A stretch of DNA of 60,137 nucleotides, from IMG/VR virus record IMGVR_UViG_3300010291_000001, positions 1 through 60,137 of that record. One strand, given 5' to 3'. This document shows, one piece after another, positions 1 through 60,137 of the stretch. The translations under genes and the position numbers were made by a program. The notes under the pieces were generated by a model, which was given only the letters and a program-made list of their open reading frames with translations, had not been told where the DNA came from and did not search any database. This DNA is from a virus. Within the stretch, counting starts at the first letter, position 1. Every line of letters begins with the position of its first letter.

Positions 1-225
1 ATCGGCGCCGAACAGATTGGCGCCGGATAGTCCGGCGCCCTTCAGGTCGGCACTGTACAAACTGGCGCCGACCAGATCGGCGCCGGTGAGGTCGGCGCCG
101 ACCAGATCGGCGCCGGCCAGATTTGCTTCGGGGAGGTGCGCTCCCCGCAACCCCCCCTCCCCACAAAAAAGGACCTCTCCACTCAAGTTTTCAATCTTTA
201 CCTCTTCCACTGAAACATCCTCCAT
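1..225 (-). CDS. pentapeptide-repeat protein (3' end outside window)
   Basis: The 75 visible residues start at an ATG preceded by an AAAGGA ribosome site. After about 25 non-repeat residues the chain becomes tandem pentapeptides of the A(D/N)LxG type, at least eight of them, running off the left edge. Such repeats fold into a right-handed square beta-helix. Members of this family include DNA-gyrase-binding DNA mimics such as Qnr and MfpA, but many have no known role, so the function here is open. The DNA itself is a run of near-identical 15-bp units. A class B promoter lies about 90 bases upstream. Confidence 0.85.
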
Positions 226-313
226 GGTCCACATCCTTTCGTTTGGGGGCTATGCCCCCATCCTGCCCCGGTGCCCCGCCGCAGCCACCACGGCCGCGGT
301 TTTTACAGGGCTA

Positions 314-330
314 CTCTATATATTTATAAC
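314..330 (-). promoter_or_regulatory. class B phage promoter-like 17-mer
   Basis: Read on the minus strand this is GTTATAAATATATAGAG, identical over 17 bases to the site at 17163-17179. It contains a TATAAA -10-like core, lies in the gap downstream of the helicase gene and points toward the pentapeptide-repeat gene. No -35 element is evident. The role is inferred from the exact duplication and the position. Confidence 0.55.
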
Positions 331-352
331 ACGTTTCAGCGCAGTTTTTTAT

Positions 353-1615
353 TTATTGAAATACTTCCTTTACCGCCTGCGCCTCCGGCCCCAGGTCCTT
401 AAACGTACCGGTCGTTTCATCGAACACGGCCTCTATTTTATCTCCAGCCGGGCCGTGTCTGTTTTTCAGTATGTGAAACAAAGACTGGCTCCTCGTGTAA
501 GCCGTAGGATCATGCCTGTAGGGCCTCGTGACAATCATAACCACGTCGCCCTGCTCTTCGATTGTGCCGCTCTCTTTCAGCGACGACAGTGTCGGGTTCG
601 CCCAGAACTCATCGGCAGCCCTGTTCAGCTGGCTTGCCACAAACACGCACGCGTCTACGCTCTTTTTCAGGTGTAGAAGGCCCTCGGTGATCCTCATCAT
701 GCTGTGTCTTGGGTCATAGGCATCGGTTGTCACTATCTGAATATAATCCACCATAATAGCCCCTATCTCCTTGTGCTCCAGGCACATACGCTCAGCCGCA
801 GACATGAGCTCGTTTATGCTTATGCCGGTCTTGTCAACCATCCATAACGGCATTTCGCGCAACTCTTCAACCGCCGCCTGCATATCAGCCTTCTCTTCGT
901 CTGTCATGTTGTCGCGCTGTATCCCGGTCGAGTTGATCTGCTTGTATATACACGCGAGCTTTGTTACCGCCTCCGGCCCGGTTATCTCGGGGGAAAACAG
1001 GAGCACTCCGACCCCGTTGAGCAGGCAATTCAAGGCTGTATTATAGACAAACGCGCTTTTGCCCATCGACGGTCTGCCGCCAAGAAACACCAGCTCGTTT
1101 TTGTGCAGCCCGCCCAACACCTCATTAAACGACTCAAGCGGATACCCGCAGGCTATCTTGCTTTTTGTCAGCGGGTGCGGCAGGGAGTCTCCGTGTAACA
1201 CTTCCATACCCAGTTCCCCCGATGACGCGGCGACAATCCGTGCCCTTATCTCGTCTACGGGCATGGCGTTGTTCCGGAGTCCGTCGGCGCATAACTCGAG
1301 CTCCCTGGCCACCTGGTTCTTTTTGTCAAGGTCCTTTATTGACCTTATTGCCCTTTCAAGGTCTGCCGTTGTCTTGAGCGGCATCCAGGATTTAGGCTTT
1401 TTGGCCAGCATGTTCTTTATCCATTGAATGCCGTCCATTGGAATGTCCAGCCTTTTGCTGATGACCCTGGATAGCGTTTTGCTTAGAACCGGATCAAGCG
1501 TTTCACGGCCCGTGAGCTCGAGCATTGCGACAACGTTTCCCCGTGTTTCGTATTCACGGGTGAAGAAGTCAAGAATCGACATTGTTAATTGGTTTATCAA
1601 TATATTGCGGTCCAT
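353..1615 (-). CDS. DnaB-type replicative helicase
   Basis: This 420-residue protein has the RecA-like core of DnaB-family hexameric helicases. Walker A GGRPSMGKS is at residues 179-187, Walker B ending in Asp290 (AIMVDYIQI) follows, and a sensor-like ASQLNR is near 327-332. The N-terminal 150 residues are helical and do not look like a standard DnaB N-domain, so primase contact may be divergent. The start has an AGGAGG site. It is the last gene of a replication cluster with a P-loop ATPase (possible loader) and a Cas4-like nuclease just upstream on the same strand. The protein should unwind DNA at the phage replication fork. Confidence 0.88.
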   Translation of the reverse strand: MDRNILINQLTMSILDFFTREYETRGNVVAMLELTGRETLDPVLSKTLSRVISKRLDIPMDGIQWIKNMLAKKPKSWMPLKTTADLERAIRSIKDLDKKNQVARELELCADGLRNNAMPVDEIRARIVAASSGELGMEVLHGDSLPHPLTKSKIACGYPLESFNEVLGGLHKNELVFLGGRPSMGKSAFVYNTALNCLLNGVGVLLFSPEITGPEAVTKLACIYKQINSTGIQRDNMTDEEKADMQAAVEELREMPLWMVDKTGISINELMSAAERMCLEHKEIGAIMVDYIQIVTTDAYDPRHSMMRITEGLLHLKKSVDACVFVASQLNRAADEFWANPTLSSLKESGTIEEQGDVVMIVTRPYRHDPTAYTRSQSLFHILKNRHGPAGDKIEAVFDETTGTFKDLGPEAQAVKEVFQ

Positions 1616-1623
1616 GTGTCCTC

Positions 1624-1816
1624 CTATTTACTTGACTTTTTCCGGTTATCTTCCTTGCAGAGCATCTGGCAATTCTCGGGGACTGTTTTGCCGCCTTGGC
1701 TCCAGGGCGTTATGTGGTCGGCTTCCATTTCCTCGAATGGGAATGGCTTTCCGCTAGTCGGGTGTAAAGCTCGTCTTTTTGACGCTCTTTGCTTTATTTA
1801 GGTTCTTGTTTGTCAT
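1624..1816 (-). pseudogene. HNH endonuclease remnant (frameshifted)
   Basis: An ATG that overlaps the upstream stop (ATGA) opens a 20-codon reading frame ending in TAG. From there a different frame carries the core of an HNH nuclease, [17 protein letters not shown], followed by [14 protein letters not shown] and a stop. The DH...N...N pattern of the HNH metal site is intact. The N-terminal part that normally precedes it, including the usual CxxC-like GK segment, is mostly missing. I read this as a decayed free-standing homing-type endonuclease with a deletion and frameshift between helicase and ATPase genes. A sequencing frameshift would restore only a short protein. Confidence 0.7.
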
Positions 1817-2244
1817 AGCTCTATAACCTCCGTCTCTGGTTTATGTACCCGCGTCAACTTAATCGCAAGTAGCTCCATGACCCTGTTCTTAATCTGCGCG
1901 TGCCTAATCGTAGTAGGCGGCTTAAGCGAACATATTATAATACACCCCTTCCTGTCCCGCACATTGTTGAACATCCGTACCCACTCGGGCACGTCCGCAA
2001 CGCCGCCACCGTCAAAGTTGTCAATGAACTTTATTCTCGCCAGCATAGCCAGCTGCTTCCCGTCCGTTCCTTCAACCTCATGGACGGATCGCCGCTTGTT
2101 TGCGTCGATATAATCATCAGCAAGTGCCTCTATGATCCGCTTGGCCAGCGTTGTCTTGCCGGTGTACGAGTCGCCGTATATGAACGCCCCGCCCCTGGCC
2201 TTTATCTTTTCAACGAGATTCTCTATCGTCGGAGTATCTTCCAT
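1813..2244 (-). CDS. P-loop ATPase, possible helicase loader
   Basis: This 143-residue protein has a Walker A motif GDSYTGKT at residues 24-31 and a weak Walker B-like stretch (KFIDNFD). The size and the neighbouring DnaB-like helicase suggest a small DnaC-like or AAA+ helicase-loading ATPase, but no family-specific motif proves it. The ATG at 2244 was chosen because a GAAGAAGG site sits just upstream. It overlaps the end of the nuclease gene by 35 bases, and the gene's own stop overlaps the start of the HNH remnant. Confidence 0.6.
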   Translation of the reverse strand: MEDTPTIENLVEKIKARGGAFIYGDSYTGKTTLAKRIIEALADDYIDANKRRSVHEVEGTDGKQLAMLARIKFIDNFDGGGVADVPEWVRMFNNVRDRKGCIIICSLKPPTTIRHAQIKNRVMELLAIKLTRVHKPETEVIEL

Positions 2245-3547
2245 CCAACACCTTCTTCCAATTGTAATTCCTGATAAGCCAATACAAATCCACAACAAAC
2301 TCACTCACCTGCCCGCGCAGAAACATCGAGTTGCGTATATGTTGCGCGACCCTACCCCAATCATTGAGAGACATACCCGAGCGCATGACAGCCTTGGCGG
2401 AGCTGGTGGACTCATTGTGCCGCCTTAGCCCCAGGTCGTTTGCCAGCGCATTGTACGATTTGACTATTTCCCGGGCCTCTTCGATTTTGTTGTTCGCTTT
2501 CTTGTTCTTCGTGGTGCTGCTCCCTGACTCGATCAGGCTTTTCAGGTCAATCTGCGGCAGCGCATCGAACATGGATAGCGTTGTTTTGTTCATTACTATC
2601 CCGGCCGCCCTCAGGTCATCAGTGGTCAACGCCCTGCCCTCGGCGTCTTCAATGACCGCCTTCAACAGGAGCAGTGTTTTCATCTGCCTTCTTGCCGACT
2701 TTAGCGCGCCGCTCCTTAAAAGCCCGTAAGCCCTGTTCGACACGTTGATATACTTCGGTATGTTACACTCCATCGCCAATTCGGGGTTGGGCTTGTCTAT
2801 GATGAAATCTTCGCTCCCGACGGCATCGAAATTCTTGTCCTGACACACCCTTACGTAGGGGCATACCCCCCACACGTTTTCACAGAAATTGAAGTTACAC
2901 GGGAAACTCCCACTTTTTATATAATGGGCGAGAAGCCCTATACTGTCCCTGAGGTACTCCTCGACGGCGTCAAGCCTCACTTTTGTTACATGGGTGGTTT
3001 CCATGCGTACCTTCGGGGCGGCCCACTGACACACCCTTGCCCTGTACTGCTCGAGCGTTTCACTGTTTTTCTGTTTCAGCAGTGGTTGCGGCGCAACAAT
3101 ATATCTGGTCGTCGCATAGTCAAGGTTCAGCAACCACGCGTATAACGGTATCTGTATAGACCGCAGAAACCGTCCCACGTCTATCCTGGACGTCAGCTTG
3201 AAGTCTGTTATTGTTTTTACGCCGTCAAACATGTCTATTTTGCCGGCTATTGTAATTCCGTTGAGCTCCCGCGACGCCTCTATCTCCGAGAAGCAGCCGC
3301 GCAGCTGCATAATGTCGGTTCTCTGCATGACGGCGTCAACGACCCCGAGTATGGCGGCTTTGACGCTATCATTGGGGTACACTATGTCCATCTGTTGCCC
3401 GGTTATCAGCGCCTGCATCTCGGAGTGAAACAGTATGCCCCTTGACATCGGCGCCGTTCTCGGCGGCTTTATTCCTTTTATTATGTTTAGTTCGAACCTT
3501 CTCGGGCATGACCTGAGCATTGATGTGGATGAGTATGTGAGTATCAT
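2210..3547 (-). CDS. PD-(D/E)XK nuclease with Fe-S type cysteines (Cas4/RecB-like)
   Basis: This 445-residue protein shows the Cas4/RecB nuclease layout. A CPRRF motif has Cys14 and a GxLFH-type His is at 41. The catalytic GKID (Asp105) and DFK (Asp115, Lys117) are followed by QxxxY (Gln132, Tyr136). Three further cysteines at 222, 229 and 235, with Cys217 close by, follow at the end of the domain. The split cysteine set is the pattern that holds a 4Fe-4S cluster in Cas4 and AddB. The C-terminal 200 residues are helical and unassigned. In a phage replication cluster it most likely resects DNA ends for recombination-dependent replication. There is no cas gene or CRISPR array beside it. Confidence 0.82.
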   Translation of the reverse strand: MILTYSSTSMLRSCPRRFELNIIKGIKPPRTAPMSRGILFHSEMQALITGQQMDIVYPNDSVKAAILGVVDAVMQRTDIMQLRGCFSEIEASRELNGITIAGKIDMFDGVKTITDFKLTSRIDVGRFLRSIQIPLYAWLLNLDYATTRYIVAPQPLLKQKNSETLEQYRARVCQWAAPKVRMETTHVTKVRLDAVEEYLRDSIGLLAHYIKSGSFPCNFNFCENVWGVCPYVRVCQDKNFDAVGSEDFIIDKPNPELAMECNIPKYINVSNRAYGLLRSGALKSARRQMKTLLLLKAVIEDAEGRALTTDDLRAAGIVMNKTTLSMFDALPQIDLKSLIESGSSTTKNKKANNKIEEAREIVKSYNALANDLGLRRHNESTSSAKAVMRSGMSLNDWGRVAQHIRNSMFLRGQVSEFVVDLYWLIRNYNWKKVLDGRYSDDRESR

Positions 3548-3610
3548 GTTTTGCCCTGTGTCCTTTCTTTCGCCTTGTGCCGGTAAAATTGTACATCGTG
3601 GGGGACGAAT

Positions 3611-3636
3611 CCGGCGCCCGGATGTTCGAGCGCCGG
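3611..3636. other. inverted repeat in 115-bp gap
   Basis: CCGGCGC and GCGCCGG form a 7-bp stem with a 12-base loop between the end of the VWA gene and the start of the nuclease gene. No T-run follows on either strand, so this is not a standard intrinsic terminator. It may be an RNA processing or partial termination hairpin. Confidence 0.35.
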
Positions 3637-3662
3637 AACCGCTTGTTTATAGTCTAGCGCGG

Positions 3663-4871
3663 TTAGTCCTCATAATTCAGCTTTATCACGCTGCCCCACT
3701 GTACGGGCGGGTCGCCCGACTGTTTTGTAATAATCCACAGCCACGGCAGTTTGGGCTCCTGTTCGTCGGCGCTTCCCCAGCCGTCCGTGAACACTATCAC
3801 GCCGGCGTACTTTTTGGCGTTTTCGTTCACGTGTTTCTGGACGTCTTCGAACGCGGTGCCGCCGCGTCCGTACAGTTTGACCTCGTTATATGAAATCTTT
3901 TTTTGCGTCAACACGGCCCTTATTTTCGTGTCGAACTGTAATATGTCATATGTTATTGCCGGATGCTTCAGGCAGCCGAATACGTTCTCCAGCTCCTTGC
4001 TCATCATGGAGCCGGAGACGTCTACCGCCACCAGTATGTGCTTACGCGGACGAAAGTATCTGTTCGCTCCATATTGGGGCTTTTTGACGCTGCCGTATCT
4101 CTTTGATACCTTGCGCCTGGAATGAATGGCTCCAACCGATACGCTCCTGGCCACCCAGGCCCTTATTTGTTTTGCGGCGGGAAACTCGCGCGGCTTCGGC
4201 TCGATGGTTTCCATCTCGTTGCCGCCGACCGACCCGTATTGTTTTTCTATGTATGACGCCACCGGTCCGGCCATTTTTTTATAGAACGTTTCAGCCGTGC
4301 CCGGCGAGACCTCCTCCTCGTCAACCGTGTCGTCGAAAGCTTCGTTCGGGACATAGTTATCCGGGACCTTGTCTTTTATTTTTTTGTACACATCCAGCAG
4401 CGTATCATCATTGCTGATGTCTGTGTCTCTGTATATCCTGTTCAGCCTCTCGAAACTCCTGTGCATTGTCACGTGGGCCCTGGACGCCATCGTTTTGATA
4501 ACGTGATGGACCAACAGGTCCGCCGCAAGATGCAGGGCGGTTTCGTTCATGCCCTCTCCGGCGTGTATTTTCACCCTCACCGGGTGAGACATCGCTATGT
4601 GAAGTGCGTAATGCGCGAACAGAGACACGAGCTCCTTCTCGTCGGTTATGCCCTCGATGTCCTTTGCGGGCACCCCTATAACAAGCGATAGGGCCCCACC
4701 TTTTCTTGTAAGATAAATCTCGCCCGTGTCTCCGGACTCAATAACCGTCTTGTCCGCTATTATAAGCGGATATAATAGCCCGGCCGGGCTCGGCTGGACG
4801 TACATGAATATCTGCGCCAACTTGCCCGCCACGTCTGTGCTGTGTTGTGTATCTGACTTTTTTCTGGACAT
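3663..4871 (-). CDS. VWA-like protein of the DUF2201 metallopeptidase/VWA type
   Basis: The C-terminal third of this 402-residue protein is a von Willebrand A-like domain with the MIDAS motif DVSGS (Asp284, Ser286, Ser288), a GRGGTAFED stretch for the next metal ligand, and VIVFTDGWG. The N-terminal half matches the putative metallopeptidase region of DUF2201 proteins, but the site reads HYALH (87-91) where related proteins have HExxH, so the catalytic Glu is missing. It starts immediately after the stop of the MoxR-like ATPase gene. MoxR and VWA proteins work in pairs in chaperone-like, metal-dependent assembly complexes, so joint action is likely. Confidence 0.78.
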   Translation of the reverse strand: MSRKKSDTQHSTDVAGKLAQIFMYVQPSPAGLLYPLIIADKTVIESGDTGEIYLTRKGGALSLVIGVPAKDIEGITDEKELVSLFAHYALHIAMSHPVRVKIHAGEGMNETALHLAADLLVHHVIKTMASRAHVTMHRSFERLNRIYRDTDISNDDTLLDVYKKIKDKVPDNYVPNEAFDDTVDEEEVSPGTAETFYKKMAGPVASYIEKQYGSVGGNEMETIEPKPREFPAAKQIRAWVARSVSVGAIHSRRKVSKRYGSVKKPQYGANRYFRPRKHILVAVDVSGSMMSKELENVFGCLKHPAITYDILQFDTKIRAVLTQKKISYNEVKLYGRGGTAFEDVQKHVNENAKKYAGVIVFTDGWGSADEQEPKLPWLWIITKQSGDPPVQWGSVIKLNYED

Positions 4872-5990
4872 TTATTTCTCGATCCCGAGCCCCAGCTGTT
4901 TGGTGAAGCTGGATACGATCTTCGGATCCATTCTGCCGATAAGCGACGCCCACCGGCTGTCCAGCAGCGCTATCACCCCGGCTATGATGTCTTTCGGGAT
5001 GTTCGGGGTGTTGAGGACAACCCCGACCTTATTGGCGAGCTCAACATCGCCCTTGGGTCGCCTGGTTATCGTCGAATGCACGGCGTTGGCTACGTCGTAT
5101 ATGATGATGTACTGCGACGTTTTGTCAAGCCGCGCCATCATATTCTGCAACTCCTGCTCTTCCATCTTGAGTATCTCCGCGACGGACGGGAGCTTGGACC
5201 GGAACTCTATGTAATTGGACATCTGGACCGCAAACTGCGGGTTTACGATCCGCGCCAGGTCCACCGCCGCCATGTCGTCAACGCCGAGAATCAAGTTTGA
5301 CAGGCGTTCGGTTTCGCGCGGCGTGCCCCACGGGAGGCCGGAAAGGTCGGCGTGGTCAAGAAACACCTTCGTCGTCATGCCGACTATTCTGCCGTCTATC
5401 TTCGTTCCCATGGTTCCGTCCGCGAGCTCCGCGGGCGTCGTTGCCCAGTTCAGCCAGCTCTTTAGGTCGAATCTCATGTTGACGGTATACATCCTGTCGC
5501 ATTGGGCGGCGTCAGTTGACGTTATGTTATATGACGTGTCATCGTCGTTGCCGGTCAGCACCAATACGCAGTGCTTCGGCAGCTTCCAGCCGCGAAATTC
5601 CCCGAACTGGGACAGGCGCATGATGGCCTGCAGGATATGATCCATCGCCCGGTTGTAGTCGTCTATCAGGTATATGCCGGGCTTTTCATCGTTCGGGTCG
5701 GGCACAAAATCCGGTCGTGCGGTTGCGGTTACGCGCTCCCCGTTTATTTCCGAAATAACCGGAAGGCCCGACATGTCACCGGCTTCCTGTATTTCCGAGA
5801 GAGATGTGAACCAGAACGACCAGTTGTTTTCAAGGCACGTCTGGCGGGGGACGGTTGTCTTCCCTATCCCGTGCGATCCGAGTATCGTCAGGGTGAATGT
5901 TTTTTCCGGGTATTTTGTTTTTTGACTCACAAGGTGCTTGAGCAACGATGCTACCTCGCGGGTATTGACAAAAACCTTGCTTTCCGACAT
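4872..5990 (-). CDS. MoxR-like AAA+ ATPase
   Basis: This 372-residue AAA+ protein has Walker A GSHGIGKT (38-45), Walker B IYLIDDYNRA (Asp110, Asp111) and a sensor-1 Asn in LTGND (148), the order typical of MoxR/RavA ATPases. The ATG at 5990 has a strong AGGAGG site. The stop directly precedes the start of the VWA gene, matching the MoxR-VWA gene pairs found in bacteria and in large phages. The pair may remodel or mature a phage or host complex; the substrate is unknown. The upstream gene's reading frame runs 161 bases into this one. Confidence 0.82.
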   Translation of the reverse strand: MSESKVFVNTREVASLLKHLVSQKTKYPEKTFTLTILGSHGIGKTTVPRQTCLENNWSFWFTSLSEIQEAGDMSGLPVISEINGERVTATARPDFVPDPNDEKPGIYLIDDYNRAMDHILQAIMRLSQFGEFRGWKLPKHCVLVLTGNDDDTSYNITSTDAAQCDRMYTVNMRFDLKSWLNWATTPAELADGTMGTKIDGRIVGMTTKVFLDHADLSGLPWGTPRETERLSNLILGVDDMAAVDLARIVNPQFAVQMSNYIEFRSKLPSVAEILKMEEQELQNMMARLDKTSQYIIIYDVANAVHSTITRRPKGDVELANKVGVVLNTPNIPKDIIAGVIALLDSRWASLIGRMDPKIVSSFTKQLGLGIEK

Positions 5991-6744
5991 ACCGCCTCCT
6001 AAGCTTGCCGTTTGGGAAAAAGTACTCCATCGTTTCTTTTACAAGGCTGTGCGGCTCCACCTCCAAAGGCAGAGCGAACAGCGCGTTTTCAATTGCGCGC
6101 AGACTGTCCATTATTTTTGGCATTGTAGTTATGTCAGTTATCATTATGTTGGGGCCCGGCAGCGACGGGATTATGTACTCGGCGCCGCCAAAAATCAGCC
6201 TTCGGGCCGTATGGGTCTGCCGTACGTCCGCCCTCGCGGGGGAGGTGGCCGGGAATGTCAGCGTGTGCTCGGTCATTTTTCCTTCCTTGTATCGCGTGCT
6301 GAGCAGGGCTCTTACGAAACCTTCGTACAGCTTATATATCTTAAGCGTATGCTTCGGGGTCCACGGCATTACGGTTACCAGTGCTACTGGGTATGCTCCA
6401 AGCTCCTCCACCGGGTACGGGCTGAAAGCCTTGTACGCCCTGTTCCGCCGCGATTGTGCCCTTATGCTCGTCTCTATCTTCATTATTCCATCGTAATATG
6501 CGCTTATTTTGACTCTATGGTCGTAGTCGAAGCAGGTCTGTTCTGTCCTGCGGACATCCACCCCGCAGACGTATGGGCCGGTGTTGTACACAAGCACGCC
6601 GCCGGATACCAGGCTGTACTGTGTGCGGTATTTCGCGCATTGGCGAACTATTATGTCGAGGTTGTCGCCGGAGTGGAAGTCGCCATGACTTGTTTTGTAT
6701 ACTTTTATGTTGCCCAGTGCAATAAAGCGCTCAAGTTCGATCAT
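5830..6744 (-). CDS. unknown protein, long 3' overlap with MoxR gene
   Basis: I do not recognise this 304-residue protein. It is mixed alpha/beta with no clear membrane segment or nucleotide-binding motif. The ATG at 6744 (preceded by GGAG) is preferred to one at 6792 because the upstream gene ends at 6731. The last 53 or so residues lie out of frame over the start of the MoxR-like gene and look less protein-like (Arg/Pro-rich), so the true end may lie near the AGGAGG at about 5995. It sits in an apparent operon with the MoxR/VWA pair and may be a partner. Confidence 0.6.
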   Translation of the reverse strand: MIELERFIALGNIKVYKTSHGDFHSGDNLDIIVRQCAKYRTQYSLVSGGVLVYNTGPYVCGVDVRRTEQTCFDYDHRVKISAYYDGIMKIETSIRAQSRRNRAYKAFSPYPVEELGAYPVALVTVMPWTPKHTLKIYKLYEGFVRALLSTRYKEGKMTEHTLTFPATSPARADVRQTHTARRLIFGGAEYIIPSLPGPNIMITDITTMPKIMDSLRAIENALFALPLEVEPHSLVKETMEYFFPNGKLRRRYVGKQGFCQYPRGSIVAQAPCESKNKIPGKNIHPDDTRIARDREDNRPPPDVP

Positions 6745-7504
6745 GTAGTAGACTCCATAGTTTCTGTCCGGGCGCCTTCGGTTTATACCCATCTATGATG
6801 AGCAGCGGCGGGGGCGGGTCGCCCTCCCTAAGCGCGGCGGCGTCGGCTTGTTCTGTAAACCGGCTCTTGACCTTCTCCGCCTGGTCATACAACATTGTTG
6901 GATGAACAGACGTACAACGGTACAGTCTTTTTATGTATTCCAACCCCTTGCGCATATCGCCGATATCTCTTATCGAATTGTAGAAAAACATTTGCACGTC
7001 CCCGTCCATCGGGTCATGTCCGCCGACGGTGCGCGTCTTCGGGTTGTAGTATGGGTGTACCAGGGCGTCGGGTCCGACGTAAAACGTTTTTGCGTCTATT
7101 ATCATGCCCCAGCTTTTCTCCGTAAACGGCACGTGGATCGCCAGGTGGGTCGGGCGTCCGCCGCGCCTGTCAAAGCACGTAATGATGGCGCCGATACTTT
7201 CGGCGTCCGGTCCCGCCCGCAGCCCCCGGGCCAGCCTGCTTCCCGGCGGAATTTCCCGGAACGCCAGGGACAGATAAACCTTGTCGTTGGACCAGCCTTT
7301 CTGCCCCACGATCAGCATTTTTCTTATATACTTGATGCGATCGCGGTCCTCAATAAACAGGACCGCGTTTGGTATTGCTTGGCCGTCTGCGGTCTCGGCC
7401 CCGAGCGGTGCGTATTCCAGCCGGCCAAGGCTCTTTATGTTGACCGTCGTTTTAACTATATCCCACGCACTTGATACTGGGGCTTCGTGTTGCTGGACGG
7501 TCAT
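6731..7504 (-). CDS. unknown protein
   Basis: This 257-residue protein has no family I can name. It is mixed-charge and predicted soluble, with short proline-rich stretches near the C-terminus (GDPPPPLLI). Its stop overlaps the next gene's start by 14 bases and its own start overlaps the upstream gene's stop, so it is translationally coupled within the 8.2-3.6 kb minus-strand operon. Its role is probably linked to the MoxR-like ATPase system downstream, but this is only context. Confidence 0.6.
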   Translation of the reverse strand: MTVQQHEAPVSSAWDIVKTTVNIKSLGRLEYAPLGAETADGQAIPNAVLFIEDRDRIKYIRKMLIVGQKGWSNDKVYLSLAFREIPPGSRLARGLRAGPDAESIGAIITCFDRRGGRPTHLAIHVPFTEKSWGMIIDAKTFYVGPDALVHPYYNPKTRTVGGHDPMDGDVQMFFYNSIRDIGDMRKGLEYIKRLYRCTSVHPTMLYDQAEKVKSRFTEQADAAALREGDPPPPLLIIDGYKPKAPGQKLWSLLHDRT

Positions 7505-8223
7505 TTCCCGCCCCCGCCCTCTATTTTGGTCAAGATTGCCTGCAGGTCAGTCTCATATTCGGCAAGCGTTCCGGACGTGTCGCGCACGGACGATATGCCG
7601 ACCGTCGGCCTTGTTCTTATAATGCACTCGTCCTTGCCGTTAACCCGGCTCCTGGCCACCCGGAACACCTCCGGGAAGTCAAGCGCAAACTTCTCCCTTA
7701 GGGAGCCTATCAGGTACGGGGATACGCCTATCACGTCCCCGCTGGTGTTTTTCAGCATTGTCTCTCTGGCCGTGACAATATAGACGTCCGCGCACTTCTC
7801 CAAAACGTTCATTCTGTCTTTTGTCATTACCTCGATCGCCGTCCAGTCCGTCTTGTCCATTCTGCTCTGCATTGAGCTTCGCGCCGCGCTGGCGTTTTCT
7901 TCGTTTCTTTTTGTTATGTAGTTATAGATGATATCGTTCAGCTCCGACAGATCATGCAGGACAACCATGTCAAAGCGCTGCTCCGTAACCGCGCTTATCG
8001 CGTCGTCAATATCCGGCATGTCGCTGTATGTCCACACTTCGAGGTTCTTCAGTCCCACGAGCTCGTTGAGCATTTTTTCGGGTGTTATAAGGAGGTTCTT
8101 CTTGGTTATTGTCTTTTTGAAGATTACTTCCTTGATGATGTTTATTCCGGCCGCCCCATACAGAAAGATCTTCCGGTACATGGCCGGGTCATATTCTACC
8201 TCTTTAAGTTTGCGTAGCGCCAT
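7501..8223 (-). CDS. RecA-fold-like NTPase with degenerate P-loop
   Basis: The 240-residue protein opens like a small RecA/Sak4-type ATPase: a strand leading to FLYGAAGINII where a GxxxxGK(T/S) loop would be, then a FDMVVLHDL strand resembling Walker B. The lysine and threonine of Walker A are absent, so ATP hydrolysis in the usual way is unlikely. The ATG at 8223 has AAAGGA upstream. A terminator lies just ahead of it, so its expression needs readthrough or an unrecognised promoter. It may be a structural or regulatory relic of a recombination ATPase. Certainty is modest. Confidence 0.45.
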   Translation of the reverse strand: MALRKLKEVEYDPAMYRKIFLYGAAGINIIKEVIFKKTITKKNLLITPEKMLNELVGLKNLEVWTYSDMPDIDDAISAVTEQRFDMVVLHDLSELNDIIYNYITKRNEENASAARSSMQSRMDKTDWTAIEVMTKDRMNVLEKCADVYIVTARETMLKNTSGDVIGVSPYLIGSLREKFALDFPEVFRVARSRVNGKDECIIRTRPTVGISSVRDTSGTLAEYETDLQAILTKIEGGGGK

Positions 8224-8244
8224 AGTTGTTTCCTTTCGTTTAGT

Positions 8245-8269
8245 AAAAAATGCCCCCGCAATCGGGGGC
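8245..8269 (-). terminator. intrinsic terminator
   Basis: On the minus strand a GCCCCCG/CGGGGGC hairpin with a short loop is followed by six T. It lies 7 bases after the stop of the zinc-ribbon gene and ahead of the next minus-strand gene, so it should end or attenuate the zinc-ribbon transcript. Confidence 0.75.
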
Positions 8270-8275
8270 GCGATA

Positions 8276-8434
8276 CTAGAGCATTTTCGTTTTTTGTTTG
8301 CAGAAATACAGGGATACAGCATACCGCCCCCAAGACAGCAGAGGCACACGACCGGGTACCCCATACGTTCCACAGGCACTGCAAATGAATCTCGAAAATG
8401 CTCTAACGTACCCACAGCCGCCACAGTACCTCAA
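8276..8434 (-). CDS. 52-residue zinc-ribbon protein, TTG start
   Basis: A short frame encodes two CxxC knuckles, CGGCGY and CSACG, spaced 12 residues apart, typical of a small zinc ribbon that binds nucleic acid or protein. The best start is TTG at 8434 with GGAG five bases ahead. The ATG next to the stronger AGGAGG (near 8446) opens a different, 13-codon frame. A terminator follows directly, so this is a one-gene transcript. An inverted repeat 63 bases upstream could be its operator. Confidence 0.6.
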   Translation of the reverse strand: MRYCGGCGYVRAFSRFICSACGTYGVPGRVPLLSWGRYAVSLYFCKQKTKML

Positions 8435-8496
8435 TGACTCTCCACATTGTGCCTCCTTTCCTTTAAAATGTTGCGTACCAAGAAAATAGGGCCAAC

Positions 8497-8513
8497 ATCA
8501 TAATATTTATGAT
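8497..8513. promoter_or_regulatory. operator-like inverted repeat
   Basis: ATCATAA and TTATGAT form perfect 7-base arms around a 3-base centre in an AT-rich gap between two minus-strand genes. The size and symmetry fit a dimeric repressor site controlling the zinc-ribbon gene. No matching second copy was noticed. Confidence 0.4.
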
Positions 8514-8560
8514 ATCAGCCCCATACTATTTTATGACACAAACTTGGGGTGTTTTTTGGG

Positions 8561-8920
8561 TTACGTAACCCTCATGAGTTCCTGACATTTATGACATAGG
8601 AACACGATTTTTTTCTTGTCCCTTGAGATCTTCGTGGCGATGTTCTTGCGGCCGTGGCAGATATCGCAGACCGTCCCCTTCGGTGGTGTGCGCAGTATCC
8701 AGCCCATCACTCGCGCCGCATGTGCTTTTCGGATTCCGTCGTCATGCCGTGGCAGGATATCGCCGCGGATGTCTGTCATGATTTCGCCGTTACGGTCAAG
8801 CATAATTGGTACGGCGGCTACGCGCTGCTTGGGCGGCTTTCCTTCGGGCCTGTCGACGACACAGCGGACGAGCCTGCCGTTGACGCCGAGAGTAACTTCC
8901 TTTGCGAACTCTACGATCAT
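8561..8920 (-). CDS. small zinc-finger protein
   Basis: This 119-residue protein ends in a CDIC...CHKC zinc knuckle (about residues 88-114). The first 85 residues are beta-rich with no known motif. Its start overlaps the stop of the spike-like gene (8917), so the two are coupled. The zinc site suggests nucleic-acid or protein binding, but no specific role can be given. Confidence 0.65.
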   Translation of the reverse strand: MIVEFAKEVTLGVNGRLVRCVVDRPEGKPPKQRVAAVPIMLDRNGEIMTDIRGDILPRHDDGIRKAHAARVMGWILRTPPKGTVCDICHGRKNIATKISRDKKKIVFLCHKCQELMRVT

Positions 8921-9636
8921 CTTACGGATAACGTCCCTTTTACGGCCAGTCCGGTCTGCGAGACGGTGCCGATGTCGATGCCGTTCACCTGCAGTTTTAT
9001 CGGCGCCTGCCCCCTTACGTTTATGGAAAACCCGCTCGCCCCGTCATACTCAAGGTAAAGGCCGTCGCCGCGCCTGTTGCCTATTATGTCCGACGCCTCT
9101 TCTGCGGCAGTACGCTTCTTGGCATATACGACCTTTTTCCATTTTATCTTATTGCCGGAGATCTCCCCGGACTCGTGCCCCCCGGCCCACGACCTAAAAA
9201 AATCCACCACCCGCTCGAACAGCCTGCCCAGAAACGATATCTTGCTGTACCCGTGCGCCCCGACGCCCACCTGTACCGCGTCGCCGTCAAGCATCATTAC
9301 GTGCATACCGGACTTTGTCATGATCATCCTGCTGTTGGGGGGCGGGCTTTCGGGCAGGCCCGACTCTTTTACGCCGAAAGTTGCCCTGTCCTGTACGTCG
9401 GGTATGAAGTTGATGATGTACGTGCCGATCAGGCGGTGGTGATAATAAAGGCACGCGGCGCCGATCTCGGGCACAAACAGGTCGCCGGCCCCGTCGCTTG
9501 CCATTGAGTTGGAGGATATTATGGCGTTATGGAACTCTTCCCCGGTGGATAGATCTATCAGGGTGGCGACGCGCCTACTGTTATCGAAGGCGGCTACCTT
9601 TGCAACGCCTATGACCGGTTCGCGAGCGCCGAACAT
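8917..9636 (-). CDS. spike- or baseplate-like protein (gpV-type guess)
   Basis: This 239-residue protein begins with an OB-fold-like beta segment (residues 1-80). A polar linker and a C-terminal stretch of short glycine-punctuated beta strands follow, the general plan of gpV/gp5-type baseplate spike proteins. A middle segment near 130-155 is amphipathic. The assignment rests on architecture only. It is encoded three bases after the protease gene in the SNF2-helicase operon, which starts from a late-type promoter, in keeping with a virion protein. Confidence 0.4.
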   Translation of the reverse strand: MFGAREPVIGVAKVAAFDNSRRVATLIDLSTGEEFHNAIISSNSMASDGAGDLFVPEIGAACLYYHHRLIGTYIINFIPDVQDRATFGVKESGLPESPPPNSRMIMTKSGMHVMMLDGDAVQVGVGAHGYSKISFLGRLFERVVDFFRSWAGGHESGEISGNKIKWKKVVYAKKRTAAEEASDIIGNRRGDGLYLEYDGASGFSINVRGQAPIKLQVNGIDIGTVSQTGLAVKGTLSVR

Positions 9637-9639
9637 GGC

Positions 9640-10458
9640 CTACTTCCGTATCAGCTTTTTGATTTTCGGGAGCACCCCGCCGATCGTCTTACTGGCTTTC
9701 GGAAGTATTGCGCCGAGCTTTTCTCCCGGCCCGCCGACGTACGGCGCCAGGGCCGGAACAAGCCCGGCCCCGGCAGCAAGAGCGCCCATTTTTATCCCGG
9801 CGTCCCTGTACGTCGCCATCGCCCTGTCGAGAGCTTCCTTGTCCTCTTTGGACGAGAGGTGCTTCTTGGCTTTCGCCGTCGCCAGCCCTTCAGAGATAAG
9901 CGGCGCAAGCGCCAGCGGCGCGGTAAGTATTGCGGCTATCCCCAGCGGCACCGCAATAGGCGACCGGGCCAGCAGTGCTCCGATGCCGGAAAGCGCAAGA
10001 CCCAACGGTATCGGGGATGCCACCTGCGGCAGAAGGGTCGCCAGTATATTTGTGTTGAGGTGCCCTATTTCGTGGGCGGCGATCGCGCCCGCGGCCGGCA
10101 CCGTATTAGACACAAAAGCCATGTTCAGTCCAGGGAAGGCGATTCCACCCCCACCGCCTATCGCCTGCCCCATAAACTCATACAGCGACGCACCATACAG
10201 CTCGCGCTCGTATTTTGCAATATCCTTGTCTTTGTGAATGCCGGCCAGCCGCTCCGCTTCTTTTCTGATGGTGGGACCGTGCATTTTACCGAGATGCCTG
10301 CTTAGTGCGTCCCTGGCCTTCGCAATGCTGCTGTCCTGGTCAAACACAATCAGCAGGGGTTTGTGTGTATCCCGGAGCGGAGCGGTCATGTTGTTGTATA
10401 TTTCGGCAATCTGCTTTTTCGCAGAATCGTGTATGCTGTCCGGTAGAACAAGTTTCAT
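9640..10458 (-). CDS. HExxH membrane metalloprotease-like protein
   Basis: The 272-residue protein has a zinc-protease helix HEIGH at 129-133. A hydrophobic span (about 147-188) ends in an SEGLA segment whose Glu190 could be the third zinc ligand, as in gluzincins. The N-terminal 80 residues are charged and helical; the last 60 are Gly/Ala-rich with a basic tail. The ATG at 10458 overlaps the stop of the SNF2 gene (ATGA) and has AAGGGG ahead. A membrane protease made late with a helicase is unusual. It could process virion or membrane proteins, or act during entry or release. Confidence 0.65.
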   Translation of the reverse strand: MKLVLPDSIHDSAKKQIAEIYNNMTAPLRDTHKPLLIVFDQDSSIAKARDALSRHLGKMHGPTIRKEAERLAGIHKDKDIAKYERELYGASLYEFMGQAIGGGGGIAFPGLNMAFVSNTVPAAGAIAAHEIGHLNTNILATLLPQVASPIPLGLALSGIGALLARSPIAVPLGIAAILTAPLALAPLISEGLATAKAKKHLSSKEDKEALDRAMATYRDAGIKMGALAAGAGLVPALAPYVGGPGEKLGAILPKASKTIGGVLPKIKKLIRK

Positions 10459-12596
10459 TTGTTTTCCCCTTCCAGCCTGACCAGCCGCCATTTATCGTCC
10501 GGCTGCTTCAGGAGAATAAACTCGTTTCCTATATCGCCCAGCGATTTCGCCTTTTTGCCGGTTATCGAAAACCTTATCCTGTCGGGCGTGCTGTATTTTA
10601 TATTGGCGACGCCCTGAAACACGGTTGATACCGTCCCCTTGCCGTAGCCGCCCGGTATGGTTCCCCTGAAACGGAAGTAACTGAGCGGGTGAGACGCCTG
10701 TCTTGCGACAAGCGTCGTTTTGTGTTGCTCGTCCGGCAGCCTGATGGTGGCCCATGAGTGTCCTGCCCGCGCCTTCTTGTCCCACATCCTTATGTCATAA
10801 TGTTTATGCCTGGCCCTGTGCCGCTGTATGACAAACGGCCACTTTTCGTTTTCGGTGCTCGTGATCTCGTGTATGCCTCTTGCCCTGTAGTCATGGCCGG
10901 ACCCGAGCTTTCTTATCGACGCCATCTGTTTTGCGAGCCGGCCGACGCCCCGTATAAACCCCAGCCCCCCGACCGCCCGGGCGGCTGCCCACGATGCCCC
11001 GCGCCCCAGGCCTCTTATACCGGACAGTATCCTACCCCTTCTCCTGATAATGGAGGGAAGCGTAAGTGCGCCCATTGTAACAGCCCCGCCCATGAGCGCA
11101 GCGCGCTGTCTCGGCGACATCGTCCATCGCGGGGTTTGTATGGCGTTCCAGAAATCTTTTACGGCTTTTTCCTTGCTTTCGGCCACGCGGTACACGTGTT
11201 GGTCTATGGCTCCGTCCCCGGTCTTGGGATCCGCTATATATTTATTGACCACCACCCTTCTCTGACCGGCAGGAAACGCCCGCAGGCCCCCGCGCCGCAC
11301 CCCGCGCCCGATTATCTGTTTTATTTTCATTGGATTATAATGGCCGTCCAGCAGGGATATCATGGTAGTGTCCGGCAGGTTAAGCCCCTCAGCCCCGGCC
11401 CCCGTTATCAACAGGATACGCTTGTTTCCCTTCCTGAAGTTGTCTACCGCCTGCTCTTTGAGATTTTGAGGCATCCCACCGGTAAACTTGGCAAATGGAA
11501 TGTTAAGCTTCGAAAGGGCTGTGCCCAGCGTCCTGGTCCCGTGATTCTTGAAGCTGGAATACATAAGAACACGGTTACGCGGGTCTGTGGCTATATGGTC
11601 GAGTGCGTCTTTTACGGCCCTTACGGCCTTTGAGCTGGCAAACGGCATACTGCGCTTTGAGGCGGTCAGGTATCCCGGATCATTGCTCACCTGTCTTGCC
11701 GCCATGGCCCTGTTGACGATGCGCTCAGCCAGGTTTATATCGAGTTTCTTGTCTTTGAGCAGGGATATCTCTCTTTTCGACAAGTCCTTCCTAAGCGCCC
11801 TCCTGTAGGCTGTACGCTGTACCTGGTTCATCGGCACTATAACGAATTGCTCTTTTACGGAGGGCATGTCGGGGGCTTTGGCTGTTGGCATCATAAACAC
11901 GTCGCCGAACATCCTCGCCATGGTTCTTTGATTATAATAGCCTTTCAGCTCGCCGGACCCCGGCTTGCCGGTTACTATCGCCCTGATATGCTCCATTACC
12001 CCGCGCAGGCGCCGGTTTTCGAACTTGCGGCTGAATTCCCCGATTTTCATTGGCCTTGGAGAAATTACGTTGTGGATGTTTAGTGCTTCATAAACATTGT
12101 TTTGCGCCGGTGTTGCGGTAAGGCCTATCATGTGCTTTGACCGGCCCCGCAGCCTGCGGAGTACGGCGTGATTTACAGTCGTTTTGTCCTTGGCCCGATG
12201 AATTTCATCTGCTATGACAGTGTCGTAGCCGGTAAGCCGGGGCGCGTTTTTGCGGGCCAGGTCATAGGATATTACCGAAAAGTCTCTGTTCCTGAATCTG
12301 TCTATATCTCTCGATGAGTTGATGACGCCCACCGACGCATTTGTGTACTTTCTGACATTATCGGCGAAATTGCGTTTCAGGGCGGCCGGAACGACAACCA
12401 GCGCGTTGCGCGACCTGCCGGTCTCTCTGAGCCTCAGTGCCGCAGCTATGCTGGCAAGGGTCTTGCCCGTGCCGGTGTCGGCCGCGTTTACGCCGCTTCC
12501 TTGGCGCTCAATGAATTTGACGAAATTCGCCTGGTCGCCGGTGAGGCGGACGCCTTTTTTGAGGCCTGGAATATCGGCAAAGTCGTTAGTCTTCAT
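10455..12596 (-). CDS. SNF2-type helicase fused to LigD-like 3'-phosphoesterase domain
   Basis: Residues 20-490 form an SF2/SNF2 translocase: motif I DTGTGKT (40-46), II DEIH (129-132), III LTATP (158-162) and a C-terminal helicase half. Residues about 495-565 are basic, Gly/Ala-rich and hydrophobic. Residues about 585-705 match the 3'-phosphoesterase module of bacterial LigD. His593, His599, Asp601, Arg603, His636 and Tyr640 have the spacing of the LigD metal-site residues (motifs HYDIR and SHPLSYF, then GTIPGGYGKGTV). That module removes 3'-phosphates and ribonucleotides from DNA ends. No ligase domain is present. A -10 element lies five bases before the ATG, so the mRNA is probably leaderless. 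It is co-transcribed with the protease gene. Confidence 0.85.
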   Translation of the reverse strand: MKTNDFADIPGLKKGVRLTGDQANFVKFIERQGSGVNAADTGTGKTLASIAAALRLRETGRSRNALVVVPAALKRNFADNVRKYTNASVGVINSSRDIDRFRNRDFSVISYDLARKNAPRLTGYDTVIADEIHRAKDKTTVNHAVLRRLRGRSKHMIGLTATPAQNNVYEALNIHNVISPRPMKIGEFSRKFENRRLRGVMEHIRAIVTGKPGSGELKGYYNQRTMARMFGDVFMMPTAKAPDMPSVKEQFVIVPMNQVQRTAYRRALRKDLSKREISLLKDKKLDINLAERIVNRAMAARQVSNDPGYLTASKRSMPFASSKAVRAVKDALDHIATDPRNRVLMYSSFKNHGTRTLGTALSKLNIPFAKFTGGMPQNLKEQAVDNFRKGNKRILLITGAGAEGLNLPDTTMISLLDGHYNPMKIKQIIGRGVRRGGLRAFPAGQRRVVVNKYIADPKTGDGAIDQHVYRVAESKEKAVKDFWNAIQTPRWTMSPRQRAALMGGAVTMGALTLPSIIRRRGRILSGIRGLGRGASWAAARAVGGLGFIRGVGRLAKQMASIRKLGSGHDYRARGIHEITSTENEKWPFVIQRHRARHKHYDIRMWDKKARAGHSWATIRLPDEQHKTTLVARQASHPLSYFRFRGTIPGGYGKGTVSTVFQGVANIKYSTPDRIRFSITGKKAKSLGDIGNEFILLKQPDDKWRLVRLEGENK

Positions 12597-12609
12597 AAAA
12601 AATTATAAC
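12597..12609 (-). promoter_or_regulatory. late-type promoter for SNF2 operon
   Basis: Minus-strand GTTATAATTTTTT places TATAAT at 12607-12602, five bases ahead of the SNF2 ATG. With the 7-base spacing seen at the tmRNA promoter, transcription would begin at or inside the ATG. It is divergent from the plus-strand copy at 12647. Confidence 0.7.
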
Positions 12610-12646
12610 AAAAGATCGAAATCTTTGCAAGCCGAAGTGTAACTTT

Positions 12647-12661
12647 GGTTATAATTTTATA
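12647..12661 (+). promoter_or_regulatory. late-type promoter
   Basis: GGTTATAATTTTATA, a full match to the phage late motif, lies 14 bases before the first start codon of the 12.7-17.0 kb plus-strand operon. No -35 box is evident. Confidence 0.75.
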
Positions 12662-12674
12662 GAGAGGTATGTTT

Positions 12675-12860
12675 ATGGCGAAGACATGCAGGGGAACCAA
12701 AACGATATCCGACTGCGCCAGGATATCCGTCAAGCTGCCGGCAACCGGGTTTTATAAGCACCCAACAACCAGCTCGGCTCTAAGCCGTTTGATGTCAAGT
12801 GGTTATACGCTTCCTGTCATCGGAGGCTACATAAAGACCCTCAGTTTAGGTCACAGATAA
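12675..12860 (+). CDS. small basic unknown protein
   Basis: This 61-residue basic protein is the first gene after the late promoter at 12647. The ATG at 12675 is preferred over one at 12669 because it gives a proper gap from AGAGG. There is no recognisable domain; the C-terminal half has a short hydrophobic stretch. The next gene begins 14 bases after its stop with its own GGAG site. Confidence 0.5.
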   Translation: MAKTCRGTKTISDCARISVKLPATGFYKHPTTSSALSRLMSSGYTLPVIGGYIKTLSLGHR

Positions 12861-12873
12861 TAGGAGATCCAAT

Positions 12874-14385
12874 ATGTCAATGATTGTTAAGCCTTACCGC
12901 GCGCAGGAAAGCCAAATCGAGCTACCCAAAGACACCAACATGTGGGCGCCGGTCATAACGAACATTTTAATGAACCAGTTCCAGGGAATGATGCCCCAGG
13001 GCGTGAGCCTAACCTTTAAAAAGCTCGACCAGGAACGCCTAACGGCCATTGGCACGGCCAGCATATCTATCAACGGCGTTGACGTTCATTTTCCTATAAT
13101 TGTTGTCGGCGGAAAAATGTTTCCCCTCGATATCGCAATAGACGCCCAGGGGAACAGATTTCCCTGGCATCCTTTATTTATCTCCCTGATCCCAACCGAC
13201 CAGCTATCTACCATCTCCAAGCGCGGCAACGACCTGTTCGCCTCCAAGAGGCTGCGGCGCAAGTTTGTGCATGACATTGTTTATCTGAAAAAGCCGGCCG
13301 GGTTCAAGGACGTGCTGAAAGAGGCGTGCGAGGACCCACGTATAATGGCTGGACTTGTCCGAAACAGGGGCAAGGACGCCATGAATAAAATGCTGACCAG
13401 GCCGGAGGTAAGGACCGTTACCCGCAAGTACCTGATCAAGAACGCCACCATTATACCGGAGCTTTCAAAGCTTGCCGGAGGCTTGAGCGGGCAGACGTAC
13501 GTACTGACAACCGACGGCGTGAAGCGGGCTGTTGGATTTAATGACATAAGCGGTAGGGGGCGTTTTGCTGTAACCACTGACGGGTACATCATTTATGAGG
13601 ACAGGGCGATCAGGTCGAAGGCGGAGGGGGTGAAGCTGGCCTCGGATAATCCGGCGGGGTACGGGGTCTTTTATTCGGGAACCGGGACTAACGCGAAGGC
13701 GGTTTCGCCGCTTAACGTCATAGCCACCATGCCGAACGGCTACAGCTGCATGGACAATATAGGCAACATGGTGCTGGTCAAACGCTCATCCGGGAACGAG
13801 GCATCCGTGTCGGGCGACACGATAACAATTGGCAAGGACTGGAAGTTTGTCGCCATCAAGGACGTCGCGCAGCCGGCTGACAGGCCGGAGTATCCGTCCG
13901 GTTTCTGCAGAATAGAGAAGCTCGGAATGGCGTACCTGCATGACGGGGTCAAGTTTGCGATGGGCAGACAGGAGGCCGAGCAGTACCTGTCCCGCTTTTA
14001 CAAGAACGCCGACGGGATAATCGAGAAGATCGCCGTGGCCGGAGCCGTGTACGTCGACGGGATGAGGCGGGGCGAGGATATCCCTGTGTCATGCGAGCCC
14101 CTTAACAGGGACTTTGCGAAGATCGCGTCGATTGTTCCAAGCCAGTACAGCGCTGCCGCGCTGTTGGACGTGGCCCTTCCAATACGCGAGTCGGTCGAGC
14201 AGATGAAACAACATCTCAGCATTTATCAGACCGCCGCGTCGGCCCTTGCGAACGACGTTCTGTTTTCAAGGCTCTCCGGCAATCCGGCGGAGTCTGATCT
14301 TTCGGTGGCGATGTATACGCTTTGCGACGCCGCCCTGCAGATTGTCGGAATGCTGAGAAAGGCATATACAGAGCAGGGAAAATGA
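12874..14385 (+). CDS. unknown late protein, possible virion component
   Basis: This 503-residue protein has no family I recognise. It has a helical N-terminus, a basic middle and a beta-rich segment (about 205-350). Its stop overlaps the start of the next gene (ATGA), which in turn precedes the terminase. Position in the terminase operon under a late promoter suggests a structural or packaging protein (portal-vertex or internal protein). It lacks clear portal motifs, so portal is not assigned. Confidence 0.55.
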   Translation: MSMIVKPYRAQESQIELPKDTNMWAPVITNILMNQFQGMMPQGVSLTFKKLDQERLTAIGTASISINGVDVHFPIIVVGGKMFPLDIAIDAQGNRFPWHPLFISLIPTDQLSTISKRGNDLFASKRLRRKFVHDIVYLKKPAGFKDVLKEACEDPRIMAGLVRNRGKDAMNKMLTRPEVRTVTRKYLIKNATIIPELSKLAGGLSGQTYVLTTDGVKRAVGFNDISGRGRFAVTTDGYIIYEDRAIRSKAEGVKLASDNPAGYGVFYSGTGTNAKAVSPLNVIATMPNGYSCMDNIGNMVLVKRSSGNEASVSGDTITIGKDWKFVAIKDVAQPADRPEYPSGFCRIEKLGMAYLHDGVKFAMGRQEAEQYLSRFYKNADGIIEKIAVAGAVYVDGMRRGEDIPVSCEPLNRDFAKIASIVPSQYSAAALLDVALPIRESVEQMKQHLSIYQTAASALANDVLFSRLSGNPAESDLSVAMYTLCDAALQIVGMLRKAYTEQGK

Positions 14386-15410
14386 GCGAGAACCCGCAAA
14401 ACCTGATAGGCATAAAAGACGCCGCGAGAATCTTGAGCATAAGCCCGGAGGAGCTCCTGTTTCTCGTTGACCGCGACGAGATAAGCGCATATGGGAGCCC
14501 GCCGCACCTGTTTGACGCTGCAGACATAGACCGGCTCAGGTACGGCCGCGAGTCGTCCGTTTTCGACTGTAATATACCGGAACTACAGATACCCCACCGG
14601 AAATACGCGGTTTACCTGCTGTCGTTTTTCGGCGGCAAGTTTGACGAGGTTAATTCGTATATCGGTTTTATGGGGTCCAGCGCTATTCCTGATGGAGCGC
14701 TTAAGTCCATTGCGGACGCCATGCTGTCGTTTGCCCCCCACGACGAAAGCTTTATAAGCGCTTTTCTTGCCGGCGAACACAGGCAACATGCGCTGTTTTC
14801 CGATTGGGTCAAGCGCGTCGGGGTGTCCGACGTATATGTCGATCGGATGCTCATGCCGCTCGACATACTGAACAACAGAAACATAAGATCGCTGGTGGAG
14901 GTGTCGTCATCGGCGGGCCTGCCCCCGGACGCCATCTCGATTATGGTCAAGAAGGCGTTTGACGTATCCGTGCCGCCCAGGCAGATTGGTCTTTGGGCGG
15001 ACTGTTTCTATAGGGTCGCCGACATACCGGCGATAAAGTTCGCCGACATTATAAGAAAAGACTACGTGCCGCTGGAGTCGGAGGAGATCGGAAACCTGCG
15101 AATTCATACGCAGTCGCCGTCTCCGGAGGCTATTTCGCGGCTCCAGTGTTACTACGTTATAAACATCGATCGCCAGTGGGATGACATGTGGGGGATCATG
15201 GCCGGGATGGTGGCTGCGAGGGTGCTGGAGGCCATCAGGGGCGGGAAGTCGTCCGACGCGAAGCTATGGGCCGACCTCATGGAGCAGGCGCTCAGGCACG
15301 GCAAAAAGACGGTTGATTACTCGATTATAGACGTTGCCGAGGAGGCTGACGGCGACGTGACGGTCGAAGAGCTCAAAGACGCGAATATACGAAGACTCAG
15401 CCTGTCCTAG
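14382..15410 (+). CDS. HTH protein next to terL, candidate small terminase
   Basis: This 342-residue protein starts at an ATG overlapping the upstream stop. Residues 8-55 resemble a MerR/excisionase-type winged helix-turn-helix (IGIKDAARILSISPEELL, then a wing near DEISAYGSP). The remainder is helical. DNA binding plus its place directly ahead of the large terminase make it a candidate for the recognition (small) subunit, though it is longer than usual TerS proteins. It ends in TAG, which overlaps the AGGAGG of terL. Confidence 0.45.
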   Translation: MSENPQNLIGIKDAARILSISPEELLFLVDRDEISAYGSPPHLFDAADIDRLRYGRESSVFDCNIPELQIPHRKYAVYLLSFFGGKFDEVNSYIGFMGSSAIPDGALKSIADAMLSFAPHDESFISAFLAGEHRQHALFSDWVKRVGVSDVYVDRMLMPLDILNNRNIRSLVEVSSSAGLPPDAISIMVKKAFDVSVPPRQIGLWADCFYRVADIPAIKFADIIRKDYVPLESEEIGNLRIHTQSPSPEAISRLQCYYVINIDRQWDDMWGIMAGMVAARVLEAIRGGKSSDAKLWADLMEQALRHGKKTVDYSIIDVAEEADGDVTVEELKDANIRRLSLS

Positions 15411-15418
15411 GAGGGGAC

Positions 15419-16957
15419 GTGGGCAGACGGCTAAAGCGGTCCGAATGGATCTGTGAGTCGGTCTGTGCGCCGGAAGGCCACAAGCTTTCCATAGACCTTA
15501 TGCCGTGGTGGCGTCAGATTTACGACAGGTCGTTCAAGAACTGGCACCACTCGGTTCTTCTTTCCGGCAGGCAATGCGGCAAATCAACGACGGCGATAGC
15601 CATGATGATAACAGACATCATGCGGCCCAACACCACCGTCATATACGCGATGCCTACGGATCCCCACGTCGCGGAACTGTCGAAAACACGCTTTTCCCCG
15701 ATGTGGGCCTCGATTGTTCGCGGCAAGCCGGACATAATAGTGGACAATGTTCACGAAAAGTCCTTCTCCAACGGCTCCAACATTTTATTCAAATACCTGT
15801 ACGGCGGCAGGAGCGGCCTGCGAGCCAGGGGCACCACGGCCAACGCGCTGTACCTGGACGAGATACAGAACATAGTCGTCGACCAGATATCCATCATACA
15901 GGAAACGCTGGCGTTTCGGCTGTATGAGGGCCAACAGAAATGGCAGACGTTCGCCGGGACGCACATGTCCCGGCTGTCCGCCCCGAACGTTTACTGGCAG
16001 ATGTCCACGAAGCGGGAGTGGTTTATCCATTGTTGTTGCGGTCACTGGAATTTTCCCGACGAGTCTCTTATCGGAGACAGGTTTCTCGTCTGTTCGTCAT
16101 GCGGCGGCAGGCTGGACCCCCGCGACGGCCAGTGGGTCCGCACCGGGCCGGATGACGCCACATGGGAGGGATTCAGAATACCCCAGATACTGTCCCCGTT
16201 CGTTCCGTTCGATGCGGGTGTGGCGGACTCGATCAATGATAAAAGAAAGAAGTACTCCAGGCAAAGATTTCTGAATGAAGTCATGTGTATGCCGTATGAC
16301 GCCGGCGTACTATGGATAACGCCGAACGAGCTCAGAAGCATCATGACGCCGGAAGTAAAATACTATAACATAATAGACAATATTGAAGCCGGCTCATATT
16401 TCATGGGCATAGACTGGGGGTCCGCCGAGTCGTCCGGAAACTCCAATACCGTCGTGACGATCGTGATGGTGCGCGCCGGCCTGGTAGAGGTCAGGCATAT
16501 AAGGAAGTTTGACGCGGGCGAAGGCGATTTTGATTATCAGCTTGAGCAGATCCGCCAGCTCGCCGATAAGTTCGACATAAACGTTATTTGCGCCGACTGG
16601 GGGTTCGGGGCATTTCAAAACCAGAGGCTCCGCAAGATGTGCAAGGCGCAGCTGATAGAAGTCATGTACACGTCGCAGTCGGCTTTTGCGTCTTACAACC
16701 GCAAGGACGGCAGGTGGCACGTTGACAGGACTCAGGCCCTTGATGATCTGAAAATGGATCTGGTCGATCACAAGAATATCCTGTTCCCTCCGCAGGAGTA
16801 CGTTCAGCACATTGAGAAAGAGTTCTATTCGCTGGAGCGTGTCGAGGATATCGACAAAGGCAAGGTCTCATACGAGCATGACCAGCAAAACCCGGACGAT
16901 GCGGTTCATTCCCTGTTTTACGCCGTCTTCGCAGCCAAGAGATATGTTCACCTGTGA
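15419..16957 (+). CDS. terL: terminase large subunit
   Basis: The 512-residue packaging motor starts at GTG behind AGGAGGGG. The ATPase domain has Walker A GRQCGKST (50-57) and Walker B LYLDE (Asp147, Glu148). A four-cysteine knuckle (CCCG...CSSCGG, about 200-232) is inserted between the domains. The RNase H-like nuclease begins at GIDWGS (about 325) and continues with ICADWGFG and acidic residues near DDAVHS at the C-terminus. It pumps and cuts concatemeric phage DNA into proheads. The next 247 bases hold only RNA signals. Confidence 0.92.
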   Translation: MGRRLKRSEWICESVCAPEGHKLSIDLMPWWRQIYDRSFKNWHHSVLLSGRQCGKSTTAIAMMITDIMRPNTTVIYAMPTDPHVAELSKTRFSPMWASIVRGKPDIIVDNVHEKSFSNGSNILFKYLYGGRSGLRARGTTANALYLDEIQNIVVDQISIIQETLAFRLYEGQQKWQTFAGTHMSRLSAPNVYWQMSTKREWFIHCCCGHWNFPDESLIGDRFLVCSSCGGRLDPRDGQWVRTGPDDATWEGFRIPQILSPFVPFDAGVADSINDKRKKYSRQRFLNEVMCMPYDAGVLWITPNELRSIMTPEVKYYNIIDNIEAGSYFMGIDWGSAESSGNSNTVVTIVMVRAGLVEVRHIRKFDAGEGDFDYQLEQIRQLADKFDINVICADWGFGAFQNQRLRKMCKAQLIEVMYTSQSAFASYNRKDGRWHVDRTQALDDLKMDLVDHKNILFPPQEYVQHIEKEFYSLERVEDIDKGKVSYEHDQQNPDDAVHSLFYAVFAAKRYVHL

Positions 16958-16960
16958 GTT

Positions 16961-16985
16961 AAAAAAAAGGGGCGTGTTTCGCCCC
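16961..16985 (-). terminator. intrinsic terminator, minus orientation
   Basis: GGGGCG/CGCCCC with a 5-base loop is followed on the minus strand by eight T. On the plus strand, behind terL, the hairpin has no T-run. It therefore best serves a leftward transcript from the 17179 promoter. Confidence 0.6.
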
Positions 16986-17021
16986 CTCGCCTATAATGTT
17001 CTGTTGCTGCCCGCGCTCAAT

Positions 17022-17165
17022 AAAAAAGGGGGTGGCCCCTCCCCGACCAATTGCCCGTTATTGGGCGGGCGCCGGCCCGCGCCTTTCGGCGGGGCGCCTG
17101 GCGGCGATTTTAGATCGGGGGGCACTCCCTCCCCTTTTAGAGGGAACAACAACCATCATTCCCTC
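17022..17165 (-). ncRNA. candidate structured small RNA
   Basis: A class B promoter (17163-17179) points left into 200 bases that lack a convincing gene and end in two hairpins with T-runs (17022-17039 and 16961-16985). The transcript would open with an AGAGGGAA/TTCCCTCT hairpin (about 17136-17166) and contain several GC-rich hairpins. Only a 33-codon basic Arg/Pro-rich frame exists. I infer an independent small RNA of about 140-200 nt; function unknown. Confidence 0.4.
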
Positions 17166-17179
17166 TATATATTTATAAC
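17163..17179 (-). promoter_or_regulatory. class B phage promoter-like 17-mer
   Basis: GTTATAAATATATAGAG on the minus strand is an exact copy of the site at 314-330. It lies just past the tmRNA 3' end and faces the candidate small RNA. Confidence 0.55.
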
Positions 17180-17204
17180 ACAAAAACATCTGTTTTTTCT
17201 GGGG

Positions 17205-17567
17205 TGGTGGAGGTGGCGGGGATCGAACCCGCGTCCGGAACTATTTCGCGCTTGACCTTCTTCATGCTTAGTCGGTTTGTTTTGGCCGGTAACCAACAAA
17301 CCGGCGAGCCGTCTTTCCGGTACCTGTCATTCAGTCTTTCCTGAAAGCCATTTGGTCTTTCCCAAAGGCCGGCAGTTCTTTCCTGCTGTCACCCGCTGTT
17401 GTGTCCCGGCTTCCGCTACTGCGGGCCCTACGGAGTCGGGGGCTGCAATTAAGCAGCCTTGCGTATTGCCGTGGCAGGTTATGCGCAGTCGACTTTTTAC
17501 GAGGCCTGTCGACCAACCTCGACATGCTTCTTCAAACGCTCGATACCCGTCGATTCCATTCACCCCC
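17205..17567 (-). ncRNA. ssrA: transfer-messenger RNA (tmRNA)
   Basis: The 363-nt RNA has both tmRNA ends. The 5' GGGGGTGAATGGAATCGACG pairs its first 7 bases with the 3' CACCTCC, followed by A and an encoded CCA. The T-arm reads GCGGGTTCGATCCCCGC and the preceding GACTAAGCATG block is typical. A first pseudoknot (CGAGG/CCTCG and the TAAAAAGTCGAC element) precedes the tag frame. The most likely tag frame is GCC ACG GCA ATA CGC AAG GCT GCT TAA, giving (A)ATAIRKAA. tmRNA with SmpB rescues stalled ribosomes. No smpB gene is seen here, so host SmpB would be used. Confidence 0.93.
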
Positions 17568-17569
17568 AT

Positions 17570-17584
17570 GCAAAATTATAACAC
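17570..17584 (-). promoter_or_regulatory. tmRNA promoter, late-type
   Basis: Minus-strand GTGTTATAATTTTGC has TATAAT at 17580-17575, exactly 7 bases before the first G of the tmRNA. This fixes the likely start-site spacing for the whole promoter family. Confidence 0.75.
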
Positions 17585-17585
17585 G

Positions 17586-18167
17586 TTACTGGTTTATGAA
17601 AATGTTAACGACCATTTCCTGGTCGTCGCTTCCTTCCTTGCCGGTTTCTTTCGGCCACGACGCCACCGGCTCTGCCTTGGCGTGTCCTATCAGCTTATGC
17701 TGACGCTTGGCGGTTTTTTTCATATCTTTTCTTCGGCAATCCAGGCATTTCCCGGTAATAAAGCCCCGCACTTCAGGGTTCCACTGCATCCGCAGCACTC
17801 CTTTTGTCTCTTTGCACCTGGGGCACGTGACTTTTTCCGGTATGCTCTTTATCATTTCGATATGCTTGGCTTGTATTTTATCCGTCTTTTTATGCTTTAT
17901 GTAATCCCGCACAATATCCATGTCTTCTTTTAGGCCAGCATAACGAGCCCTGCGTTTGATGCGCCCTGCGGGGTTTCTGCGTCGGTCGGGCTTTGCCGCC
18001 AAGCTCTTCGGCCAGATATTCGCATTGACTCTGGGTCTGGCCAGCACCTCAACGTCAGCGTTGAGCTTCTTCTTGCCATCCCCCCACCAGAAGGCCAACT
18101 GCTTTTTATTGACCTTGGCGTTGCTTATTTTCATGGTGGCAGTTGCCACCCTTTCGAACTTTGGCAC
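17586..18167 (-). CDS. basic zinc-ribbon protein
   Basis: This 193-residue, strongly basic protein has a four-cysteine ribbon, CPRCKETKG and KCLDC, near residues 113-142 and a Lys/Arg-rich N-terminal half. It is likely a nucleic-acid-binding protein; no family is recognised. It ends two bases before the tmRNA promoter, so readthrough transcripts could also feed tmRNA synthesis. Confidence 0.6.
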   Translation of the reverse strand: MPKFERVATATMKISNAKVNKKQLAFWWGDGKKKLNADVEVLARPRVNANIWPKSLAAKPDRRRNPAGRIKRRARYAGLKEDMDIVRDYIKHKKTDKIQAKHIEMIKSIPEKVTCPRCKETKGVLRMQWNPEVRGFITGKCLDCRRKDMKKTAKRQHKLIGHAKAEPVASWPKETGKEGSDDQEMVVNIFINQ

Positions 18168-18196
18168 TATTCTCTCCTTTCACAGGGTAGTTTTAT

Positions 18197-18880
18197 TTAT
18201 AAGGAGTATGTCATATGCGAAGAAGCGTAGTCGGCCAGATGCAGCATAATGCCGAGGTCCGATATTTTATGTTGACGAGTCGGGTTCGCCCTGATCTCGT
18301 CGCTATAGCCACCGTGGTGATACGTGATGGCGTTCAGTATTGTGTTGTCGAGGAGCAGGCCGTACTGTGCGCATATCTGCACGACCTCACCGACAGAGCT
18401 CAGTCCCTCGCGGTCAACATATGTGAACTCATCGGAAACGTCATTGGGGTCTCCGCCGTTCTTCTTTGTGTCTATTTTCTTTGACACCGTCGTCTTGCTG
18501 TCGCTCGGGAGGATGACTATCCCGAGGCTTTTTGCGTAACTCGTCTGCTTGTTGGTGGGGGGTTCGGTGTCGATGCAGTATCTGTTAAGCTTGTCGATGT
18601 CGTGTATGATTGCGGCCGTCAGGCCCTGTTCCGTTGTGAACGAATTGCATTTGAATATGCCCAGCAGGCGCTGAATGTTGGTGACTACTTCGCCGACGTG
18701 CGCCAGGTAGCCGCCGGGAAAAGCGTGGTGATATTTCACTGACGACGGCATACTGAGCATCTTCGCGCGCAGCTCGTTGTGCATGTTCAAGAGCGGCGCC
18801 TGGCGCTCAGGCGGCAACGTTTTTATCGTTTTAATTATCAATTCATACCAATCCTCTGGGGGAAGTCCCGGTTCTTGCAC
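18197..18880 (-). CDS. HD-domain phosphohydrolase-like protein
   Basis: The 227-residue protein has an HD-type metal-binding arrangement: His61 in GGYLAHVGEV, the doublet His93-Asp94 in AAIIHDIDKL, a later YHHGGYSDE and a final HLADYASS with an Asp. HD proteins hydrolyse nucleotides, cyclic nucleotides or (p)ppGpp, or act in RNA turnover. The substrate is not readable here. Translation starts at GTG 18880 with AAAGGA ahead. Confidence 0.72.
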   Translation of the reverse strand: MQEPGLPPEDWYELIIKTIKTLPPERQAPLLNMHNELRAKMLSMPSSVKYHHAFPGGYLAHVGEVVTNIQRLLGIFKCNSFTTEQGLTAAIIHDIDKLNRYCIDTEPPTNKQTSYAKSLGIVILPSDSKTTVSKKIDTKKNGGDPNDVSDEFTYVDREGLSSVGEVVQICAQYGLLLDNTILNAITYHHGGYSDEIRANPTRQHKISDLGIMLHLADYASSHMTYSL

Positions 18881-18907
18881 GTTCTGTCCTTTCTTGCTGG
18901 AGCATGA

Positions 18908-19282
18908 CTAATCTGTTTCCGGGGGCATGTAGTTGCCTTTTTGGCGGTCCTCAAGCTCACCGATCTTTGATTTGTTCCAGTTCGATGCATTGGAATAGTA
19001 TCCGACGACCCGCGTAAATGTATACAGCACCGGGTGTTCCACGCGATCATTCAAGATCGCCATGAGGGTGCTTGAGCCGCTTTCGTCCAGATTCCGCAGG
19101 ATGTCCAGTGGCACCCGGTAACACGTTCGTTCGGTTTGTATATCGAGATATTCGTCTCCCGGCCCGAATTTCACCATGCCCTTTCCGGCCCTCTCCAGAA
19201 TAAGCTCACGGAGCTTGTTCCAATTGGGTGACGTTGGTTTTGGGTGGGTTATCGGAACGGTCTCTACCTGTATATTCGACAT
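18908..19282 (-). CDS. small NrdD C-terminus-like protein
   Basis: The last 35 of its 124 residues resemble the tail found in anaerobic ribonucleotide reductases and NRDD-like small proteins (FTRVVGYYSNASNWNKSK, then ELEDR and GNY). The glycyl-radical domain, active-site cysteines and zinc cysteines of NrdD are all absent. It is therefore not a reductase itself. The ATG at 19282 has AGGAGG. It might bind nucleotides or modify a host reductase; this is inference. Confidence 0.5.
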   Translation of the reverse strand: MSNIQVETVPITHPKPTSPNWNKLRELILERAGKGMVKFGPGDEYLDIQTERTCYRVPLDILRNLDESGSSTLMAILNDRVEHPVLYTFTRVVGYYSNASNWNKSKIGELEDRQKGNYMPPETD

Positions 19283-19331
19283 GGAATCCTCCTGGGCTAC
19301 CAAAAGTATACGACGAGCCGAAACGTTACGG

Positions 19332-20108
19332 CTAAACCTGAACGTTCAGGAGCTGCTGATATATTCCCTTGGCTTTCCTGGTAGTCTTTGCCACTGCGAG
19401 GTTTAGCTCGCCTTTTTTGATGTCGACAACGTCGACCAGGTCGTGTTCGGGAATTGAACGAAGCCGGGCCGCCACCACAATTTTTTCAAAATCGGTCAAC
19501 CGCTTCATGATATCGTCGCGGCTGATCCCGGGCCCGCCGAACGGATCATACGCTATATTGTGCGTGTTCTCGGTGGCGGGGATCTGGTGCAGCGGCACCA
19601 GCTGCATACCCATGCTCGCGATGAGCGTTTCGGCCAGGGCGGTGGAGCATTTCAGTGTCTCGGCGAGCTCTTCCGCGGTCGGCTGCCTGTGCAGTTTGTC
19701 CGTAAGAATTTTGAACTGCCTTGCCGCCGAACCCTGTATCCTTTTATTTACGGGTCGCGGCTCGTTGTTCTGCAGAAAGGACAATATGGCCTGTCTGATC
19801 CACCAGGTGGCGAAGGAGTTGAACCGGACCCCCATGTCCGGGTCGTACTGTTCGGCGGCTTTCATCAGGCCGACGTTGCCCTCTGCCACAATATCGTCGA
19901 AGTCGGGGTGGTTGTCGGCTATTCTTCTGGCTATCGTTATGACTAGCCTGAGGTTGCCTTCGACGATTTTATGGAGTATCGCAACCTCCCCGGTCACACG
20001 GAACTCGCGCGACAGCTCCCTGGTCTGCTTGTCTTTCAGGGACTTTATGTGCCTGAGAGACCTGTAATATTCCCTGCCTATCAGCTCCCTACCGCGGAAA
20101 TGTTTCAT
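19332..20108 (-). CDS. sigma-70 family sigma factor
   Basis: The 258-residue protein has clear sigma regions 2.1-2.4 at about residues 48-120: GNLRLVITIARRIADNHPD, then FDDIVAEGNVGL, then RFNSFATWWIRQAI. A region 3-like HRQPTAEELAETL follows. The C-terminal third stands where region 4 belongs but has no clear -35-reading helix. That matches the late promoters, which show a -10 element and no -35. It should direct host RNA polymerase to GTTATAATTTTATA-type sites. A DNA-binding winged-helix gene overlaps its start by 20 bases. Confidence 0.87.
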   Translation of the reverse strand: MKHFRGRELIGREYYRSLRHIKSLKDKQTRELSREFRVTGEVAILHKIVEGNLRLVITIARRIADNHPDFDDIVAEGNVGLMKAAEQYDPDMGVRFNSFATWWIRQAILSFLQNNEPRPVNKRIQGSAARQFKILTDKLHRQPTAEELAETLKCSTALAETLIASMGMQLVPLHQIPATENTHNIAYDPFGGPGISRDDIMKRLTDFEKIVVAARLRSIPEHDLVDVVDIKKGELNLAVAKTTRKAKGIYQQLLNVQV

Positions 20109-20451
20109 TAAATTGCTCTTCTATTTGTATTTCGGTGGGCTCTTCGTTGTGGGCCTTGGAGGTGGCCTTATGCTCCTCGGGGCCGGGAGACGTCTCGCGG
20201 CACGCCACCATCTTCGTCACCTGTGGCTCCGCCGGCGCCTCTTCCAGCATGTACCCCGCACCGCGGACGGTCTTCAGCTTGTAGCCGGCGTTCCGCAGTA
20301 TGGCTATGTACACGTGCAGGGAGCCGATCGTAAGCGTCTTGCTCGTGGTCTGTGCCACGTAATCCTGTATCTCCTCAACACTTACGACAAGCCCTATGTT
20401 GCTTCTCAGAAACTCGATCATCGCCGCTTTTCTCGACTTTGCCTTCTTCAT
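20089..20451 (-). CDS. orphan OmpR-type winged-helix regulator
   Basis: The 120-residue protein is a lone Trans_reg_C-like winged helix: VSVEEIQDYV, then SLHVYIAILRNAGYKL and the hairpin TVRGAGYML. It has no receiver domain. The C-terminal 45 residues are acidic and disordered. It overlaps the sigma gene, so the two are probably co-expressed. It may activate or repress phage or host promoters, perhaps together with the sigma factor. Confidence 0.68.
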   Translation of the reverse strand: MKKAKSRKAAMIEFLRSNIGLVVSVEEIQDYVAQTTSKTLTIGSLHVYIAILRNAGYKLKTVRGAGYMLEEAPAEPQVTKMVACRETSPGPEEHKATSKAHNEEPTEIQIEEQFNETFPR

Positions 20452-20452
20452 T

Positions 20453-20728
20453 TTACCTCTCCTTGGGTTTGTAGGTTAATATCGGTTCGGATATGGTCCT
20501 TGCATATATTCTAACAGCTTTTGTGTCTTTGTCAAGTTTAATTGTCCCCGTTATTTCCAAGTCTTTGTTATAGTAGAACTTCAGTCCCTCTGCTATTGCC
20601 GCTATCTCGTCCTTGTCGTCGGCCCAGTAAACCACGTTAAACGTGCCTTCCGGGGCCGAGATGACGAGCTCCACGGTTTTTGTTCTTGGGGTTGCTCTTA
20701 TTAGCCTCCCCAGCAGTCTGTACTTCAT
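20453..20728 (-). CDS. small unknown protein
   Basis: This 91-residue beta-rich protein starts at an ATG with AAAGGA upstream, two bases ahead of the regulator gene. No domain is recognised. The TATAAT in the 20768 region is nearly symmetric and could also serve as its leftward promoter. Confidence 0.5.
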   Translation of the reverse strand: MKYRLLGRLIRATPRTKTVELVISAPEGTFNVVYWADDKDEIAAIAEGLKFYYNKDLEITGTIKLDKDTKAVRIYARTISEPILTYKPKER

Positions 20729-20767
20729 GGCGGTTTCCTTTCGTAGTGAACGTAATTCTTGGTTAGG

Positions 20768-20781
20768 TATTATAATTTTAC
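20768..20781 (+). promoter_or_regulatory. late-type promoter, possibly divergent
   Basis: TATTATAATTTTA has TATAAT at 20771-20776, about 27 bases before the start of the 20.8-24.9 kb operon. The core ATTATAAT is palindromic, so leftward transcription of the 20728 gene is also possible. Confidence 0.65.
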
Positions 20782-20802
20782 AAGAAGACATAGGAGCTCA
20801 AG

Positions 20803-21564
20803 ATGCTTGACTTAGACGAAATAGTAAGCAAGATTATGTCGAGGGCCGCCGATGGCGTACCGCTTGAGCGCGCCATAGTCGACGAGGCCGTCGATAACAA
20901 GCTTGGTGCCGGGGGCGTACAGGCGCTTACGCACAGCGTAAACAAGCTCAGGGTCTGGCAGGCACTAAGCAAAGAAGCTTCTCCTATGGTCAAGCCGGTC
21001 AAGATGATGCAGGTGATCAATGAAATAAAAAAGACCATGAACCACAATACCAAGGTCGCAGCCGCACTTGATAAAGAGGTGGATCGGCACTCTTTTATAA
21101 CGCAAAATGTCCAAAATTTTCTGGCGTCTGACGCGGACATTCAAAAGACAGTCGACAGGAAAGCCGAAGAGCACCGGGCGCTTGTGGGCAGGACGATAAA
21201 TGCCGAGGCGCTGAAAACCGCCTCGGAAATCAAGAACGCCCTGAAGGAAGAGGTCTTCGGGTTCAATGAAGCAATAAAGGAGTTTGGGCATCTCGTTCGT
21301 GCGAGGGTGTACACGAACAAGACAGCCGGAGCGCTTATTTCGGCAATCAACGAGAAGGGCGGCGACATAGGCCCTGTTCTTGTAAAGGTGGCCGAGGGCA
21401 ACCTGCCCATTCACGTCAAGGCCGGTTCGCCGGGACTCGAAGACGGGGAAATGATCAACTGGAAAGACCCCCTGCCCGCGCAGCTGCTTGAAATTACGGA
21501 GCGTTACGACAGGATAAAGGCTCTTCGGGGCAAGCTACAGCTAATTAAGGACAAAGTAAAATGA
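20803..21564 (+). CDS. unknown helical late protein
   Basis: This 253-residue, mostly helical, charge-rich protein is the first gene of the head operon after the promoter at 20768, with GGAG ahead of the ATG. No domain is recognised. Its stop overlaps the next start. Placement beside the prohead protease suggests an internal or portal-associated head protein. Confidence 0.55.
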   Translation: MLDLDEIVSKIMSRAADGVPLERAIVDEAVDNKLGAGGVQALTHSVNKLRVWQALSKEASPMVKPVKMMQVINEIKKTMNHNTKVAAALDKEVDRHSFITQNVQNFLASDADIQKTVDRKAEEHRALVGRTINAEALKTASEIKNALKEEVFGFNEAIKEFGHLVRARVYTNKTAGALISAINEKGGDIGPVLVKVAEGNLPIHVKAGSPGLEDGEMINWKDPLPAQLLEITERYDRIKALRGKLQLIKDKVK

Positions 21565-21932
21565 AAATAGACAAGGCCCTGTTGTTTAAGGTCGCGAGGG
21601 CGAGAGAAGACATATATAAGCGGGCCTTCTCCCTGGGGGCCGCCAAGGCGGTTGGCAGGGCCGGGCTTTGGGGCGCGAGAAAGTGGCTTGGCGGAATCGT
21701 AAAGCCTGTCCTGAAACCGATTACCGGCTGGGGGTGGAGCTCCGCGAAAGCGGTTGTCAGTCCCAAGTCGACTATTGGGGGCAGGATTTGGGGCGGGCTC
21801 GGCGCCCTTGCGGCCGGCGGCGCGCTTAAAGAGCTGGCGCCTCCGCTTGTCACGGCTCCGGCCTGGGTTCCATACAACATACTAAAAGCAAAATACGGGC
21901 GTATGCCCATTCCAACGGTAAGGGCTTTCTGA
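21561..21932 (+). CDS. small basic Gly/Ala-rich hydrophobic protein
   Basis: This 123-residue protein combines basic stretches with Gly/Ala/Trp-rich helices (for example GGRIWGGLGALAAGG near 72-86) that could insert in or lie on a membrane. It belongs by composition to a set of about ten such proteins in this window. It overlaps both neighbours by a few bases, so it is translated with the head genes. Function unknown. Confidence 0.5.
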   Translation: MKIDKALLFKVARAREDIYKRAFSLGAAKAVGRAGLWGARKWLGGIVKPVLKPITGWGWSSAKAVVSPKSTIGGRIWGGLGALAAGGALKELAPPLVTAPAWVPYNILKAKYGRMPIPTVRAF

Positions 21933-22648
21933 TGGAAAAGGATACTTGTCAGGGGATAATCGAGAAGCTGGCCGGCGATAAAGGCGTTACGGTCGATCAG
22001 GCCGGGCCGTTTCTCAAAAAGCTCGTTGATAAAATAAAGGCCGCTGAAAGCCGGCCAGTTAACCATGAGGCTGAGATGTATAAAGCCGCAGACGCGGACG
22101 AGCTGGCCGCTCACTGCATAGCGGCGGTCCGTGAGGAGCTCATGAAGTACGGGGACGTTTATAAAGACGCCGGCCCCGGCTCCAAGATTGGAGCATGGCT
22201 GAAACCCACCGCCCCGATGCTTGCGGCAATAGGCGTAACATTGGGGGTCGGTGAGCTCAGGAACCTGTTGCGCAGCGTACACAGCAGCAAGAAAGTGGAA
22301 AGAAGCCGCGAGTGGCTTAAGCGGAACGACCCGGAGCTGGCAAAAGACCCCAAGTTTAACTTTTATTTCAATACGCTGAAAGACTTCGCTCCGCACGTGG
22401 CAGCCAACCCACTGTCCGCGATACCCATTCTTCAGGAAATGAAGGAGTGGGGCTATGTCGGCCAGAACACGATAAACGCCATTACCAAAATAGAGCAGAC
22501 GCTCGGCGGCATAGAAAAACAGGAACACGAGGCCGGCAGGGCCTTTGAAGAGGCGGCAGCGAAGAGAATGCAGTTAATGGGAAGCATCGGCGAGCTGTTC
22601 GGCGAGCCCGGCGCCGGACCCAGCGCGGGAGGTGGGGGGACTTCGTGA
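21932..22648 (+). CDS. unknown head-operon protein
   Basis: The 238-residue protein has a helical, charged N-terminus, one moderately hydrophobic segment (about 91-108) and a Gly/Ser-rich tail. It overlaps the prohead protease start by 4 bases. No domain is recognised; a role in head assembly is inferred from position only. Confidence 0.5.
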   Translation: MEKDTCQGIIEKLAGDKGVTVDQAGPFLKKLVDKIKAAESRPVNHEAEMYKAADADELAAHCIAAVREELMKYGDVYKDAGPGSKIGAWLKPTAPMLAAIGVTLGVGELRNLLRSVHSSKKVERSREWLKRNDPELAKDPKFNFYFNTLKDFAPHVAANPLSAIPILQEMKEWGYVGQNTINAITKIEQTLGGIEKQEHEAGRAFEEAAAKRMQLMGSIGELFGEPGAGPSAGGGGTS

Positions 22649-24894
22649 GCGACATTATAAAAGAAATATCGCTTGACGTTATCAGCAAGCTCGCCGATGA
22701 TACAGCCGCCAAAGAGGTCGTCAGTCCGTATATCCCCGACGACGTCAAGAAGTATATAGAAGAAAACCGCCAGGCGTGGAAGGCCGACGACAAGCATATA
22801 TATCTTCTTGTCGTGGCGCTCAGCGCGTCCGACTTCTTTGGACCCAACACGAGGGGTGACTATTTCCCCGAAAGCGCCCTTCTCGGCATACAGCACGACT
22901 GGGAGGCAAAAAGGTACAATCCGAAGGGCAAGAAGGACACGCGGGTCCCCAGGTACAAGACGTTCGAGTGGGCGAAGGTTTACCGAGACCACAACCAGAA
23001 CCAGCCCATAGGCGACGTTCTCAAGGCGTTCTGGGATGATGACTGCAAAAGAGTGCTCTGCGTGGTCAGGGTAAGTAAGGATCTCGCCCCCGATGTTGAG
23101 CAGATGATAGCCTCCGGTATGAGGCCGGCCTTCAGTATGGGACTGAAAGAACCGTTCGACTTCTGCCTTCACCCCGATATGCCGGTTTTTACGCAGGCGG
23201 GCTGGAGGAAGATAAAAGAAGTCAAGGTAGACGACTACGTATTTACCAGCTCCCGCGCCTTCAAGCGCGTAAAAGGCGTGTCGTCGAGCTTTCCCGAAGA
23301 GAGGGTTTCCATTTCCACCTCGCTTATGCCGGATCTTGTCGTGTCGCCTAACCATTTTATATTCATTGAGGGTGAATCCGGCCTCGTAAAGCGCCCGGCG
23401 TGTCAGCTTAATATAGGCGATAAGATGGTTATACCGCTTTACGCCGGATGCGAAGATGACGACGTAAACAGCAATAATGTTATACTATCGTCCATGTTCA
23501 GGCGGGACAGTGGGGCATCAAAGGAAAAATACCTGGGAGAGGCGATAGGCCTTTTATTTAACGGCAAGTGGGCCGTGCGCGGCAAGTGGTACAGCATCAG
23601 CGCGCTGGGCCTGGCCGACGCCGAGGGCCTGTTGAACGCTTTCTGGTCTCTTGGAATACCTGCAAGGCTTGATAGTCACAAGCTGTTTGTGTATACGCCG
23701 GGGCTCGTCTATAGCCTTCTGGGCTGTGACGACTACATTGTCGAGCCAAAGGATATAGATGGCCTTGGCGTGTACTTTAATGGAACGCACATTGTTGTCC
23801 CCATAACCGAGATCAGGCGCAGCGCGAACGACGAGGAGTTTTTCGATCTTACTGTCGAGGAAGACGAAAACTATCTTTCGTATTTTCTTGTAAGTAATTG
23901 CTCTATATGTGGTTACAAGAGAACCCCCGGCGATGTCGGTTGCCTGCATACGCGCCTGTCCCTGAACGAGTTTGACGAACATACCCGCAAGAAGATATAT
24001 CGCATTAACAAGGTCTTCTTCTTTCATGACCTTTCAGTTGTTGGGCAGAACCCGGCGGATAAAACCGCATGGGGTCTTTTGAAGGTTGCCTCAGAGAAAG
24101 CCATACGGTCGGGATCTACCTCGCAAAACATAGAGAAAACAGTCTTCAAAAGGCACCCGGCCACCGTAATAGAACCGGACAGCCCGTCCGGTAAGGTATT
24201 CATGCGGGTGCAGATGTTGTCGGGGTCCGAGCGCCCGTTTAACGACAGCGTTCTTTCCGCGCTTGCCAAACGGGGCCCGGACGCGGTGTTTTCAGCCCTT
24301 ATGAAGCTGGGCATGGTTCTGTCGCCTTCTGAATATTACAAATATAGGCTTGCCGGCGGCGATAAGCTGGAGTCCCCGCCCGCCCCTCCGTCCGATGTCG
24401 CCATGGACAGTGTTATGCCGGTCCTGGAGCCGATGATGTCCGAGAGGTCCTGTCTGTATGAGCCAATGAGGGCCAGGATAATCCGAATGATAATTATCGG
24501 GAAAAGACCTGACCCTCTGCCGGACGCAAGCAAGGTCGGATCCGAATATCTGTCATACCGCGACAGCGTGAACGCCATAGTGCTGAACAAAGAGGCCTCG
24601 GCTGCAAGCGTCATATTGCCCGCGGCGGGCTTTTTTGCTCCGTATTACCTGTCGGCCCATTACCGCAGGAGGGCGTTCGAGGGATATCCGCAGGGGATGA
24701 TAGCGCGGGCGGTATCAAGATACGCCCTTCCTCTTGCTGTTGCCGGAGCGATAGGCGCTCCCCTGGCCGCACAAAAGGGCAAGGCCTGGGTAAAGGCCCT
24801 GTACCGCGGGCTCTCGAAAGCCAAGGTTGCCGGCGGCGACGAAAACATGATTATAGCTGATTTGCTTGCTGATTATGAGGTTGCGTTGAATTAA
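22645..24894 (+). CDS. prohead protease interrupted by an intein
   Basis: The 749-residue precursor contains a 245-residue intein (174-418). The 504 joined extein residues begin with a phage prohead protease fold: YRDHNQNQPIGDV gives His116 and AFSMG gives Ser164, the catalytic pair expected in this serine-protease class. The segment rejoined after splicing reads CSICGYK and later CLHTRL, a cysteine knuckle conserved in proheads of this type. The C-terminal 100 residues are basic and Gly/Ala-rich with hydrophobic helices, possibly a separate virion domain. An acidic scaffold-like gene follows. Cleavage of scaffold and capsid proteins during head maturation is the expected role, and it requires splicing. 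Confidence 0.82.
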   Translation: MSDIIKEISLDVISKLADDTAAKEVVSPYIPDDVKKYIEENRQAWKADDKHIYLLVVALSASDFFGPNTRGDYFPESALLGIQHDWEAKRYNPKGKKDTRVPRYKTFEWAKVYRDHNQNQPIGDVLKAFWDDDCKRVLCVVRVSKDLAPDVEQMIASGMRPAFSMGLKEPFDFCLHPDMPVFTQAGWRKIKEVKVDDYVFTSSRAFKRVKGVSSSFPEERVSISTSLMPDLVVSPNHFIFIEGESGLVKRPACQLNIGDKMVIPLYAGCEDDDVNSNNVILSSMFRRDSGASKEKYLGEAIGLLFNGKWAVRGKWYSISALGLADAEGLLNAFWSLGIPARLDSHKLFVYTPGLVYSLLGCDDYIVEPKDIDGLGVYFNGTHIVVPITEIRRSANDEEFFDLTVEEDENYLSYFLVSNCSICGYKRTPGDVGCLHTRLSLNEFDEHTRKKIYRINKVFFFHDLSVVGQNPADKTAWGLLKVASEKAIRSGSTSQNIEKTVFKRHPATVIEPDSPSGKVFMRVQMLSGSERPFNDSVLSALAKRGPDAVFSALMKLGMVLSPSEYYKYRLAGGDKLESPPAPPSDVAMDSVMPVLEPMMSERSCLYEPMRARIIRMIIIGKRPDPLPDASKVGSEYLSYRDSVNAIVLNKEASAASVILPAAGFFAPYYLSAHYRRRAFEGYPQGMIARAVSRYALPLAVAGAIGAPLAAQKGKAWVKALYRGLSKAKVAGGDENMIIADLLADYEVALN
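23164..23898 (+). mobile_element. intein with degenerate LAGLIDADG region
   Basis: Residues 174-418 of the precursor show intein blocks in order: Cys174 with CLHPDMPVFTQAGW (block A), SPNHF with His237 (block B), DLTVEEDEN at 401-409 (block F) and the end LVSN followed by extein Cys419. The usual penultimate His is Ser417. Between 296 and 345 a YLGEAIGLLFNGKW...LLNAFWSLGIPARL stretch resembles a LAGLIDADG homing endonuclease whose acidic residues are lost. It should splice but probably no longer homes. Confidence 0.88.
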
Positions 24895-24920
24895 CATTCA
24901 CAGAAAATTCGGGATTAAAC

Positions 24921-24933
24921 TTATAATTTTTTA
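24921..24933 (+). promoter_or_regulatory. late-type promoter
   Basis: TTATAATTTTTTA, with TATAAT at 24922-24927, lies 46 bases ahead of the acidic scaffold-like gene, which also has a strong AGAAGGAGA ribosome site. Confidence 0.7.
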
Positions 24934-24966
24934 GAGACCAGGGGCTTTTTTAGAAGGAGATAAGCA

Positions 24967-25668
24967 ATGAGTAACAATCTCAACGAGCTACTCAAGCAGG
25001 CGTTCGGTGAGGGCGATGGAGCTCAAGACGAACTGTCCAAGCTGCTCGCGGAGCTGAGCTCCGAGACCAGCGATGGGGATGACGAGGGAAAGGACGAAGA
25101 GGAAAAGAAGGCCGACGAGAAGAAGGAAGGCGAAGAGGGCGCCGACAAGAAGAAAGATGACGAGAAGAAAGCCGACGATGACGACGAGACCAGCATTGAG
25201 GAAATAGTCGGCGTTGAAAAAGAAGAGAAGAAGGAAGATGAGAAGAAAGCCGATGACGGCGAAAAGAAAAGCGAGGAAGAGTTTGACGTGAAGAAGTGGG
25301 CGAGCGAGCTTTCCGATGAGGACAAGCAGCTGCTCGCAAGCGCGCTTGAGACGTTGAAGGACGTTGTCGGCGAAGAGCAGTACAAGGCTCTTCCCGATGA
25401 AGAGAAGGTGGCTGGTGCGCAGGACCTGATTTACAAGGCGGCTTTTGTGGCCGAAAACATCGAGTCCGTCCGCGAGGAAATCAAGGACAGGCTTGCTGCC
25501 GAAGGCAAAAAAGAGGCGTCCGGCGAGAAGGTTGATGAAGTTGCAGTCGAATACCTTCTGAAGATAGCCATGGACGAGGACGCCGAGGCTGAACAGGCCA
25601 CGACTACCGGCTACTGGATGGGCCTTGGCTTCCGTGCCGCCCTGGAAGAAGCTGAAAGCAAGAAATAA
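24967..25668 (+). CDS. acidic Lys/Glu-rich protein, probable scaffold
   Basis: The 233-residue protein has a very acidic, low-complexity Asp/Glu/Lys region (about 36-105) flanked by helical segments. It lies between the prohead protease and the capsid genes. Size, charge, lack of a fold and position fit an internal scaffolding protein cut by the protease. It has its own late promoter and strong ribosome site, consistent with high copy number. Confidence 0.6.
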   Translation: MSNNLNELLKQAFGEGDGAQDELSKLLAELSSETSDGDDEGKDEEEKKADEKKEGEEGADKKKDDEKKADDDDETSIEEIVGVEKEEKKEDEKKADDGEKKSEEEFDVKKWASELSDEDKQLLASALETLKDVVGEEQYKALPDEEKVAGAQDLIYKAAFVAENIESVREEIKDRLAAEGKKEASGEKVDEVAVEYLLKIAMDEDAEAEQATTTGYWMGLGFRAALEEAESKK

Positions 25669-25669
25669 C

Positions 25670-25834
25670 ATGAGCGACGCTGTCAACACACGCGTGTGTC
25701 AGCGCATTGAGCGGCTCTTTGAAAAAGCGAAGCAGATAAGCAAGGTGAAGTTCGGCTCTGAGGAACCATTCGCTTCCGCCCTGAAGAAGCAGCACGACAA
25801 GGTCATGGCGGAACGGCCGAAGAAGCGGGGGTAA
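25670..25834 (+). CDS. small basic unknown protein
   Basis: A 54-residue basic protein begins two bases after the scaffold-like gene. Its ribosome site is weak, so coupling to the upstream gene is likely. It is helical with a Lys/Arg-rich end. No domain is recognised. Confidence 0.45.
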   Translation: MSDAVNTRVCQRIERLFEKAKQISKVKFGSEEPFASALKKQHDKVMAERPKKRG

Positions 25835-25836
25835 CC

Positions 25837-26103
25837 ATGTCCCTTGAGGCTCTTCCGTGGGCAGGGGCCAAGGCTCTGCGCGGCGGGATGATGGGGCTTG
25901 CTTATCACACTGCCATGAGGCCGTCCGGAACGCCGCTGGACTGGAGACATGCGCTTACTCGAGGGTTGGGTGCCGGTGTGTTGTTAAGCGCTGCCGGTGG
26001 CGCATGGGATGTCTTGGCGTCCAGGGCGATCTCGAGCGTGATGAAGAGCCCGGCGTTTATAAGGGCGGCAAAAGGACTCCGCAGAGTAGTGAGAATGAGG
26101 TAG
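25837..26103 (+). CDS. small basic Gly/Ala-rich hydrophobic protein
   Basis: This 88-residue protein has hydrophobic Gly/Ala segments (near 15-25 and 42-60) and a basic C-terminus, like the other small basic proteins of the structural region. It starts two bases after the previous stop. Function unknown; possibly a virion or membrane-interacting protein. Confidence 0.45.
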   Translation: MSLEALPWAGAKALRGGMMGLAYHTAMRPSGTPLDWRHALTRGLGAGVLLSAAGGAWDVLASRAISSVMKSPAFIRAAKGLRRVVRMR

Positions 26104-26106
26104 GAT

Positions 26107-26421
26107 ATGGCCATGAATAAAAGGGCTGTGATAGAAAACGCCATTTCCGCAATCGATCAGCTTAAAGCCGTCGCCAAAACGGCGGTCGAAGAAAACGAAA
26201 GGCTGAAAGTCGCAGCCGATGCCGTAAGGGCCGGGGTTGCCCACCATACGGCATTTTGGGACGTAGTTGAAAGCCTGACGGACGAAGCCAAGATGGACGC
26301 CGTAAGACGAGAAGTGGATAAAAGGGCTTCCGATGAGATGAGCCTTATTGAGTTCTCGTCCAGTCCGTGGATGTCGGGCAGCGGGTTTGACCTCAACACG
26401 TTTATTAAGTTCAGGATGTGA
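26107..26421 (+). CDS. unknown helical head-region protein
   Basis: This 104-residue, helical protein has an N-terminal coiled-coil-like stretch (about 8-45). No family is recognised. It lies among head genes with 3-base spacing on both sides. Confidence 0.5.
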   Translation: MAMNKRAVIENAISAIDQLKAVAKTAVEENERLKVAADAVRAGVAHHTAFWDVVESLTDEAKMDAVRREVDKRASDEMSLIEFSSSPWMSGSGFDLNTFIKFRM

Positions 26422-26423
26422 AA

Positions 26424-26870
26424 ATGGCCCTAATACGGCAAATGTGGAAAGTGTATACGCAGTCACTGCCCTCCAGTGTGCAGAAATTTGACGCCATCCC
26501 GGGCAGCGGCGTGACGGTTGACGAGGGAGCCACCAGGCTTGCGCAAAAAGACGACAGGATAGCCTTTATTATAATCCCGGAGATTGAAGACGGGAAAGTT
26601 GTCAAGGGCTCAGAGTCGTCCGTGTTTGAGGGTATAGCCAGCGAGGTCAGCCTTGAGGTGTATCAGGATGACATGTATAACGAAAGCATGGCCGGCATGA
26701 GCGTCGGCACAAGGCTTACATTTACGGATGGCAAGTGGAGGAAGATCACTAATGACTTGATGCCGTGCTACTGCTTTGGCGAGGTGGTTTCCGCAACGGC
26801 GTCGGACCTTATTGTTTACTTTCGTGGAACATGCAGATCAGAACTAGTAGAACTGGAATCAGGAGTATAA
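26424..26870 (+). CDS. unknown head-region protein
   Basis: The 148-residue, beta-rich protein precedes the decoration genes. The ATG at 26424 was preferred to a GTG at 26418 because of the distance from AGGA. It may be a minor capsid or completion protein; there is no motif to confirm this. Confidence 0.5.
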   Translation: MALIRQMWKVYTQSLPSSVQKFDAIPGSGVTVDEGATRLAQKDDRIAFIIIPEIEDGKVVKGSESSVFEGIASEVSLEVYQDDMYNESMAGMSVGTRLTFTDGKWRKITNDLMPCYCFGEVVSATASDLIVYFRGTCRSELVELESGV

Positions 26871-26871
26871 C

Positions 26872-27339
26872 ATGGCGCACATAATTAGCACTGCCGGTGC
26901 TGGTTACATGACGATTAACATAAAACCGGAGTCGGTCAACGTTGATGAGGGACATGCGCTTAACCTGTCGGGCGCACTCGCGAACACTGAGCACGTCACC
27001 GCCGACACAGCCCATGCGGTGCCGGTCGGCATAGTCGTTACGCCGCTTACCGACGGCAAGTCCGCGTACGGGCGGGCCACCGGCCAGGCGGTGGAAGTTG
27101 CGTTGGGGCATGTTCTTGTCAGCATAAGCTCAGCCGACACGGAAGTCCCGGCCGACTTCAACTCCACGAACTACGCCGCAGGAAAACCGGTGGGGTTCGT
27201 TGACGGAAAGTACACGTACAGAACCACGGGCGGCAGTCCGGCCACTACTGTCAGTCGGCGCGGTGTCGTCGTGAAAGGTTACACAATTGGGACCACGTAC
27301 CACGCGTTGGTGCTTGTGGACAAGGTAAATGGATCGTAA
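26872..27339 (+). CDS. head decoration-like protein 1
   Basis: This 155-residue, beta-rich, Thr/Val/Gly-rich protein lies just before the major capsid protein and is similar to the next gene product. Both contain DFN(S/T)TNYA, GKY and RRGVVV/KRGVVV stretches at matching places. Tandem decoration (head-fibre or cement) proteins are common in this position. An AGGAGT site precedes the ATG. Confidence 0.62.
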   Translation: MAHIISTAGAGYMTINIKPESVNVDEGHALNLSGALANTEHVTADTAHAVPVGIVVTPLTDGKSAYGRATGQAVEVALGHVLVSISSADTEVPADFNSTNYAAGKPVGFVDGKYTYRTTGGSPATTVSRRGVVVKGYTIGTTYHALVLVDKVNGS

Positions 27340-27356
27340 AGTAGAAGGAGTCAAAC

Positions 27357-27791
27357 ATGGCAAAGATACTCAATCCTCTTGACGTAGTTACAGTGAACGT
27401 TGAACCAGCCTCGGCGTACAACGCCAGTGAGGGGTGGGCGGTAAACCTGAACACTCGGGCCCTTGCGACTACGGACGGCGCCACGGTTGCGGTCGGCATT
27501 CTCATGCTCAACATCGAGGACGGGAAGCCCGCGTATGGGCAGTCGACCGGCCTCAACGCCGAGTGCGCCATAGGGCGCGCGCTTGTGCGCATTACCAGTG
27601 CTGACGTGCATAGCGCCGAAGATTTCAACACGACCAACTACGCGGTTGGGGCCGCGCTTGGTTTTACCGGTGGAAAGTATGACTATAACGCGACCAGCAA
27701 ACGGGGCGTAGTGGTCAACGTGAAGACCACGCCCGGCTCGCCCGTAACGGTCGAGTACGTCGACGTGATAGTCGACAAGGTGCTTGGATAA
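27357..27791 (+). CDS. head decoration-like protein 2 (paralogue)
   Basis: The 144-residue protein is a diverged duplicate of its neighbour: shared EDFNTTNYAVG, GFTGGKY and SKRGVVV segments. It has its own AAGGAG site. The duplication suggests two related cement proteins on the capsid or a capsid and tail pair. Confidence 0.62.
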   Translation: MAKILNPLDVVTVNVEPASAYNASEGWAVNLNTRALATTDGATVAVGILMLNIEDGKPAYGQSTGLNAECAIGRALVRITSADVHSAEDFNTTNYAVGAALGFTGGKYDYNATSKRGVVVNVKTTPGSPVTVEYVDVIVDKVLG

Positions 27792-27818
27792 ACCCTTTAA
27801 AGCATAGGAGGAAACACA

Positions 27819-28700
27819 ATGGATAATGTTGGGGAATTGTTTGTAAGTGCAATTGCAAAAGAAGGCTCTGCCGCGATTGAGAAATTCAATCAGGGTATGC
27901 GCACGTGGGTCGAGACTGAGCTTATTGACAAGTCCATCCTGCGCAAGGTCCTGATGGTTTCGCATGAGCGTCCGGTGCCGGTGCCTGGCGGTCTCGGCTA
28001 CCCGTTCGGGAAGCTGGCCCCCAATGTCGACGGCGTTATGGTAACTGGTGAGTTTCCCAGCATAAAGCCGAGTATTGTCCGCCAGAGCGTCGTGCCTGCG
28101 GTTCTGATCAAGGTGCTCAACGGTCATGTCGCGGACATGGACGAGCTGCGCGCGGTTACGGACATGGGTGTCTGGATCCGCGGCAAGGTGACCGACGAGA
28201 TCGGTTTCCGGGAAAACCAGCTTCTAATGACCGCTCTTGTTGCGGCTCACGGCTCTCCGCAGTCCATCACCACGGCCAGCGGCAGCTTTGAGCCCTCTGC
28301 CGTACCGATAATCAAGAATCTGATTTCGACGAATGACCTGAAGGCTGCAACGATAATCATCAAAGAGAGTGATTATAACAACATCTCCAGCTGGGACAAT
28401 GTCAAGGCGTCGGATCAGAAGCTTGACAAGATATGGGACAAGGGCGAGCTGGCGGTAACCGAGTTTGCGGGATTGAACATAATCCCTCTCCAGGACCGCG
28501 TTTTCACGAAGGCCGGCTCTACGGCCGACGGTTACGTGCTGGCCCAGAAGGAATTCCTGGGCTTCCTGCTCGAGGGGACCCCGCTTTCGGTGGTTGCGGA
28601 AAAAGAGAAGAACCTGACCTACCTGTTCCACGCCGGCCAGAGCCTTGGCCTCGCGATCATGAACACCAACGCAGTGCGTGGCTTCACCATGACAAAGTGA
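27819..28700 (+). CDS. major capsid protein
   Basis: The 293-residue protein comes after protease, scaffold and decoration genes, has a strong AGGAGG site and is followed by an intrinsic terminator, all typical of the major capsid gene. The sequence fits an HK97-type subunit: helical N-arm, a long spine helix (about 115-135), central beta segments and a C-terminal P-loop-like end. No conserved motif is short enough to prove it by eye. Confidence 0.75.
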   Translation: MDNVGELFVSAIAKEGSAAIEKFNQGMRTWVETELIDKSILRKVLMVSHERPVPVPGGLGYPFGKLAPNVDGVMVTGEFPSIKPSIVRQSVVPAVLIKVLNGHVADMDELRAVTDMGVWIRGKVTDEIGFRENQLLMTALVAAHGSPQSITTASGSFEPSAVPIIKNLISTNDLKAATIIIKESDYNNISSWDNVKASDQKLDKIWDKGELAVTEFAGLNIIPLQDRVFTKAGSTADGYVLAQKEFLGFLLEGTPLSVVAEKEKNLTYLFHAGQSLGLAIMNTNAVRGFTMTK

Positions 28701-28742
28701 TAATACGGGCGCAACGCCCGTCTCTGTCCTCTCCTTTCGTGG

Positions 28743-28772
28743 ACTCCCGGTCGTATGGCCGGGAGTTTTTTT
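28743..28772 (+). terminator. intrinsic terminator after capsid gene
   Basis: ACTCCCGG and CCGGGAGT pair around an 8-base loop and are followed by a run of seven T. It ends the head operon. A smaller GGGCG/CGCCC hairpin lies about 30 bases before it. Confidence 0.88.
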
Positions 28773-28779
28773 ATCTTCG

Positions 28780-28793
28780 GGTTATAATTTTAT
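28780..28793 (+). promoter_or_regulatory. late-type promoter
   Basis: GGTTATAATTTTAT, with TATAAT at 28783-28788, sits between the capsid terminator and the next gene and restarts transcription for the neck genes. Confidence 0.75.
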
Positions 28794-28808
28794 GATGGAG
28801 GATCTACA

Positions 28809-29009
28809 ATGAAACGCATTTTATCGAAAGCGGTCAGCCCCTACGCGACCGTTCCCCTGGCGGCAATTCTGGGCACCGTCGCCATGCGCAACTACCTGCA
28901 GGCAAGGCGTATGCACGGGGCGCTCCAAGAACAGTCAAAGGTGCTTACACACCAGATGCTTACCAACCAATATTACAGGAATGTATTGCGGCAAATGATG
29001 GGCAGGTAA
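28809..29009 (+). CDS. small basic protein with one hydrophobic segment
   Basis: A 66-residue basic protein has a single short hydrophobic segment (about 13-26). It is first in the neck operon with GGAGG ahead of the ATG. Function unknown. Confidence 0.5.
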   Translation: MKRILSKAVSPYATVPLAAILGTVAMRNYLQARRMHGALQEQSKVLTHQMLTNQYYRNVLRQMMGR

Positions 29010-29013
29010 GCCC

Positions 29014-29463
29014 ATGAACCGCGCTTCATATGTCAGTAACATACGCACCCTCCTACAGGACCAGGAGATATATAACGAGCTCCTGGGCGGCAAGGAGGAG
29101 CTTACGGACTCGGAAATAACCCTGGCCCTGATGATGGAGCTGGAATATTACAATAATGTTCCCCCGGCGCTCGACCAATACGAGCTGGAAGACTTCCCGG
29201 CGCCTTACCAGCTTATCAACGGTGCGGCGGGCAGGTCCCTGCTCTCCGTCTGTAACAGGCACGACAGGAATAGGCTGGAGTATAACGACGGCGGGGTAAG
29301 CGTCCGCGTCAACGACAAGGCGGACAGGTACAGGCCGATGGCCGCCGCCATGCTCCAGGAATGGAGAGAGTTCGTGCTGAGACACAAGGTAAGCAGGAAC
29401 ATGGCCGGGTTTACTGATACGTATTCGCCTATGGGTCGCGGTAGAGGGACTTATGACATTTAA
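29014..29463 (+). CDS. head-tail connector-like protein
   Basis: The 149-residue acidic, helical protein lies just after the capsid gene block and overlaps the zinc neck-like gene. Small helical proteins here are often gp6/gp15-type connectors. This is position-based; no motif is decisive. Confidence 0.45.
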   Translation: MNRASYVSNIRTLLQDQEIYNELLGGKEELTDSEITLALMMELEYYNNVPPALDQYELEDFPAPYQLINGAAGRSLLSVCNRHDRNRLEYNDGGVSVRVNDKADRYRPMAAAMLQEWREFVLRHKVSRNMAGFTDTYSPMGRGRGTYDI

Positions 29464-30229
29464 GTCCGAAATCAAGATTAACAAAATAACAACGGAGTTT
29501 TTCGGGCCCGACTTTATCGAAGTATCGTGGGACGTACAGCCGATCAACCCGTCCGGTGTTTACTTGTTTAATGTTTACAGGTCCGCCGCCAACTCGATAG
29601 GCTCGGCGCAGCTGGCAAGCCAGCTACAAACGTCAAACCAGTTCCTGGACTACGGGGTCAGGCGAAGGGAAGGGATTTGCGATATTTGGTATTGGGTGTC
29701 GGTTCTGAAACAGGGTGTTTCAGGAGAAGACGTTTACGGCCCGAAACACTTCGGGTTGGCTGTAGACCCCAAAGCTGAAAAGATACGCAGGGACGAAGAC
29801 TTGATGTTGAGAAGGTTTATCAAAAACAAGTCTTACTTCCTTATCAAAAGACGTTTCGGCCAGCAATGCGTCTGTGCGAAAAACACCGTACCCGACCTTA
29901 GCTGTGAGATATGTTACGGAACCGGCTATGTCGGCGGGTATTATGATAAGATTGAGTCTTATGTTGGGTTGTCCATTCCGGCGAGTTACCATGACGACGC
30001 CTCGAGAATCACCGAGAAATTCGACGTCGTGAACGGCTGGACCACCTACGGGCCGTCCCTGCACGGTGGAGATTTGATATTCGTTGCGGCCAGGGATACG
30101 ATGTTTATAGTAAAGAACGTTAAGAAAACGGTACTGAACGGCTGCGTGTTACGCCAGATATTCGATATGGTTGAGATGCCCGCCGGGCATCCGGCGTATA
30201 AACTGTTAACGAATGTTACTATGGCGTGA
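29453..30229 (+). CDS. neck-like protein with zinc knuckle
   Basis: The first 100 of 258 residues look like a fibronectin type III-type beta domain (IEVSWDVQPINPSGVYLF). Then come CVCAKN and CEICYGTGYVGGYYDKI, a four-cysteine knuckle of a kind seen in neck/head-completion proteins of large contractile-tailed phages. The rest is beta-rich. The start overlaps the previous gene by 11 bases with AGAGGG ahead. Confidence 0.55.
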   Translation: MTFKSEIKINKITTEFFGPDFIEVSWDVQPINPSGVYLFNVYRSAANSIGSAQLASQLQTSNQFLDYGVRRREGICDIWYWVSVLKQGVSGEDVYGPKHFGLAVDPKAEKIRRDEDLMLRRFIKNKSYFLIKRRFGQQCVCAKNTVPDLSCEICYGTGYVGGYYDKIESYVGLSIPASYHDDASRITEKFDVVNGWTTYGPSLHGGDLIFVAARDTMFIVKNVKKTVLNGCVLRQIFDMVEMPAGHPAYKLLTNVTMA

Positions 30230-30243
30230 TATTTTGGCTGCGG

Positions 30244-30258
30244 GGTTATAATTTTATA
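30244..30258 (+). promoter_or_regulatory. late-type promoter
   Basis: GGTTATAATTTTATA with TATAAT at 30247-30252 lies 20 bases before a 34-codon gene that opens a run of small basic proteins. Confidence 0.75.
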
Positions 30259-30277
30259 AGAGATAAAGGAGTTTACG

Positions 30278-30382
30278 ATGTTAAGCACACAGAGCCAATC
30301 TGCCGTATTCGGGTTAAAAGAAATACGGAATGCCATGAGTCCGTTCATGCGACTGATTGAGCGCATTGGGATGGTGATGTAA
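30278..30382 (+). CDS. 34-residue peptide
   Basis: A 34-codon frame with AAAGGAG upstream follows the promoter at 30244, and its TAA overlaps the next ATG (TAATG). The peptide is amphipathic with several Met. The coupling and promoter make it a probable real gene or a leader for the next one. Confidence 0.5.
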   Translation: MLSTQSQSAVFGLKEIRNAMSPFMRLIERIGMVM

Positions 30383-30696
30383 TGAGCCCGGCATTCAAAA
30401 AGCTGGTCGCGCTCGTGTCAAAAGCAGACATGTCCAAAAGCGCCTTTGCGGCATCGGCGACTAAGGCTGTTGGCTGGCTGCCGAGGATTATGTCCAGTTT
30501 GCGTGGCGGAACGAAACATTTTGGACTTTATCTAGCCAGGGGATTTCCCAAACACGCCCGTAAGATTGGAAGGATTACCAGAGCGGCCGCGCAATACCCG
30601 TGGGCGGCTCCGGCTGGCCTGGCCGGCCTTGGCTTTTTAGGTGGCAGGTACATATTGCCTCGTCAAAGAGACGTACGTTTTATAAGTCTGAGGTAA
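30382..30696 (+). CDS. small basic Gly/Ala-rich hydrophobic protein
   Basis: This 104-residue, Lys/Arg-rich protein has a hydrophobic segment PAGLAGLGFLGGRYI near 77-91. Translation is coupled to the 34-residue peptide. It is one of six such genes in a row (30.3-32.0 kb). Function unknown. Confidence 0.5.
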   Translation: MSPAFKKLVALVSKADMSKSAFAASATKAVGWLPRIMSSLRGGTKHFGLYLARGFPKHARKIGRITRAAAQYPWAAPAGLAGLGFLGGRYILPRQRDVRFISLR

Positions 30697-30700
30697 AATA

Positions 30701-30895
30701 ATGAGCTTGGCGCTCCAGAACATTCTACGGAGGGGCAGGAGGCTCGCGAGCTTTCCGCTTCGTAAGGCGATGCAGGCCACACAGCTTACCGTCGGCCCCT
30801 GGTATAGAGGGCTGAGGCCAGGCATGGCGTGGGGATGGGGAGCAGCGATCAAAAACCTGGTGAAGCCCATCACCAGAAGACCAATAGTACCGTAA
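30701..30895 (+). CDS. small basic protein
   Basis: A 64-residue Arg/Trp/Gly-rich protein sits in the same run of genes. No domain is recognised; the charge suggests binding to DNA or membrane surfaces. Confidence 0.45.
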   Translation: MSLALQNILRRGRRLASFPLRKAMQATQLTVGPWYRGLRPGMAWGWGAAIKNLVKPITRRPIVP

Positions 30896-30904
30896 GGATC
30901 TTAT

Positions 30905-31390
30905 ATGAAGAGCGAAAAAATGAAAGCGTTGGTAAGCGGTATAAAAAGAATGGCGCAATGGATTGCCGATCCTAAACGCGCCGCTCCGCTGCTTGCCGCG
31001 ATACCGGCCGTCGGAGCCGGCGTTCGTCTGGTTACCTCCAAAGAGGACGGGCCGATTTCACTTGATGACCTTATGCGCACGGCCCTCGTAACGGGCGCCC
31101 TGGCGTCTCCCGGCCTGATATGGACTGCGAGACAGTATGGTCGTGGGATAAGCAGCGCGGAAGATCTGTCAAAAAAGGTGAAAGGCGTCTTGGGGACCAG
31201 CGAAAAGACCCTTGAGGTCGCAAAGGGACTCGGCCAGCGCCTTCTGAAGCTTGTATCGGATGTCAACCCGCAGAGGGTTGCGGAAAGAACGGCAAGGCTG
31301 AGCGCCATAGGCCTCCCCATGGCTGCGGCCACGTATCTTGGCTTGAAGCACGGAATAAGGGGACGGCGCAGGAGGAAGATCAATGAGTAA
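30905..31390 (+). CDS. basic Gly/Ala-rich protein with hydrophobic helices
   Basis: The 161-residue protein has hydrophobic helices (about 27-42, 61-75 and 136-149) between basic and amphipathic parts and ends in an Arg/Lys cluster (RGRRRRK). It overlaps the next start by 8 bases. It may be a membrane-interacting virion protein. Confidence 0.5.
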   Translation: MKSEKMKALVSGIKRMAQWIADPKRAAPLLAAIPAVGAGVRLVTSKEDGPISLDDLMRTALVTGALASPGLIWTARQYGRGISSAEDLSKKVKGVLGTSEKTLEVAKGLGQRLLKLVSDVNPQRVAERTARLSAIGLPMAAATYLGLKHGIRGRRRRKINE

Positions 31391-31589
31391 GAGCAAAAAA
31401 AGCAAAGCATTGAAATATGGAGCTGTCGGCGCCGGACTCGGCGCTGCCGGGCTTGGCGGGATGTATGCTGCTACAGGGCAGATTCCAGGCTATCAGTCGA
31501 TGGTCAAGCTCCGCACCATGACAAAGAACCAAATGATCGCGGGTATAAAAAAGCTTACCGAGTTGGTCCGTAGAATAAAGGGGAAGTAA
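31383..31589 (+). CDS. small basic protein with Gly-rich helix
   Basis: A 68-residue protein consists of a Lys-rich start, a GxxxG-rich hydrophobic helix (AVGAGLGAAGLGGMYAA, 14-30) and a C-terminal amphipathic helix ending in RRIKGK. The ending resembles that of the next gene product (RKIKGK), suggesting shared ancestry or a shared targeting signal. Confidence 0.5.
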   Translation: MSKSKKSKALKYGAVGAGLGAAGLGGMYAATGQIPGYQSMVKLRTMTKNQMIAGIKKLTELVRRIKGK

Positions 31590-31590
31590 A

Positions 31591-31995
31591 ATGGCTAAAA
31601 AAGAGAGGCCTGGATTTTTCTCGCCCGGACACGGGCTTGGCTTGCCGGCAAAAGACGAGATTTCATATCTGAAACGCATAATGCCGGCGGCTGGGCTTGC
31701 CGGCCTGCTTGTCGGCACCGGCGCAGCGCCAGCAGCATTATTGCCGGCCGCCTATATTGGCGTGAAGGGCTTTGGGCAGCTTGGTCGTGGATATGAAAGG
31801 CGTAGGGAAGAGAACCGCGGGCCCGCTAGCGCAATGATTGGGTCGTATGGCCGCTTCAGCATCCCGCTTGCGGTTCCGGTGACGCTAGCGGGCCGTCTCG
31901 GCATCAGTGCCGGTCAGCGGCTTATGGAAAGCTCAAAAGCTCAGGCTGGAATAAGGCGCCTTGTGGAGGCCATCCGCAAAATCAAAGGCAAATGA
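31591..31995 (+). CDS. basic Gly/Ala-rich protein with hydrophobic helix
   Basis: The 134-residue protein has a hydrophobic Ala/Gly/Pro helix (about 30-58) and a C-terminal amphipathic helix ending IRKIKGK like its upstream neighbour. Its stop overlaps the next start (ATGA). Function unknown. Confidence 0.5.
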   Translation: MAKKERPGFFSPGHGLGLPAKDEISYLKRIMPAAGLAGLLVGTGAAPAALLPAAYIGVKGFGQLGRGYERRREENRGPASAMIGSYGRFSIPLAVPVTLAGRLGISAGQRLMESSKAQAGIRRLVEAIRKIKGK

Positions 31996-32558
31996 TCCGC
32001 AGGTTAATACTTAACCCGCTTGTAGACGAAATAAAAAAACTGGGAGACGCGAACGTTGACGTTGAGGGGCTCGGCAGCAACCCGCTTGGAGACGCGGTTA
32101 TCACCGTAGCCAATCCGTTCGAAGAGCGCCCCCAGGCGGCTAAAACTGTTATCCTGGACTGTCTCAGGTGGGGCCCGGACCGCGGAACGATCTCGGCGTC
32201 GGATAGCCCGACCTGGATAGGCGGCGGCAGGGACATCAACAGGCTGCTCATGGCCGGCCTGCTTCTATCCGCCAGAGCTCAGCAGAGATGGACTGCGTCA
32301 AGTATGCTGTCCGTCCTGTTTTTGTTTTTCAGCGAGTTTCACGACGTTATAGGCCGTAACACCGGAATAAGCACGAGTGTAAGGGAAATCGTGGAGCCCA
32401 GACTGGCCCAGCAGGCCCAGAATATGTACGAGGGCTCCATGGTGATTGACTCAGCCATACCCATAAACGTTGTCAGAACCCAGACCGTTGATAACGTCAA
32501 CGCCATCAGGGCCGTTCTACGCGGTGCGGATGTCTCCCAAAATGTTAATATTGGGTAA
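31992..32558 (+). CDS. tail completion or neck-type protein
   Basis: The 188-residue protein, directly before the sheath gene and coupled to the preceding gene, has helical and beta parts with a hydrophobic core segment (about 108-118). Its position suggests a tail terminator or neck protein, without sequence proof. Confidence 0.4.
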   Translation: MIRRLILNPLVDEIKKLGDANVDVEGLGSNPLGDAVITVANPFEERPQAAKTVILDCLRWGPDRGTISASDSPTWIGGGRDINRLLMAGLLLSARAQQRWTASSMLSVLFLFFSEFHDVIGRNTGISTSVREIVEPRLAQQAQNMYEGSMVIDSAIPINVVRTQTVDNVNAIRAVLRGADVSQNVNIG

Positions 32559-32582
32559 GGTCGGCTTTATTCCGCACGCCCG

Positions 32583-32597
32583 GGTTATAATTTTATA
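32583..32597 (+). promoter_or_regulatory. late-type promoter for sheath and tube
   Basis: GGTTATAATTTTATA, with TATAAT at 32586-32591, lies 22 bases ahead of the sheath ATG. Confidence 0.78.
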
Positions 32598-32618
32598 GGT
32601 AGATTAAGGGAGCAAACG

Positions 32619-35027
32619 ATGCCCACGCAAATATATCCGCCCAGGGCCGTAGTAAGACAGGAAGTGGTCGGCACGTCGATACCGATGGAGCTGCCCTCCC
32701 AGCCGGTCATTCTGGTCGGCCCGAACAACCAGGTTGTCTACAGGAAACTCGGCGACGAGGAATATACCGGCACGAGCATGACTTTATCCTATCCCGGCCT
32801 TGTTGCCGGGTCGTCCGTAAACACCGGCACGGTAGGCGTTTGGGCTTATTTCGCCGACACGAACGGCGTTTACCGTGTTTATGACGTTCTCGGATCGGTC
32901 ACCCCCCTTGCCGGCGGCATAACAGTACCGTCTTCCCTTAACGTCGAATGGGCCGTCGAAGACGGAGTTTCCGGCAGGATATCTTCAATTAATTACGCGC
33001 CGACTGCGGGAAAGTACTACCAGTTGTACGATGGAACGGCCTCGGGTAGTGTAATCGTCGTAACCGGTGACGTTGAGAGCGAGTTCAAGACGGGCTCGAC
33101 GATTTTTAATCCATTTATTTATGTTACGACCGGATCGTACACCGGTTTTCTCAAGATAACGGACGTGTCAGTGTCCGGGGACACCACGCTCACGGTTGAA
33201 TGGGGCTCAGGCTTCGCAGGATTCGCGACGGGCGAGCCCGTGGAGTTTTACCCGGTACAATACAGCACGCTCAGGGAAGCCGACGTTGATTTCGGGAATG
33301 TTACGTACGATGACAGGCTGAACCTTGAGGAAGGCTACTACGCGGGCAACTATACGGTGCTCGGCAAGGGCGTGGATACGTCCGTATTCATTTATTTTGC
33401 GGGCGCCGTGTATCAATCGGCCCAGATGAGCATCAGCGGCCAGACAATTACCGTTACTAACGCGGGCTTTGATAACATTGTCAAGGTTGGAGACAGGCTC
33501 TGGGTAATAGACGCCACGGGCGCAAATACCTCTTCGTTCAGGGTTATTAAGGTAACCCCGGAGACTATTACGGTAGACGGCAGCATATCCTCGGTATCAA
33601 ACGCCCACTTCCTTGTGGGGAGGTATCTACAGACCTCTACAGCCCTCTCCTACGCAGTTTACCATACTGCGGCTATAGGCAGTGCCGAATTGCCGTCTTC
33701 GCGCTTCCTGGTGAGCTACAGAGCGCTCAGGACAGACGGCGCGAACGTTCTTTATGAAGCCAGCTCGATTCAGGACGCATATGACGATCTCGGCCTGGCG
33801 ATACCGGAGAACCCGCTCGGGCTTGCTGTTAACATTGCAATATCTTCGACTGGCGGATACCCGGTTTATTACATGAAAATAGCGTCGGACGATGCAAACG
33901 GATATAATGACGCAATTACGACACTTGAGGGTCTCAGCGGGCCGTATTACCTTGTTCCGCTTACCCACTCCCCGACGGTACACGCTGCGGTCAAGCAGCA
34001 CGTCGACGTTATGTCAAACGACGACAACCAGGTTGAGCGTATAGCGCTCATAAACCGCGTGCTGTACGTATACGACGCCCGCGAAAGCGGAACGACAAAC
34101 GGCACGTTTGACAGCTCCACTGTGTTCCGCGTTGCCGGCACGGATATCACGGGAAGCGTTTCCATGGGTAACATCCTGTATATATCCTACAATGACGCCG
34201 AGGGTTATCAGCAGACGGCAAGCCTGACCATCCAGGGTGCCGTTTTTACCGGTGGAAATACGGATATAACGCTTACCGGACCGTTTGCCGGCTGGGAGGC
34301 GTTCACGGGTTCGTCCAGGGTGTGGGAAGTCCGTACAGCGGCCCTGAGCAAAACGGGGCAGGCGGGCTATATTGCCGATTACGGCAGGTCATTCAAGCAT
34401 AAGCGTGTTACGCTTGTGTGGCCCGATTACGTCAAATACAACTACACGGTCAACGAGGCCGGCGACGACCCGTACCACGACACGTCAACCGTATATGAGG
34501 GTGCCGAGCTCGGCGGGTATTACGCCGCCGCGGAGGTTGCGGCCCTTGCGTCAAGCCGTTCGGATCCGAGCAGGCCGATGAACAAGGTGCAGTTGAGCTC
34601 GTTCAGCGGCGCCCTGCACGCAAACGGCTATTTTACGCCATACCAGCTCAACGTCATGGCTGCCGGCGGCGTGATGATACTCGTGTCCGAAACCGACGAG
34701 GGTCCCCTGCAGATACGGGACCAGCTTACAACCGATACGTCCGTCGAAGAGACGATACAGTTCAGCTCCGTTACCGCGCTTGACTACGGCGCCAAGATGC
34801 TCAGGTCCGTCCTGACGAAGCTTACCGGAGTATACAAGCAGGACGAGGATTTCTTCAGCAAGCTGAACATGTACATCAACGGCGTGGTTGAGCAGCTCGT
34901 GAACAGCAAGATATGGAAAAACGCCAGGATACTCACGATAAAGCCGGTCGGCTCCACGGTGTACGTGACGATCGCGGTGACGCTGTACGACGTGGCCAAG
35001 ACCATCGACATAACGCTGAAAGTATAA
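32619..35027 (+). CDS. tail sheath protein
   Basis: The 802-residue protein has the sheath plan: an N-terminal strand region (YPPRAVVRQEV), large beta-rich surface insertions (about 60-450) and a conserved-type C-terminal domain. That domain includes a long helix-rich part and the final beta strands (NARILTIKPVGSTVYVTIAV, ending IDITLKV). It is followed by a tube-like gene. This is the main evidence for a contractile tail. Confidence 0.8.
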   Translation: MPTQIYPPRAVVRQEVVGTSIPMELPSQPVILVGPNNQVVYRKLGDEEYTGTSMTLSYPGLVAGSSVNTGTVGVWAYFADTNGVYRVYDVLGSVTPLAGGITVPSSLNVEWAVEDGVSGRISSINYAPTAGKYYQLYDGTASGSVIVVTGDVESEFKTGSTIFNPFIYVTTGSYTGFLKITDVSVSGDTTLTVEWGSGFAGFATGEPVEFYPVQYSTLREADVDFGNVTYDDRLNLEEGYYAGNYTVLGKGVDTSVFIYFAGAVYQSAQMSISGQTITVTNAGFDNIVKVGDRLWVIDATGANTSSFRVIKVTPETITVDGSISSVSNAHFLVGRYLQTSTALSYAVYHTAAIGSAELPSSRFLVSYRALRTDGANVLYEASSIQDAYDDLGLAIPENPLGLAVNIAISSTGGYPVYYMKIASDDANGYNDAITTLEGLSGPYYLVPLTHSPTVHAAVKQHVDVMSNDDNQVERIALINRVLYVYDARESGTTNGTFDSSTVFRVAGTDITGSVSMGNILYISYNDAEGYQQTASLTIQGAVFTGGNTDITLTGPFAGWEAFTGSSRVWEVRTAALSKTGQAGYIADYGRSFKHKRVTLVWPDYVKYNYTVNEAGDDPYHDTSTVYEGAELGGYYAAAEVAALASSRSDPSRPMNKVQLSSFSGALHANGYFTPYQLNVMAAGGVMILVSETDEGPLQIRDQLTTDTSVEETIQFSSVTALDYGAKMLRSVLTKLTGVYKQDEDFFSKLNMYINGVVEQLVNSKIWKNARILTIKPVGSTVYVTIAVTLYDVAKTIDITLKV

Positions 35028-35038
35028 AGGAGCAGAAC

Positions 35039-35716
35039 ATGCCGGACCTTTCGGATAAACTCGGAGATATAGGACTGGAAATAGAAAACCTGCGGGCCGC
35101 AACGGCTACCGGGCAGATATATTCTGCCAAGGAAAGCCAGATATACGCAGCCCCGCCCAGGTTTTCGATGCTGGCCGGCGGTTCAAGACTGTACCCGATA
35201 GTTAGCGTCGACGTCCTTCGCATAGACCAACAGGCTGCAGTCAACAGCTCGGCAGGCATAGGCTCGCCGCTTGTTACCTGGAACGCAAGGTCGTCCGTTG
35301 CTGCGGGGTTCGGCAGGGGGGTGTTCAATGTACCGTCCCTCATGCGCGCCCTGTACGCGTACTACCCCATGTCCAGCATAGGACAGCAGATAGCGGACCT
35401 GTCACAGTACGAGCTGAGATCGTTCAACGTGGAACCAAACAGGGCGGTGACGTTCCCGCAGCTGGAAAACCTCAGCCTTGAGAAATCCCCCGGGTACAAG
35501 AACCTTGCGTTGAACATGGAGGCCAGCCTGGTCGACTATCCGTTCGGGCTGCTGGTTGTGTTCAAAACCCAAAACCTGGACCAGGGCAGCATTGTCGGGT
35601 ACTTCCTCAGCGAAGCAAGAATCAGAGCGCTCAGCCTGCAGATAGCGGGACCGTCCACGCTCGTCTCGGAAGAGGTTTCGGCAGTAGCGACGGCGTTCCA
35701 CCCGGTAGCCATGTAA
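35039..35716 (+). CDS. tail tube candidate
   Basis: The 225-residue protein follows the sheath gene with AAAGGAG ahead of the ATG and is the last gene before a strong terminator. Sheath then tube is the usual order in myoviruses. The sequence is helical at the N-terminus and mixed beyond, so assignment rests on position. Confidence 0.5.
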   Translation: MPDLSDKLGDIGLEIENLRAATATGQIYSAKESQIYAAPPRFSMLAGGSRLYPIVSVDVLRIDQQAAVNSSAGIGSPLVTWNARSSVAAGFGRGVFNVPSLMRALYAYYPMSSIGQQIADLSQYELRSFNVEPNRAVTFPQLENLSLEKSPGYKNLALNMEASLVDYPFGLLVVFKTQNLDQGSIVGYFLSEARIRALSLQIAGPSTLVSEEVSAVATAFHPVAM

Positions 35717-35733
35717 ACAGACAGACAAAACAT

Positions 35734-35767
35734 AAAAAAATGGGGGCCGTAATGGCCCCCTTTTTAT
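35734..35767. terminator. bidirectional intrinsic terminator
   Basis: GGGGGCC and GGCCCCC pair around a 5-base loop, with an A-run on the left and a T-run on the right. It stops the tail transcript and the convergent AAA+ transcript whose gene ends at 35768. Confidence 0.88.
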
Positions 35768-37246
35768 TTACACCTTGAAGCCTATTTTTCTTTTCTCTTG
35801 TTTCACGGCGCCGGACTGGGCGCTGCAGGCCCACAGCCTGGCCCACTCGCGCATATGGCGTATCTGGTCCTCGCGGGCCCGCGATATTCTTATCACGTAC
35901 TTTTCCGCCTCCTGGAGCGTGTCGAACGCCCTGGAAAGCCTCGCCAGATTGCGTATCTCGGCGCCGGTCATGTCGCGGATGACCTTTTTGTCCGGCTTGT
36001 GTGTGACCTTGAAGTAGTCGAACCATAGCTCGGCTATCCTCATCGCCTCCTCGTCCGACGGCATGTCGATGAAGAAGATCGAGTCCCACCTTTCAGCCCG
36101 TATGAATTCCGGCGGGAGGGCGTTGATGTTATTGGAGGTGGCAACCACGTAGCTGCCGTTCTTCCTGTCGCTCAGCCACTTCAAGAATTGGGAGAAGGTT
36201 CTGCTCCCCGTCCCCCCGTCGGTCATATTGCTGCTCGCCATTCCGCCGACGCTCTTCTCGATCTCGTCGATGAACACGACGCAGTCTCCGACCGCATCAA
36301 GGGTTTCTATCGCGGCTTTCATTCTCGCTTCGGATTCGCCCACGAACCGGTTGAACACCCGATCCATGTAAAATGTTATCGTGGGTATCCCGAGCTCTTT
36401 GCCTAACGCCCGACTGAACGCGGACTTGCCGGTTCCGGGTATGCCTACCAGCAGAACTCCGCGGCTTTCGTCCAGCCTCGCTGTTTTTCTGACGAAGGTT
36501 TTCAGGGCCTCGAGCCCTACAATGTAGTCGAACGAGTCGACTTCCGTATATTCGTGCAGCTGCAGGACTTCCGAGTTGTTGAGCTTCGATCTCTTCATCT
36601 CGTGAAGATCTTCCGGGGTCTGGCATACCAATTCTGCTATTAGGAGTTCCTTGCGGTTCAGGCCCACGGAGGCTCCCGGGTGACCGAGGACGATACTATT
36701 TGTTTTGTTCTTGTTGAGCGACGCCAGCACGTCGTCCATCAACAAGGCGGTTTCATACTTGTCCGGAACCGGAATCTTTACCGATAGCGCGGAGCTGATT
36801 ATGTCCTGGGGCACGTTTTCACTGTAGCTGGCTTCCAGTATTATAGTAACCCCGGGCACCCTTTCGCCGTATATGGCCCGGATGTATGACAGGGCCGTCA
36901 GCACCGCCGGGTTAGGCGTTGTTGTTCCTGGTATGGATAGACACGAAAACGTCGGTATCACGAATATGCCCGTTACCGGCTGCTCAAACGCCTGGTCATA
37001 TATCATCCTAAACGCCATGGTCGGCTCGGTAATGCTGGTGCCGTCCGGCGCCTTTAATTCCTCTCCTGCGCTCTTGCCTGTCATGCACTTGATACCGTTC
37101 GTCGGCGACAGGGCGTAAATGTCCCTGTTAAGCACTACGTTATTTCTTTTTGCCTCGAACTCGAGATGTTTTACGGAGGCGTATATCTCAGGAGCGCGCG
37201 CAAGTATCACGTCTGCGCCGCGCATAATCAGGTCCAGTAGTTTCAT
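35768..37246 (-). CDS. AAA+ ATPase (FtsH/spastin-like module)
   Basis: The C-terminal half of this 492-residue protein is a classic AAA module: Walker A GIPGTGKS (268-275), FVGESEARMK, Walker B VVFIDE (323-328), sensor-1 region VVATSNN and an arginine-finger region PPEFIRAERWD. The N-terminal 235 residues form a divergent domain that may bind substrate. There is no protease domain. It probably remodels a protein or nucleoprotein complex. It ends a 10-kb leftward operon. Confidence 0.8.
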   Translation of the reverse strand: MKLLDLIMRGADVILARAPEIYASVKHLEFEAKRNNVVLNRDIYALSPTNGIKCMTGKSAGEELKAPDGTSITEPTMAFRMIYDQAFEQPVTGIFVIPTFSCLSIPGTTTPNPAVLTALSYIRAIYGERVPGVTIILEASYSENVPQDIISSALSVKIPVPDKYETALLMDDVLASLNKNKTNSIVLGHPGASVGLNRKELLIAELVCQTPEDLHEMKRSKLNNSEVLQLHEYTEVDSFDYIVGLEALKTFVRKTARLDESRGVLLVGIPGTGKSAFSRALGKELGIPTITFYMDRVFNRFVGESEARMKAAIETLDAVGDCVVFIDEIEKSVGGMASSNMTDGGTGSRTFSQFLKWLSDRKNGSYVVATSNNINALPPEFIRAERWDSIFFIDMPSDEEAMRIAELWFDYFKVTHKPDKKVIRDMTGAEIRNLARLSRAFDTLQEAEKYVIRISRAREDQIRHMREWARLWACSAQSGAVKQEKRKIGFKV

Positions 37247-37333
37247 CGCGCTCCTCCTTTACTGTTTTGTTTTGAGACAAGCAACACCGGAAAAACCTCT
37301 GGTATGTCCGCCCCCTGGACTCTTCTGCCTTCT

Positions 37334-37822
37334 TCATTGTCCGGCAGCCAAAGGCGACCATATTGTCGCCATCGACCTGGTCTTTTCGTCCATCAGTATG
37401 CTTTCCCAGACTCCAATCTCAAGCCTTGAGACCTCGTCTGAATGGACAAAAGACGGCACCGCCCCGGACATTTCGTATGCGGGCACCACGCGGTTGATTA
37501 TCGCGGTAGACCCGCAGAAAAGGATGCCAGGCGACTTATTCAATTTGATGTCGGTGTACTCGCCGAGAGATCTGGCCATTGTCAGGTATATCATCCTCTC
37601 GTACGGACCCATCTGGTCGACCAGAAGGTCGAAATCGTACGGGACAAGCTCGAACGACTCTATGGTTACGGCGCACCTGGTGAATATCGCGATGCCCGCC
37701 GTCATCTTTTTCGCGACTATGGCGCAGTCGCTGGCGACGGTAAATGGTTTGTCGGCTTTTATTTCGTCGGCGACTATTGCCTCGTCATTATGAAACTTTA
37801 CAAGTCCCTTACACTCGTCCAT
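37334..37822 (-). CDS. unknown protein
   Basis: This 162-residue mixed alpha/beta protein has no recognised motif. The ATG at 37822 has AAGGAG seven bases ahead and overlaps the upstream stop. An out-of-frame 49-codon frame begins at its stop codon but is not convincing. Confidence 0.55.
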   Translation of the reverse strand: MDECKGLVKFHNDEAIVADEIKADKPFTVASDCAIVAKKMTAGIAIFTRCAVTIESFELVPYDFDLLVDQMGPYERMIYLTMARSLGEYTDIKLNKSPGILFCGSTAIINRVVPAYEMSGAVPSFVHSDEVSRLEIGVWESILMDEKTRSMATIWSPLAAGQ

Positions 37823-38531
37823 CAAGAAACTCCTTTACTTCAAGGTCAACACCGAATATCTGTGCCACGTATCTATACATATTATAGATCTCGCTGCTTA
37901 TTATCGCTCCTGCCGATCGCAGCTCCGGCTCGAGATACAGCTTTTTTGCCGTCGGCGCGTGCTGGCAGCCGTCCAGCGTTGTCTCCACCGGTGCCTCAAG
38001 GAGAATTCTTGTATGTGTCAGCGAGTACATGCTGTTCAACAAGGCAATCCTGCGTTTTCTTTTTGGTATTGACACGGCCCCGCATATGCCGGCCGGCATT
38101 TTGATGATAATGACAATGTAGCCTTTGTTGTTCATTTGCTTTATAAATTCACCGACCCTGCCGGTCGGCTCTATGTTCGGATATGGAAACACCGCCGCCT
38201 TCGGCGGCAGAAGCTCTCTCATCTGAGACACTATGTGTTCAAGATACAACAAGTACCGTCGCTCGTCCTGGCTGGGCGGGTCTTTCAAAAAAACAATCCT
38301 TGACAGATTTTTACTGAACGGGTGATACATTGATGATAACGGCAGCTCGAGCGCCTTGGCATATAATACGGCGTCGTCGTCTGTTGGTACGTACTTGCCG
38401 TCGGGGCCGATGAGGTCTCTTGTCTTCCATGCTGGAATTCCAACTCCCACCCCGCGAGCCACCACGTTGGCGTGGCCAAGATAGTCGCTGAATTTTTTGA
38501 TGTTTTCTTTAATAACCATGCTAAGACACAT
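37809..38531 (-). CDS. unknown protein
   Basis: This 240-residue protein has no domain I can name. The start at 38531 has GGAGG six bases ahead, better placed than the ATG at 38519. It overlaps both neighbours slightly, so it belongs to the same operon. Confidence 0.55.
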   Translation of the reverse strand: MCLSMVIKENIKKFSDYLGHANVVARGVGVGIPAWKTRDLIGPDGKYVPTDDDAVLYAKALELPLSSMYHPFSKNLSRIVFLKDPPSQDERRYLLYLEHIVSQMRELLPPKAAVFPYPNIEPTGRVGEFIKQMNNKGYIVIIIKMPAGICGAVSIPKRKRRIALLNSMYSLTHTRILLEAPVETTLDGCQHAPTAKKLYLEPELRSAGAIISSEIYNMYRYVAQIFGVDLEVKEFLDGRV

Positions 38532-39117
38532 GTTTTGCCTCCAATATCTTGGCCGCCTTTCGGGCGACTATGGTCCAGCTGTCGCCCAACTCCTCGTGCA
38601 GGTAGTAATGTCCCAACACTCGCTGCTCCGTGTCGTCCGCCCCGTACACTTTATTATATCCACATACCATGAGCCTCGGCGGCTCATCATCAAAAATTCG
38701 CACCCAAACCTCGACTTCCGCTGCAGCAAACTCTCTTACCGCGTACATCTTTTTCGGTAATTCCGGTTGAGGATGGGGGTCCGTGGGGGCGTGTAGGTGG
38801 GCGGCAACAACCAGTACGTATTTATTGCGCAGCCTGTCATACCTCATTTCGACCACCATGGTTTTGATCAGGTCTTCGCCGACATTCCGGCCCAGCGTCC
38901 CGATGGCCAGGCTGTTGTCCCGGGTGGTCCCATCATAAAAGGCGCGGGTGTACGTACGATATCCACCGTCTTCCAGGCCGTGGACAGTGTACAGCTTGCC
39001 CTGCTTGCCAATCTTAAGCTTGTTTCCCATCACTATCATTGAGTACGGCGCAGTGCACCTGAAGGTTTCCTTCAGGATTGCTCCAATCGTCGGCTTGTGG
39101 TTTGTTACGAATTTCAT
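38521..39117 (-). CDS. unknown protein
   Basis: The 198-residue mixed protein is beta-rich in the middle. A terminator hairpin lies immediately upstream, so either readthrough or an unseen promoter feeds it. No family is recognised. Confidence 0.5.
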   Translation of the reverse strand: MKFVTNHKPTIGAILKETFRCTAPYSMIVMGNKLKIGKQGKLYTVHGLEDGGYRTYTRAFYDGTTRDNSLAIGTLGRNVGEDLIKTMVVEMRYDRLRNKYVLVVAAHLHAPTDPHPQPELPKKMYAVREFAAAEVEVWVRIFDDEPPRLMVCGYNKVYGADDTEQRVLGHYYLHEELGDSWTIVARKAAKILEAKHVS

Positions 39118-39133
39118 CCGTTGCCTCCCATGT

Positions 39134-39166
39134 AAAAATAGGGGGGGGCGCCGTCGCCCCCCCCCC
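39134..39166 (-). terminator. intrinsic terminator
   Basis: A GC-only hairpin (seven G plus CG paired with CG plus seven C) is followed on the minus strand by TATTTTT. It lies 13 bases after the 39179 gene and may limit expression of the genes to its left. Confidence 0.7.
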
Positions 39167-39178
39167 TCCAGAATCCGC

Positions 39179-39616
39179 CTACTTCACCTGTTGCGGGGCG
39201 GCCAGCACCTTATAGTACTGACCAACCGTCTCCACGATGTCGGCAGGCAGCCCCTCCCGCAGGAAGAACTTGCCGCCGATCACCGTACCCGCGGGCATGG
39301 TTATCATCGAGCCCGCGCAGCGCTCGACGTACCATGCTGCCTGGCCCAGCCGGTGCTTGGGCTGGACCAGGATCATCCGGAAGGTGGGATGCACGCCCAC
39401 CCATTTTTCGCGGGTGGGCTGCTCGGACTGAAGGTGCCTTACCCTCAGTCCTTCTCCGTACCCCGTTAAAACCACGCCCTCTGGGATAAAGAGGGCGATT
39501 CGCGGACCCAGCGGCGGGATCTCTACCGTACTGAGTCCGCCCTCGCCTCCCTGGGGGAGGCGAATATTGGCGACGACGGGCCCGTCGTCGCTGATAACTC
39601 CAAAGCGCAGAAACAT
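39179..39616 (-). CDS. unknown protein downstream of Csx16-like gene
   Basis: The 145-residue, beta-rich protein starts 20 bases after the Csx16-like gene, with a good AAAGGAG site. Terminator downstream and joint transcription make the two genes an accessory pair. No family is recognised; a defence-related role is only suggested by its partner. Confidence 0.5.
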   Translation of the reverse strand: MFLRFGVISDDGPVVANIRLPQGGEGGLSTVEIPPLGPRIALFIPEGVVLTGYGEGLRVRHLQSEQPTREKWVGVHPTFRMILVQPKHRLGQAAWYVERCAGSMITMPAGTVIGGKFFLREGLPADIVETVGQYYKVLAAPQQVK

Positions 39617-39636
39617 GTTGTTCTCCTTTCGCGTTA

Positions 39637-39996
39637 CTATAGGACTTCGCCGTATGTCTTTGCGACGATGTCCCCCACAATCGCCGACGACTCTGAAGTC
39701 ACCAATCTTTGCAGGTTCTCGGTGCGGTACACGGTATACCGCACCAGGCGGGCTCCCGCCTTTTCCATGTCCTTTTCAGTCCATTCGGCACCCCTTGGGG
39801 GGGTGTCGAATTCGATGGCGTAGATCGTTTTCGCTTCCGCCGCTAGGTGTAGCGGCAGATTGCCGATAACGTGCTTATTTTTCACGCTTTCGGCATCAGC
39901 GTGCGCCAACACCGGCGCCCCCCCAAATTGGGGGTAATGCGCTTTGATCCACTTTACCGCACCTTCGTGACGCGACACAATGACATGACCTTGCAT
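39637..39996 (-). CDS. Csx16-like protein, possible ring nuclease
   Basis: The 119-residue protein matches the Csx16 (VVA1548) pattern along its length. It starts with IVSRHEGAVKWIKAH, has a central aspartate-containing linker, then HVIGNLPL and HLAAEAK, and ends in TPPRGAEW, MEKAGARL and YTVYR. Csx16 proteins accompany type III CRISPR systems, and members have been reported to degrade cyclic oligoadenylate messengers. There is no cas gene nearby, so here it probably counters host type III signalling. A GAGGAGAG site precedes the ATG. Family membership is by pattern, the activity by inference. Confidence 0.75.
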   Translation of the reverse strand: MQGHVIVSRHEGAVKWIKAHYPQFGGAPVLAHADAESVKNKHVIGNLPLHLAAEAKTIYAIEFDTPPRGAEWTEKDMEKAGARLVRYTVYRTENLQRLVTSESSAIVGDIVAKTYGEVL

Positions 39997-40059
39997 CTCT
40001 CTCTCCTCTCACGTATCATGGTGCCACCACCACGGAACCGCTCCATGGTAAAGGCACCT

Positions 40060-40422
40060 TCATTTTTTCACAGGAGCGAACAGCACCCCGATCGCGGCCC
40101 GGGATTCCGGCGTCAGTCTTATAGCCCCCTTGTCGTCCTTCTCTATTACCAGTATCGGGGCCTGTACGGCCGGCGCGCGCAAGTCGGTCTTCTTGTCGGC
40201 CTCCGGCTTGACACCGGTCAGCCGATAATAGATCTCGAGCATAAGCGACTTCTTGAAGCTGTTTACTTCTTCGTCGTCGCTCATAACCCCGGACATCAAT
40301 CCGTACAACTGTGTCAGTTGTGCCAGCGAGTGCCTGTTGGCGTTTACCCGGATGATTATTTTTTTATCCAGGCATGTAAGCTCGCCGGGGGTTGCCATCT
40401 TAAGGTCGGCTATCCCCTGCAC
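40060..40422 (-). CDS. unknown small protein
   Basis: The protein of about 112-120 residues has no recognised domain. The start is uncertain: GTG at 40422 or ATG at 40398, neither with a clear ribosome site. It lies in the middle of the operon, 8 bases after its neighbour. Confidence 0.5.
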   Translation of the reverse strand: MQGIADLKMATPGELTCLDKKIIIRVNANRHSLAQLTQLYGLMSGVMSDDEEVNSFKKSLMLEIYYRLTGVKPEADKKTDLRAPAVQAPILVIEKDDKGAIRLTPESRAAIGVLFAPVKK

Positions 40423-40430
40423 ATACGGGT

Positions 40431-40796
40431 TTACGAAAAATCCGGGCTGGCACTGCCTATTTTCTCCATGATGACGTCACTCAGAACAAGATAGACGTTG
40501 ATAATATAAGTGCCGAGCTCAGAAACGCAGCCCGTAAGCATTTTCAGACGCTCTTCCTCGGGCAGCTCTTCGCCGTTCTTTTTTATTATCGGGACAACGT
40601 CGACGGGCCTGACGCCGCGATCCGGCACACCCTTCATCGTTCGTATCGTGAACTCAAGCTTATTCGATCCTACGGTTACGGCGTACACATGCTCGGCGTA
40701 ACCACGCTCAAACACGACCGCAAGATCGATCTTGGCTTCCAGCTCCTTGCGGAGCTTCTCGAGTTTATCCGAGAACGTCGTTCTGTTGTCTGGCAT
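40431..40796 (-). CDS. unknown small protein
   Basis: The 121-residue charged protein has a coiled-coil-like N-terminus (about 8-24) and a helical C-terminus. It has AAAAGGAG ahead of the ATG. No family is recognised. Confidence 0.55.
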   Translation of the reverse strand: MPDNRTTFSDKLEKLRKELEAKIDLAVVFERGYAEHVYAVTVGSNKLEFTIRTMKGVPDRGVRPVDVVPIIKKNGEELPEEERLKMLTGCVSELGTYIINVYLVLSDVIMEKIGSASPDFS

Positions 40797-40811
40797 TTCT
40801 GGCGTCTCCTT

Positions 40812-41051
40812 TTAGTCCGGTTTTATCCCGTTTAGCATACATGAAATTGCGTTGGCGGTGCTTTTTCTGGCTTTCCGCTCCTGAGCCAGACACTCCAAGA
40901 TCATATTGATCTGCCCGCGCATATATTCCGTCATATCCAGTTCGCCGGCGTCTTCGTCGGGGCGCTCGACGTCCCCGTCGTACTGAAGGCCCAGCGCTTG
41001 CGCGGCATCAGCCACGCCGGCAGTGTAGCTTGCAAGGCTTTTCTTGGCCAT
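40812..41051 (-). CDS. small acidic protein
   Basis: A 79-residue helical, acidic protein begins at an ATG sharing its A with the upstream TGA (TGATG), so translation is coupled. No domain is recognised. Confidence 0.5.
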   Translation of the reverse strand: MAKKSLASYTAGVADAAQALGLQYDGDVERPDEDAGELDMTEYMRGQINMILECLAQERKARKSTANAISCMLNGIKPD

Positions 41052-41917
41052 CAAAGGAATCCCTTTTTGATGCCCTCAGGCTGAACCGGACCACCGGCTA
41101 CGTCGGTGAATATATCCGGAACAGTCTTCTCAAGCTCGCCCGTGTTGATATTGAACAGTGTCCAGGCGTTCATGTACGAAACATAGTACGCCCTTATTCC
41201 GTCTCTTTCGATGAACCCGCCGCCCGCAATAACACTTGTCGGCGATATCGCCTTATCCCCATGCCGGTTTTCGTGAAACACCGCATCCCTGAACGACTTG
41301 GGCGCGGCTATGAATCTCGAGTCCTGGATGTCGTCCTGGGTGTACGTAATCGGCGACTGCATCATAACAGCAATCACCTCTTCCTGGGAGTCGCCCTTCT
41401 GCTCGTTGGCGAACGCCACCCTGGTGATCGTGTCCCCAGGTGCATTGTATGTGCCGGCAAACAGGAACCCGAACTTGTCGATTTTCGTCATCATCGCAAA
41501 TTCGAGCATCAACATATTCATGGGGCCGGTTACGCCATAGCTCTTCACCGGGACAATCATGTCCCTGAACACGTCAATACCGAATTTTTGCTTCCATTCG
41601 GCCTTTGTGGCGTCACTGTCGTCCGGGTTTATTAATATTTCGTACCCGTGCAGGGGCTTCTCAAACACGGCAAGCCCGCTCGAGAGTATCTCGATATCAT
41701 CCTGGACCCGGTTGTCTTTATCGACCACGCACGGGGTGCGCTCGACGGTCAGCCACGTGTCTTTTATGGACGGCTGGCTGTACGGTGTCAGCCTCCACAT
41801 CGACCACACTTTGTTCTGCTCGGGGTTTTTCGACTCCAGCGCCAGCATCCCCTGTTTGAATCTTTCCGGCGTGCAGAACTGGGCGATTGAATCATATATT
41901 ACTCTGGTTGTCGGCAT
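41051..41917 (-). CDS. unknown protein
   Basis: This 288-residue soluble protein has no nameable domain. The ATG at 41917 (AAGGAAG ahead) was chosen over upstream frames that overlap the preceding gene. A KFGFLFAGTYNAPGDTITR segment is the most hydrophobic part. Confidence 0.55.
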   Translation of the reverse strand: MPTTRVIYDSIAQFCTPERFKQGMLALESKNPEQNKVWSMWRLTPYSQPSIKDTWLTVERTPCVVDKDNRVQDDIEILSSGLAVFEKPLHGYEILINPDDSDATKAEWKQKFGIDVFRDMIVPVKSYGVTGPMNMLMLEFAMMTKIDKFGFLFAGTYNAPGDTITRVAFANEQKGDSQEEVIAVMMQSPITYTQDDIQDSRFIAAPKSFRDAVFHENRHGDKAISPTSVIAGGGFIERDGIRAYYVSYMNAWTLFNINTGELEKTVPDIFTDVAGGPVQPEGIKKGFL

Positions 41918-42203
41918 TTGCAGCTTCCTTTGCCTGCTGGCGCTTGCGCCTTTTGCTTCTGTTGATGTAAAATGCCGACGCAAGAAAATGCGCCAGCGAA
42001 TTGAGGGCGCGCGTCCGCTCTCGGGACATCCGCTCCTCTTTATCTTTCCCTGGATAATTCCTGAAACGGAACTCTGTCCTGACGTTTACCTCACGGACGA
42101 TCCTTTGAAACAAATCTTCCGCTGAGCCTATCTCTACGTCCGGAATGTAAAGATTTGGCCTTTCAACACCACTCTTTGTGTCAGCCCTGTCGTCGTCGTT
42201 CAT
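41892..42203 (-). CDS. small basic helical protein
   Basis: The 103-residue protein has an acidic start and an Arg/Lys-rich helical C-terminal half. The ATG at 42203 has GAAGGA close by. It overlaps the next gene by 26 bases. It may bind nucleic acid; there is no firm evidence. Confidence 0.5.
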   Translation of the reverse strand: MNDDDRADTKSGVERPNLYIPDVEIGSAEDLFQRIVREVNVRTEFRFRNYPGKDKEERMSRERTRALNSLAHFLASAFYINRSKRRKRQQAKEAANADNQSNI

Positions 42204-42248
42204 GTTTTCCTTCTTTCGTTCAGTGGCTGGTTGGCGTATCAACAGGAC

Positions 42249-42277
42249 GCGCCGCCGCCACTATTGGCGGCGGGCGC
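42249..42277. other. strong GC hairpin
   Basis: GCGCCGCCGCC and GGCGGCGGGCGC pair around six bases in the 149-bp gap between two minus-strand genes. No T-run follows. A second small hairpin (GGGCC/GGCCC) is at about 42329-42343. Possible RNA processing or pausing site; nothing else is seen in the gap. Confidence 0.35.
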
Positions 42278-42352
42278 CCAGCCGGCTACGCATCTGCTTC
42301 AATTGTCATATGATGCCGGTATCTTTACGGGCCACGGAGGCCCGTGATGCGA

Positions 42353-42967
42353 CTATGCGATGAACTTGTCAAATTCCATATAGCGTATGATTCTTTTCAG
42401 CGGACCGTCGCGCGGGGACAGCGTAAACACGCTGAATTCGTTTCCGTTGAACAGCTCGGCGTTACCCCCAAACCATTCCAATGCATAATGAAAAAACGGG
42501 CGACAGCCGCGCTTCAGCCCGTCCCCCCAGAAATGACTGTGTTCCGTAGATTCGTAGTGTAGATCTACCCCTATCAATCCAACCACCCCACGGCCGCCAC
42601 ACATCCTATATGCGGCCTCCACGGCGTAAGTCGCCGTATTGCCTGACGCAAAAAAACGTCCATCGAGATGAATCTTGTTTCCGACCTTCCTGTCAATATT
42701 GAAAGCCGAGAACATCTTCATGCCATGGCCGTCTCCTTGCTCTCTTTCGATCTTGTTCCGCAGCGGCTTCCAGAGTATCATCTTCGGGTTATGTTTCAGA
42801 ATAAGCCTGCGCTGCTCCCGGTAAACGTCTTCATCCACTATAAGCAGGTAATCAACAGCAAATCCGAACTCCAGTATCCTGTTCACACCCACCGAGATGG
42901 TCCCGCCGGCTCTTGCGAGATCAACGTCTTGAAGGCTGGGGCTGTTTCCGAGAACCAGTATCTTCAT
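42353..42967 (-). CDS. DUF115/MptE-like protein, possible sugar-transfer enzyme
   Basis: The 204-residue protein opens with ILVLGNSPSLQD and ISVGVNRI, then VDYLLIVDEDVY, a Rossmann-like pattern of DUF115/MptE-like proteins that also resembles sialyltransferase-type folds. Later GVIGVDLHYE-like residues continue the pattern. It overlaps the GT-B-like gene by 4 bases, so the two probably act together, perhaps on surface glycans or virion glycosylation. Confidence 0.55.
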   Translation of the reverse strand: MKILVLGNSPSLQDVDLARAGGTISVGVNRILEFGFAVDYLLIVDEDVYREQRRLILKHNPKMILWKPLRNKIEREQGDGHGMKMFSAFNIDRKVGNKIHLDGRFFASGNTATYAVEAAYRMCGGRGVVGLIGVDLHYESTEHSHFWGDGLKRGCRPFFHYALEWFGGNAELFNGNEFSVFTLSPRDGPLKRIIRYMEFDKFIA

Positions 42968-43944
42968 AACGGCCCCTTACAAAGGCCGGCGAAGAGCTGT
43001 TTGTGTTTGTATTTCTTTACGTTTTTACCGGTCATCAGTGGTACAAAAAAGCGCTCAAGCAGCGTCTTTGGGTCCCAGTGATTCTGCATCCACGTTCTGG
43101 CCCTTATACCCTCACTCTCAACCCACTCCCCGGTTCTGGCCCCGCTCTTGAGATCACCAAGAACACTTCTAAGGCCCTCCAGGTCGGTAACAAACGAGGG
43201 GAGCGTTCCGCATCCGGTTATTTCACAGATGACCCTGTAAGTCATTTTGTCCACTGCATTTAGGACCATCTGTTCGTGCGACGCGGCCTCGAGCGTTACC
43301 CTGTGGTAAGACCCGGTCACCAGCTCATCGATCACAATATGACATTGCGCTCTTTCCTTGATGACGCTCTCGAAGGGCTGGCGCGTATACAGCGCGTACC
43401 TGACTCCCGACTCCTGGAGTACTTTCAGAGTCTCTTCATGTCCTTTGTTGTTCCATTTGTAGCCTTCCGGCCATTTATTTGTGTTGGACGGCGAAAACCC
43501 GACCGTCAGGTACTCGCCTTTCCTGGCCGGGAGAAACCTTTTATCGTATATGTCGATTATGTTCGGGAAAAGCGCAAACTCGGTATCATCGTACAGCCTG
43601 GGCTGATATTGCGCAACCACGGCTATATCGTCCGCCATGTCGGCCACCTTGCTGCTGACCCGGGATGGCTCCGAGTGACACAACAGCACAACCCTTTTGC
43701 CCTCCAACAGCTGATATACCAGCGGCTTAACCGAGTTGTGTACGAACACCACGTCCGCGTCTTTTATATAATCAATCGCGCCTTGGTCCCCGTACAGCAG
43801 GTCGTGTGGGAACACCCGCCCATCGCCGTACCCGTTGCACTCCTGGATACACCTTGAATTAACTTTGAGATATTTATTCATCGCCTCCGACAGGAAGTAC
43901 GGACTTCCGGCTACCGGCATGTTTGACAGGTGCACTACGTTCAT
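42964..43944 (-). CDS. GT-B-type glycosyltransferase-like protein
   Basis: This 326-residue protein has the two-half GT-B arrangement. The N-terminal half ends with ADVVFVHNSVKPLVY and VVLLCHSEPSR. The C-terminal half starts near GFSPSN and contains YHRVTLEAASHEQMVLNA, matching the donor-binding EAxxxGxPV-type segment. It is likely to transfer a sugar to phage or host surface material; donor and acceptor are unknown. Confidence 0.62.
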   Translation of the reverse strand: MNVVHLSNMPVAGSPYFLSEAMNKYLKVNSRCIQECNGYGDGRVFPHDLLYGDQGAIDYIKDADVVFVHNSVKPLVYQLLEGKRVVLLCHSEPSRVSSKVADMADDIAVVAQYQPRLYDDTEFALFPNIIDIYDKRFLPARKGEYLTVGFSPSNTNKWPEGYKWNNKGHEETLKVLQESGVRYALYTRQPFESVIKERAQCHIVIDELVTGSYHRVTLEAASHEQMVLNAVDKMTYRVICEITGCGTLPSFVTDLEGLRSVLGDLKSGARTGEWVESEGIRARTWMQNHWDPKTLLERFFVPLMTGKNVKKYKHKQLFAGLCKGPL

Positions 43945-43956
43945 ATTGCCTCCGGC

Positions 43957-44283
43957 CTAGTTATGGCGGGCATCGTAAATATCCCGATACTCCGACTCCT
44001 CATAACAGTATTCGTCATAGGGTAAATCATCCATACACGCCATCCTTACTATTACCTCGCAGTACTTCCCGCCGTTCGCCTTCCATATCTGCGCGGAAAG
44101 ATCGCTGGTGTAATCTGCGCCACTCCGGCCGGCGTACAGCCAAACGTTCCCGCACGCGTTTATAGATTCGTCATCAACGGCCAGATCGCCCAGATTGTTC
44201 GCTTTTATTGTTGCCTGGATTTTTTTGCTGTGTTTTTTATTGAACTTCTCTACCGTGACGTCGCAGAGATACAGGGTGCTCAC
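43957..44283 (-). CDS. unknown small protein
   Basis: A 108-residue protein starts at GTG with AAAGGAG seven bases ahead. It has a Tyr/Glu-rich acidic C-terminus. No family is recognised. Confidence 0.5.
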   Translation of the reverse strand: MSTLYLCDVTVEKFNKKHSKKIQATIKANNLGDLAVDDESINACGNVWLYAGRSGADYTSDLSAQIWKANGGKYCEVIVRMACMDDLPYDEYCYEESEYRDIYDARHN

Positions 44284-44295
44284 TTGCAGCTCCTT

Positions 44296-44385
44296 TCATT
44301 GTTTGCCGTCGCCTCCATATCGGCAGCCCGACGGGCCGGCGCGGCCGACCCGCCGGGCGCCCAGAAAGGAGAACTGGCCGGTCAT
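44296..44385 (-). CDS. 29-residue peptide, uncertain
   Basis: A 29-codon Gly/Arg-rich frame has a good AAGGAGG site ahead of its ATG and ends 12 bases before the next start. The remaining 120 bases up to 44508 show no gene. It could be a real micro-gene or a leader. Confidence 0.35.
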   Translation of the reverse strand: MTGQFSFLGARRVGRAGPSGCRYGGDGKQ

Positions 44386-44508
44386 GCCTCCTTAAAGGCC
44401 TAAAGCTCAACAACTATGTTTTATGTTTTATGACACGAAATCACGTTATTTTTCTTTACCCTCTTCGTTTGCTTCTTTCTCAAGCACCGCAGCTCCATCG
44501 ACAAAAGC

Positions 44509-44892
44509 TCATTTTGCCTTGCCTTTCCTTTTTTTGCCGCGGCCTTGGACCGGTGGCTTTTTCTTTTCGCCGGTTAGCCTTTCGACCGCCTTCCTTAGCA
44601 GCGCATTGTTATCCGTCAGGACGGCAATAACTTCGTCCGTACACGCCCGAACAAACCGCATCAAGTCGCCTGCGATTACCGCCTTGTCCGCCCGCTGGTG
44701 CAGAAGCCTCCTGTGGGCGTTACTGATTGCCTGTTCAAGGAAGAGCCCGTAATATCCCGGGTTTTTGGGCGTCACGATTGTCGAGCCGTCCTTGGTCTTG
44801 CTTTCTTTGATTCCATCCGCGACGATCCACCCGCTGCTGTCTCTGCACAGGCAGATCTTCGGGGTTTTGCATATTTCTAAAACAACTTCCAT
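44509..44892 (-). CDS. small basic unknown protein
   Basis: The 127-residue protein has a basic, Pro/Gly/Lys tail (GRGKKRKGK) suggesting nucleic-acid contact. The ATG at 44892 has AGGAG and overlaps the stop of the DUF1064 gene. No family is recognised. Confidence 0.55.
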   Translation of the reverse strand: MEVVLEICKTPKICLCRDSSGWIVADGIKESKTKDGSTIVTPKNPGYYGLFLEQAISNAHRRLLHQRADKAVIAGDLMRFVRACTDEVIAVLTDNNALLRKAVERLTGEKKKPPVQGRGKKRKGKAK

Positions 44893-45254
44893 TAACCTCT
44901 CCTTTTCTTTTTGGGGGGCCCGTATATCCGTATTGCGTATTGCGGGTATCTTATTTGAAATAACGCTGCGCGCAACGGTATATCGCGCACCATAAACCCT
45001 TTGTAGTCTTCGACTACCAGCGCCCACCCGTGAACGGTCTTTTCTTCGTAGATGAAATCCGGCGTCCAGTACAGCTTACGCCCGCTGATCGGGTTTACGC
45101 CTATTTCGAACTTGATTTGCCTCTTTAGCCCCCTTATTTCGCCCGCCCTCTCCAATAACTGAAGGTCGTTCCACCGCGCATACTCTCCCGAGCTGTCAAA
45201 CTTCTCGCCGGTAGCGGTAATTACGGGCTTGTTGTGATATTTGAATTTTGGCAT
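44892..45254 (-). CDS. DUF1064-type nuclease
   Basis: The 120-residue protein shows the DUF1064 pattern: KFKYHNKPV, GEKFDSSGEYARW (Glu of the nuclease fold), IRGLKRQIKFE, YWTPDFIYEE and VVEDYKG, which supply the D...DxK residues of a small PD-(D/E)XK nuclease. Relatives are phage endonucleases or Holliday-junction resolvase-like enzymes. It is the first gene after the minus-strand late promoter at 45295. Confidence 0.78.
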   Translation of the reverse strand: MPKFKYHNKPVITATGEKFDSSGEYARWNDLQLLERAGEIRGLKRQIKFEIGVNPISGRKLYWTPDFIYEEKTVHGWALVVEDYKGFMVRDIPLRAALFQIRYPQYAIRIYGPPKKKRRG

Positions 45255-45294
45255 ATCAGTGACAGATATCCTTCTATCTGCTTCGCTCCTCTCG

Positions 45295-45310
45295 CTATAA
45301 AATTATAACC
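45295..45310 (-). promoter_or_regulatory. late-type promoter, leftward
   Basis: GGTTATAATTTTATAG on the minus strand (TATAAT at 45307-45302) lies 41 bases before the DUF1064 gene and probably drives the 45.3-35.8 kb operon. Confidence 0.75.
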
Positions 45311-45325
45311 AATTGACGACGGTCG

Positions 45326-45583
45326 CTATAAACAGCAGTTACTGATAAGTATTTTTATGGCGGCCTTGACACGAGCACTGGGGAGATACCGCCATAGCCA
45401 GATTTCCAGCATCACAGAACCGTCCTTTGAGTATTGCTTGACGCTGGCGATCGCGCTCCTTGCCGTGAAGTCTTGGTCATATATGCAGGGCAGCCCCGCC
45501 ACGAATTGGCCCAGCTCGCGAGTCTGGCGGCTTGGGGATTGCAGGCGATGCCAGCTTGTCTGTTGTGTGCTGTACATATACAT
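45326..45583 (-). CDS. MY-start small protein
   Basis: The 85-residue protein starts ATG TAT with AGGAG ahead; that site overlaps the stop of a 22-codon frame upstream. It shares only the Met-Tyr start and the compact arrangement with the 47-51 kb array. No domain is recognised. Confidence 0.5.
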   Translation of the reverse strand: MYMYSTQQTSWHRLQSPSRQTRELGQFVAGLPCIYDQDFTARSAIASVKQYSKDGSVMLEIWLWRYLPSARVKAAIKILISNCCL

Positions 45584-45595
45584 GGCGTTTCGCTC

Positions 45596-45664
45596 CTAGG
45601 GGGCGCTCCGACCAGAAAGCAATACCCGCTGTCCCGCACCATACACCCTATCGCTCCTAGACAT
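45596..45664 (-). CDS. micro-ORF of 22 codons, uncertain
   Basis: The frame runs from an ATG overlapping the upstream stop, or from a GTG TAT at 45646 with AGGAG seven bases ahead, to a TAG inside the next ribosome site. The repeated AGGAGCGA spacing at both its ends suggests a trimmed array member. It is too short for confidence. Confidence 0.25.
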   Translation of the reverse strand: MSRSDRVYGAGQRVLLSGRSAP

Positions 45665-45887
45665 AAAAACACGCCCCCCACCTTCCGAAATTCGGGTAAA
45701 GCCATTGCACGGTGAGGCGCAGACCCGGCCTGCTTCCGGTATTTCGGCTGACCATCAGCGCGATACCCATATCAAAAATTTCGCAAAACTCCCGCATCGC
45801 CCGCGCTACAACCTCAGCCTGTGGGCGTCTTTGAGGGAGATTGTCCGCGTTTTCACAACGAACAAGCGCCAAAGAACACACATACAT
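45657..45887 (-). CDS. MY-start small protein
   Basis: This 76-residue protein starts ATG TAT with AAGGAGATACA just ahead. It has a PQAEVVARAMREF segment resembling HPEAEVVGVARKK in the neighbouring micro-ORF. It ends in FYV before a TAG, echoing the LYV endings in the array. Function unknown. Confidence 0.5.
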   Translation of the reverse strand: MYVCSLALVRCENADNLPQRRPQAEVVARAMREFCEIFDMGIALMVSRNTGSRPGLRLTVQWLYPNFGRWGACFYV

Positions 45888-45972
45888 TGTATCTCCTTTT
45901 TTTTCTAGCAACGCCGACAACCTCAGCCTCAGGGTGTTGCGCCAGGTATGAACGATGGCTGTTACCGTACAA
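45853..45972 (-). CDS. 39-codon TTG-start ORF, uncertain
   Basis: A TTG TAC start has GAGGAG just ahead. The peptide shares an (P)xAEVV(A/G)xA stretch with the next gene, with which it overlaps out of frame by 35 bases. It may be a diverged or truncated copy. Confidence 0.3.
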   Translation of the reverse strand: MYGNSHRSYLAQHPEAEVVGVARKKRRYNVCVFFGACSL

Positions 45973-46012
45973 TACTCCTCAAATATTGCCGCTATGACAA
46001 GCGCCAAGCGGG

Positions 46013-46258
46013 CTAACCGGACTGCTCATACGACTTCTCCTTTTCCTGTGTTTGAAGTTCTTTGTGTACGCCGTCCCAGTCTATTTCTTCGGTGGTGTCG
46101 GATGTTTTTCGTATGTTCCCGGCTATTATCGATACCAGACGCCCGAATTCCTTGTTTGGCGTTCGGTCGATTTCTTTTGGGTCCCAGGCGAGCTCCCTAT
46201 GAGTCCCGTCCGAGCGCAACCGGAAACACCTTTTAAGCCTGTCAATATCAATGACCAT
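46013..46258 (-). CDS. small unknown protein
   Basis: The 81-residue polar protein lies after the zinc-finger/clamp-like gene. The start at 46258 is uncertain because no ribosome site is well placed. The C-terminus is acidic and helical. No domain is recognised. Confidence 0.45.
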   Translation of the reverse strand: MVIDIDRLKRCFRLRSDGTHRELAWDPKEIDRTPNKEFGRLVSIIAGNIRKTSDTTEEIDWDGVHKELQTQEKEKSYEQSG

Positions 46259-46266
46259 GGCCGCAC

Positions 46267-46851
46267 TTACCACCTTAACGGCATCAGGACACCCCATGCC
46301 TCGTCGCCCTCCATTTTCCCGGTGAAGAACAAAACCGCGCTTTCGTCGAAAGTCCTTACGTTGCACTTTACATCAGAAAGCGCCTCGTTGATGATCTGGA
46401 TATAGCGCCCGTCAAACTTTTGCCCGTCTATAAATACGCTTTCCGGGTATTCCGTCATTCCGCCCCCCCCACATTTCGGGCAGACATGGTCCGGCAGGTA
46501 ACCCTCGCCATCACACGTATCACACTTCACGTCTTGTCCGCATTCGCTGCAAGTCGTACTGCCCGCTCCGTCGCAGTCATCGCACATCTTTCTTCTGCAG
46601 TCCCTGCATTCTGTCTGTATTGTTTTCTGCGGCGTTGCCGGGAACGCGCCGGTTGGCGGGTTTTTCAACGCCTCCTCGCGCAAGGACAGAAAATACGTTT
46701 TGATCTTGCCGGGCAGCGGACACGCGTCGGCGTCTCCGGGAGCATTTGTTAAGACGATTATGTGGCCGTCGGTTGCTACATATTGACCGTCAATTGTGTA
46801 TACTTCCGGATAAGATGTATTTGTGAATTTCTTTAGACTCTCTGTTTTCAT
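46267..46851 (-). CDS. DnaJ-type zinc-finger protein with sliding-clamp-like ends
   Basis: Residues 82-132 of 194 form a DnaJ-like zinc region with CDDCDGAG, CSECGQ, CDTCDGEG and CPKCGGGG knuckles. Outside it, YVATDGHIIV (about 24-33) and the final WGVLMPLRW recall the ATDGHRL segment and MPMR end of bacterial sliding clamps. I infer a clamp-fold-derived phage protein with an inserted zinc region; the zinc finger is firm, the clamp part tentative. Confidence 0.6.
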   Translation of the reverse strand: MKTESLKKFTNTSYPEVYTIDGQYVATDGHIIVLTNAPGDADACPLPGKIKTYFLSLREEALKNPPTGAFPATPQKTIQTECRDCRRKMCDDCDGAGSTTCSECGQDVKCDTCDGEGYLPDHVCPKCGGGGMTEYPESVFIDGQKFDGRYIQIINEALSDVKCNVRTFDESAVLFFTGKMEGDEAWGVLMPLRW

Positions 46852-46937
46852 AACTCTCCCTCATCCTCTCTTTGCTTCCAGGCGTGCGGGTATATTTTTG
46901 GGCTGAGCTTGCAGCCCGACAGCGGACATTGCAGCAT
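46848..46937 (-). CDS. 29-residue peptide
   Basis: The 29-codon frame has AAAGGAG ahead of its ATG, two cysteines in CPLSGC and a TGA that overlaps the next ATG. A promoter-like GTTATAATAGG lies 40 bases upstream. Coupling supports a real gene or a leader for the zinc-finger gene. Confidence 0.5.
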   Translation of the reverse strand: MLQCPLSGCKLSPKIYPHAWKQREDEGEL

Positions 46938-46949
46938 TTCCTGCTCCTT

Positions 46950-47144
46950 TCAAGAGCTACCCATAGGACGTTTCATCCTATTATAACGCGTTTCGTGCGA
47001 TATTTTATCTTGTTCAATGCGCACGAAGCAATCTTCGCCCTCCTTGAACACCGCGTATGATTGGTATTCTTCCGGCTTGGCCGCGTACCTGAGGCACAAA
47101 CCCTTTTTACTGCACTTCTCGTTTGCGCATTTCGTAATGTCCAC
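46950..47144 (-). CDS. small cysteine-rich protein
   Basis: The 64-residue protein has CANEKCSKKGLCLRY and a later Cys, a possible zinc site. GTG at 47144 with GGAG seven bases ahead is the preferred start; a TTG three bases earlier is possible. A promoter-like element overlaps its 3' end. Confidence 0.5.
   Translation of the reverse strand: MDITKCANEKCSKKGLCLRYAAKPEEYQSYAVFKEGEDCFVRIEQDKISHETRYNRMKRPMGSS
46976..46987 (-). promoter_or_regulatory. promoter-like TATAAT site, leftward
   Basis: Minus-strand GTTATAATAGG has TATAAT at 46985-46980 but lacks the TTTATA extension. It may drive the 29-residue peptide and the zinc-finger/clamp-like gene. Confidence 0.4.
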
Positions 47145-47167
47145 CAAGGCTCTCCTTCACTTACAGT

Positions 47168-47371
47168 TTACACGCGAATCAGCTTTCTAAAACGCAACCA
47201 GTGTATGTTTTGCAAACTCGATGTTTCATGCCTGTCAAGGTTATTAATGAACGGGGTTATTACCCTTATCCCCCCGCACATGGTCAGCGAAAGACATCTG
47301 CGGCTTTGAATTGCGCACTTTCTGCTTTCGCATACGGGGCAACTACACAGCTCTTTGCTTTCTATATACAT
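47168..47371 (-). CDS. array gene: CxC-type small protein
   Basis: The 67-residue protein starts ATG TAT inside the TAG of the previous gene. It has the LCSCPVC knuckle shared with two upstream neighbours, then CLSLTMCGG. Likely a small zinc protein. It is the last member of the tandem array. Confidence 0.5.
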   Translation of the reverse strand: MYIESKELCSCPVCESRKCAIQSRRCLSLTMCGGIRVITPFINNLDRHETSSLQNIHWLRFRKLIRV

Positions 47372-47499
47372 AACCACCCCCTCTGTATGCGCGCGACCGG
47401 CCGGCCATACATGGAACGCATGAAGTCGCGTAGCCTGACGCCGGCCACCATCTTATGGTATGTGCCACACTGACAGAGCCCTTTCCCTGCTACATACAC
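47362..47499 (-). CDS. array gene: CxC-type small protein
   Basis: A 45-residue peptide starts with GTG TAT inside the previous stop. It carries KGLCQCGT and ends GWLCI before TAG. Layout matches both neighbours (LC at residues 8-9 and a WLC end), so these are duplicated micro-genes. Confidence 0.5.
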   Translation of the reverse strand: MYVAGKGLCQCGTYHKMVAGVRLRDFMRSMYGRPVARIQRGWLCI

Positions 47500-47645
47500 A
47501 ACCATTCTCCCTGGTAAAAGAAGACGTCGGACAGGTAAAATATCACCAGATGGGCAATGTGGCCGCCCTGCATTCTGGCGTAAGCGCCCTTTTCCTGCGG
47601 GCGGCACACGGCACAGACGCAAAGGTTTTTATAGCTCACATACAT
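47490..47645 (-). CDS. array gene: CxC-type small protein
   Basis: A 51-residue peptide starts ATG TAT within the previous gene's end. It has KNLCVCAVC near the N-terminus and ends EWLCM before TAG. It is closely patterned on its neighbours. Possible zinc-binding peptide; function unknown. Confidence 0.5.
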   Translation of the reverse strand: MYVSYKNLCVCAVCRPQEKGAYARMQGGHIAHLVIFYLSDVFFYQGEWLCM

Positions 47646-47857
47646 AACCGCCTCCCCTCATGTGCCGCAAGCCATGTGGCGTTTTTGACATTTGAGGTAA
47701 AGCACGACAAGGTTCTAAAGTAGGGCACACTCATGTCCAGGTATGGAAAGCAAGCGTCGACATACTCGAACCGAAGATAGAATATTGTATCTTGTGGTAA
47801 CCGGTCCGAAGGTAAAGTGTTCGGTCGGTCACAGAGACGCCTATGGCTTATGTACAC
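47636..47857 (-). CDS. array gene: small unknown protein
   Basis: The 73-residue protein starts GTG TAC overlapping the stop of the membrane protein gene and ends RRLCM. It has the HRRLC start related to the three CxC genes that follow, but lacks the second knuckle. Confidence 0.45.
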   Translation of the reverse strand: MYISHRRLCDRPNTLPSDRLPQDTIFYLRFEYVDACFPYLDMSVPYFRTLSCFTSNVKNATWLAAHEGRRLCM

Positions 47858-48066
47858 TTTTCATTCCCTCCCCACACAAAAAACCCGTATACGGAAAGAC
47901 CCAGAAACGCCCCGAACTGAACCGCGGCAGCGTATTCCCCATTTGATATGTTATGTGTCAGCCACATTGTGTTGCTTATCATCCACAACACAAAGCCGAA
48001 CCTGTATTTACGGACATTGAAGGCTGCTCCTATCAACGAGATAACACACGTTGTCCAGGCAAACAT
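47848..48066 (-). CDS. small PnuC-like membrane protein
   Basis: The 72-residue protein has two or three hydrophobic helices: FAWTTCVISLIGAAF, then FGFVLWMISNTMWL and AVQFGAFLGLSVYGFFVW. The KYRFGFVLWMISN and FLGLSVYGFFVW stretches resemble part of PnuC-type transporter repeats. The ATG at 48066 has GGAG ahead. It is too short for a full transporter, so it may be a membrane effector or oligomer. It sits inside the array. Confidence 0.62.
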   Translation of the reverse strand: MFAWTTCVISLIGAAFNVRKYRFGFVLWMISNTMWLTHNISNGEYAAAVQFGAFLGLSVYGFFVWGGNEKCT

Positions 48067-48482
48067 TTGGGCTCCGTTTCCCACACGCCTAGTGCCACTA
48101 ACGCCCATAAGCTTGGGCGGCGCACGACCGTCTCCTTCATGCGCCGTCCGCGTATGGTCATTGTGGAGCGCCGTACCCCAGAGCGCACCCGGTCGCCGGG
48201 GCCTGTTGCGTACTTGACGTACTCTGACCCGCGACTATCAACAGAAATATAAACCCAAACCGCCCGGCTCCCTGCGCAGGCCGTTGACAGAAGGCTCGGG
48301 CAATTTGCTATTGCAACGCATAACTTCACGTTACCGGTTCTCGGTTTCCCTCTCATTTCAGTCGCCGGTTTTGTTGTCGAGCTGCAATCCAGAAACCACA
48401 CCACGCTGTCGGGTGTTGTGTACATTGTCCAATCTCCCGCCTTGGGGACTATACATAGAACCCACACGGATACATTAGGCAT
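48033..48482 (-). CDS. array gene: unknown, start ambiguous
   Basis: The 149-residue frame could start at ATG 48482, or at ATG 48425 with GGGAG ahead. The boundary ATG TAT at 48456 is in another, 32-codon frame. The boundary motif is read through as LCIV in the long frame. The protein has beta-strand-like blocks (VKLCVAIANC, AVWVYISVDS) and a basic tail. Its end overlaps the membrane protein gene by 34 bases. Confidence 0.4.
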   Translation of the reverse strand: MPNVSVWVLCIVPKAGDWTMYTTPDSVVWFLDCSSTTKPATEMRGKPRTGNVKLCVAIANCPSLLSTACAGSRAVWVYISVDSRGSEYVKYATGPGDRVRSGVRRSTMTIRGRRMKETVVRRPSLWALVALGVWETEPKCLPGQRVLSR

Positions 48483-48499
48483 GTTTTCGCCTGTTGATG

Positions 48500-48701
48500 T
48501 TATTGTGTTACTGTCGACGCACGCCTCAAGGCGAAGCGCCGCACAACGCCAATAATCTTTTGGCTTGTGTTGCACGAGGCACATGCGCCCACGTGGCCGC
48601 CAACAATCAGGCGCATTGCTGATGCCATATTGTCGGGTACGCAGGAGCAATCCGCCACGATATGGGCAAAGCCTGTGCTGGCGTTCCGGTGGATTATACA
48701 T
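48500..48701 (-). pseudogene. array cassette with frame conflict
   Basis: The boundary ATG TAT (48701) overlaps the previous stop as in other cassettes, but its frame gives a Cys/Arg/Trp-rich sequence. The +1 frame, open for 66 codons to TAA at 48500, is more protein-like (FAHIVADCSC, AMRLIVGGHVGACASC) but has no ATG, GTG or TTG near the boundary. It resembles the equally long +1 frame at 51019-51219. Either a frameshifted relic or an unusual start. Confidence 0.35.
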
Positions 48702-49029
48702 AAAGCAGGTGTTCTCCCAACAAGTCAAGACACAGGTGGCAGTCGTAAGTCCCGTGGCGACACGGTATAACCGAGAACACCCATCTCCCCCACGGGTACA
48801 CGGTAAACCTAAACTTACGCCGTCTACGGAAGGTTGTCAGGTACAGCCTTATACAAAGTATTAGCGGGCGCTCGGCGTGAGCGGGACTGTTGGACGGTAT
48901 TGCCAGGACGGGGTGGTCAAGGTCCAGCTTAAACCGCGGGGACCGCGGGGTTCCGTAAACAAAACGATCCGACGCGTACGTTGACGGGGCCACATGACCC
49001 CAAAGCCCCTGTTTGGGCGGATTATACAT
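48694..49029 (-). CDS. array gene: unknown small protein
   Basis: The 111-residue protein starts ATG TAT AAT with AAGGAGG perfectly placed, one of the best ribosome sites in the array. It ends LLYV with its TAA inside the next cassette's start. Arg/Phe/Leu-rich strands fill its centre. Function unknown. Confidence 0.5.
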   Translation of the reverse strand: MYNPPKQGLWGHVAPSTYASDRFVYGTPRSPRFKLDLDHPVLAIPSNSPAHAERPLILCIRLYLTTFRRRRKFRFTVYPWGRWVFSVIPCRHGTYDCHLCLDLLGEHLLYV

Positions 49030-49063
49030 AACAACCTCCTTCGACAACCGACCATTCGACCTG

Positions 49064-49225
49064 TCATTCTTTGGACGGCTGGGGGCGCCTGGCGTTTGCC
49101 CGTATGAACAGCTTAATAGCGCCATCAGAGGCCCAAAAGACCGACCGTGCAATCATACGTTGGCATATATCCAGACCATCAAAATTCAACTCCTCGTTGG
49201 GGCTGCGGTATGACGGCTTATACAT
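49064..49225 (-). CDS. array gene: unknown small protein
   Basis: The 53-residue protein starts ATG TAT AAG inside the previous stop. It contains GAIKLFIRANARRPQ, which resembles GVKIRAWADARKPR in the interrupted cassette at 49715, so the two share ancestry. Confidence 0.48.
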   Translation of the reverse strand: MYKPSYRSPNEELNFDGLDICQRMIARSVFWASDGAIKLFIRANARRPQPSKE

Positions 49226-49451
49226 ATACACTATCTCCCAAATAGCGCGTGATGCCCGCGAGGTCGTGCACGGGGGTTTTGGACCAGCCGCGCAGCCAGC
49301 CCACGCCTGATAGCCCGAACACCTGGGTTTCTATGATTATATACACCCTTATCGCGCGGTTGCGTCCGATCCCCCCGGTACGACTCATGATACTATTCAG
49401 CTCATCGGGCCTGCAGTTGACATTGAAGGGCGCGAGCGACGGACTATACAT
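49218..49451 (-). CDS. array gene: unknown small protein
   Basis: The 77-residue protein starts ATG TAT AGT inside the previous gene's stop and ends SVYV with its TAA inside the next start. The core AIRVYIIIETQVFG is a beta-strand block like those in sister cassettes. Function unknown. Confidence 0.5.
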   Translation of the reverse strand: MYSPSLAPFNVNCRPDELNSIMSRTGGIGRNRAIRVYIIIETQVFGLSGVGWLRGWSKTPVHDLAGITRYLGDSVYV

Positions 49452-49722
49452 AAAGCCCCCTTAGGTGTTCTTTTGCGCGGGATCCATACAGGCGAAAATT
49501 CTTAGCGTTGCCTTTAAAGTAGTTGCCTCTAAAGTAAAGGAGAACCTCGCATGTGACGACGTGGCAGCGACGGCTCGGCTCCAGCGCATGACATAGCTCC
49601 TGGGCCGGCCCGACCCCCTCTACCCAGTCCATCCGCGACCCCCCAGGGCCTCCAGTATATGCGGTTAACATTGTGCCCCAGTTATATATTTCCCGCTGGA
49701 ACAGCGCAGATAGATTATACAT
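49444..49722 (-). CDS. array gene: unknown small protein
   Basis: The 92-residue protein starts ATG TAT AAT with GGAGACC ahead and ends GLYV, its TAG sharing TATGTATAG with the next start. A CHVVTCEVLLYFRGN strand block lies in the second half. Function unknown. Confidence 0.5.
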   Translation of the reverse strand: MYNLSALFQREIYNWGTMLTAYTGGPGGSRMDWVEGVGPAQELCHALEPSRRCHVVTCEVLLYFRGNYFKGNAKNFRLYGSRAKEHLRGLYV

Positions 49723-49930
49723 AAAGGTCTCCTTTGTTGAGCCGGGCGACCCCCCAAGCTGGGCTGGACATCCGGGGTTTTCTGGCGTCTGCCCATGCGC
49801 GTATCTTGACGCCCTGGCTAACTCGGGGACCGCTGAAAACCCTCCCCTAAAACAGTCCCGATACAGAGACGACCGGGCCTACAGTGCCGTCCGGCTTTCC
49901 GGCTAGACGGTTAGATGATGAGCCATACAC
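49715..49930 (-). pseudogene. array cassette with in-frame amber codon
   Basis: From GTG TAT (49930, GGGGGTG ahead) the frame is open for 27 codons, has TAG at 49849-49847, then continues in the same frame for 43 codons to LYV-TAA overlapping the next start. The part after TAG contains GVKIRAWADARKPR, related to the gene at 49064. It is either an amber-inactivated cassette or one using readthrough. Confidence 0.5.
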
Positions 49931-49940
49931 AAGACACCCC

Positions 49941-50300
49941 CTAAACCACGGACTCCCTAATGATCCTTCTGGCGTAAGGCCGCTCTTCCGCCTGTTCTGC
50001 ATACCTGAACGAAACAAACCCTAAGTATGCGACAGACCCCGGCGACCGGTGTAGCCACGATATTTCGTTATACAGCAATATAAACGGCCCTGCGGCGCTT
50101 ACCCAATAAGTAACGCACCACGCCTTAACCGCCCCGTTGATGACCAGGTTTTGCCAGTTTCCCGCGTCGTTATCGGCAAAAACCGCGGACTGTCGACCAT
50201 ACACAATCCCTCCCGGCTCGAACTGCCTTGTCGTTCTCTGCGGCCACGCCTGATCCGTTGAAGTGAGCATGGCGGGTTGTCTGGCGCTTGGTTTGTACAC
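49941..50300 (-). CDS. array gene: unknown small protein
   Basis: The 119-residue protein starts GTG TAC with AGGGGA ahead, 10 bases after the previous stop. It is beta-rich (WCVTYWVSAAGPFILLYNEI, then YLGFVSFRYA) with a charged C-terminus. Function unknown. Confidence 0.5.
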   Translation of the reverse strand: MYKPSARQPAMLTSTDQAWPQRTTRQFEPGGIVYGRQSAVFADNDAGNWQNLVINGAVKAWCVTYWVSAAGPFILLYNEISWLHRSPGSVAYLGFVSFRYAEQAEERPYARRIIRESVV

Positions 50301-50310
50301 GGCTGTTCCC

Positions 50311-50646
50311 CTAGACCATAACCCAATAATGTATGAACTGTAAACACCCATCAGCCATCTTCGACGGCTCATGCACACCAAGATCCCACACAGCGGTGGC
50401 TATTGCTGCCAGCACTGGTATCCCGGGCGACTTAGGCGTTAAATGGGATATCAGGCAGTCGACAGCCACACAGCGGCCAACCTGCGCACATTCTTCCAAC
50501 ATTGCCAGCGGGAACCACCAGCTCGTTCCGTGGGGCACCTTTTTCTTTTGTTCTGCCTTTTGGGTTGAGCCATTTATGATTTTATAGTTGAGGTACGGGA
50601 TCGAAACTGTGTGTCTGAATCGATCTGTTGTTCGTTTTATAAACAT
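50311..50646 (-). CDS. array gene: paralogue of next gene upstream
   Basis: The 111-residue protein is a clear paralogue of the 50656 gene product: both begin MFI, share (T)YKI and (Y)KII, W(W/F)P-type blocks, VGIDC/VAVDC, then PSPGIPV-like segments and end FI-x3-W(L/M)xV. It has AGGGA ahead of the ATG. Fold unknown. Confidence 0.55.
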   Translation of the reverse strand: MFIKRTTDRFRHTVSIPYLNYKIINGSTQKAEQKKKVPHGTSWWFPLAMLEECAQVGRCVAVDCLISHLTPKSPGIPVLAAIATAVWDLGVHEPSKMADGCLQFIHYWVMV

Positions 50647-50655
50647 ATGTCCCTC

Positions 50656-51009
50656 CTAAACAGTAAGCCAACGCTTTATAAACCCCAAACACCTGACCTG
50701 CATCGTGTCCAGCCCCCCGAGCGGCAGCTGCTCGTACGTACCAAAGACCCATTCGATCATAGCCGCCGCCGTCGGAACCGGAATCCCCGGCGATGCGGGA
50801 AATAAATGCTCTATTGTGCAGTCGATGCCCACACAGCCGCCCATGTGCGTATATTTTGCTGGCGTCGTTATGGGGTCCCACCACCTTGCCCCACGAGGCG
50901 CCTCCGTCATTTGTTCCGCCCTTTTAACCCCGTCGTTTGTAATCTTATAAGTAAAAAGTGGGATTATGGCCGTGCATCTGGTTTGGTCTGTTTCCAGGTT
51001 TATAAACAT
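50656..51009 (-). CDS. array gene: paralogue of 50311 gene
   Basis: The 117-residue protein starts ATG TTT with AGGGAGGA ahead. It shares order and motifs with the next gene (ARWWDPI, CVGIDCTIEHLFP, SPGIPVPTA, FIKRWLTV). The duplication shows that the array grows by tandem copying followed by rapid divergence. Function unknown. Confidence 0.55.
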   Translation of the reverse strand: MFINLETDQTRCTAIIPLFTYKITNDGVKRAEQMTEAPRGARWWDPITTPAKYTHMGGCVGIDCTIEHLFPASPGIPVPTAAAMIEWVFGTYEQLPLGGLDTMQVRCLGFIKRWLTV

Positions 51010-51018
51010 GCGTCCTCC

Positions 51019-51220
51019 CTAAACCGTGAGCCGGCGGACCGTAAGATATAAAAACGCCTCGACATCGTCGTACGAATACGTAAACACAAACGTTCTGGTA
51101 CGTAACCAACCACCTAAATCGTTCGGGTGGATGACCACACGCGCCGGCCACACGCTTATCGGCGTGCGCTGGGTCCGCATCGGCCGGCACGGCAACTTGT
51201 AATAATGATGGTGCGTACAT
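51019..51220 (-). pseudogene. first array cassette, frame conflict
   Basis: The boundary ATG TAC at 51220 has GGGAG eight bases ahead, but its frame runs on to 50945 across the next gene. The +1 frame ends at TAG 51019, just before the next ribosome site, and looks protein-like (VWPARVVIHPNDLGGW, TFVFTYSYDDVEAF, ending VRRLTV like its neighbour). It has no standard start codon. It may be frameshifted or use an unusual start. Confidence 0.38.
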
Positions 51221-51248
51221 GCACTGTCTCCCTAAAACCCATTTTACG

Positions 51249-51264
51249 CCATTATGTTTATAAC
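51249..51264 (-). promoter_or_regulatory. promoter-like site for the small-gene array
   Basis: Minus-strand GTTATAAACATAATGG shares GTTATAAA with the class B sites and lies 29 bases ahead of the first cassette. No comparable site was seen inside the array. Confidence 0.5.
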
Positions 51265-51272
51265 TTAAAAAC

Positions 51273-51286
51273 GGTAAAATTTTATA
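51273..51286 (+). promoter_or_regulatory. late-type promoter variant
   Basis: GGTAAAATTTTATA differs from the late motif only in the -10 core (TAAAAT). It is 13 bases before the 51299 gene and is divergent from the array promoter. Confidence 0.62.
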
Positions 51287-51298
51287 TGGAGCAACGCT

Positions 51299-53218
51299 AT
51301 GGGCGACTACGAGCATAGAGACGAGTTTTTTGAGAGACAGAGGCGCATTGCCGGCCGACTGTACAGTGAGGCTGCGTACGGCAAACGCGAGCTTCGTGAT
51401 AGGTTTAATAACGTTACAGTCAATACCCAAATCGCAGCCAGGACAATGTTTAATGATTTGGGCCAGTTTACCACCACTGCCGGCATGGCGGCCCAGAGCA
51501 TATTGGGCGATTTCGGACTCGGCAGGTTCATGTATAACCCCGATTTCAGCGGCATGAGCGGCATAGAGGCGTCTCGCCTGCCATACTTCCTCCCTGGACT
51601 TAGGCTGCTCAATGATCCAAGAAGATACGATGCGGAGTTCCTGAGTCGTTATTACGCCCTCGAAACCGGCCGGCGCAGCGAAAACTGGGGCGACTGGGTA
51701 AGGGCGGTGGCATGGGGGGCAGGCGTGCCCGGCAGACTAGGCAGGGCACTTACCGCACCGATCGGCTGGATTGGCGGTCGGGGGCTTAGAGAGGACGTGA
51801 TTCGTCTTGGCGGGGTCCAGTATGCCAGAGCCATGAGTCTTATAGGTCTCGGAGGCCCTGATTCAACCCCCGAGCAAATAATGCTCACACACATGGGCAG
51901 AAGGTTTTGGGGCGATACTGATGATTATGAAGCTGTCGGCGCTGCGGCGGCGCGTATAGCGCGTGACGTGATGCTTGACCCAGATCTGGCCGATATGGAC
52001 CCGGCTGAAAGAAGGTCACATTTCAAAATGGCACTTGAGTCCGGACGGCTTGGTCCGGTTGACATGACGGATCCGAACTTTAGGCAAGACGCCCACAGGC
52101 AGATAAAGGACATGGTGGAGAAGTTCAGCAGCCTACGCCGCGCCCTACAGATGACAACAAAAGAGTTTGAAGCATTTGCCGACCGTGTCGGCCACCACAC
52201 TGTCAGCGGAATGGCCACGGGCAAGATGATGGGCGCCATATCGGATATTTCAAGGATGTACGGCTCCGGCCAGGGCAGGATAGCCGGCGAGATCGCCGCG
52301 CAAGCCCAACAGGCGTTTGCCGGACTTATGACACGCCCTATGGCGGCTGCGGCTGGAGCCGAGGTTTCATACGCTGTTGTCGACACCGGAATGGCCAATC
52401 TTTTCCATCATGGCCGCCTCACATCCGAAGCCATAAGTATGATAGCCGCAAGGCACAACGACCAGGTGACAAGAATGGTGGCGCTTGGGCTTCGCAGCGG
52501 CGAAGAGAGTCTTGGCGGCATGATACGGGCCGGCGCAAGACAGCTGGGCACACCCGAAGGAGCAGTTGCGGCGCTGTTTGCGGCAGACCTGCCAATGGAG
52601 GCGGCCCAGGAAATACGAATCATAGAGATACTAAGAATAAACGGAATAGATATGGACGACCTTCCTTCAGTTGGCCCGGGCTTTACAGAGGACTCGAGGG
52701 TACACAGGGCAATTGCAATTATCTCGCGTCACTTTAATATGCCGGCGACGGCGGCGCACAACATACTTGTAAAACTAAAAAGAGAGGCGGTAACGGGCCG
52801 GAAAGCCATCGCTGAAGGCCTGGATCCGGAAAGATACAAGGCAATAGCAAGGACATTTGCCGGCCACGAGGCCGCGCGGATATTTGAGGCGGTTGCTGAT
52901 CCAGCACGCGCCCCAGCCATAAGAGAGGCTGCGCTTGCGCCGGACTTCACCATGGAAGCGCTTGGGGCGGCGTTTGAAACCGAGACTGCCGTTACCGAGA
53001 CACACAAAGACGAAGTTGAGCTTTTTGAGGCTATAGCGGACAGTACTGCAGAGGCCGCAAGGATAGTAAGAGAGGAGGCGGAGCGGAGGGGAAAAGAAAG
53101 GGGAGCGTTTCATCCGGGGTCGGCGATGACGCGCCGTACACGAATACCCATAAGATCCGTTCCCGCCAAACGCACGACGAGCCCTTCTGGCGCCGCAGTT
53201 AACGTTTGGCCGTGGTAG
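51299..53218 (+). CDS. large helical virion-type protein
   Basis: The 639-residue, Ala/Gly/Arg-rich, mostly helical protein has no recognised enzyme motif. It lies behind a late promoter and is followed after 3 bases by another protein of nearly the same size. Tape-measure-like or ejected internal virion proteins are possible, since no other tape-measure gene is seen after the tail tube candidate. GGAG precedes the ATG. Confidence 0.5.
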   Translation: MGDYEHRDEFFERQRRIAGRLYSEAAYGKRELRDRFNNVTVNTQIAARTMFNDLGQFTTTAGMAAQSILGDFGLGRFMYNPDFSGMSGIEASRLPYFLPGLRLLNDPRRYDAEFLSRYYALETGRRSENWGDWVRAVAWGAGVPGRLGRALTAPIGWIGGRGLREDVIRLGGVQYARAMSLIGLGGPDSTPEQIMLTHMGRRFWGDTDDYEAVGAAAARIARDVMLDPDLADMDPAERRSHFKMALESGRLGPVDMTDPNFRQDAHRQIKDMVEKFSSLRRALQMTTKEFEAFADRVGHHTVSGMATGKMMGAISDISRMYGSGQGRIAGEIAAQAQQAFAGLMTRPMAAAAGAEVSYAVVDTGMANLFHHGRLTSEAISMIAARHNDQVTRMVALGLRSGEESLGGMIRAGARQLGTPEGAVAALFAADLPMEAAQEIRIIEILRINGIDMDDLPSVGPGFTEDSRVHRAIAIISRHFNMPATAAHNILVKLKREAVTGRKAIAEGLDPERYKAIARTFAGHEAARIFEAVADPARAPAIREAALAPDFTMEALGAAFETETAVTETHKDEVELFEAIADSTAEAARIVREEAERRGKERGAFHPGSAMTRRTRIPIRSVPAKRTTSPSGAAVNVWPW

Positions 53219-53221
53219 CCA

Positions 53222-55147
53222 ATGTATGCTTACAACCAAAACCCCGCGACCTGGCCCGACGGACCGTCGAGAATGCCTCAGTCGTTTCCGTTTTACGGAC
53301 GAGACGAACAGGGACAGCCAACCTTCCTGACGGTTCCCACACAATCGTGGTTTCCTACAATAAATCTTGAGTTCGCCGGACAGGCTCCGCGTGAGTTCAT
53401 GCATGGCGGAATAATACCGCAAAAATGGTATGGAAGACACTACGGCCCGCTCCCAAGCGAAACGGCAGTATGGGATGAAAGATTCAAACTGTCCCGATGG
53501 CAAATGGCTGGCGGTCACATCACCAACGTCCTCCTGCCGGTTGGCGGCGAAATCGCATCGTGGGGCGCTTTTGCTATTTCCGCTCCGCTTGCCATTGGAA
53601 TGATGGTTGGGCAGCAAGTAACATCCAACAGGTTTATTGTTCATAGGGGCATAAACCCGCTGTTGGCGGCGGTCGGCCTGGGACCAATAGAGGCCCTCCC
53701 GCTATCATTCAGAGCCAGGCAGGTGACAGAGGTTTTTGGTCTGGATCCCTTCTATGAGCATACCACGGGTTTTATGGCGCTCGGAGAAGGCGTTTGGGGC
53801 AACATGAGGCCGCAGGTCGTCAATATCATTTCAAGACAACTTGCGAGTCGAACCGCCCTTTTTGCCACAAGAATCAGGGGGCGAGATCAGCTTGTCGGGA
53901 GTGCAATAAGGTCCATGTTGACGCGCGAGGTCGGGCAGCTGAACGCCCAGCTCGATAAGATTGAGGCCGGCATAACTACCGCGATGAGATCTACACTGAA
54001 AAGCGCGGATGAAGTCCTCCAGGAAATACTCGATCTACCCAGACCGATAAGGGTGCATTATCATGGAATGTTGGCCGGCATTGAAACGGCTTATACTTCC
54101 GGGCTGGAGCAGCGAGCAGTAGCAATGGGCATGGCTCTCGCGCCCCAAATGGGTATTACCGACCCGGCCGCCGCACAAATGGCGGCTCTTGCCATGCGCT
54201 TTGCCACAGATATTCCGGGCGCCCGCCCCTTTGCCGGACAGGATCTGACCGCCGCAATGGCGACTCTGTATCAAAGCCCGGTATTCCGCGCCGCAACGGC
54301 AGGGATCATAGAGGGCACAAGTGGCGGAGCTATCAGGGCCGGCTTTAATATGTTGGCTGATCCGGCGTTCCGGGTCAGGCAAGCGTTTTCCCTCGAGATC
54401 GGCCCCACGATACATGCGGCGCTGGAGGGCTACCTGCGCGACAGGTATGCCGAGAATCCTGAATGGAAAGACTCGGTCTTTCTTGATTTTCTTGTTGTTT
54501 ACCAAATAGGCGGCATGTCACCGGAATCCCTGAGGGCCCTGTATGGTCGTATGCGCCAGGTTTGGAATAATCTTCGTGGACGGGCGGCTCCTGAAGTCGC
54601 CGGAGACCACGGCACTGTTTCGGCCCCATCATTAAGGGAAGCCAGGAGAGAGCGTATACAGGAATATCTCGGCATTGATCCGTTGGCGGAAGCCGAGAGA
54701 TTCGCGCTCGTCAAGGGGGCTACGGATGTGGAGCGCGCGAAGGCGATCTCTGCCAGGATTCAGCCCAGAAGATACCACATACAACGTGGCCTGGAGCCGG
54801 GCGGCAAAGTCTCTTTTACGACCTGGGGGCGCCAACGGGTGGCCTCATCTACAAAGGAAACCGCCGCCATTATGCGGGAAGAACTGATGGAGTACGCCGA
54901 AGAGTTGGCGGAACAGGGAGACTACACGCTTCTTCACGCTATCCAGAGAAGGGAAGCGATCCGCGAGGCCAAAGCCGGGATCTCTGCCGTTACCGACGCT
55001 AAAACTGCCCAGTTTCTCAGAGGTTTCACCTTGGCCGGGGAATCGCCGCAGGCGCGCGCCGCGCTTGCCGTTGAAATGCTGAAACTTTCAAGATACTCGA
55101 AAGCGTTGACAGAAATGATGTCGGGCGACATTCCACAAACGAAGTAA
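53222..55147 (+). CDS. large virion-type protein
   Basis: The 641-residue protein has a polar, Pro/aromatic-rich N-terminus, a hydrophobic segment (about 109-132) and a long helical remainder. It follows the previous gene after 3 bases. It could be the second part of a tape-measure or injection apparatus. No domain is recognised. Confidence 0.5.
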   Translation: MYAYNQNPATWPDGPSRMPQSFPFYGRDEQGQPTFLTVPTQSWFPTINLEFAGQAPREFMHGGIIPQKWYGRHYGPLPSETAVWDERFKLSRWQMAGGHITNVLLPVGGEIASWGAFAISAPLAIGMMVGQQVTSNRFIVHRGINPLLAAVGLGPIEALPLSFRARQVTEVFGLDPFYEHTTGFMALGEGVWGNMRPQVVNIISRQLASRTALFATRIRGRDQLVGSAIRSMLTREVGQLNAQLDKIEAGITTAMRSTLKSADEVLQEILDLPRPIRVHYHGMLAGIETAYTSGLEQRAVAMGMALAPQMGITDPAAAQMAALAMRFATDIPGARPFAGQDLTAAMATLYQSPVFRAATAGIIEGTSGGAIRAGFNMLADPAFRVRQAFSLEIGPTIHAALEGYLRDRYAENPEWKDSVFLDFLVVYQIGGMSPESLRALYGRMRQVWNNLRGRAAPEVAGDHGTVSAPSLREARRERIQEYLGIDPLAEAERFALVKGATDVERAKAISARIQPRRYHIQRGLEPGGKVSFTTWGRQRVASSTKETAAIMREELMEYAEELAEQGDYTLLHAIQRREAIREAKAGISAVTDAKTAQFLRGFTLAGESPQARAALAVEMLKLSRYSKALTEMMSGDIPQTK

Positions 55148-55150
55148 ACT

Positions 55151-55164
55151 GTTAAAATTTTATA
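55151..55164 (+). promoter_or_regulatory. late-type promoter variant
   Basis: GTTAAAATTTTATA, with TAAAAT at 55153-55158, lies 13 bases ahead of the 55177 gene and its AGGAG site. Confidence 0.62.
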
Positions 55165-55176
55165 CAGGAGTAGCCA

Positions 55177-55806
55177 ATGGCCAAGCAAACAGCCCAAGAA
55201 AAACAAGACATGGTAACTCAAAAGCCGCTGTTTGATCAACTCACGTATCTGACCACGTGGCTGTACGGCATTAAAAGAAAAGAGAAGCTTGGCCTTCTCC
55301 TCGCCATGCGCCGTGACGCATCTGCGACCGACATGAAGAAAAGTTATGTCTTCCCCGCCCACGTGATGGTAATGGAGTGGAGGCAGGGCATACGCACGCA
55401 GATGCACATATTCAGGAAGGGCATCGGGGTGGCGTATCACGGAATGGAGCCTATAAGGCTTTCGTTTACCTGCATACTACCGCATTTCGAGAACCTGAAC
55501 GGATTAAACGCATTTTATGAAATGTTAAACAACGTGTTCTCGGAGGAGGGCGGCGGGTACGCCAACTACGTATTCGGGCTTAATGTTGACGACATATCAC
55601 TGGTCGGTTACCTTATCAACTACGGCATATCCGGCAACGAGCCGAATGTGCTGAGAATTAACTTTGATATGGTGGTAAGCGCGTTTCATGTCAGGGGTGG
55701 TGGGCCGGCGAAACAAGTTACAATGCCCGACAAAACGGTGGTTTCTGTTATACATCACCCGGCCATGAATGAAATAACACCGCCAACCAGGGATAGCAGT
55801 TCATAA
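55177..55806 (+). CDS. tail or baseplate protein
   Basis: The 209-residue protein is mixed alpha/beta with a hydrophobic FGLNVDDISLVGYLINYGI segment. It stands between large virion proteins and the hub-like protein, so a tube-initiator or hub-associated role is likely; no motif is decisive. Confidence 0.45.
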   Translation: MAKQTAQEKQDMVTQKPLFDQLTYLTTWLYGIKRKEKLGLLLAMRRDASATDMKKSYVFPAHVMVMEWRQGIRTQMHIFRKGIGVAYHGMEPIRLSFTCILPHFENLNGLNAFYEMLNNVFSEEGGGYANYVFGLNVDDISLVGYLINYGISGNEPNVLRINFDMVVSAFHVRGGGPAKQVTMPDKTVVSVIHHPAMNEITPPTRDSSS

Positions 55807-55808
55807 CA

Positions 55809-57335
55809 ATGGAAACAATGAAAACATGCAGCCAGGACTGGCTGGTAACAATCAACGGCATACAGGTGCCGGCGGTCAGCGCCACCGTCAGGTATGCCAT
55901 AAACAGCTTTTCGCAGTGCTCGTGCATGGTGCCGTACCATGAAGATTTGTTTAAGCTGCCCTATGGGTCGATCGTACGGGTGGAGGCGTGGCACGGCGGG
56001 ATATGTGGCGCTCTTTGGGAGGGTGTTATCAACGACATAAGCGCCTCGTCCGACACCGAGGGGGATATAGCCGCGATTTCAGCAGTAGACTTCTGGGGGT
56101 ATGCCGCTAACCTGGTTATGATACCGACCGAGATATATCTTAACCTCGGCCTAAAAGACATAGAGCGGCTCAGGCCCGCAGACGTGTGGGCCCGCTTTCA
56201 TAAGGCGCTAACCAAAACATATTTTCCGGGTGATAAAGGCGGATATAAACAGACAACGGTAACCGATCCGCCGGAACTCATACAACATCTTGAGCCGTAT
56301 TTCAAAAACAACATCAGGTTTTCCATCGCCGCCACCGCCGTATTCGAGGCTGTTTTTGGGAGCGGCAAGCTTTTAAATTCGCAGGTGCTCGCAGACAGCT
56401 TTATGCGCCAGAAAAACTTCTGGCAGGGCATAATGATGTTATCGGGCGCTTGCGGTTTTTGGGTATTGATCAACGATCTTGCTTTTGCGTGCACGCGTGA
56501 CAGCGATCAACGGGTGTATTCCGCAATCGATATTACAACGCCCGGATATAACTACTATGAGGGCAACGGGTTCGTTATAGACAGGGCTTTACGTCGTAAA
56601 AACATGCTGCCGTATACCAGGTATAGAATACCGCTGTCGTCTAAGTATGTTACGGGAAGCTGGGCCATTGGCCCGCACGTTCTGCCAGAAGAGACGCAAG
56701 ACGGCCTTATGGATATGCCAGATGCCGAGCGGTTTGGTTTCGATGTATGGGCCCCAAGCCCGGGCTCATCGTATCATTCAGCGTCGACAAAAGTAGAAAA
56801 AAGAATAGGAGTCAGGCCGTATCATATAGACGGAGTCCTGCCGCAGGCGGGGTCGCTAATCCAACATGACCAAATTTCTGATACAGGGTACATGCGGGGC
56901 GTCATGAGGGAGATAGCTCCATATGTGCGTTTGCTTGATGTCAATTTTTACCTGCAGAACACCGCAGCCAACACCATGACGTTTGATTACCTTTTTGCGC
57001 CCTATTCAAGGGTCGGCTACAAATGCACGTTGTATAAAACCAGCGAGAGCCAGGAGATAAGCTCTAAAAGCGTGCATGGCTTCGGCATAGTGTCCGGGGT
57101 CCAGCATAACCTGGGAGCGGTTATGTCCTCAACAATTTCCGTATCGAACTACGTACCATACTCTGACCGAAAAACCGCTGACAGCTGCGCGATAAAGGGC
57201 GGGCAGATCGGGGAGAGCGGCATAATTTTCACGCCGCTTTTCGATGATTTTTATCCGTTGCCGGCTTACGCGGAACGGGAGCAGCATTTAGTTGAATCTA
57301 TATTCAATTCCGTACGAAAGAGCATAAACCTATGA
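55809..57335 (+). CDS. baseplate hub-like protein
   Basis: The N-terminal 110 residues of this 508-residue protein show a hub pattern seen in gpD/gp44-type proteins: WLVTINGIQVPAVSATVRY, then a surface-charge loop, IVRVEAWHGG and LWEGVINDIS. The remainder is beta-rich with a C-terminal mixed region. It would sit at the tail tip holding the spike. Stop overlaps the next start. Confidence 0.58.
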   Translation: METMKTCSQDWLVTINGIQVPAVSATVRYAINSFSQCSCMVPYHEDLFKLPYGSIVRVEAWHGGICGALWEGVINDISASSDTEGDIAAISAVDFWGYAANLVMIPTEIYLNLGLKDIERLRPADVWARFHKALTKTYFPGDKGGYKQTTVTDPPELIQHLEPYFKNNIRFSIAATAVFEAVFGSGKLLNSQVLADSFMRQKNFWQGIMMLSGACGFWVLINDLAFACTRDSDQRVYSAIDITTPGYNYYEGNGFVIDRALRRKNMLPYTRYRIPLSSKYVTGSWAIGPHVLPEETQDGLMDMPDAERFGFDVWAPSPGSSYHSASTKVEKRIGVRPYHIDGVLPQAGSLIQHDQISDTGYMRGVMREIAPYVRLLDVNFYLQNTAANTMTFDYLFAPYSRVGYKCTLYKTSESQEISSKSVHGFGIVSGVQHNLGAVMSSTISVSNYVPYSDRKTADSCAIKGGQIGESGIIFTPLFDDFYPLPAYAEREQHLVESIFNSVRKSINL

Positions 57336-58045
57336 CCCGCCAACCGATAATACCGGCCACGCCGAGAGACCGCGAGGCGATTATCTCCGTGTTGAGGTAT
57401 CGCAAGAGCAAAGACATAAACGACCTTCAGCCCGCGCTGAGATATCTTGATCCGCTTATAAACCAGCGGGTCGGGCAGTTCAAGGGGGTTGAAATACCGG
57501 AATACGTGATGAAACAGACGGCAAGGGACCTTGTCGTCAAGGGCCTGGCCAAGTATGACCCGAGAAAAGCGTCACTGAACACACATGCGTATAACCAACT
57601 CAAGGGCCTGCGCAGGTTCGTTGTAAAACACCAGAACACGGCACGTGTTCCGGAGCACCGGGCCCTCCAGATAGGCGAATATAAAACCGCGTACGCCAAC
57701 CTGAAAGAGCAGCTCGAGCGCGACCCGTCCCCGGCGGAGGTCGCCGATTACCTGAGCTGGCCGACGACGAGAGTCGAGCAGATAATGACGGCCGACAGAA
57801 AGTCAAACATAATCCAGGACGATACCGGATCTTTCAGGCCGTATTACAACCCGATAGAAGACAAAGCTGATGTAGCCTATTACTCAATGGCGCCGCAGGA
57901 GCAGGTTATTTTTGACATGCTTACCGGCAACCACGGCTATAAAAAGCATTCCCTGAACGAGACCGCCCGTAAGATGGGCATGACGTACCAGCAGGTATAC
58001 AAGGTAAAACAGAAGATAGCCCGGCAACTGAAAGAACTCATGTAG
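57332..58045 (+). CDS. sigma-factor-like protein 2
   Basis: The 237-residue protein has a shortened sigma plan. A region 2-like KYDPRKASLNTHAYNQLKGL is followed by a region 3-like DPSPAEVADYLSWPTTRV and a clear region 4 helix-turn-helix (SLNETARKMGMTYQQVYKV). Unlike the 19332 gene product it keeps region 4. It is coupled to the hub gene in a virion operon, so it could be made late and even packaged to act at the start of the next infection; that last point is speculation. Confidence 0.68.
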   Translation: MTRQPIIPATPRDREAIISVLRYRKSKDINDLQPALRYLDPLINQRVGQFKGVEIPEYVMKQTARDLVVKGLAKYDPRKASLNTHAYNQLKGLRRFVVKHQNTARVPEHRALQIGEYKTAYANLKEQLERDPSPAEVADYLSWPTTRVEQIMTADRKSNIIQDDTGSFRPYYNPIEDKADVAYYSMAPQEQVIFDMLTGNHGYKKHSLNETARKMGMTYQQVYKVKQKIARQLKELM

Positions 58046-58054
58046 GAGCACCTT

Positions 58055-59473
58055 ATGCCCGAAGCCATCGACACCGCCGCCCTGCTGAACCGGCTGCAAA
58101 ACTGCGCCGACGTAATCAGACACCACGCGGATGTTGCCGCAGAAACCCTGAACCAGGCAACCGACAGCAAGATCGGCACGACAATACAGGGGCAGACTCG
58201 GGGCGGCGCGCAGGAGGTGGTCGGCAGTGGGGGCGACGCCGCCGTACTGGCTCTCATGCTTACCCTTATGCCGGGCATGATGGAAGACGCGGTGGAGGCC
58301 GCTCTTCTTGGTATTGCGGACGAGATTGCGGAGCTTCAGGAAGAAGTTACAGGCTTGCGCGGAGAATATGCAGAGGCGAAAAAAAACATAGAGCGTATCA
58401 CGCAAACCGACAAAGACGAGCTGAACAGGGCCGGGCTTGGCAAGGCCGGCGAGTACACCAGAAGGGCACTTCTCCTGACGCTGAAAGCCGAGCGCTCCAT
58501 AAGAAAAGACAACAGGTACGACGGGAGCCTGATAGACGGGGCCGTCGGTTGGATGCGTAAAGCGGAAAACGAGCTCCAGCTCAAGGCGCCGTCGCTGTTC
58601 CTGAACACAATAAACAAGCTCTCCGACTTGCGCCAGAAGAATTACATTGTTTTGGGGAAGCTCCATAAGGCCCTTGACGATTTAAGCATGATAGCCCTGC
58701 CCCATCTATATAAGGTCGCGGCCAGCATCATGGACGCCACCCCGATACTGCTTCAAATCCTGCGCTCCGGCTCCAAAGAGCTTGACGCAGTACATAAATA
58801 TATGGTGGAAGAGATAGCCAAGGCAGCAACAAGGGTCCGCCCCGCCAGAAAACTGATCGCTCTGGGCAGAATCAGGAACACGGCGGATACCTTCGTTGAC
58901 GCGATACAGCGCTATTCGGATTATATTAACCCCGAGGCGGGCGGGTTCATGAAGCGTACCAAGGCCGGGTCCATGCTGTCCGTAGCGGTAGTGGAAATCG
59001 CAAAACGCTTTAATATAGACCCAAACATCGGCACAATACACCTAAACAAGGCAACCGCAATGCTCGGCTCAGCTCTCCACAAGACGCAGGTCAAGCTTAA
59101 TATTGTCACCGGCACGGCCATAAGCTTCCTGGACAAGATCGCAACGTCGTGCAATACGACCGTTAATATTATAAACGATTATGCGCCAACAGTTTCCAGG
59201 GGCATGGAGCTTCTTGGCAGGGTATTTAACAAAAACGAAGACGTTCCGGTGTTCGAAATGGCTTCAATGGTGCTTAGATTAAACAAATCCCTGCCAATGC
59301 TCGAGCCGCGGGCCCAGTTTGCCGCAGACATGCTTAAGTCGGCGTTCTCCAGAGACCAGTTACAGCGCATTAGGGGCTTCATGGGGCAGGGTTCTAACGA
59401 CATGAGTGACTACCTAGGAGGGAAGTCGTCATCCGCCATAAAGGGCGCTATTGCGCTGGTGAAGAGCAGGTAA
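58055..59473 (+). CDS. large helical virion-type protein
   Basis: The 472-residue protein is almost wholly helical, with a coiled-coil-like stretch (about 90-125) and a hydrophobic segment near 65-75. It has AGGAG ahead of the ATG. Likely a structural tail or internal protein; no family is recognised. Confidence 0.5.
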   Translation: MPEAIDTAALLNRLQNCADVIRHHADVAAETLNQATDSKIGTTIQGQTRGGAQEVVGSGGDAAVLALMLTLMPGMMEDAVEAALLGIADEIAELQEEVTGLRGEYAEAKKNIERITQTDKDELNRAGLGKAGEYTRRALLLTLKAERSIRKDNRYDGSLIDGAVGWMRKAENELQLKAPSLFLNTINKLSDLRQKNYIVLGKLHKALDDLSMIALPHLYKVAASIMDATPILLQILRSGSKELDAVHKYMVEEIAKAATRVRPARKLIALGRIRNTADTFVDAIQRYSDYINPEAGGFMKRTKAGSMLSVAVVEIAKRFNIDPNIGTIHLNKATAMLGSALHKTQVKLNIVTGTAISFLDKIATSCNTTVNIINDYAPTVSRGMELLGRVFNKNEDVPVFEMASMVLRLNKSLPMLEPRAQFAADMLKSAFSRDQLQRIRGFMGQGSNDMSDYLGGKSSSAIKGAIALVKSR

Positions 59474-59485
59474 CGGAGCTGAGGA

Positions 59486-59499
59486 GTTATAATTTTATA
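59486..59499 (+). promoter_or_regulatory. late-type promoter
   Basis: GTTATAATTTTATA-type match with TATAAT at 59488-59493, 15 bases before a GTG-start gene with AGGAGG. Confidence 0.75.
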
Positions 59500-59513
59500 T
59501 AGGAGGTTGTGCC

Positions 59514-59696
59514 GTGAGTAGAGCCGAACTAATAAATCAATTAAAAGAGATGAGAAACCGCCCCAAAGCCATGAAACTGCTTAAGCAGTGGATAGCCGGG
59601 CGCAGGCGCAGGGCACTGGTGGGTAAAATGATTGCCACAGGGCACCCCTATGCTGCGGGACAACTTGTAAGGCGCTGGACGCCGGGGATGGCATAA
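59514..59696 (+). CDS. small basic protein
   Basis: The 60-residue Arg/Lys-rich helical protein starts at GTG behind AGGAGG, first in a new operon. It resembles in composition the small basic proteins at 30-32 kb. Function unknown. Confidence 0.5.
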   Translation: MSRAELINQLKEMRNRPKAMKLLKQWIAGRRRRALVGKMIATGHPYAAGQLVRRWTPGMA

Positions 59697-60083
59697 ATGG
59701 CTGAAACCATAAAAAAGACGCCCAAAAAAGACAAGCCGGTCGAGATATACGACAAAAAGGGCATAATAAAAGACGTTCTGCCGGTTCTTGGCGGTGCTGT
59801 CGCCGGGGGCGGGATAGGCCGCGCTATAGGCCGGTTGGCCAGTGAGATAAAAACAACCGGCGCCATGCGCCAAAGGGCGCTTGGCCATCTGCTTCGGGAT
59901 TACTTTCGCGGCGCGGTTAGGGGTAAAAATCTCTACGCCATACGCAGCGCCATACGGAGCAGGCTCCAAGCTGTGAAGCCAACAAGCCGTGCTTATCGCG
60001 GCATAAGGGCGACGCTCGCAAAGCTCGGACTTATAGGGCATCCTGGTTCGATAAAGCAGATAACAGCGCGTATCGGGAAATAG
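59697..60083 (+). CDS. small basic Gly-rich protein with hydrophobic helix
   Basis: The 128-residue protein has a Lys-rich start, a Gly-rich hydrophobic helix (VLPVLGGAVAGGGIGRAIG, about 27-45) and a basic C-terminal half ending in ITARIGK. Same type as the 21.6 and 30-32 kb proteins. Confidence 0.5.
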   Translation: MAETIKKTPKKDKPVEIYDKKGIIKDVLPVLGGAVAGGGIGRAIGRLASEIKTTGAMRQRALGHLLRDYFRGAVRGKNLYAIRSAIRSRLQAVKPTSRAYRGIRATLAKLGLIGHPGSIKQITARIGK

Positions 60084-60110
60084 CCAGACTATCGAAAAGG
60101 AAATAACGCA

Positions 60111-60137
60111 ATGTCAAAGAAAGACAAAACTCCGGAC
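60111..60137 (+). CDS. start of a further gene (truncated by window)
   Basis: An ATG with AAAAGGA ahead opens a frame, MSKKDKTPD, still open at the window edge. The Lys-rich start is like that of the small basic proteins before it. Confidence 0.5.

Follow-up and report, generated by a model that had tools for sequence, protein, structure and literature searches.

A short-form Csx16-like protein of an uncultured tailed phage, a candidate anti-type III CRISPR ring nuclease

The window analysed here is the whole of a 60,137-bp IMG/VR virus record (IMGVR_UViG_3300010291_000001). Among its genes is one for a small protein related to Csx16 (Table 1). The first-pass annotation had placed a Csx16-like protein at 39637-39996 and had described it by the motifs VSRHxGAxxW, GNLPLHLAAE and RGAEW. 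An open reading frame lies at exactly these positions on the reverse strand and starts with ATG; the motifs are all present, the first as VSRHEGAVKW at residues 7-16 of the encoded protein. The gene is one of a series of small leftward genes without assigned function, and its GC3 is similar to that of the adjacent genes. PHROGs contains no family for the protein.

Table 1. Features of the Csx16-like gene and of the virus contig (positions in the window)
Feature	Position	Strand	Evidence and remarks
csx16-like gene, short form, 119 aa	39637..39996	-	PF09652 over cut-off; own cellular-Csx16 profile
AGGAG ribosome-binding site, 6 nt 5' of ATG	40003..40007	-	sequence read directly
SRHEGAVKW motif, residues 8-16; conserved R9, H10, G12, A13, W16	39949..39975	-	alignments and residue check
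GNLPLHLAAE motif, residues 45-54; the 4-residue helix deletion characteristic of the short form comes directly after it	39835..39864	-	alignments and models
RGAEW motif, residues 68-72; conserved R68, G69	39781..39795	-	alignment
C-terminal extension, residues 90-119, beyond the family profile, low model confidence	39640..39729	-	profile ends at residue 89; pLDDT about 57-64
Terminase large subunit	15419..16957	+	phrog_675, E=2.6e-56; tailed phage
Major head protein	27819..28700	+	phrog_2522, E=8.2e-8
Sigma-70 region 2 protein	19332..20108	-	PF04542, 66.8 bits
tmRNA, full-length	17205..17567	-	Rfam RF00023, 125.9 bits (gathering 47)

The phage setting proposed at first pass is borne out by the terminase and head protein genes and by a DnaB-like helicase gene on the same contig. 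A tmRNA gene, missed by ARAGORN, separates the terminase gene from the one after it; its tag frame, read by hand, may encode ATAIRKAA followed by TAA. The sigma-70 region 2 protein and the tmRNA suggest a bacterial host. The tmRNA resembles cultured-phage sequence at its 3' end only, and the relatives of the terminase are distant, the best being about 26% identical. Scans of IMG/VR with the window protein, its terminase and the Csx16 of plasmid P-10H_0 as queries returned no relatives, so the phage lineage looks isolated; within the searches made, it is undescribed.

Neither a Cas10 palm domain nor a Csx1 HEPN domain was found in the 60-kb record, as expected for a viral copy and in agreement with the earlier remark that no cas genes surround the locus. 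The Cas4-like PADLOC score of a PD-(D/E)XK nuclease at 2210-3547 is weak, and Pfam assigns this protein to PDDEXK_1. Several other features of the contig were recorded. Near the csx16-like gene, 35768-37246 (-) encodes an AAA ATPase resembling PADLOC IetA (48.5 bits), and a single frame at 10455-12050 (-) joins a helicase C-terminal domain to a following LigD_N 3'-phosphoesterase domain, an unusual pairing. Positions 47168-49722 (-) hold about eight short frames in a row, most of which start with MY(x) (MYNPP, MYKPS, MYSPS, MYVSY, MYIS, MYIES) and several of whose stop codons overlap the next start; the arrangement suggests that small genes, or a start module, have been repeated. At the contig edge (1-122), a 15-base tandem repeat of the GGCGCCGACCAGATC type is probably a truncated pentapeptide-repeat gene.

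Profile searches place the window protein in the Csx16 family. It scores 46.6 bits (E=3.9e-12, residues 6-89) against PF09652 (Cas_VVA1548, Csx16), whose curated cut-off is 25 bits, and the PADLOC Csx16 models agree with 46.6 bits. A profile of our own, built from 22 Csx16s of genomes or cas-bearing plasmids with viral copies excluded, gives the frame 56.9 bits (E=1e-16); the second-best frame in the window reaches 6.6 bits, and the maximum over 50 windows simulated with a third-order Markov model is 10.6 bits. The match is real and well beyond chance, and family membership is nearly certain. The NCBI equivalog-type model TIGR02620 gives the window protein only 23.1 bits, under its curated cut-off of 46.35, so we do not assign the protein to TIGR02620. 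Two viral proteins annotated as Csx16, from Drs3 (45.3 bits) and PhiF3 (45.5 bits), fall narrowly under this cut-off; plasmid P-10H_0 (59.0 bits) and phage L008 (49.8 bits) pass it, and two cellular Csx16s and one cas-locus plasmid Csx16 score 94-114 bits. The profile search proposed at first pass thus gives a score over the cut-off for Pfam and not for TIGR02620: the window protein is a divergent Csx16 member by Pfam and not a TIGR02620 equivalog. The matches found by sequence search of the PDB, all of them short and all to ankyrin/DARPin and designed repeat proteins, were rejected as a chance likeness of 'LPLHLAAE' to ankyrin repeats.

In an alignment of 35 Csx16 sequences, the window protein does not depart from the canonical residue at any of the 11 scored positions (R9, H10, G12, A13, W16, H32, G45, L47, P48, R68 and G69), and it shares the order of core elements with canonical Csx16 (PF09652/TIGR02620, cA4-specific). 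Unlike canonical Csx16, it has a four-residue deletion in the helix after GxLP, a one-residue deletion before K39 and a C-terminal extension; its family score is also lower, and its gene lies apart from cas genes. The match, described earlier as full-length, accordingly extends over a core of 90 residues, which is interrupted by the four-residue deletion and followed by about 30 residues outside the profile.

An AlphaFold2 model of the window protein has a mean pLDDT of 83; most of the core exceeds 90, and the C-terminal 30 residues have values of 57-64. Its strands and helices follow the same order as in a canonical Csx16 modelled identically, and the helix after GxLP spans residues 49-52, as against 49-57 in the canonical model. 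Since the deletion adjoins the conserved GxLP loop, the activity of the window protein could be altered, to judge from the models. Foldseek searches of the PDB and of viral models returned no significant match for the window model, whereas the canonical Csx16 model, run as a control, found the ring nuclease Sso2081 first (E=0.009, probability 0.95) and Csm6, Sis0455, Cam1 and Cap4 lower down, the CARF/SAVED matches having E values from 0.009 to 0.3. Structure prediction, as suggested at first pass, therefore reproduces the element order of Csx16 and supports a CARF-like Rossmann core, a five-stranded sheet with helices, for the family but does not establish it for the window copy. The accompanying statement that AcrIII-1 has a different fold is doubtful, because PMC12409355 gives, as the DALI match for Csx16, a viral homologue of Crn2/AcrIII-1 (2J6B).

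The four residues missing directly after LPLHLAAE define a short form of Csx16. The same gap is found in six other aligned viral or plasmid elements: plasmids P-10H_0 (from an archaeon), pSC2 (Paenibacillus), pMESIL02 (Allomeiothermus), where it occurs in three domains of two proteins, and pDEIPR02 (Deinococcus), and the IMG/VR contigs L034 and L038. By eye, it is also present in L035, which is 54% identical to the pSC2 domain. The short form was seen in none of the 23 aligned Csx16s from cellular genomes, in neither of the two from cas-bearing (Cas10-positive) Allochromatium plasmids and in none of the virus copies from Drs3, PhiF3 and L008. The cellular sample came from one pattern scan and family searches of about 1,100 genomes in two phyla, some of them searched twice, so the restriction to mobile elements holds for this sample. 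Cas10 was absent from the short-form elements searched (the window, P-10H_0, pSC2, pMESIL02, L034, L035 and L038; pDEIPR02 lay outside the search); it was present on both long-form plasmids and in six of the eight Csx16-bearing cellular genomes examined.

In a phylogeny that did not use gaps as characters, and for which the program warned that some long branches meet, the short forms make up one side of a single branch (support 92/95) that recurs in 94% of bootstrap trees. The short/long state changes once on the tree, compared with 8.1 times when labels are shuffled, and P-10H_0 is the row nearest to the window protein. The data neither establish a single clade of all viral and plasmid Csx16s nor reject it clearly (p-AU 0.061); grouping is seen for the short form alone. 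The gap that its members share probably arose once and does not represent independent replicates. Some other short forms lack conserved residues, including those of SRH, all of which the window copy keeps; catalysis may therefore not extend to every short-form protein.

Stand-alone Csx16s without Cas10 are also seen in other viruses and plasmids. The stand-alone arrangement of the window recurs in PhiF3, Drs3 and L008, and the cultured viruses in the collection searched that have an annotated Csx16, PhiF3 and Drs3, infect methanogens. Methanobacterium virus Drs3 (AXN53384) and PhiF3 (QGZ14607) resemble the window in being tailed viruses that have the gene but lack Cas10, and the Drs3 protein is 41% identical to the window protein. 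However, these are archaeal viruses, and their Csx16s are of the long form, without the deletion, with TIGR02620 scores of about 45 bits as against 23. The Csx16 of P-10H_0 (BDI55091) is of the short form like that of the window, is 38% identical to it and likewise lies on an element without Cas10, but that element is a plasmid of an uncultured archaeon and its Csx16 has no C-terminal extension.

Larger and tandem proteins occur as well. pMESIL02 encodes a 261-residue protein (L036:2303-3088) with two tandem Csx16 domains, the second having HQ in place of the RH pair, and a 671-residue protein with a Csx16 domain at its N-terminus. Proteins at L006:5722-6270, L034:5710-6276 and L035:3716-4651 carry about 90 residues N-terminal to the Csx16 domain which, on visual inspection, look like a second, degenerate Csx16 half lacking SRHxGA; from their sequences, these proteins may possibly be fused dimers with one site. 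On L038, a pentapeptide-like repeat gene lies immediately downstream of csx16. The short-form gene of pDEIPR02 (L041:4992-5276) has two genes for single-stranded DNA-binding proteins within a few kilobases, a setting like that of the leading regions of conjugative plasmids, in which anti-defence genes collect.

A representative Csx16 has been tested experimentally: according to Hoikkala et al. (PMC12409355), it degrades cA4 efficiently but not cA3 or cA6, conserved residues cluster at the modelled AMP site, and Csx16 occurs in 2 of 28,114 phage genomes. The degradation of cyclic oligoadenylates ascribed to the family at first pass is therefore right for the family, although narrower than stated. 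The same paper cites AcrIII-1 as an example of viral ring nucleases acting as anti-CRISPRs, an established class. As a relative of Csx16, which destroys an alarm molecule of type III CRISPR systems, the window protein probably silences that alarm for the virus, and its gene probably encodes a Csx16-family ring nuclease with which an uncultured tailed phage of bacteria counters type III CRISPR immunity. By analogy with the tested protein, we infer cA4 cleavage and counter-defence in vivo. During infection, phage RNA would be recognised by the Cas10 complex of the host, whose type III system presumably signals through cA4, and cyclic tetra-adenylate (cA4) would be made. In the phage Csx16, most likely a dimer, the conserved SRHxGA, GxLP and RG motifs would form the face to which cA4 binds, and the bound cA4 would be cut into linear products. 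With cA4 removed, effectors that it activates, among them Csx1 or Can2, would stay off.

Three other functions are each unlikely for the window protein. The least unlikely is that of a cA4 sponge, binding the cyclic nucleotide without cutting it fast and still acting against defence. Csx15, of the CARF superfamily, sets a precedent (PMC13148439), since it binds cA4 well, cleaves it very slowly and nevertheless neutralises immunity when overexpressed; the altered helix after GxLP in the short form and the loss of SRH residues in some members would also fit. Against this, the window copy keeps every conserved canonical position and the tested Csx16 degrades cA4 efficiently (PMC12409355), and in the view of the Csx15 authors a sponge could be of no avail against type III systems, whose signal is abundant (PMC13148439). 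Next comes a change of substrate in the short form, which would then target another signal, for example cA3 or a CBASS-like cyclic nucleotide. The position of the short form on the tree apart from cellular Csx16 (92/95) and the absence of Cas10 from its elements speak for it, as does Crn4, another phage-borne ring nuclease family, which acts on several signals (PMC12830947); but the conserved positions are unchanged and no sequence feature indicates a different ligand.

Also improbable, and ranked behind the change of substrate, is that the protein derives from Csx16 but serves phages or plasmids in some unrelated way, for instance as a ligand-sensing regulator or a fusion module. Such a role would suit pMESIL02, with its 671-residue protein and separate tandem protein, and the neighbours of the window gene have no assignable function; yet the window copy is small, single-domain and fully conserved, and PhiF3, Drs3 and L008 carry equally stand-alone copies. 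A captured or decaying host gene without function for the phage is very improbable, even given the low TIGR02620 score (23.1 bits) and a virus contig with no assigned host, because the frame is open behind a strong ribosome-binding site with GC3 matching its neighbours, keeps all conserved residues at about 40% identity and belongs to a distinct mobile-element branch instead of having been copied from a host recently.

In its proposed role of destroying cA4, the window protein would parallel AcrIII-1/Crn2, a separate protein family for which viral cA4 destruction is experimentally proven and which PMC12409355 counts in 36 phage genomes as against two for Csx16. Csx15 is likewise small, binds cA4 and falls in the CARF superfamily, but it differs in family and is a slow nuclease; it was not observed in phage genomes (PMC13148439). 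Because Csx16 has already been reported in two phage genomes (PMC12409355), which are probably Drs3 and PhiF3, viral Csx16 as such is not new. The short mobile-element form, its presence in a tailed phage with bacterial features and the tandem versions seem to be new: in the portions available, the open-licence ring-nuclease papers located describe none of them.

A broader proposal is made more tentatively. The short form may be a dedicated mobile-element branch of Csx16, present in bacterial phages and in bacterial and archaeal plasmids, which forms a family of anti-type III CRISPR (or wider anti-cyclic-nucleotide) enzymes unlike cellular Csx16 in structure and perhaps in substrate, with tandem fused-dimer versions on some elements. 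The presence of a Csx16 in a phage with bacterial features, within a shortened branch seen so far on mobile elements alone, suggests that viruses and plasmids keep a Csx16 lineage of their own and do not repeatedly borrow the gene from hosts. The branch provides a set of candidate anti-type III CRISPR proteins that can be tested directly, and the window protein, with its intact site, stands beside members that have lost conserved residues, a pairing useful for separating nuclease from sponge action.
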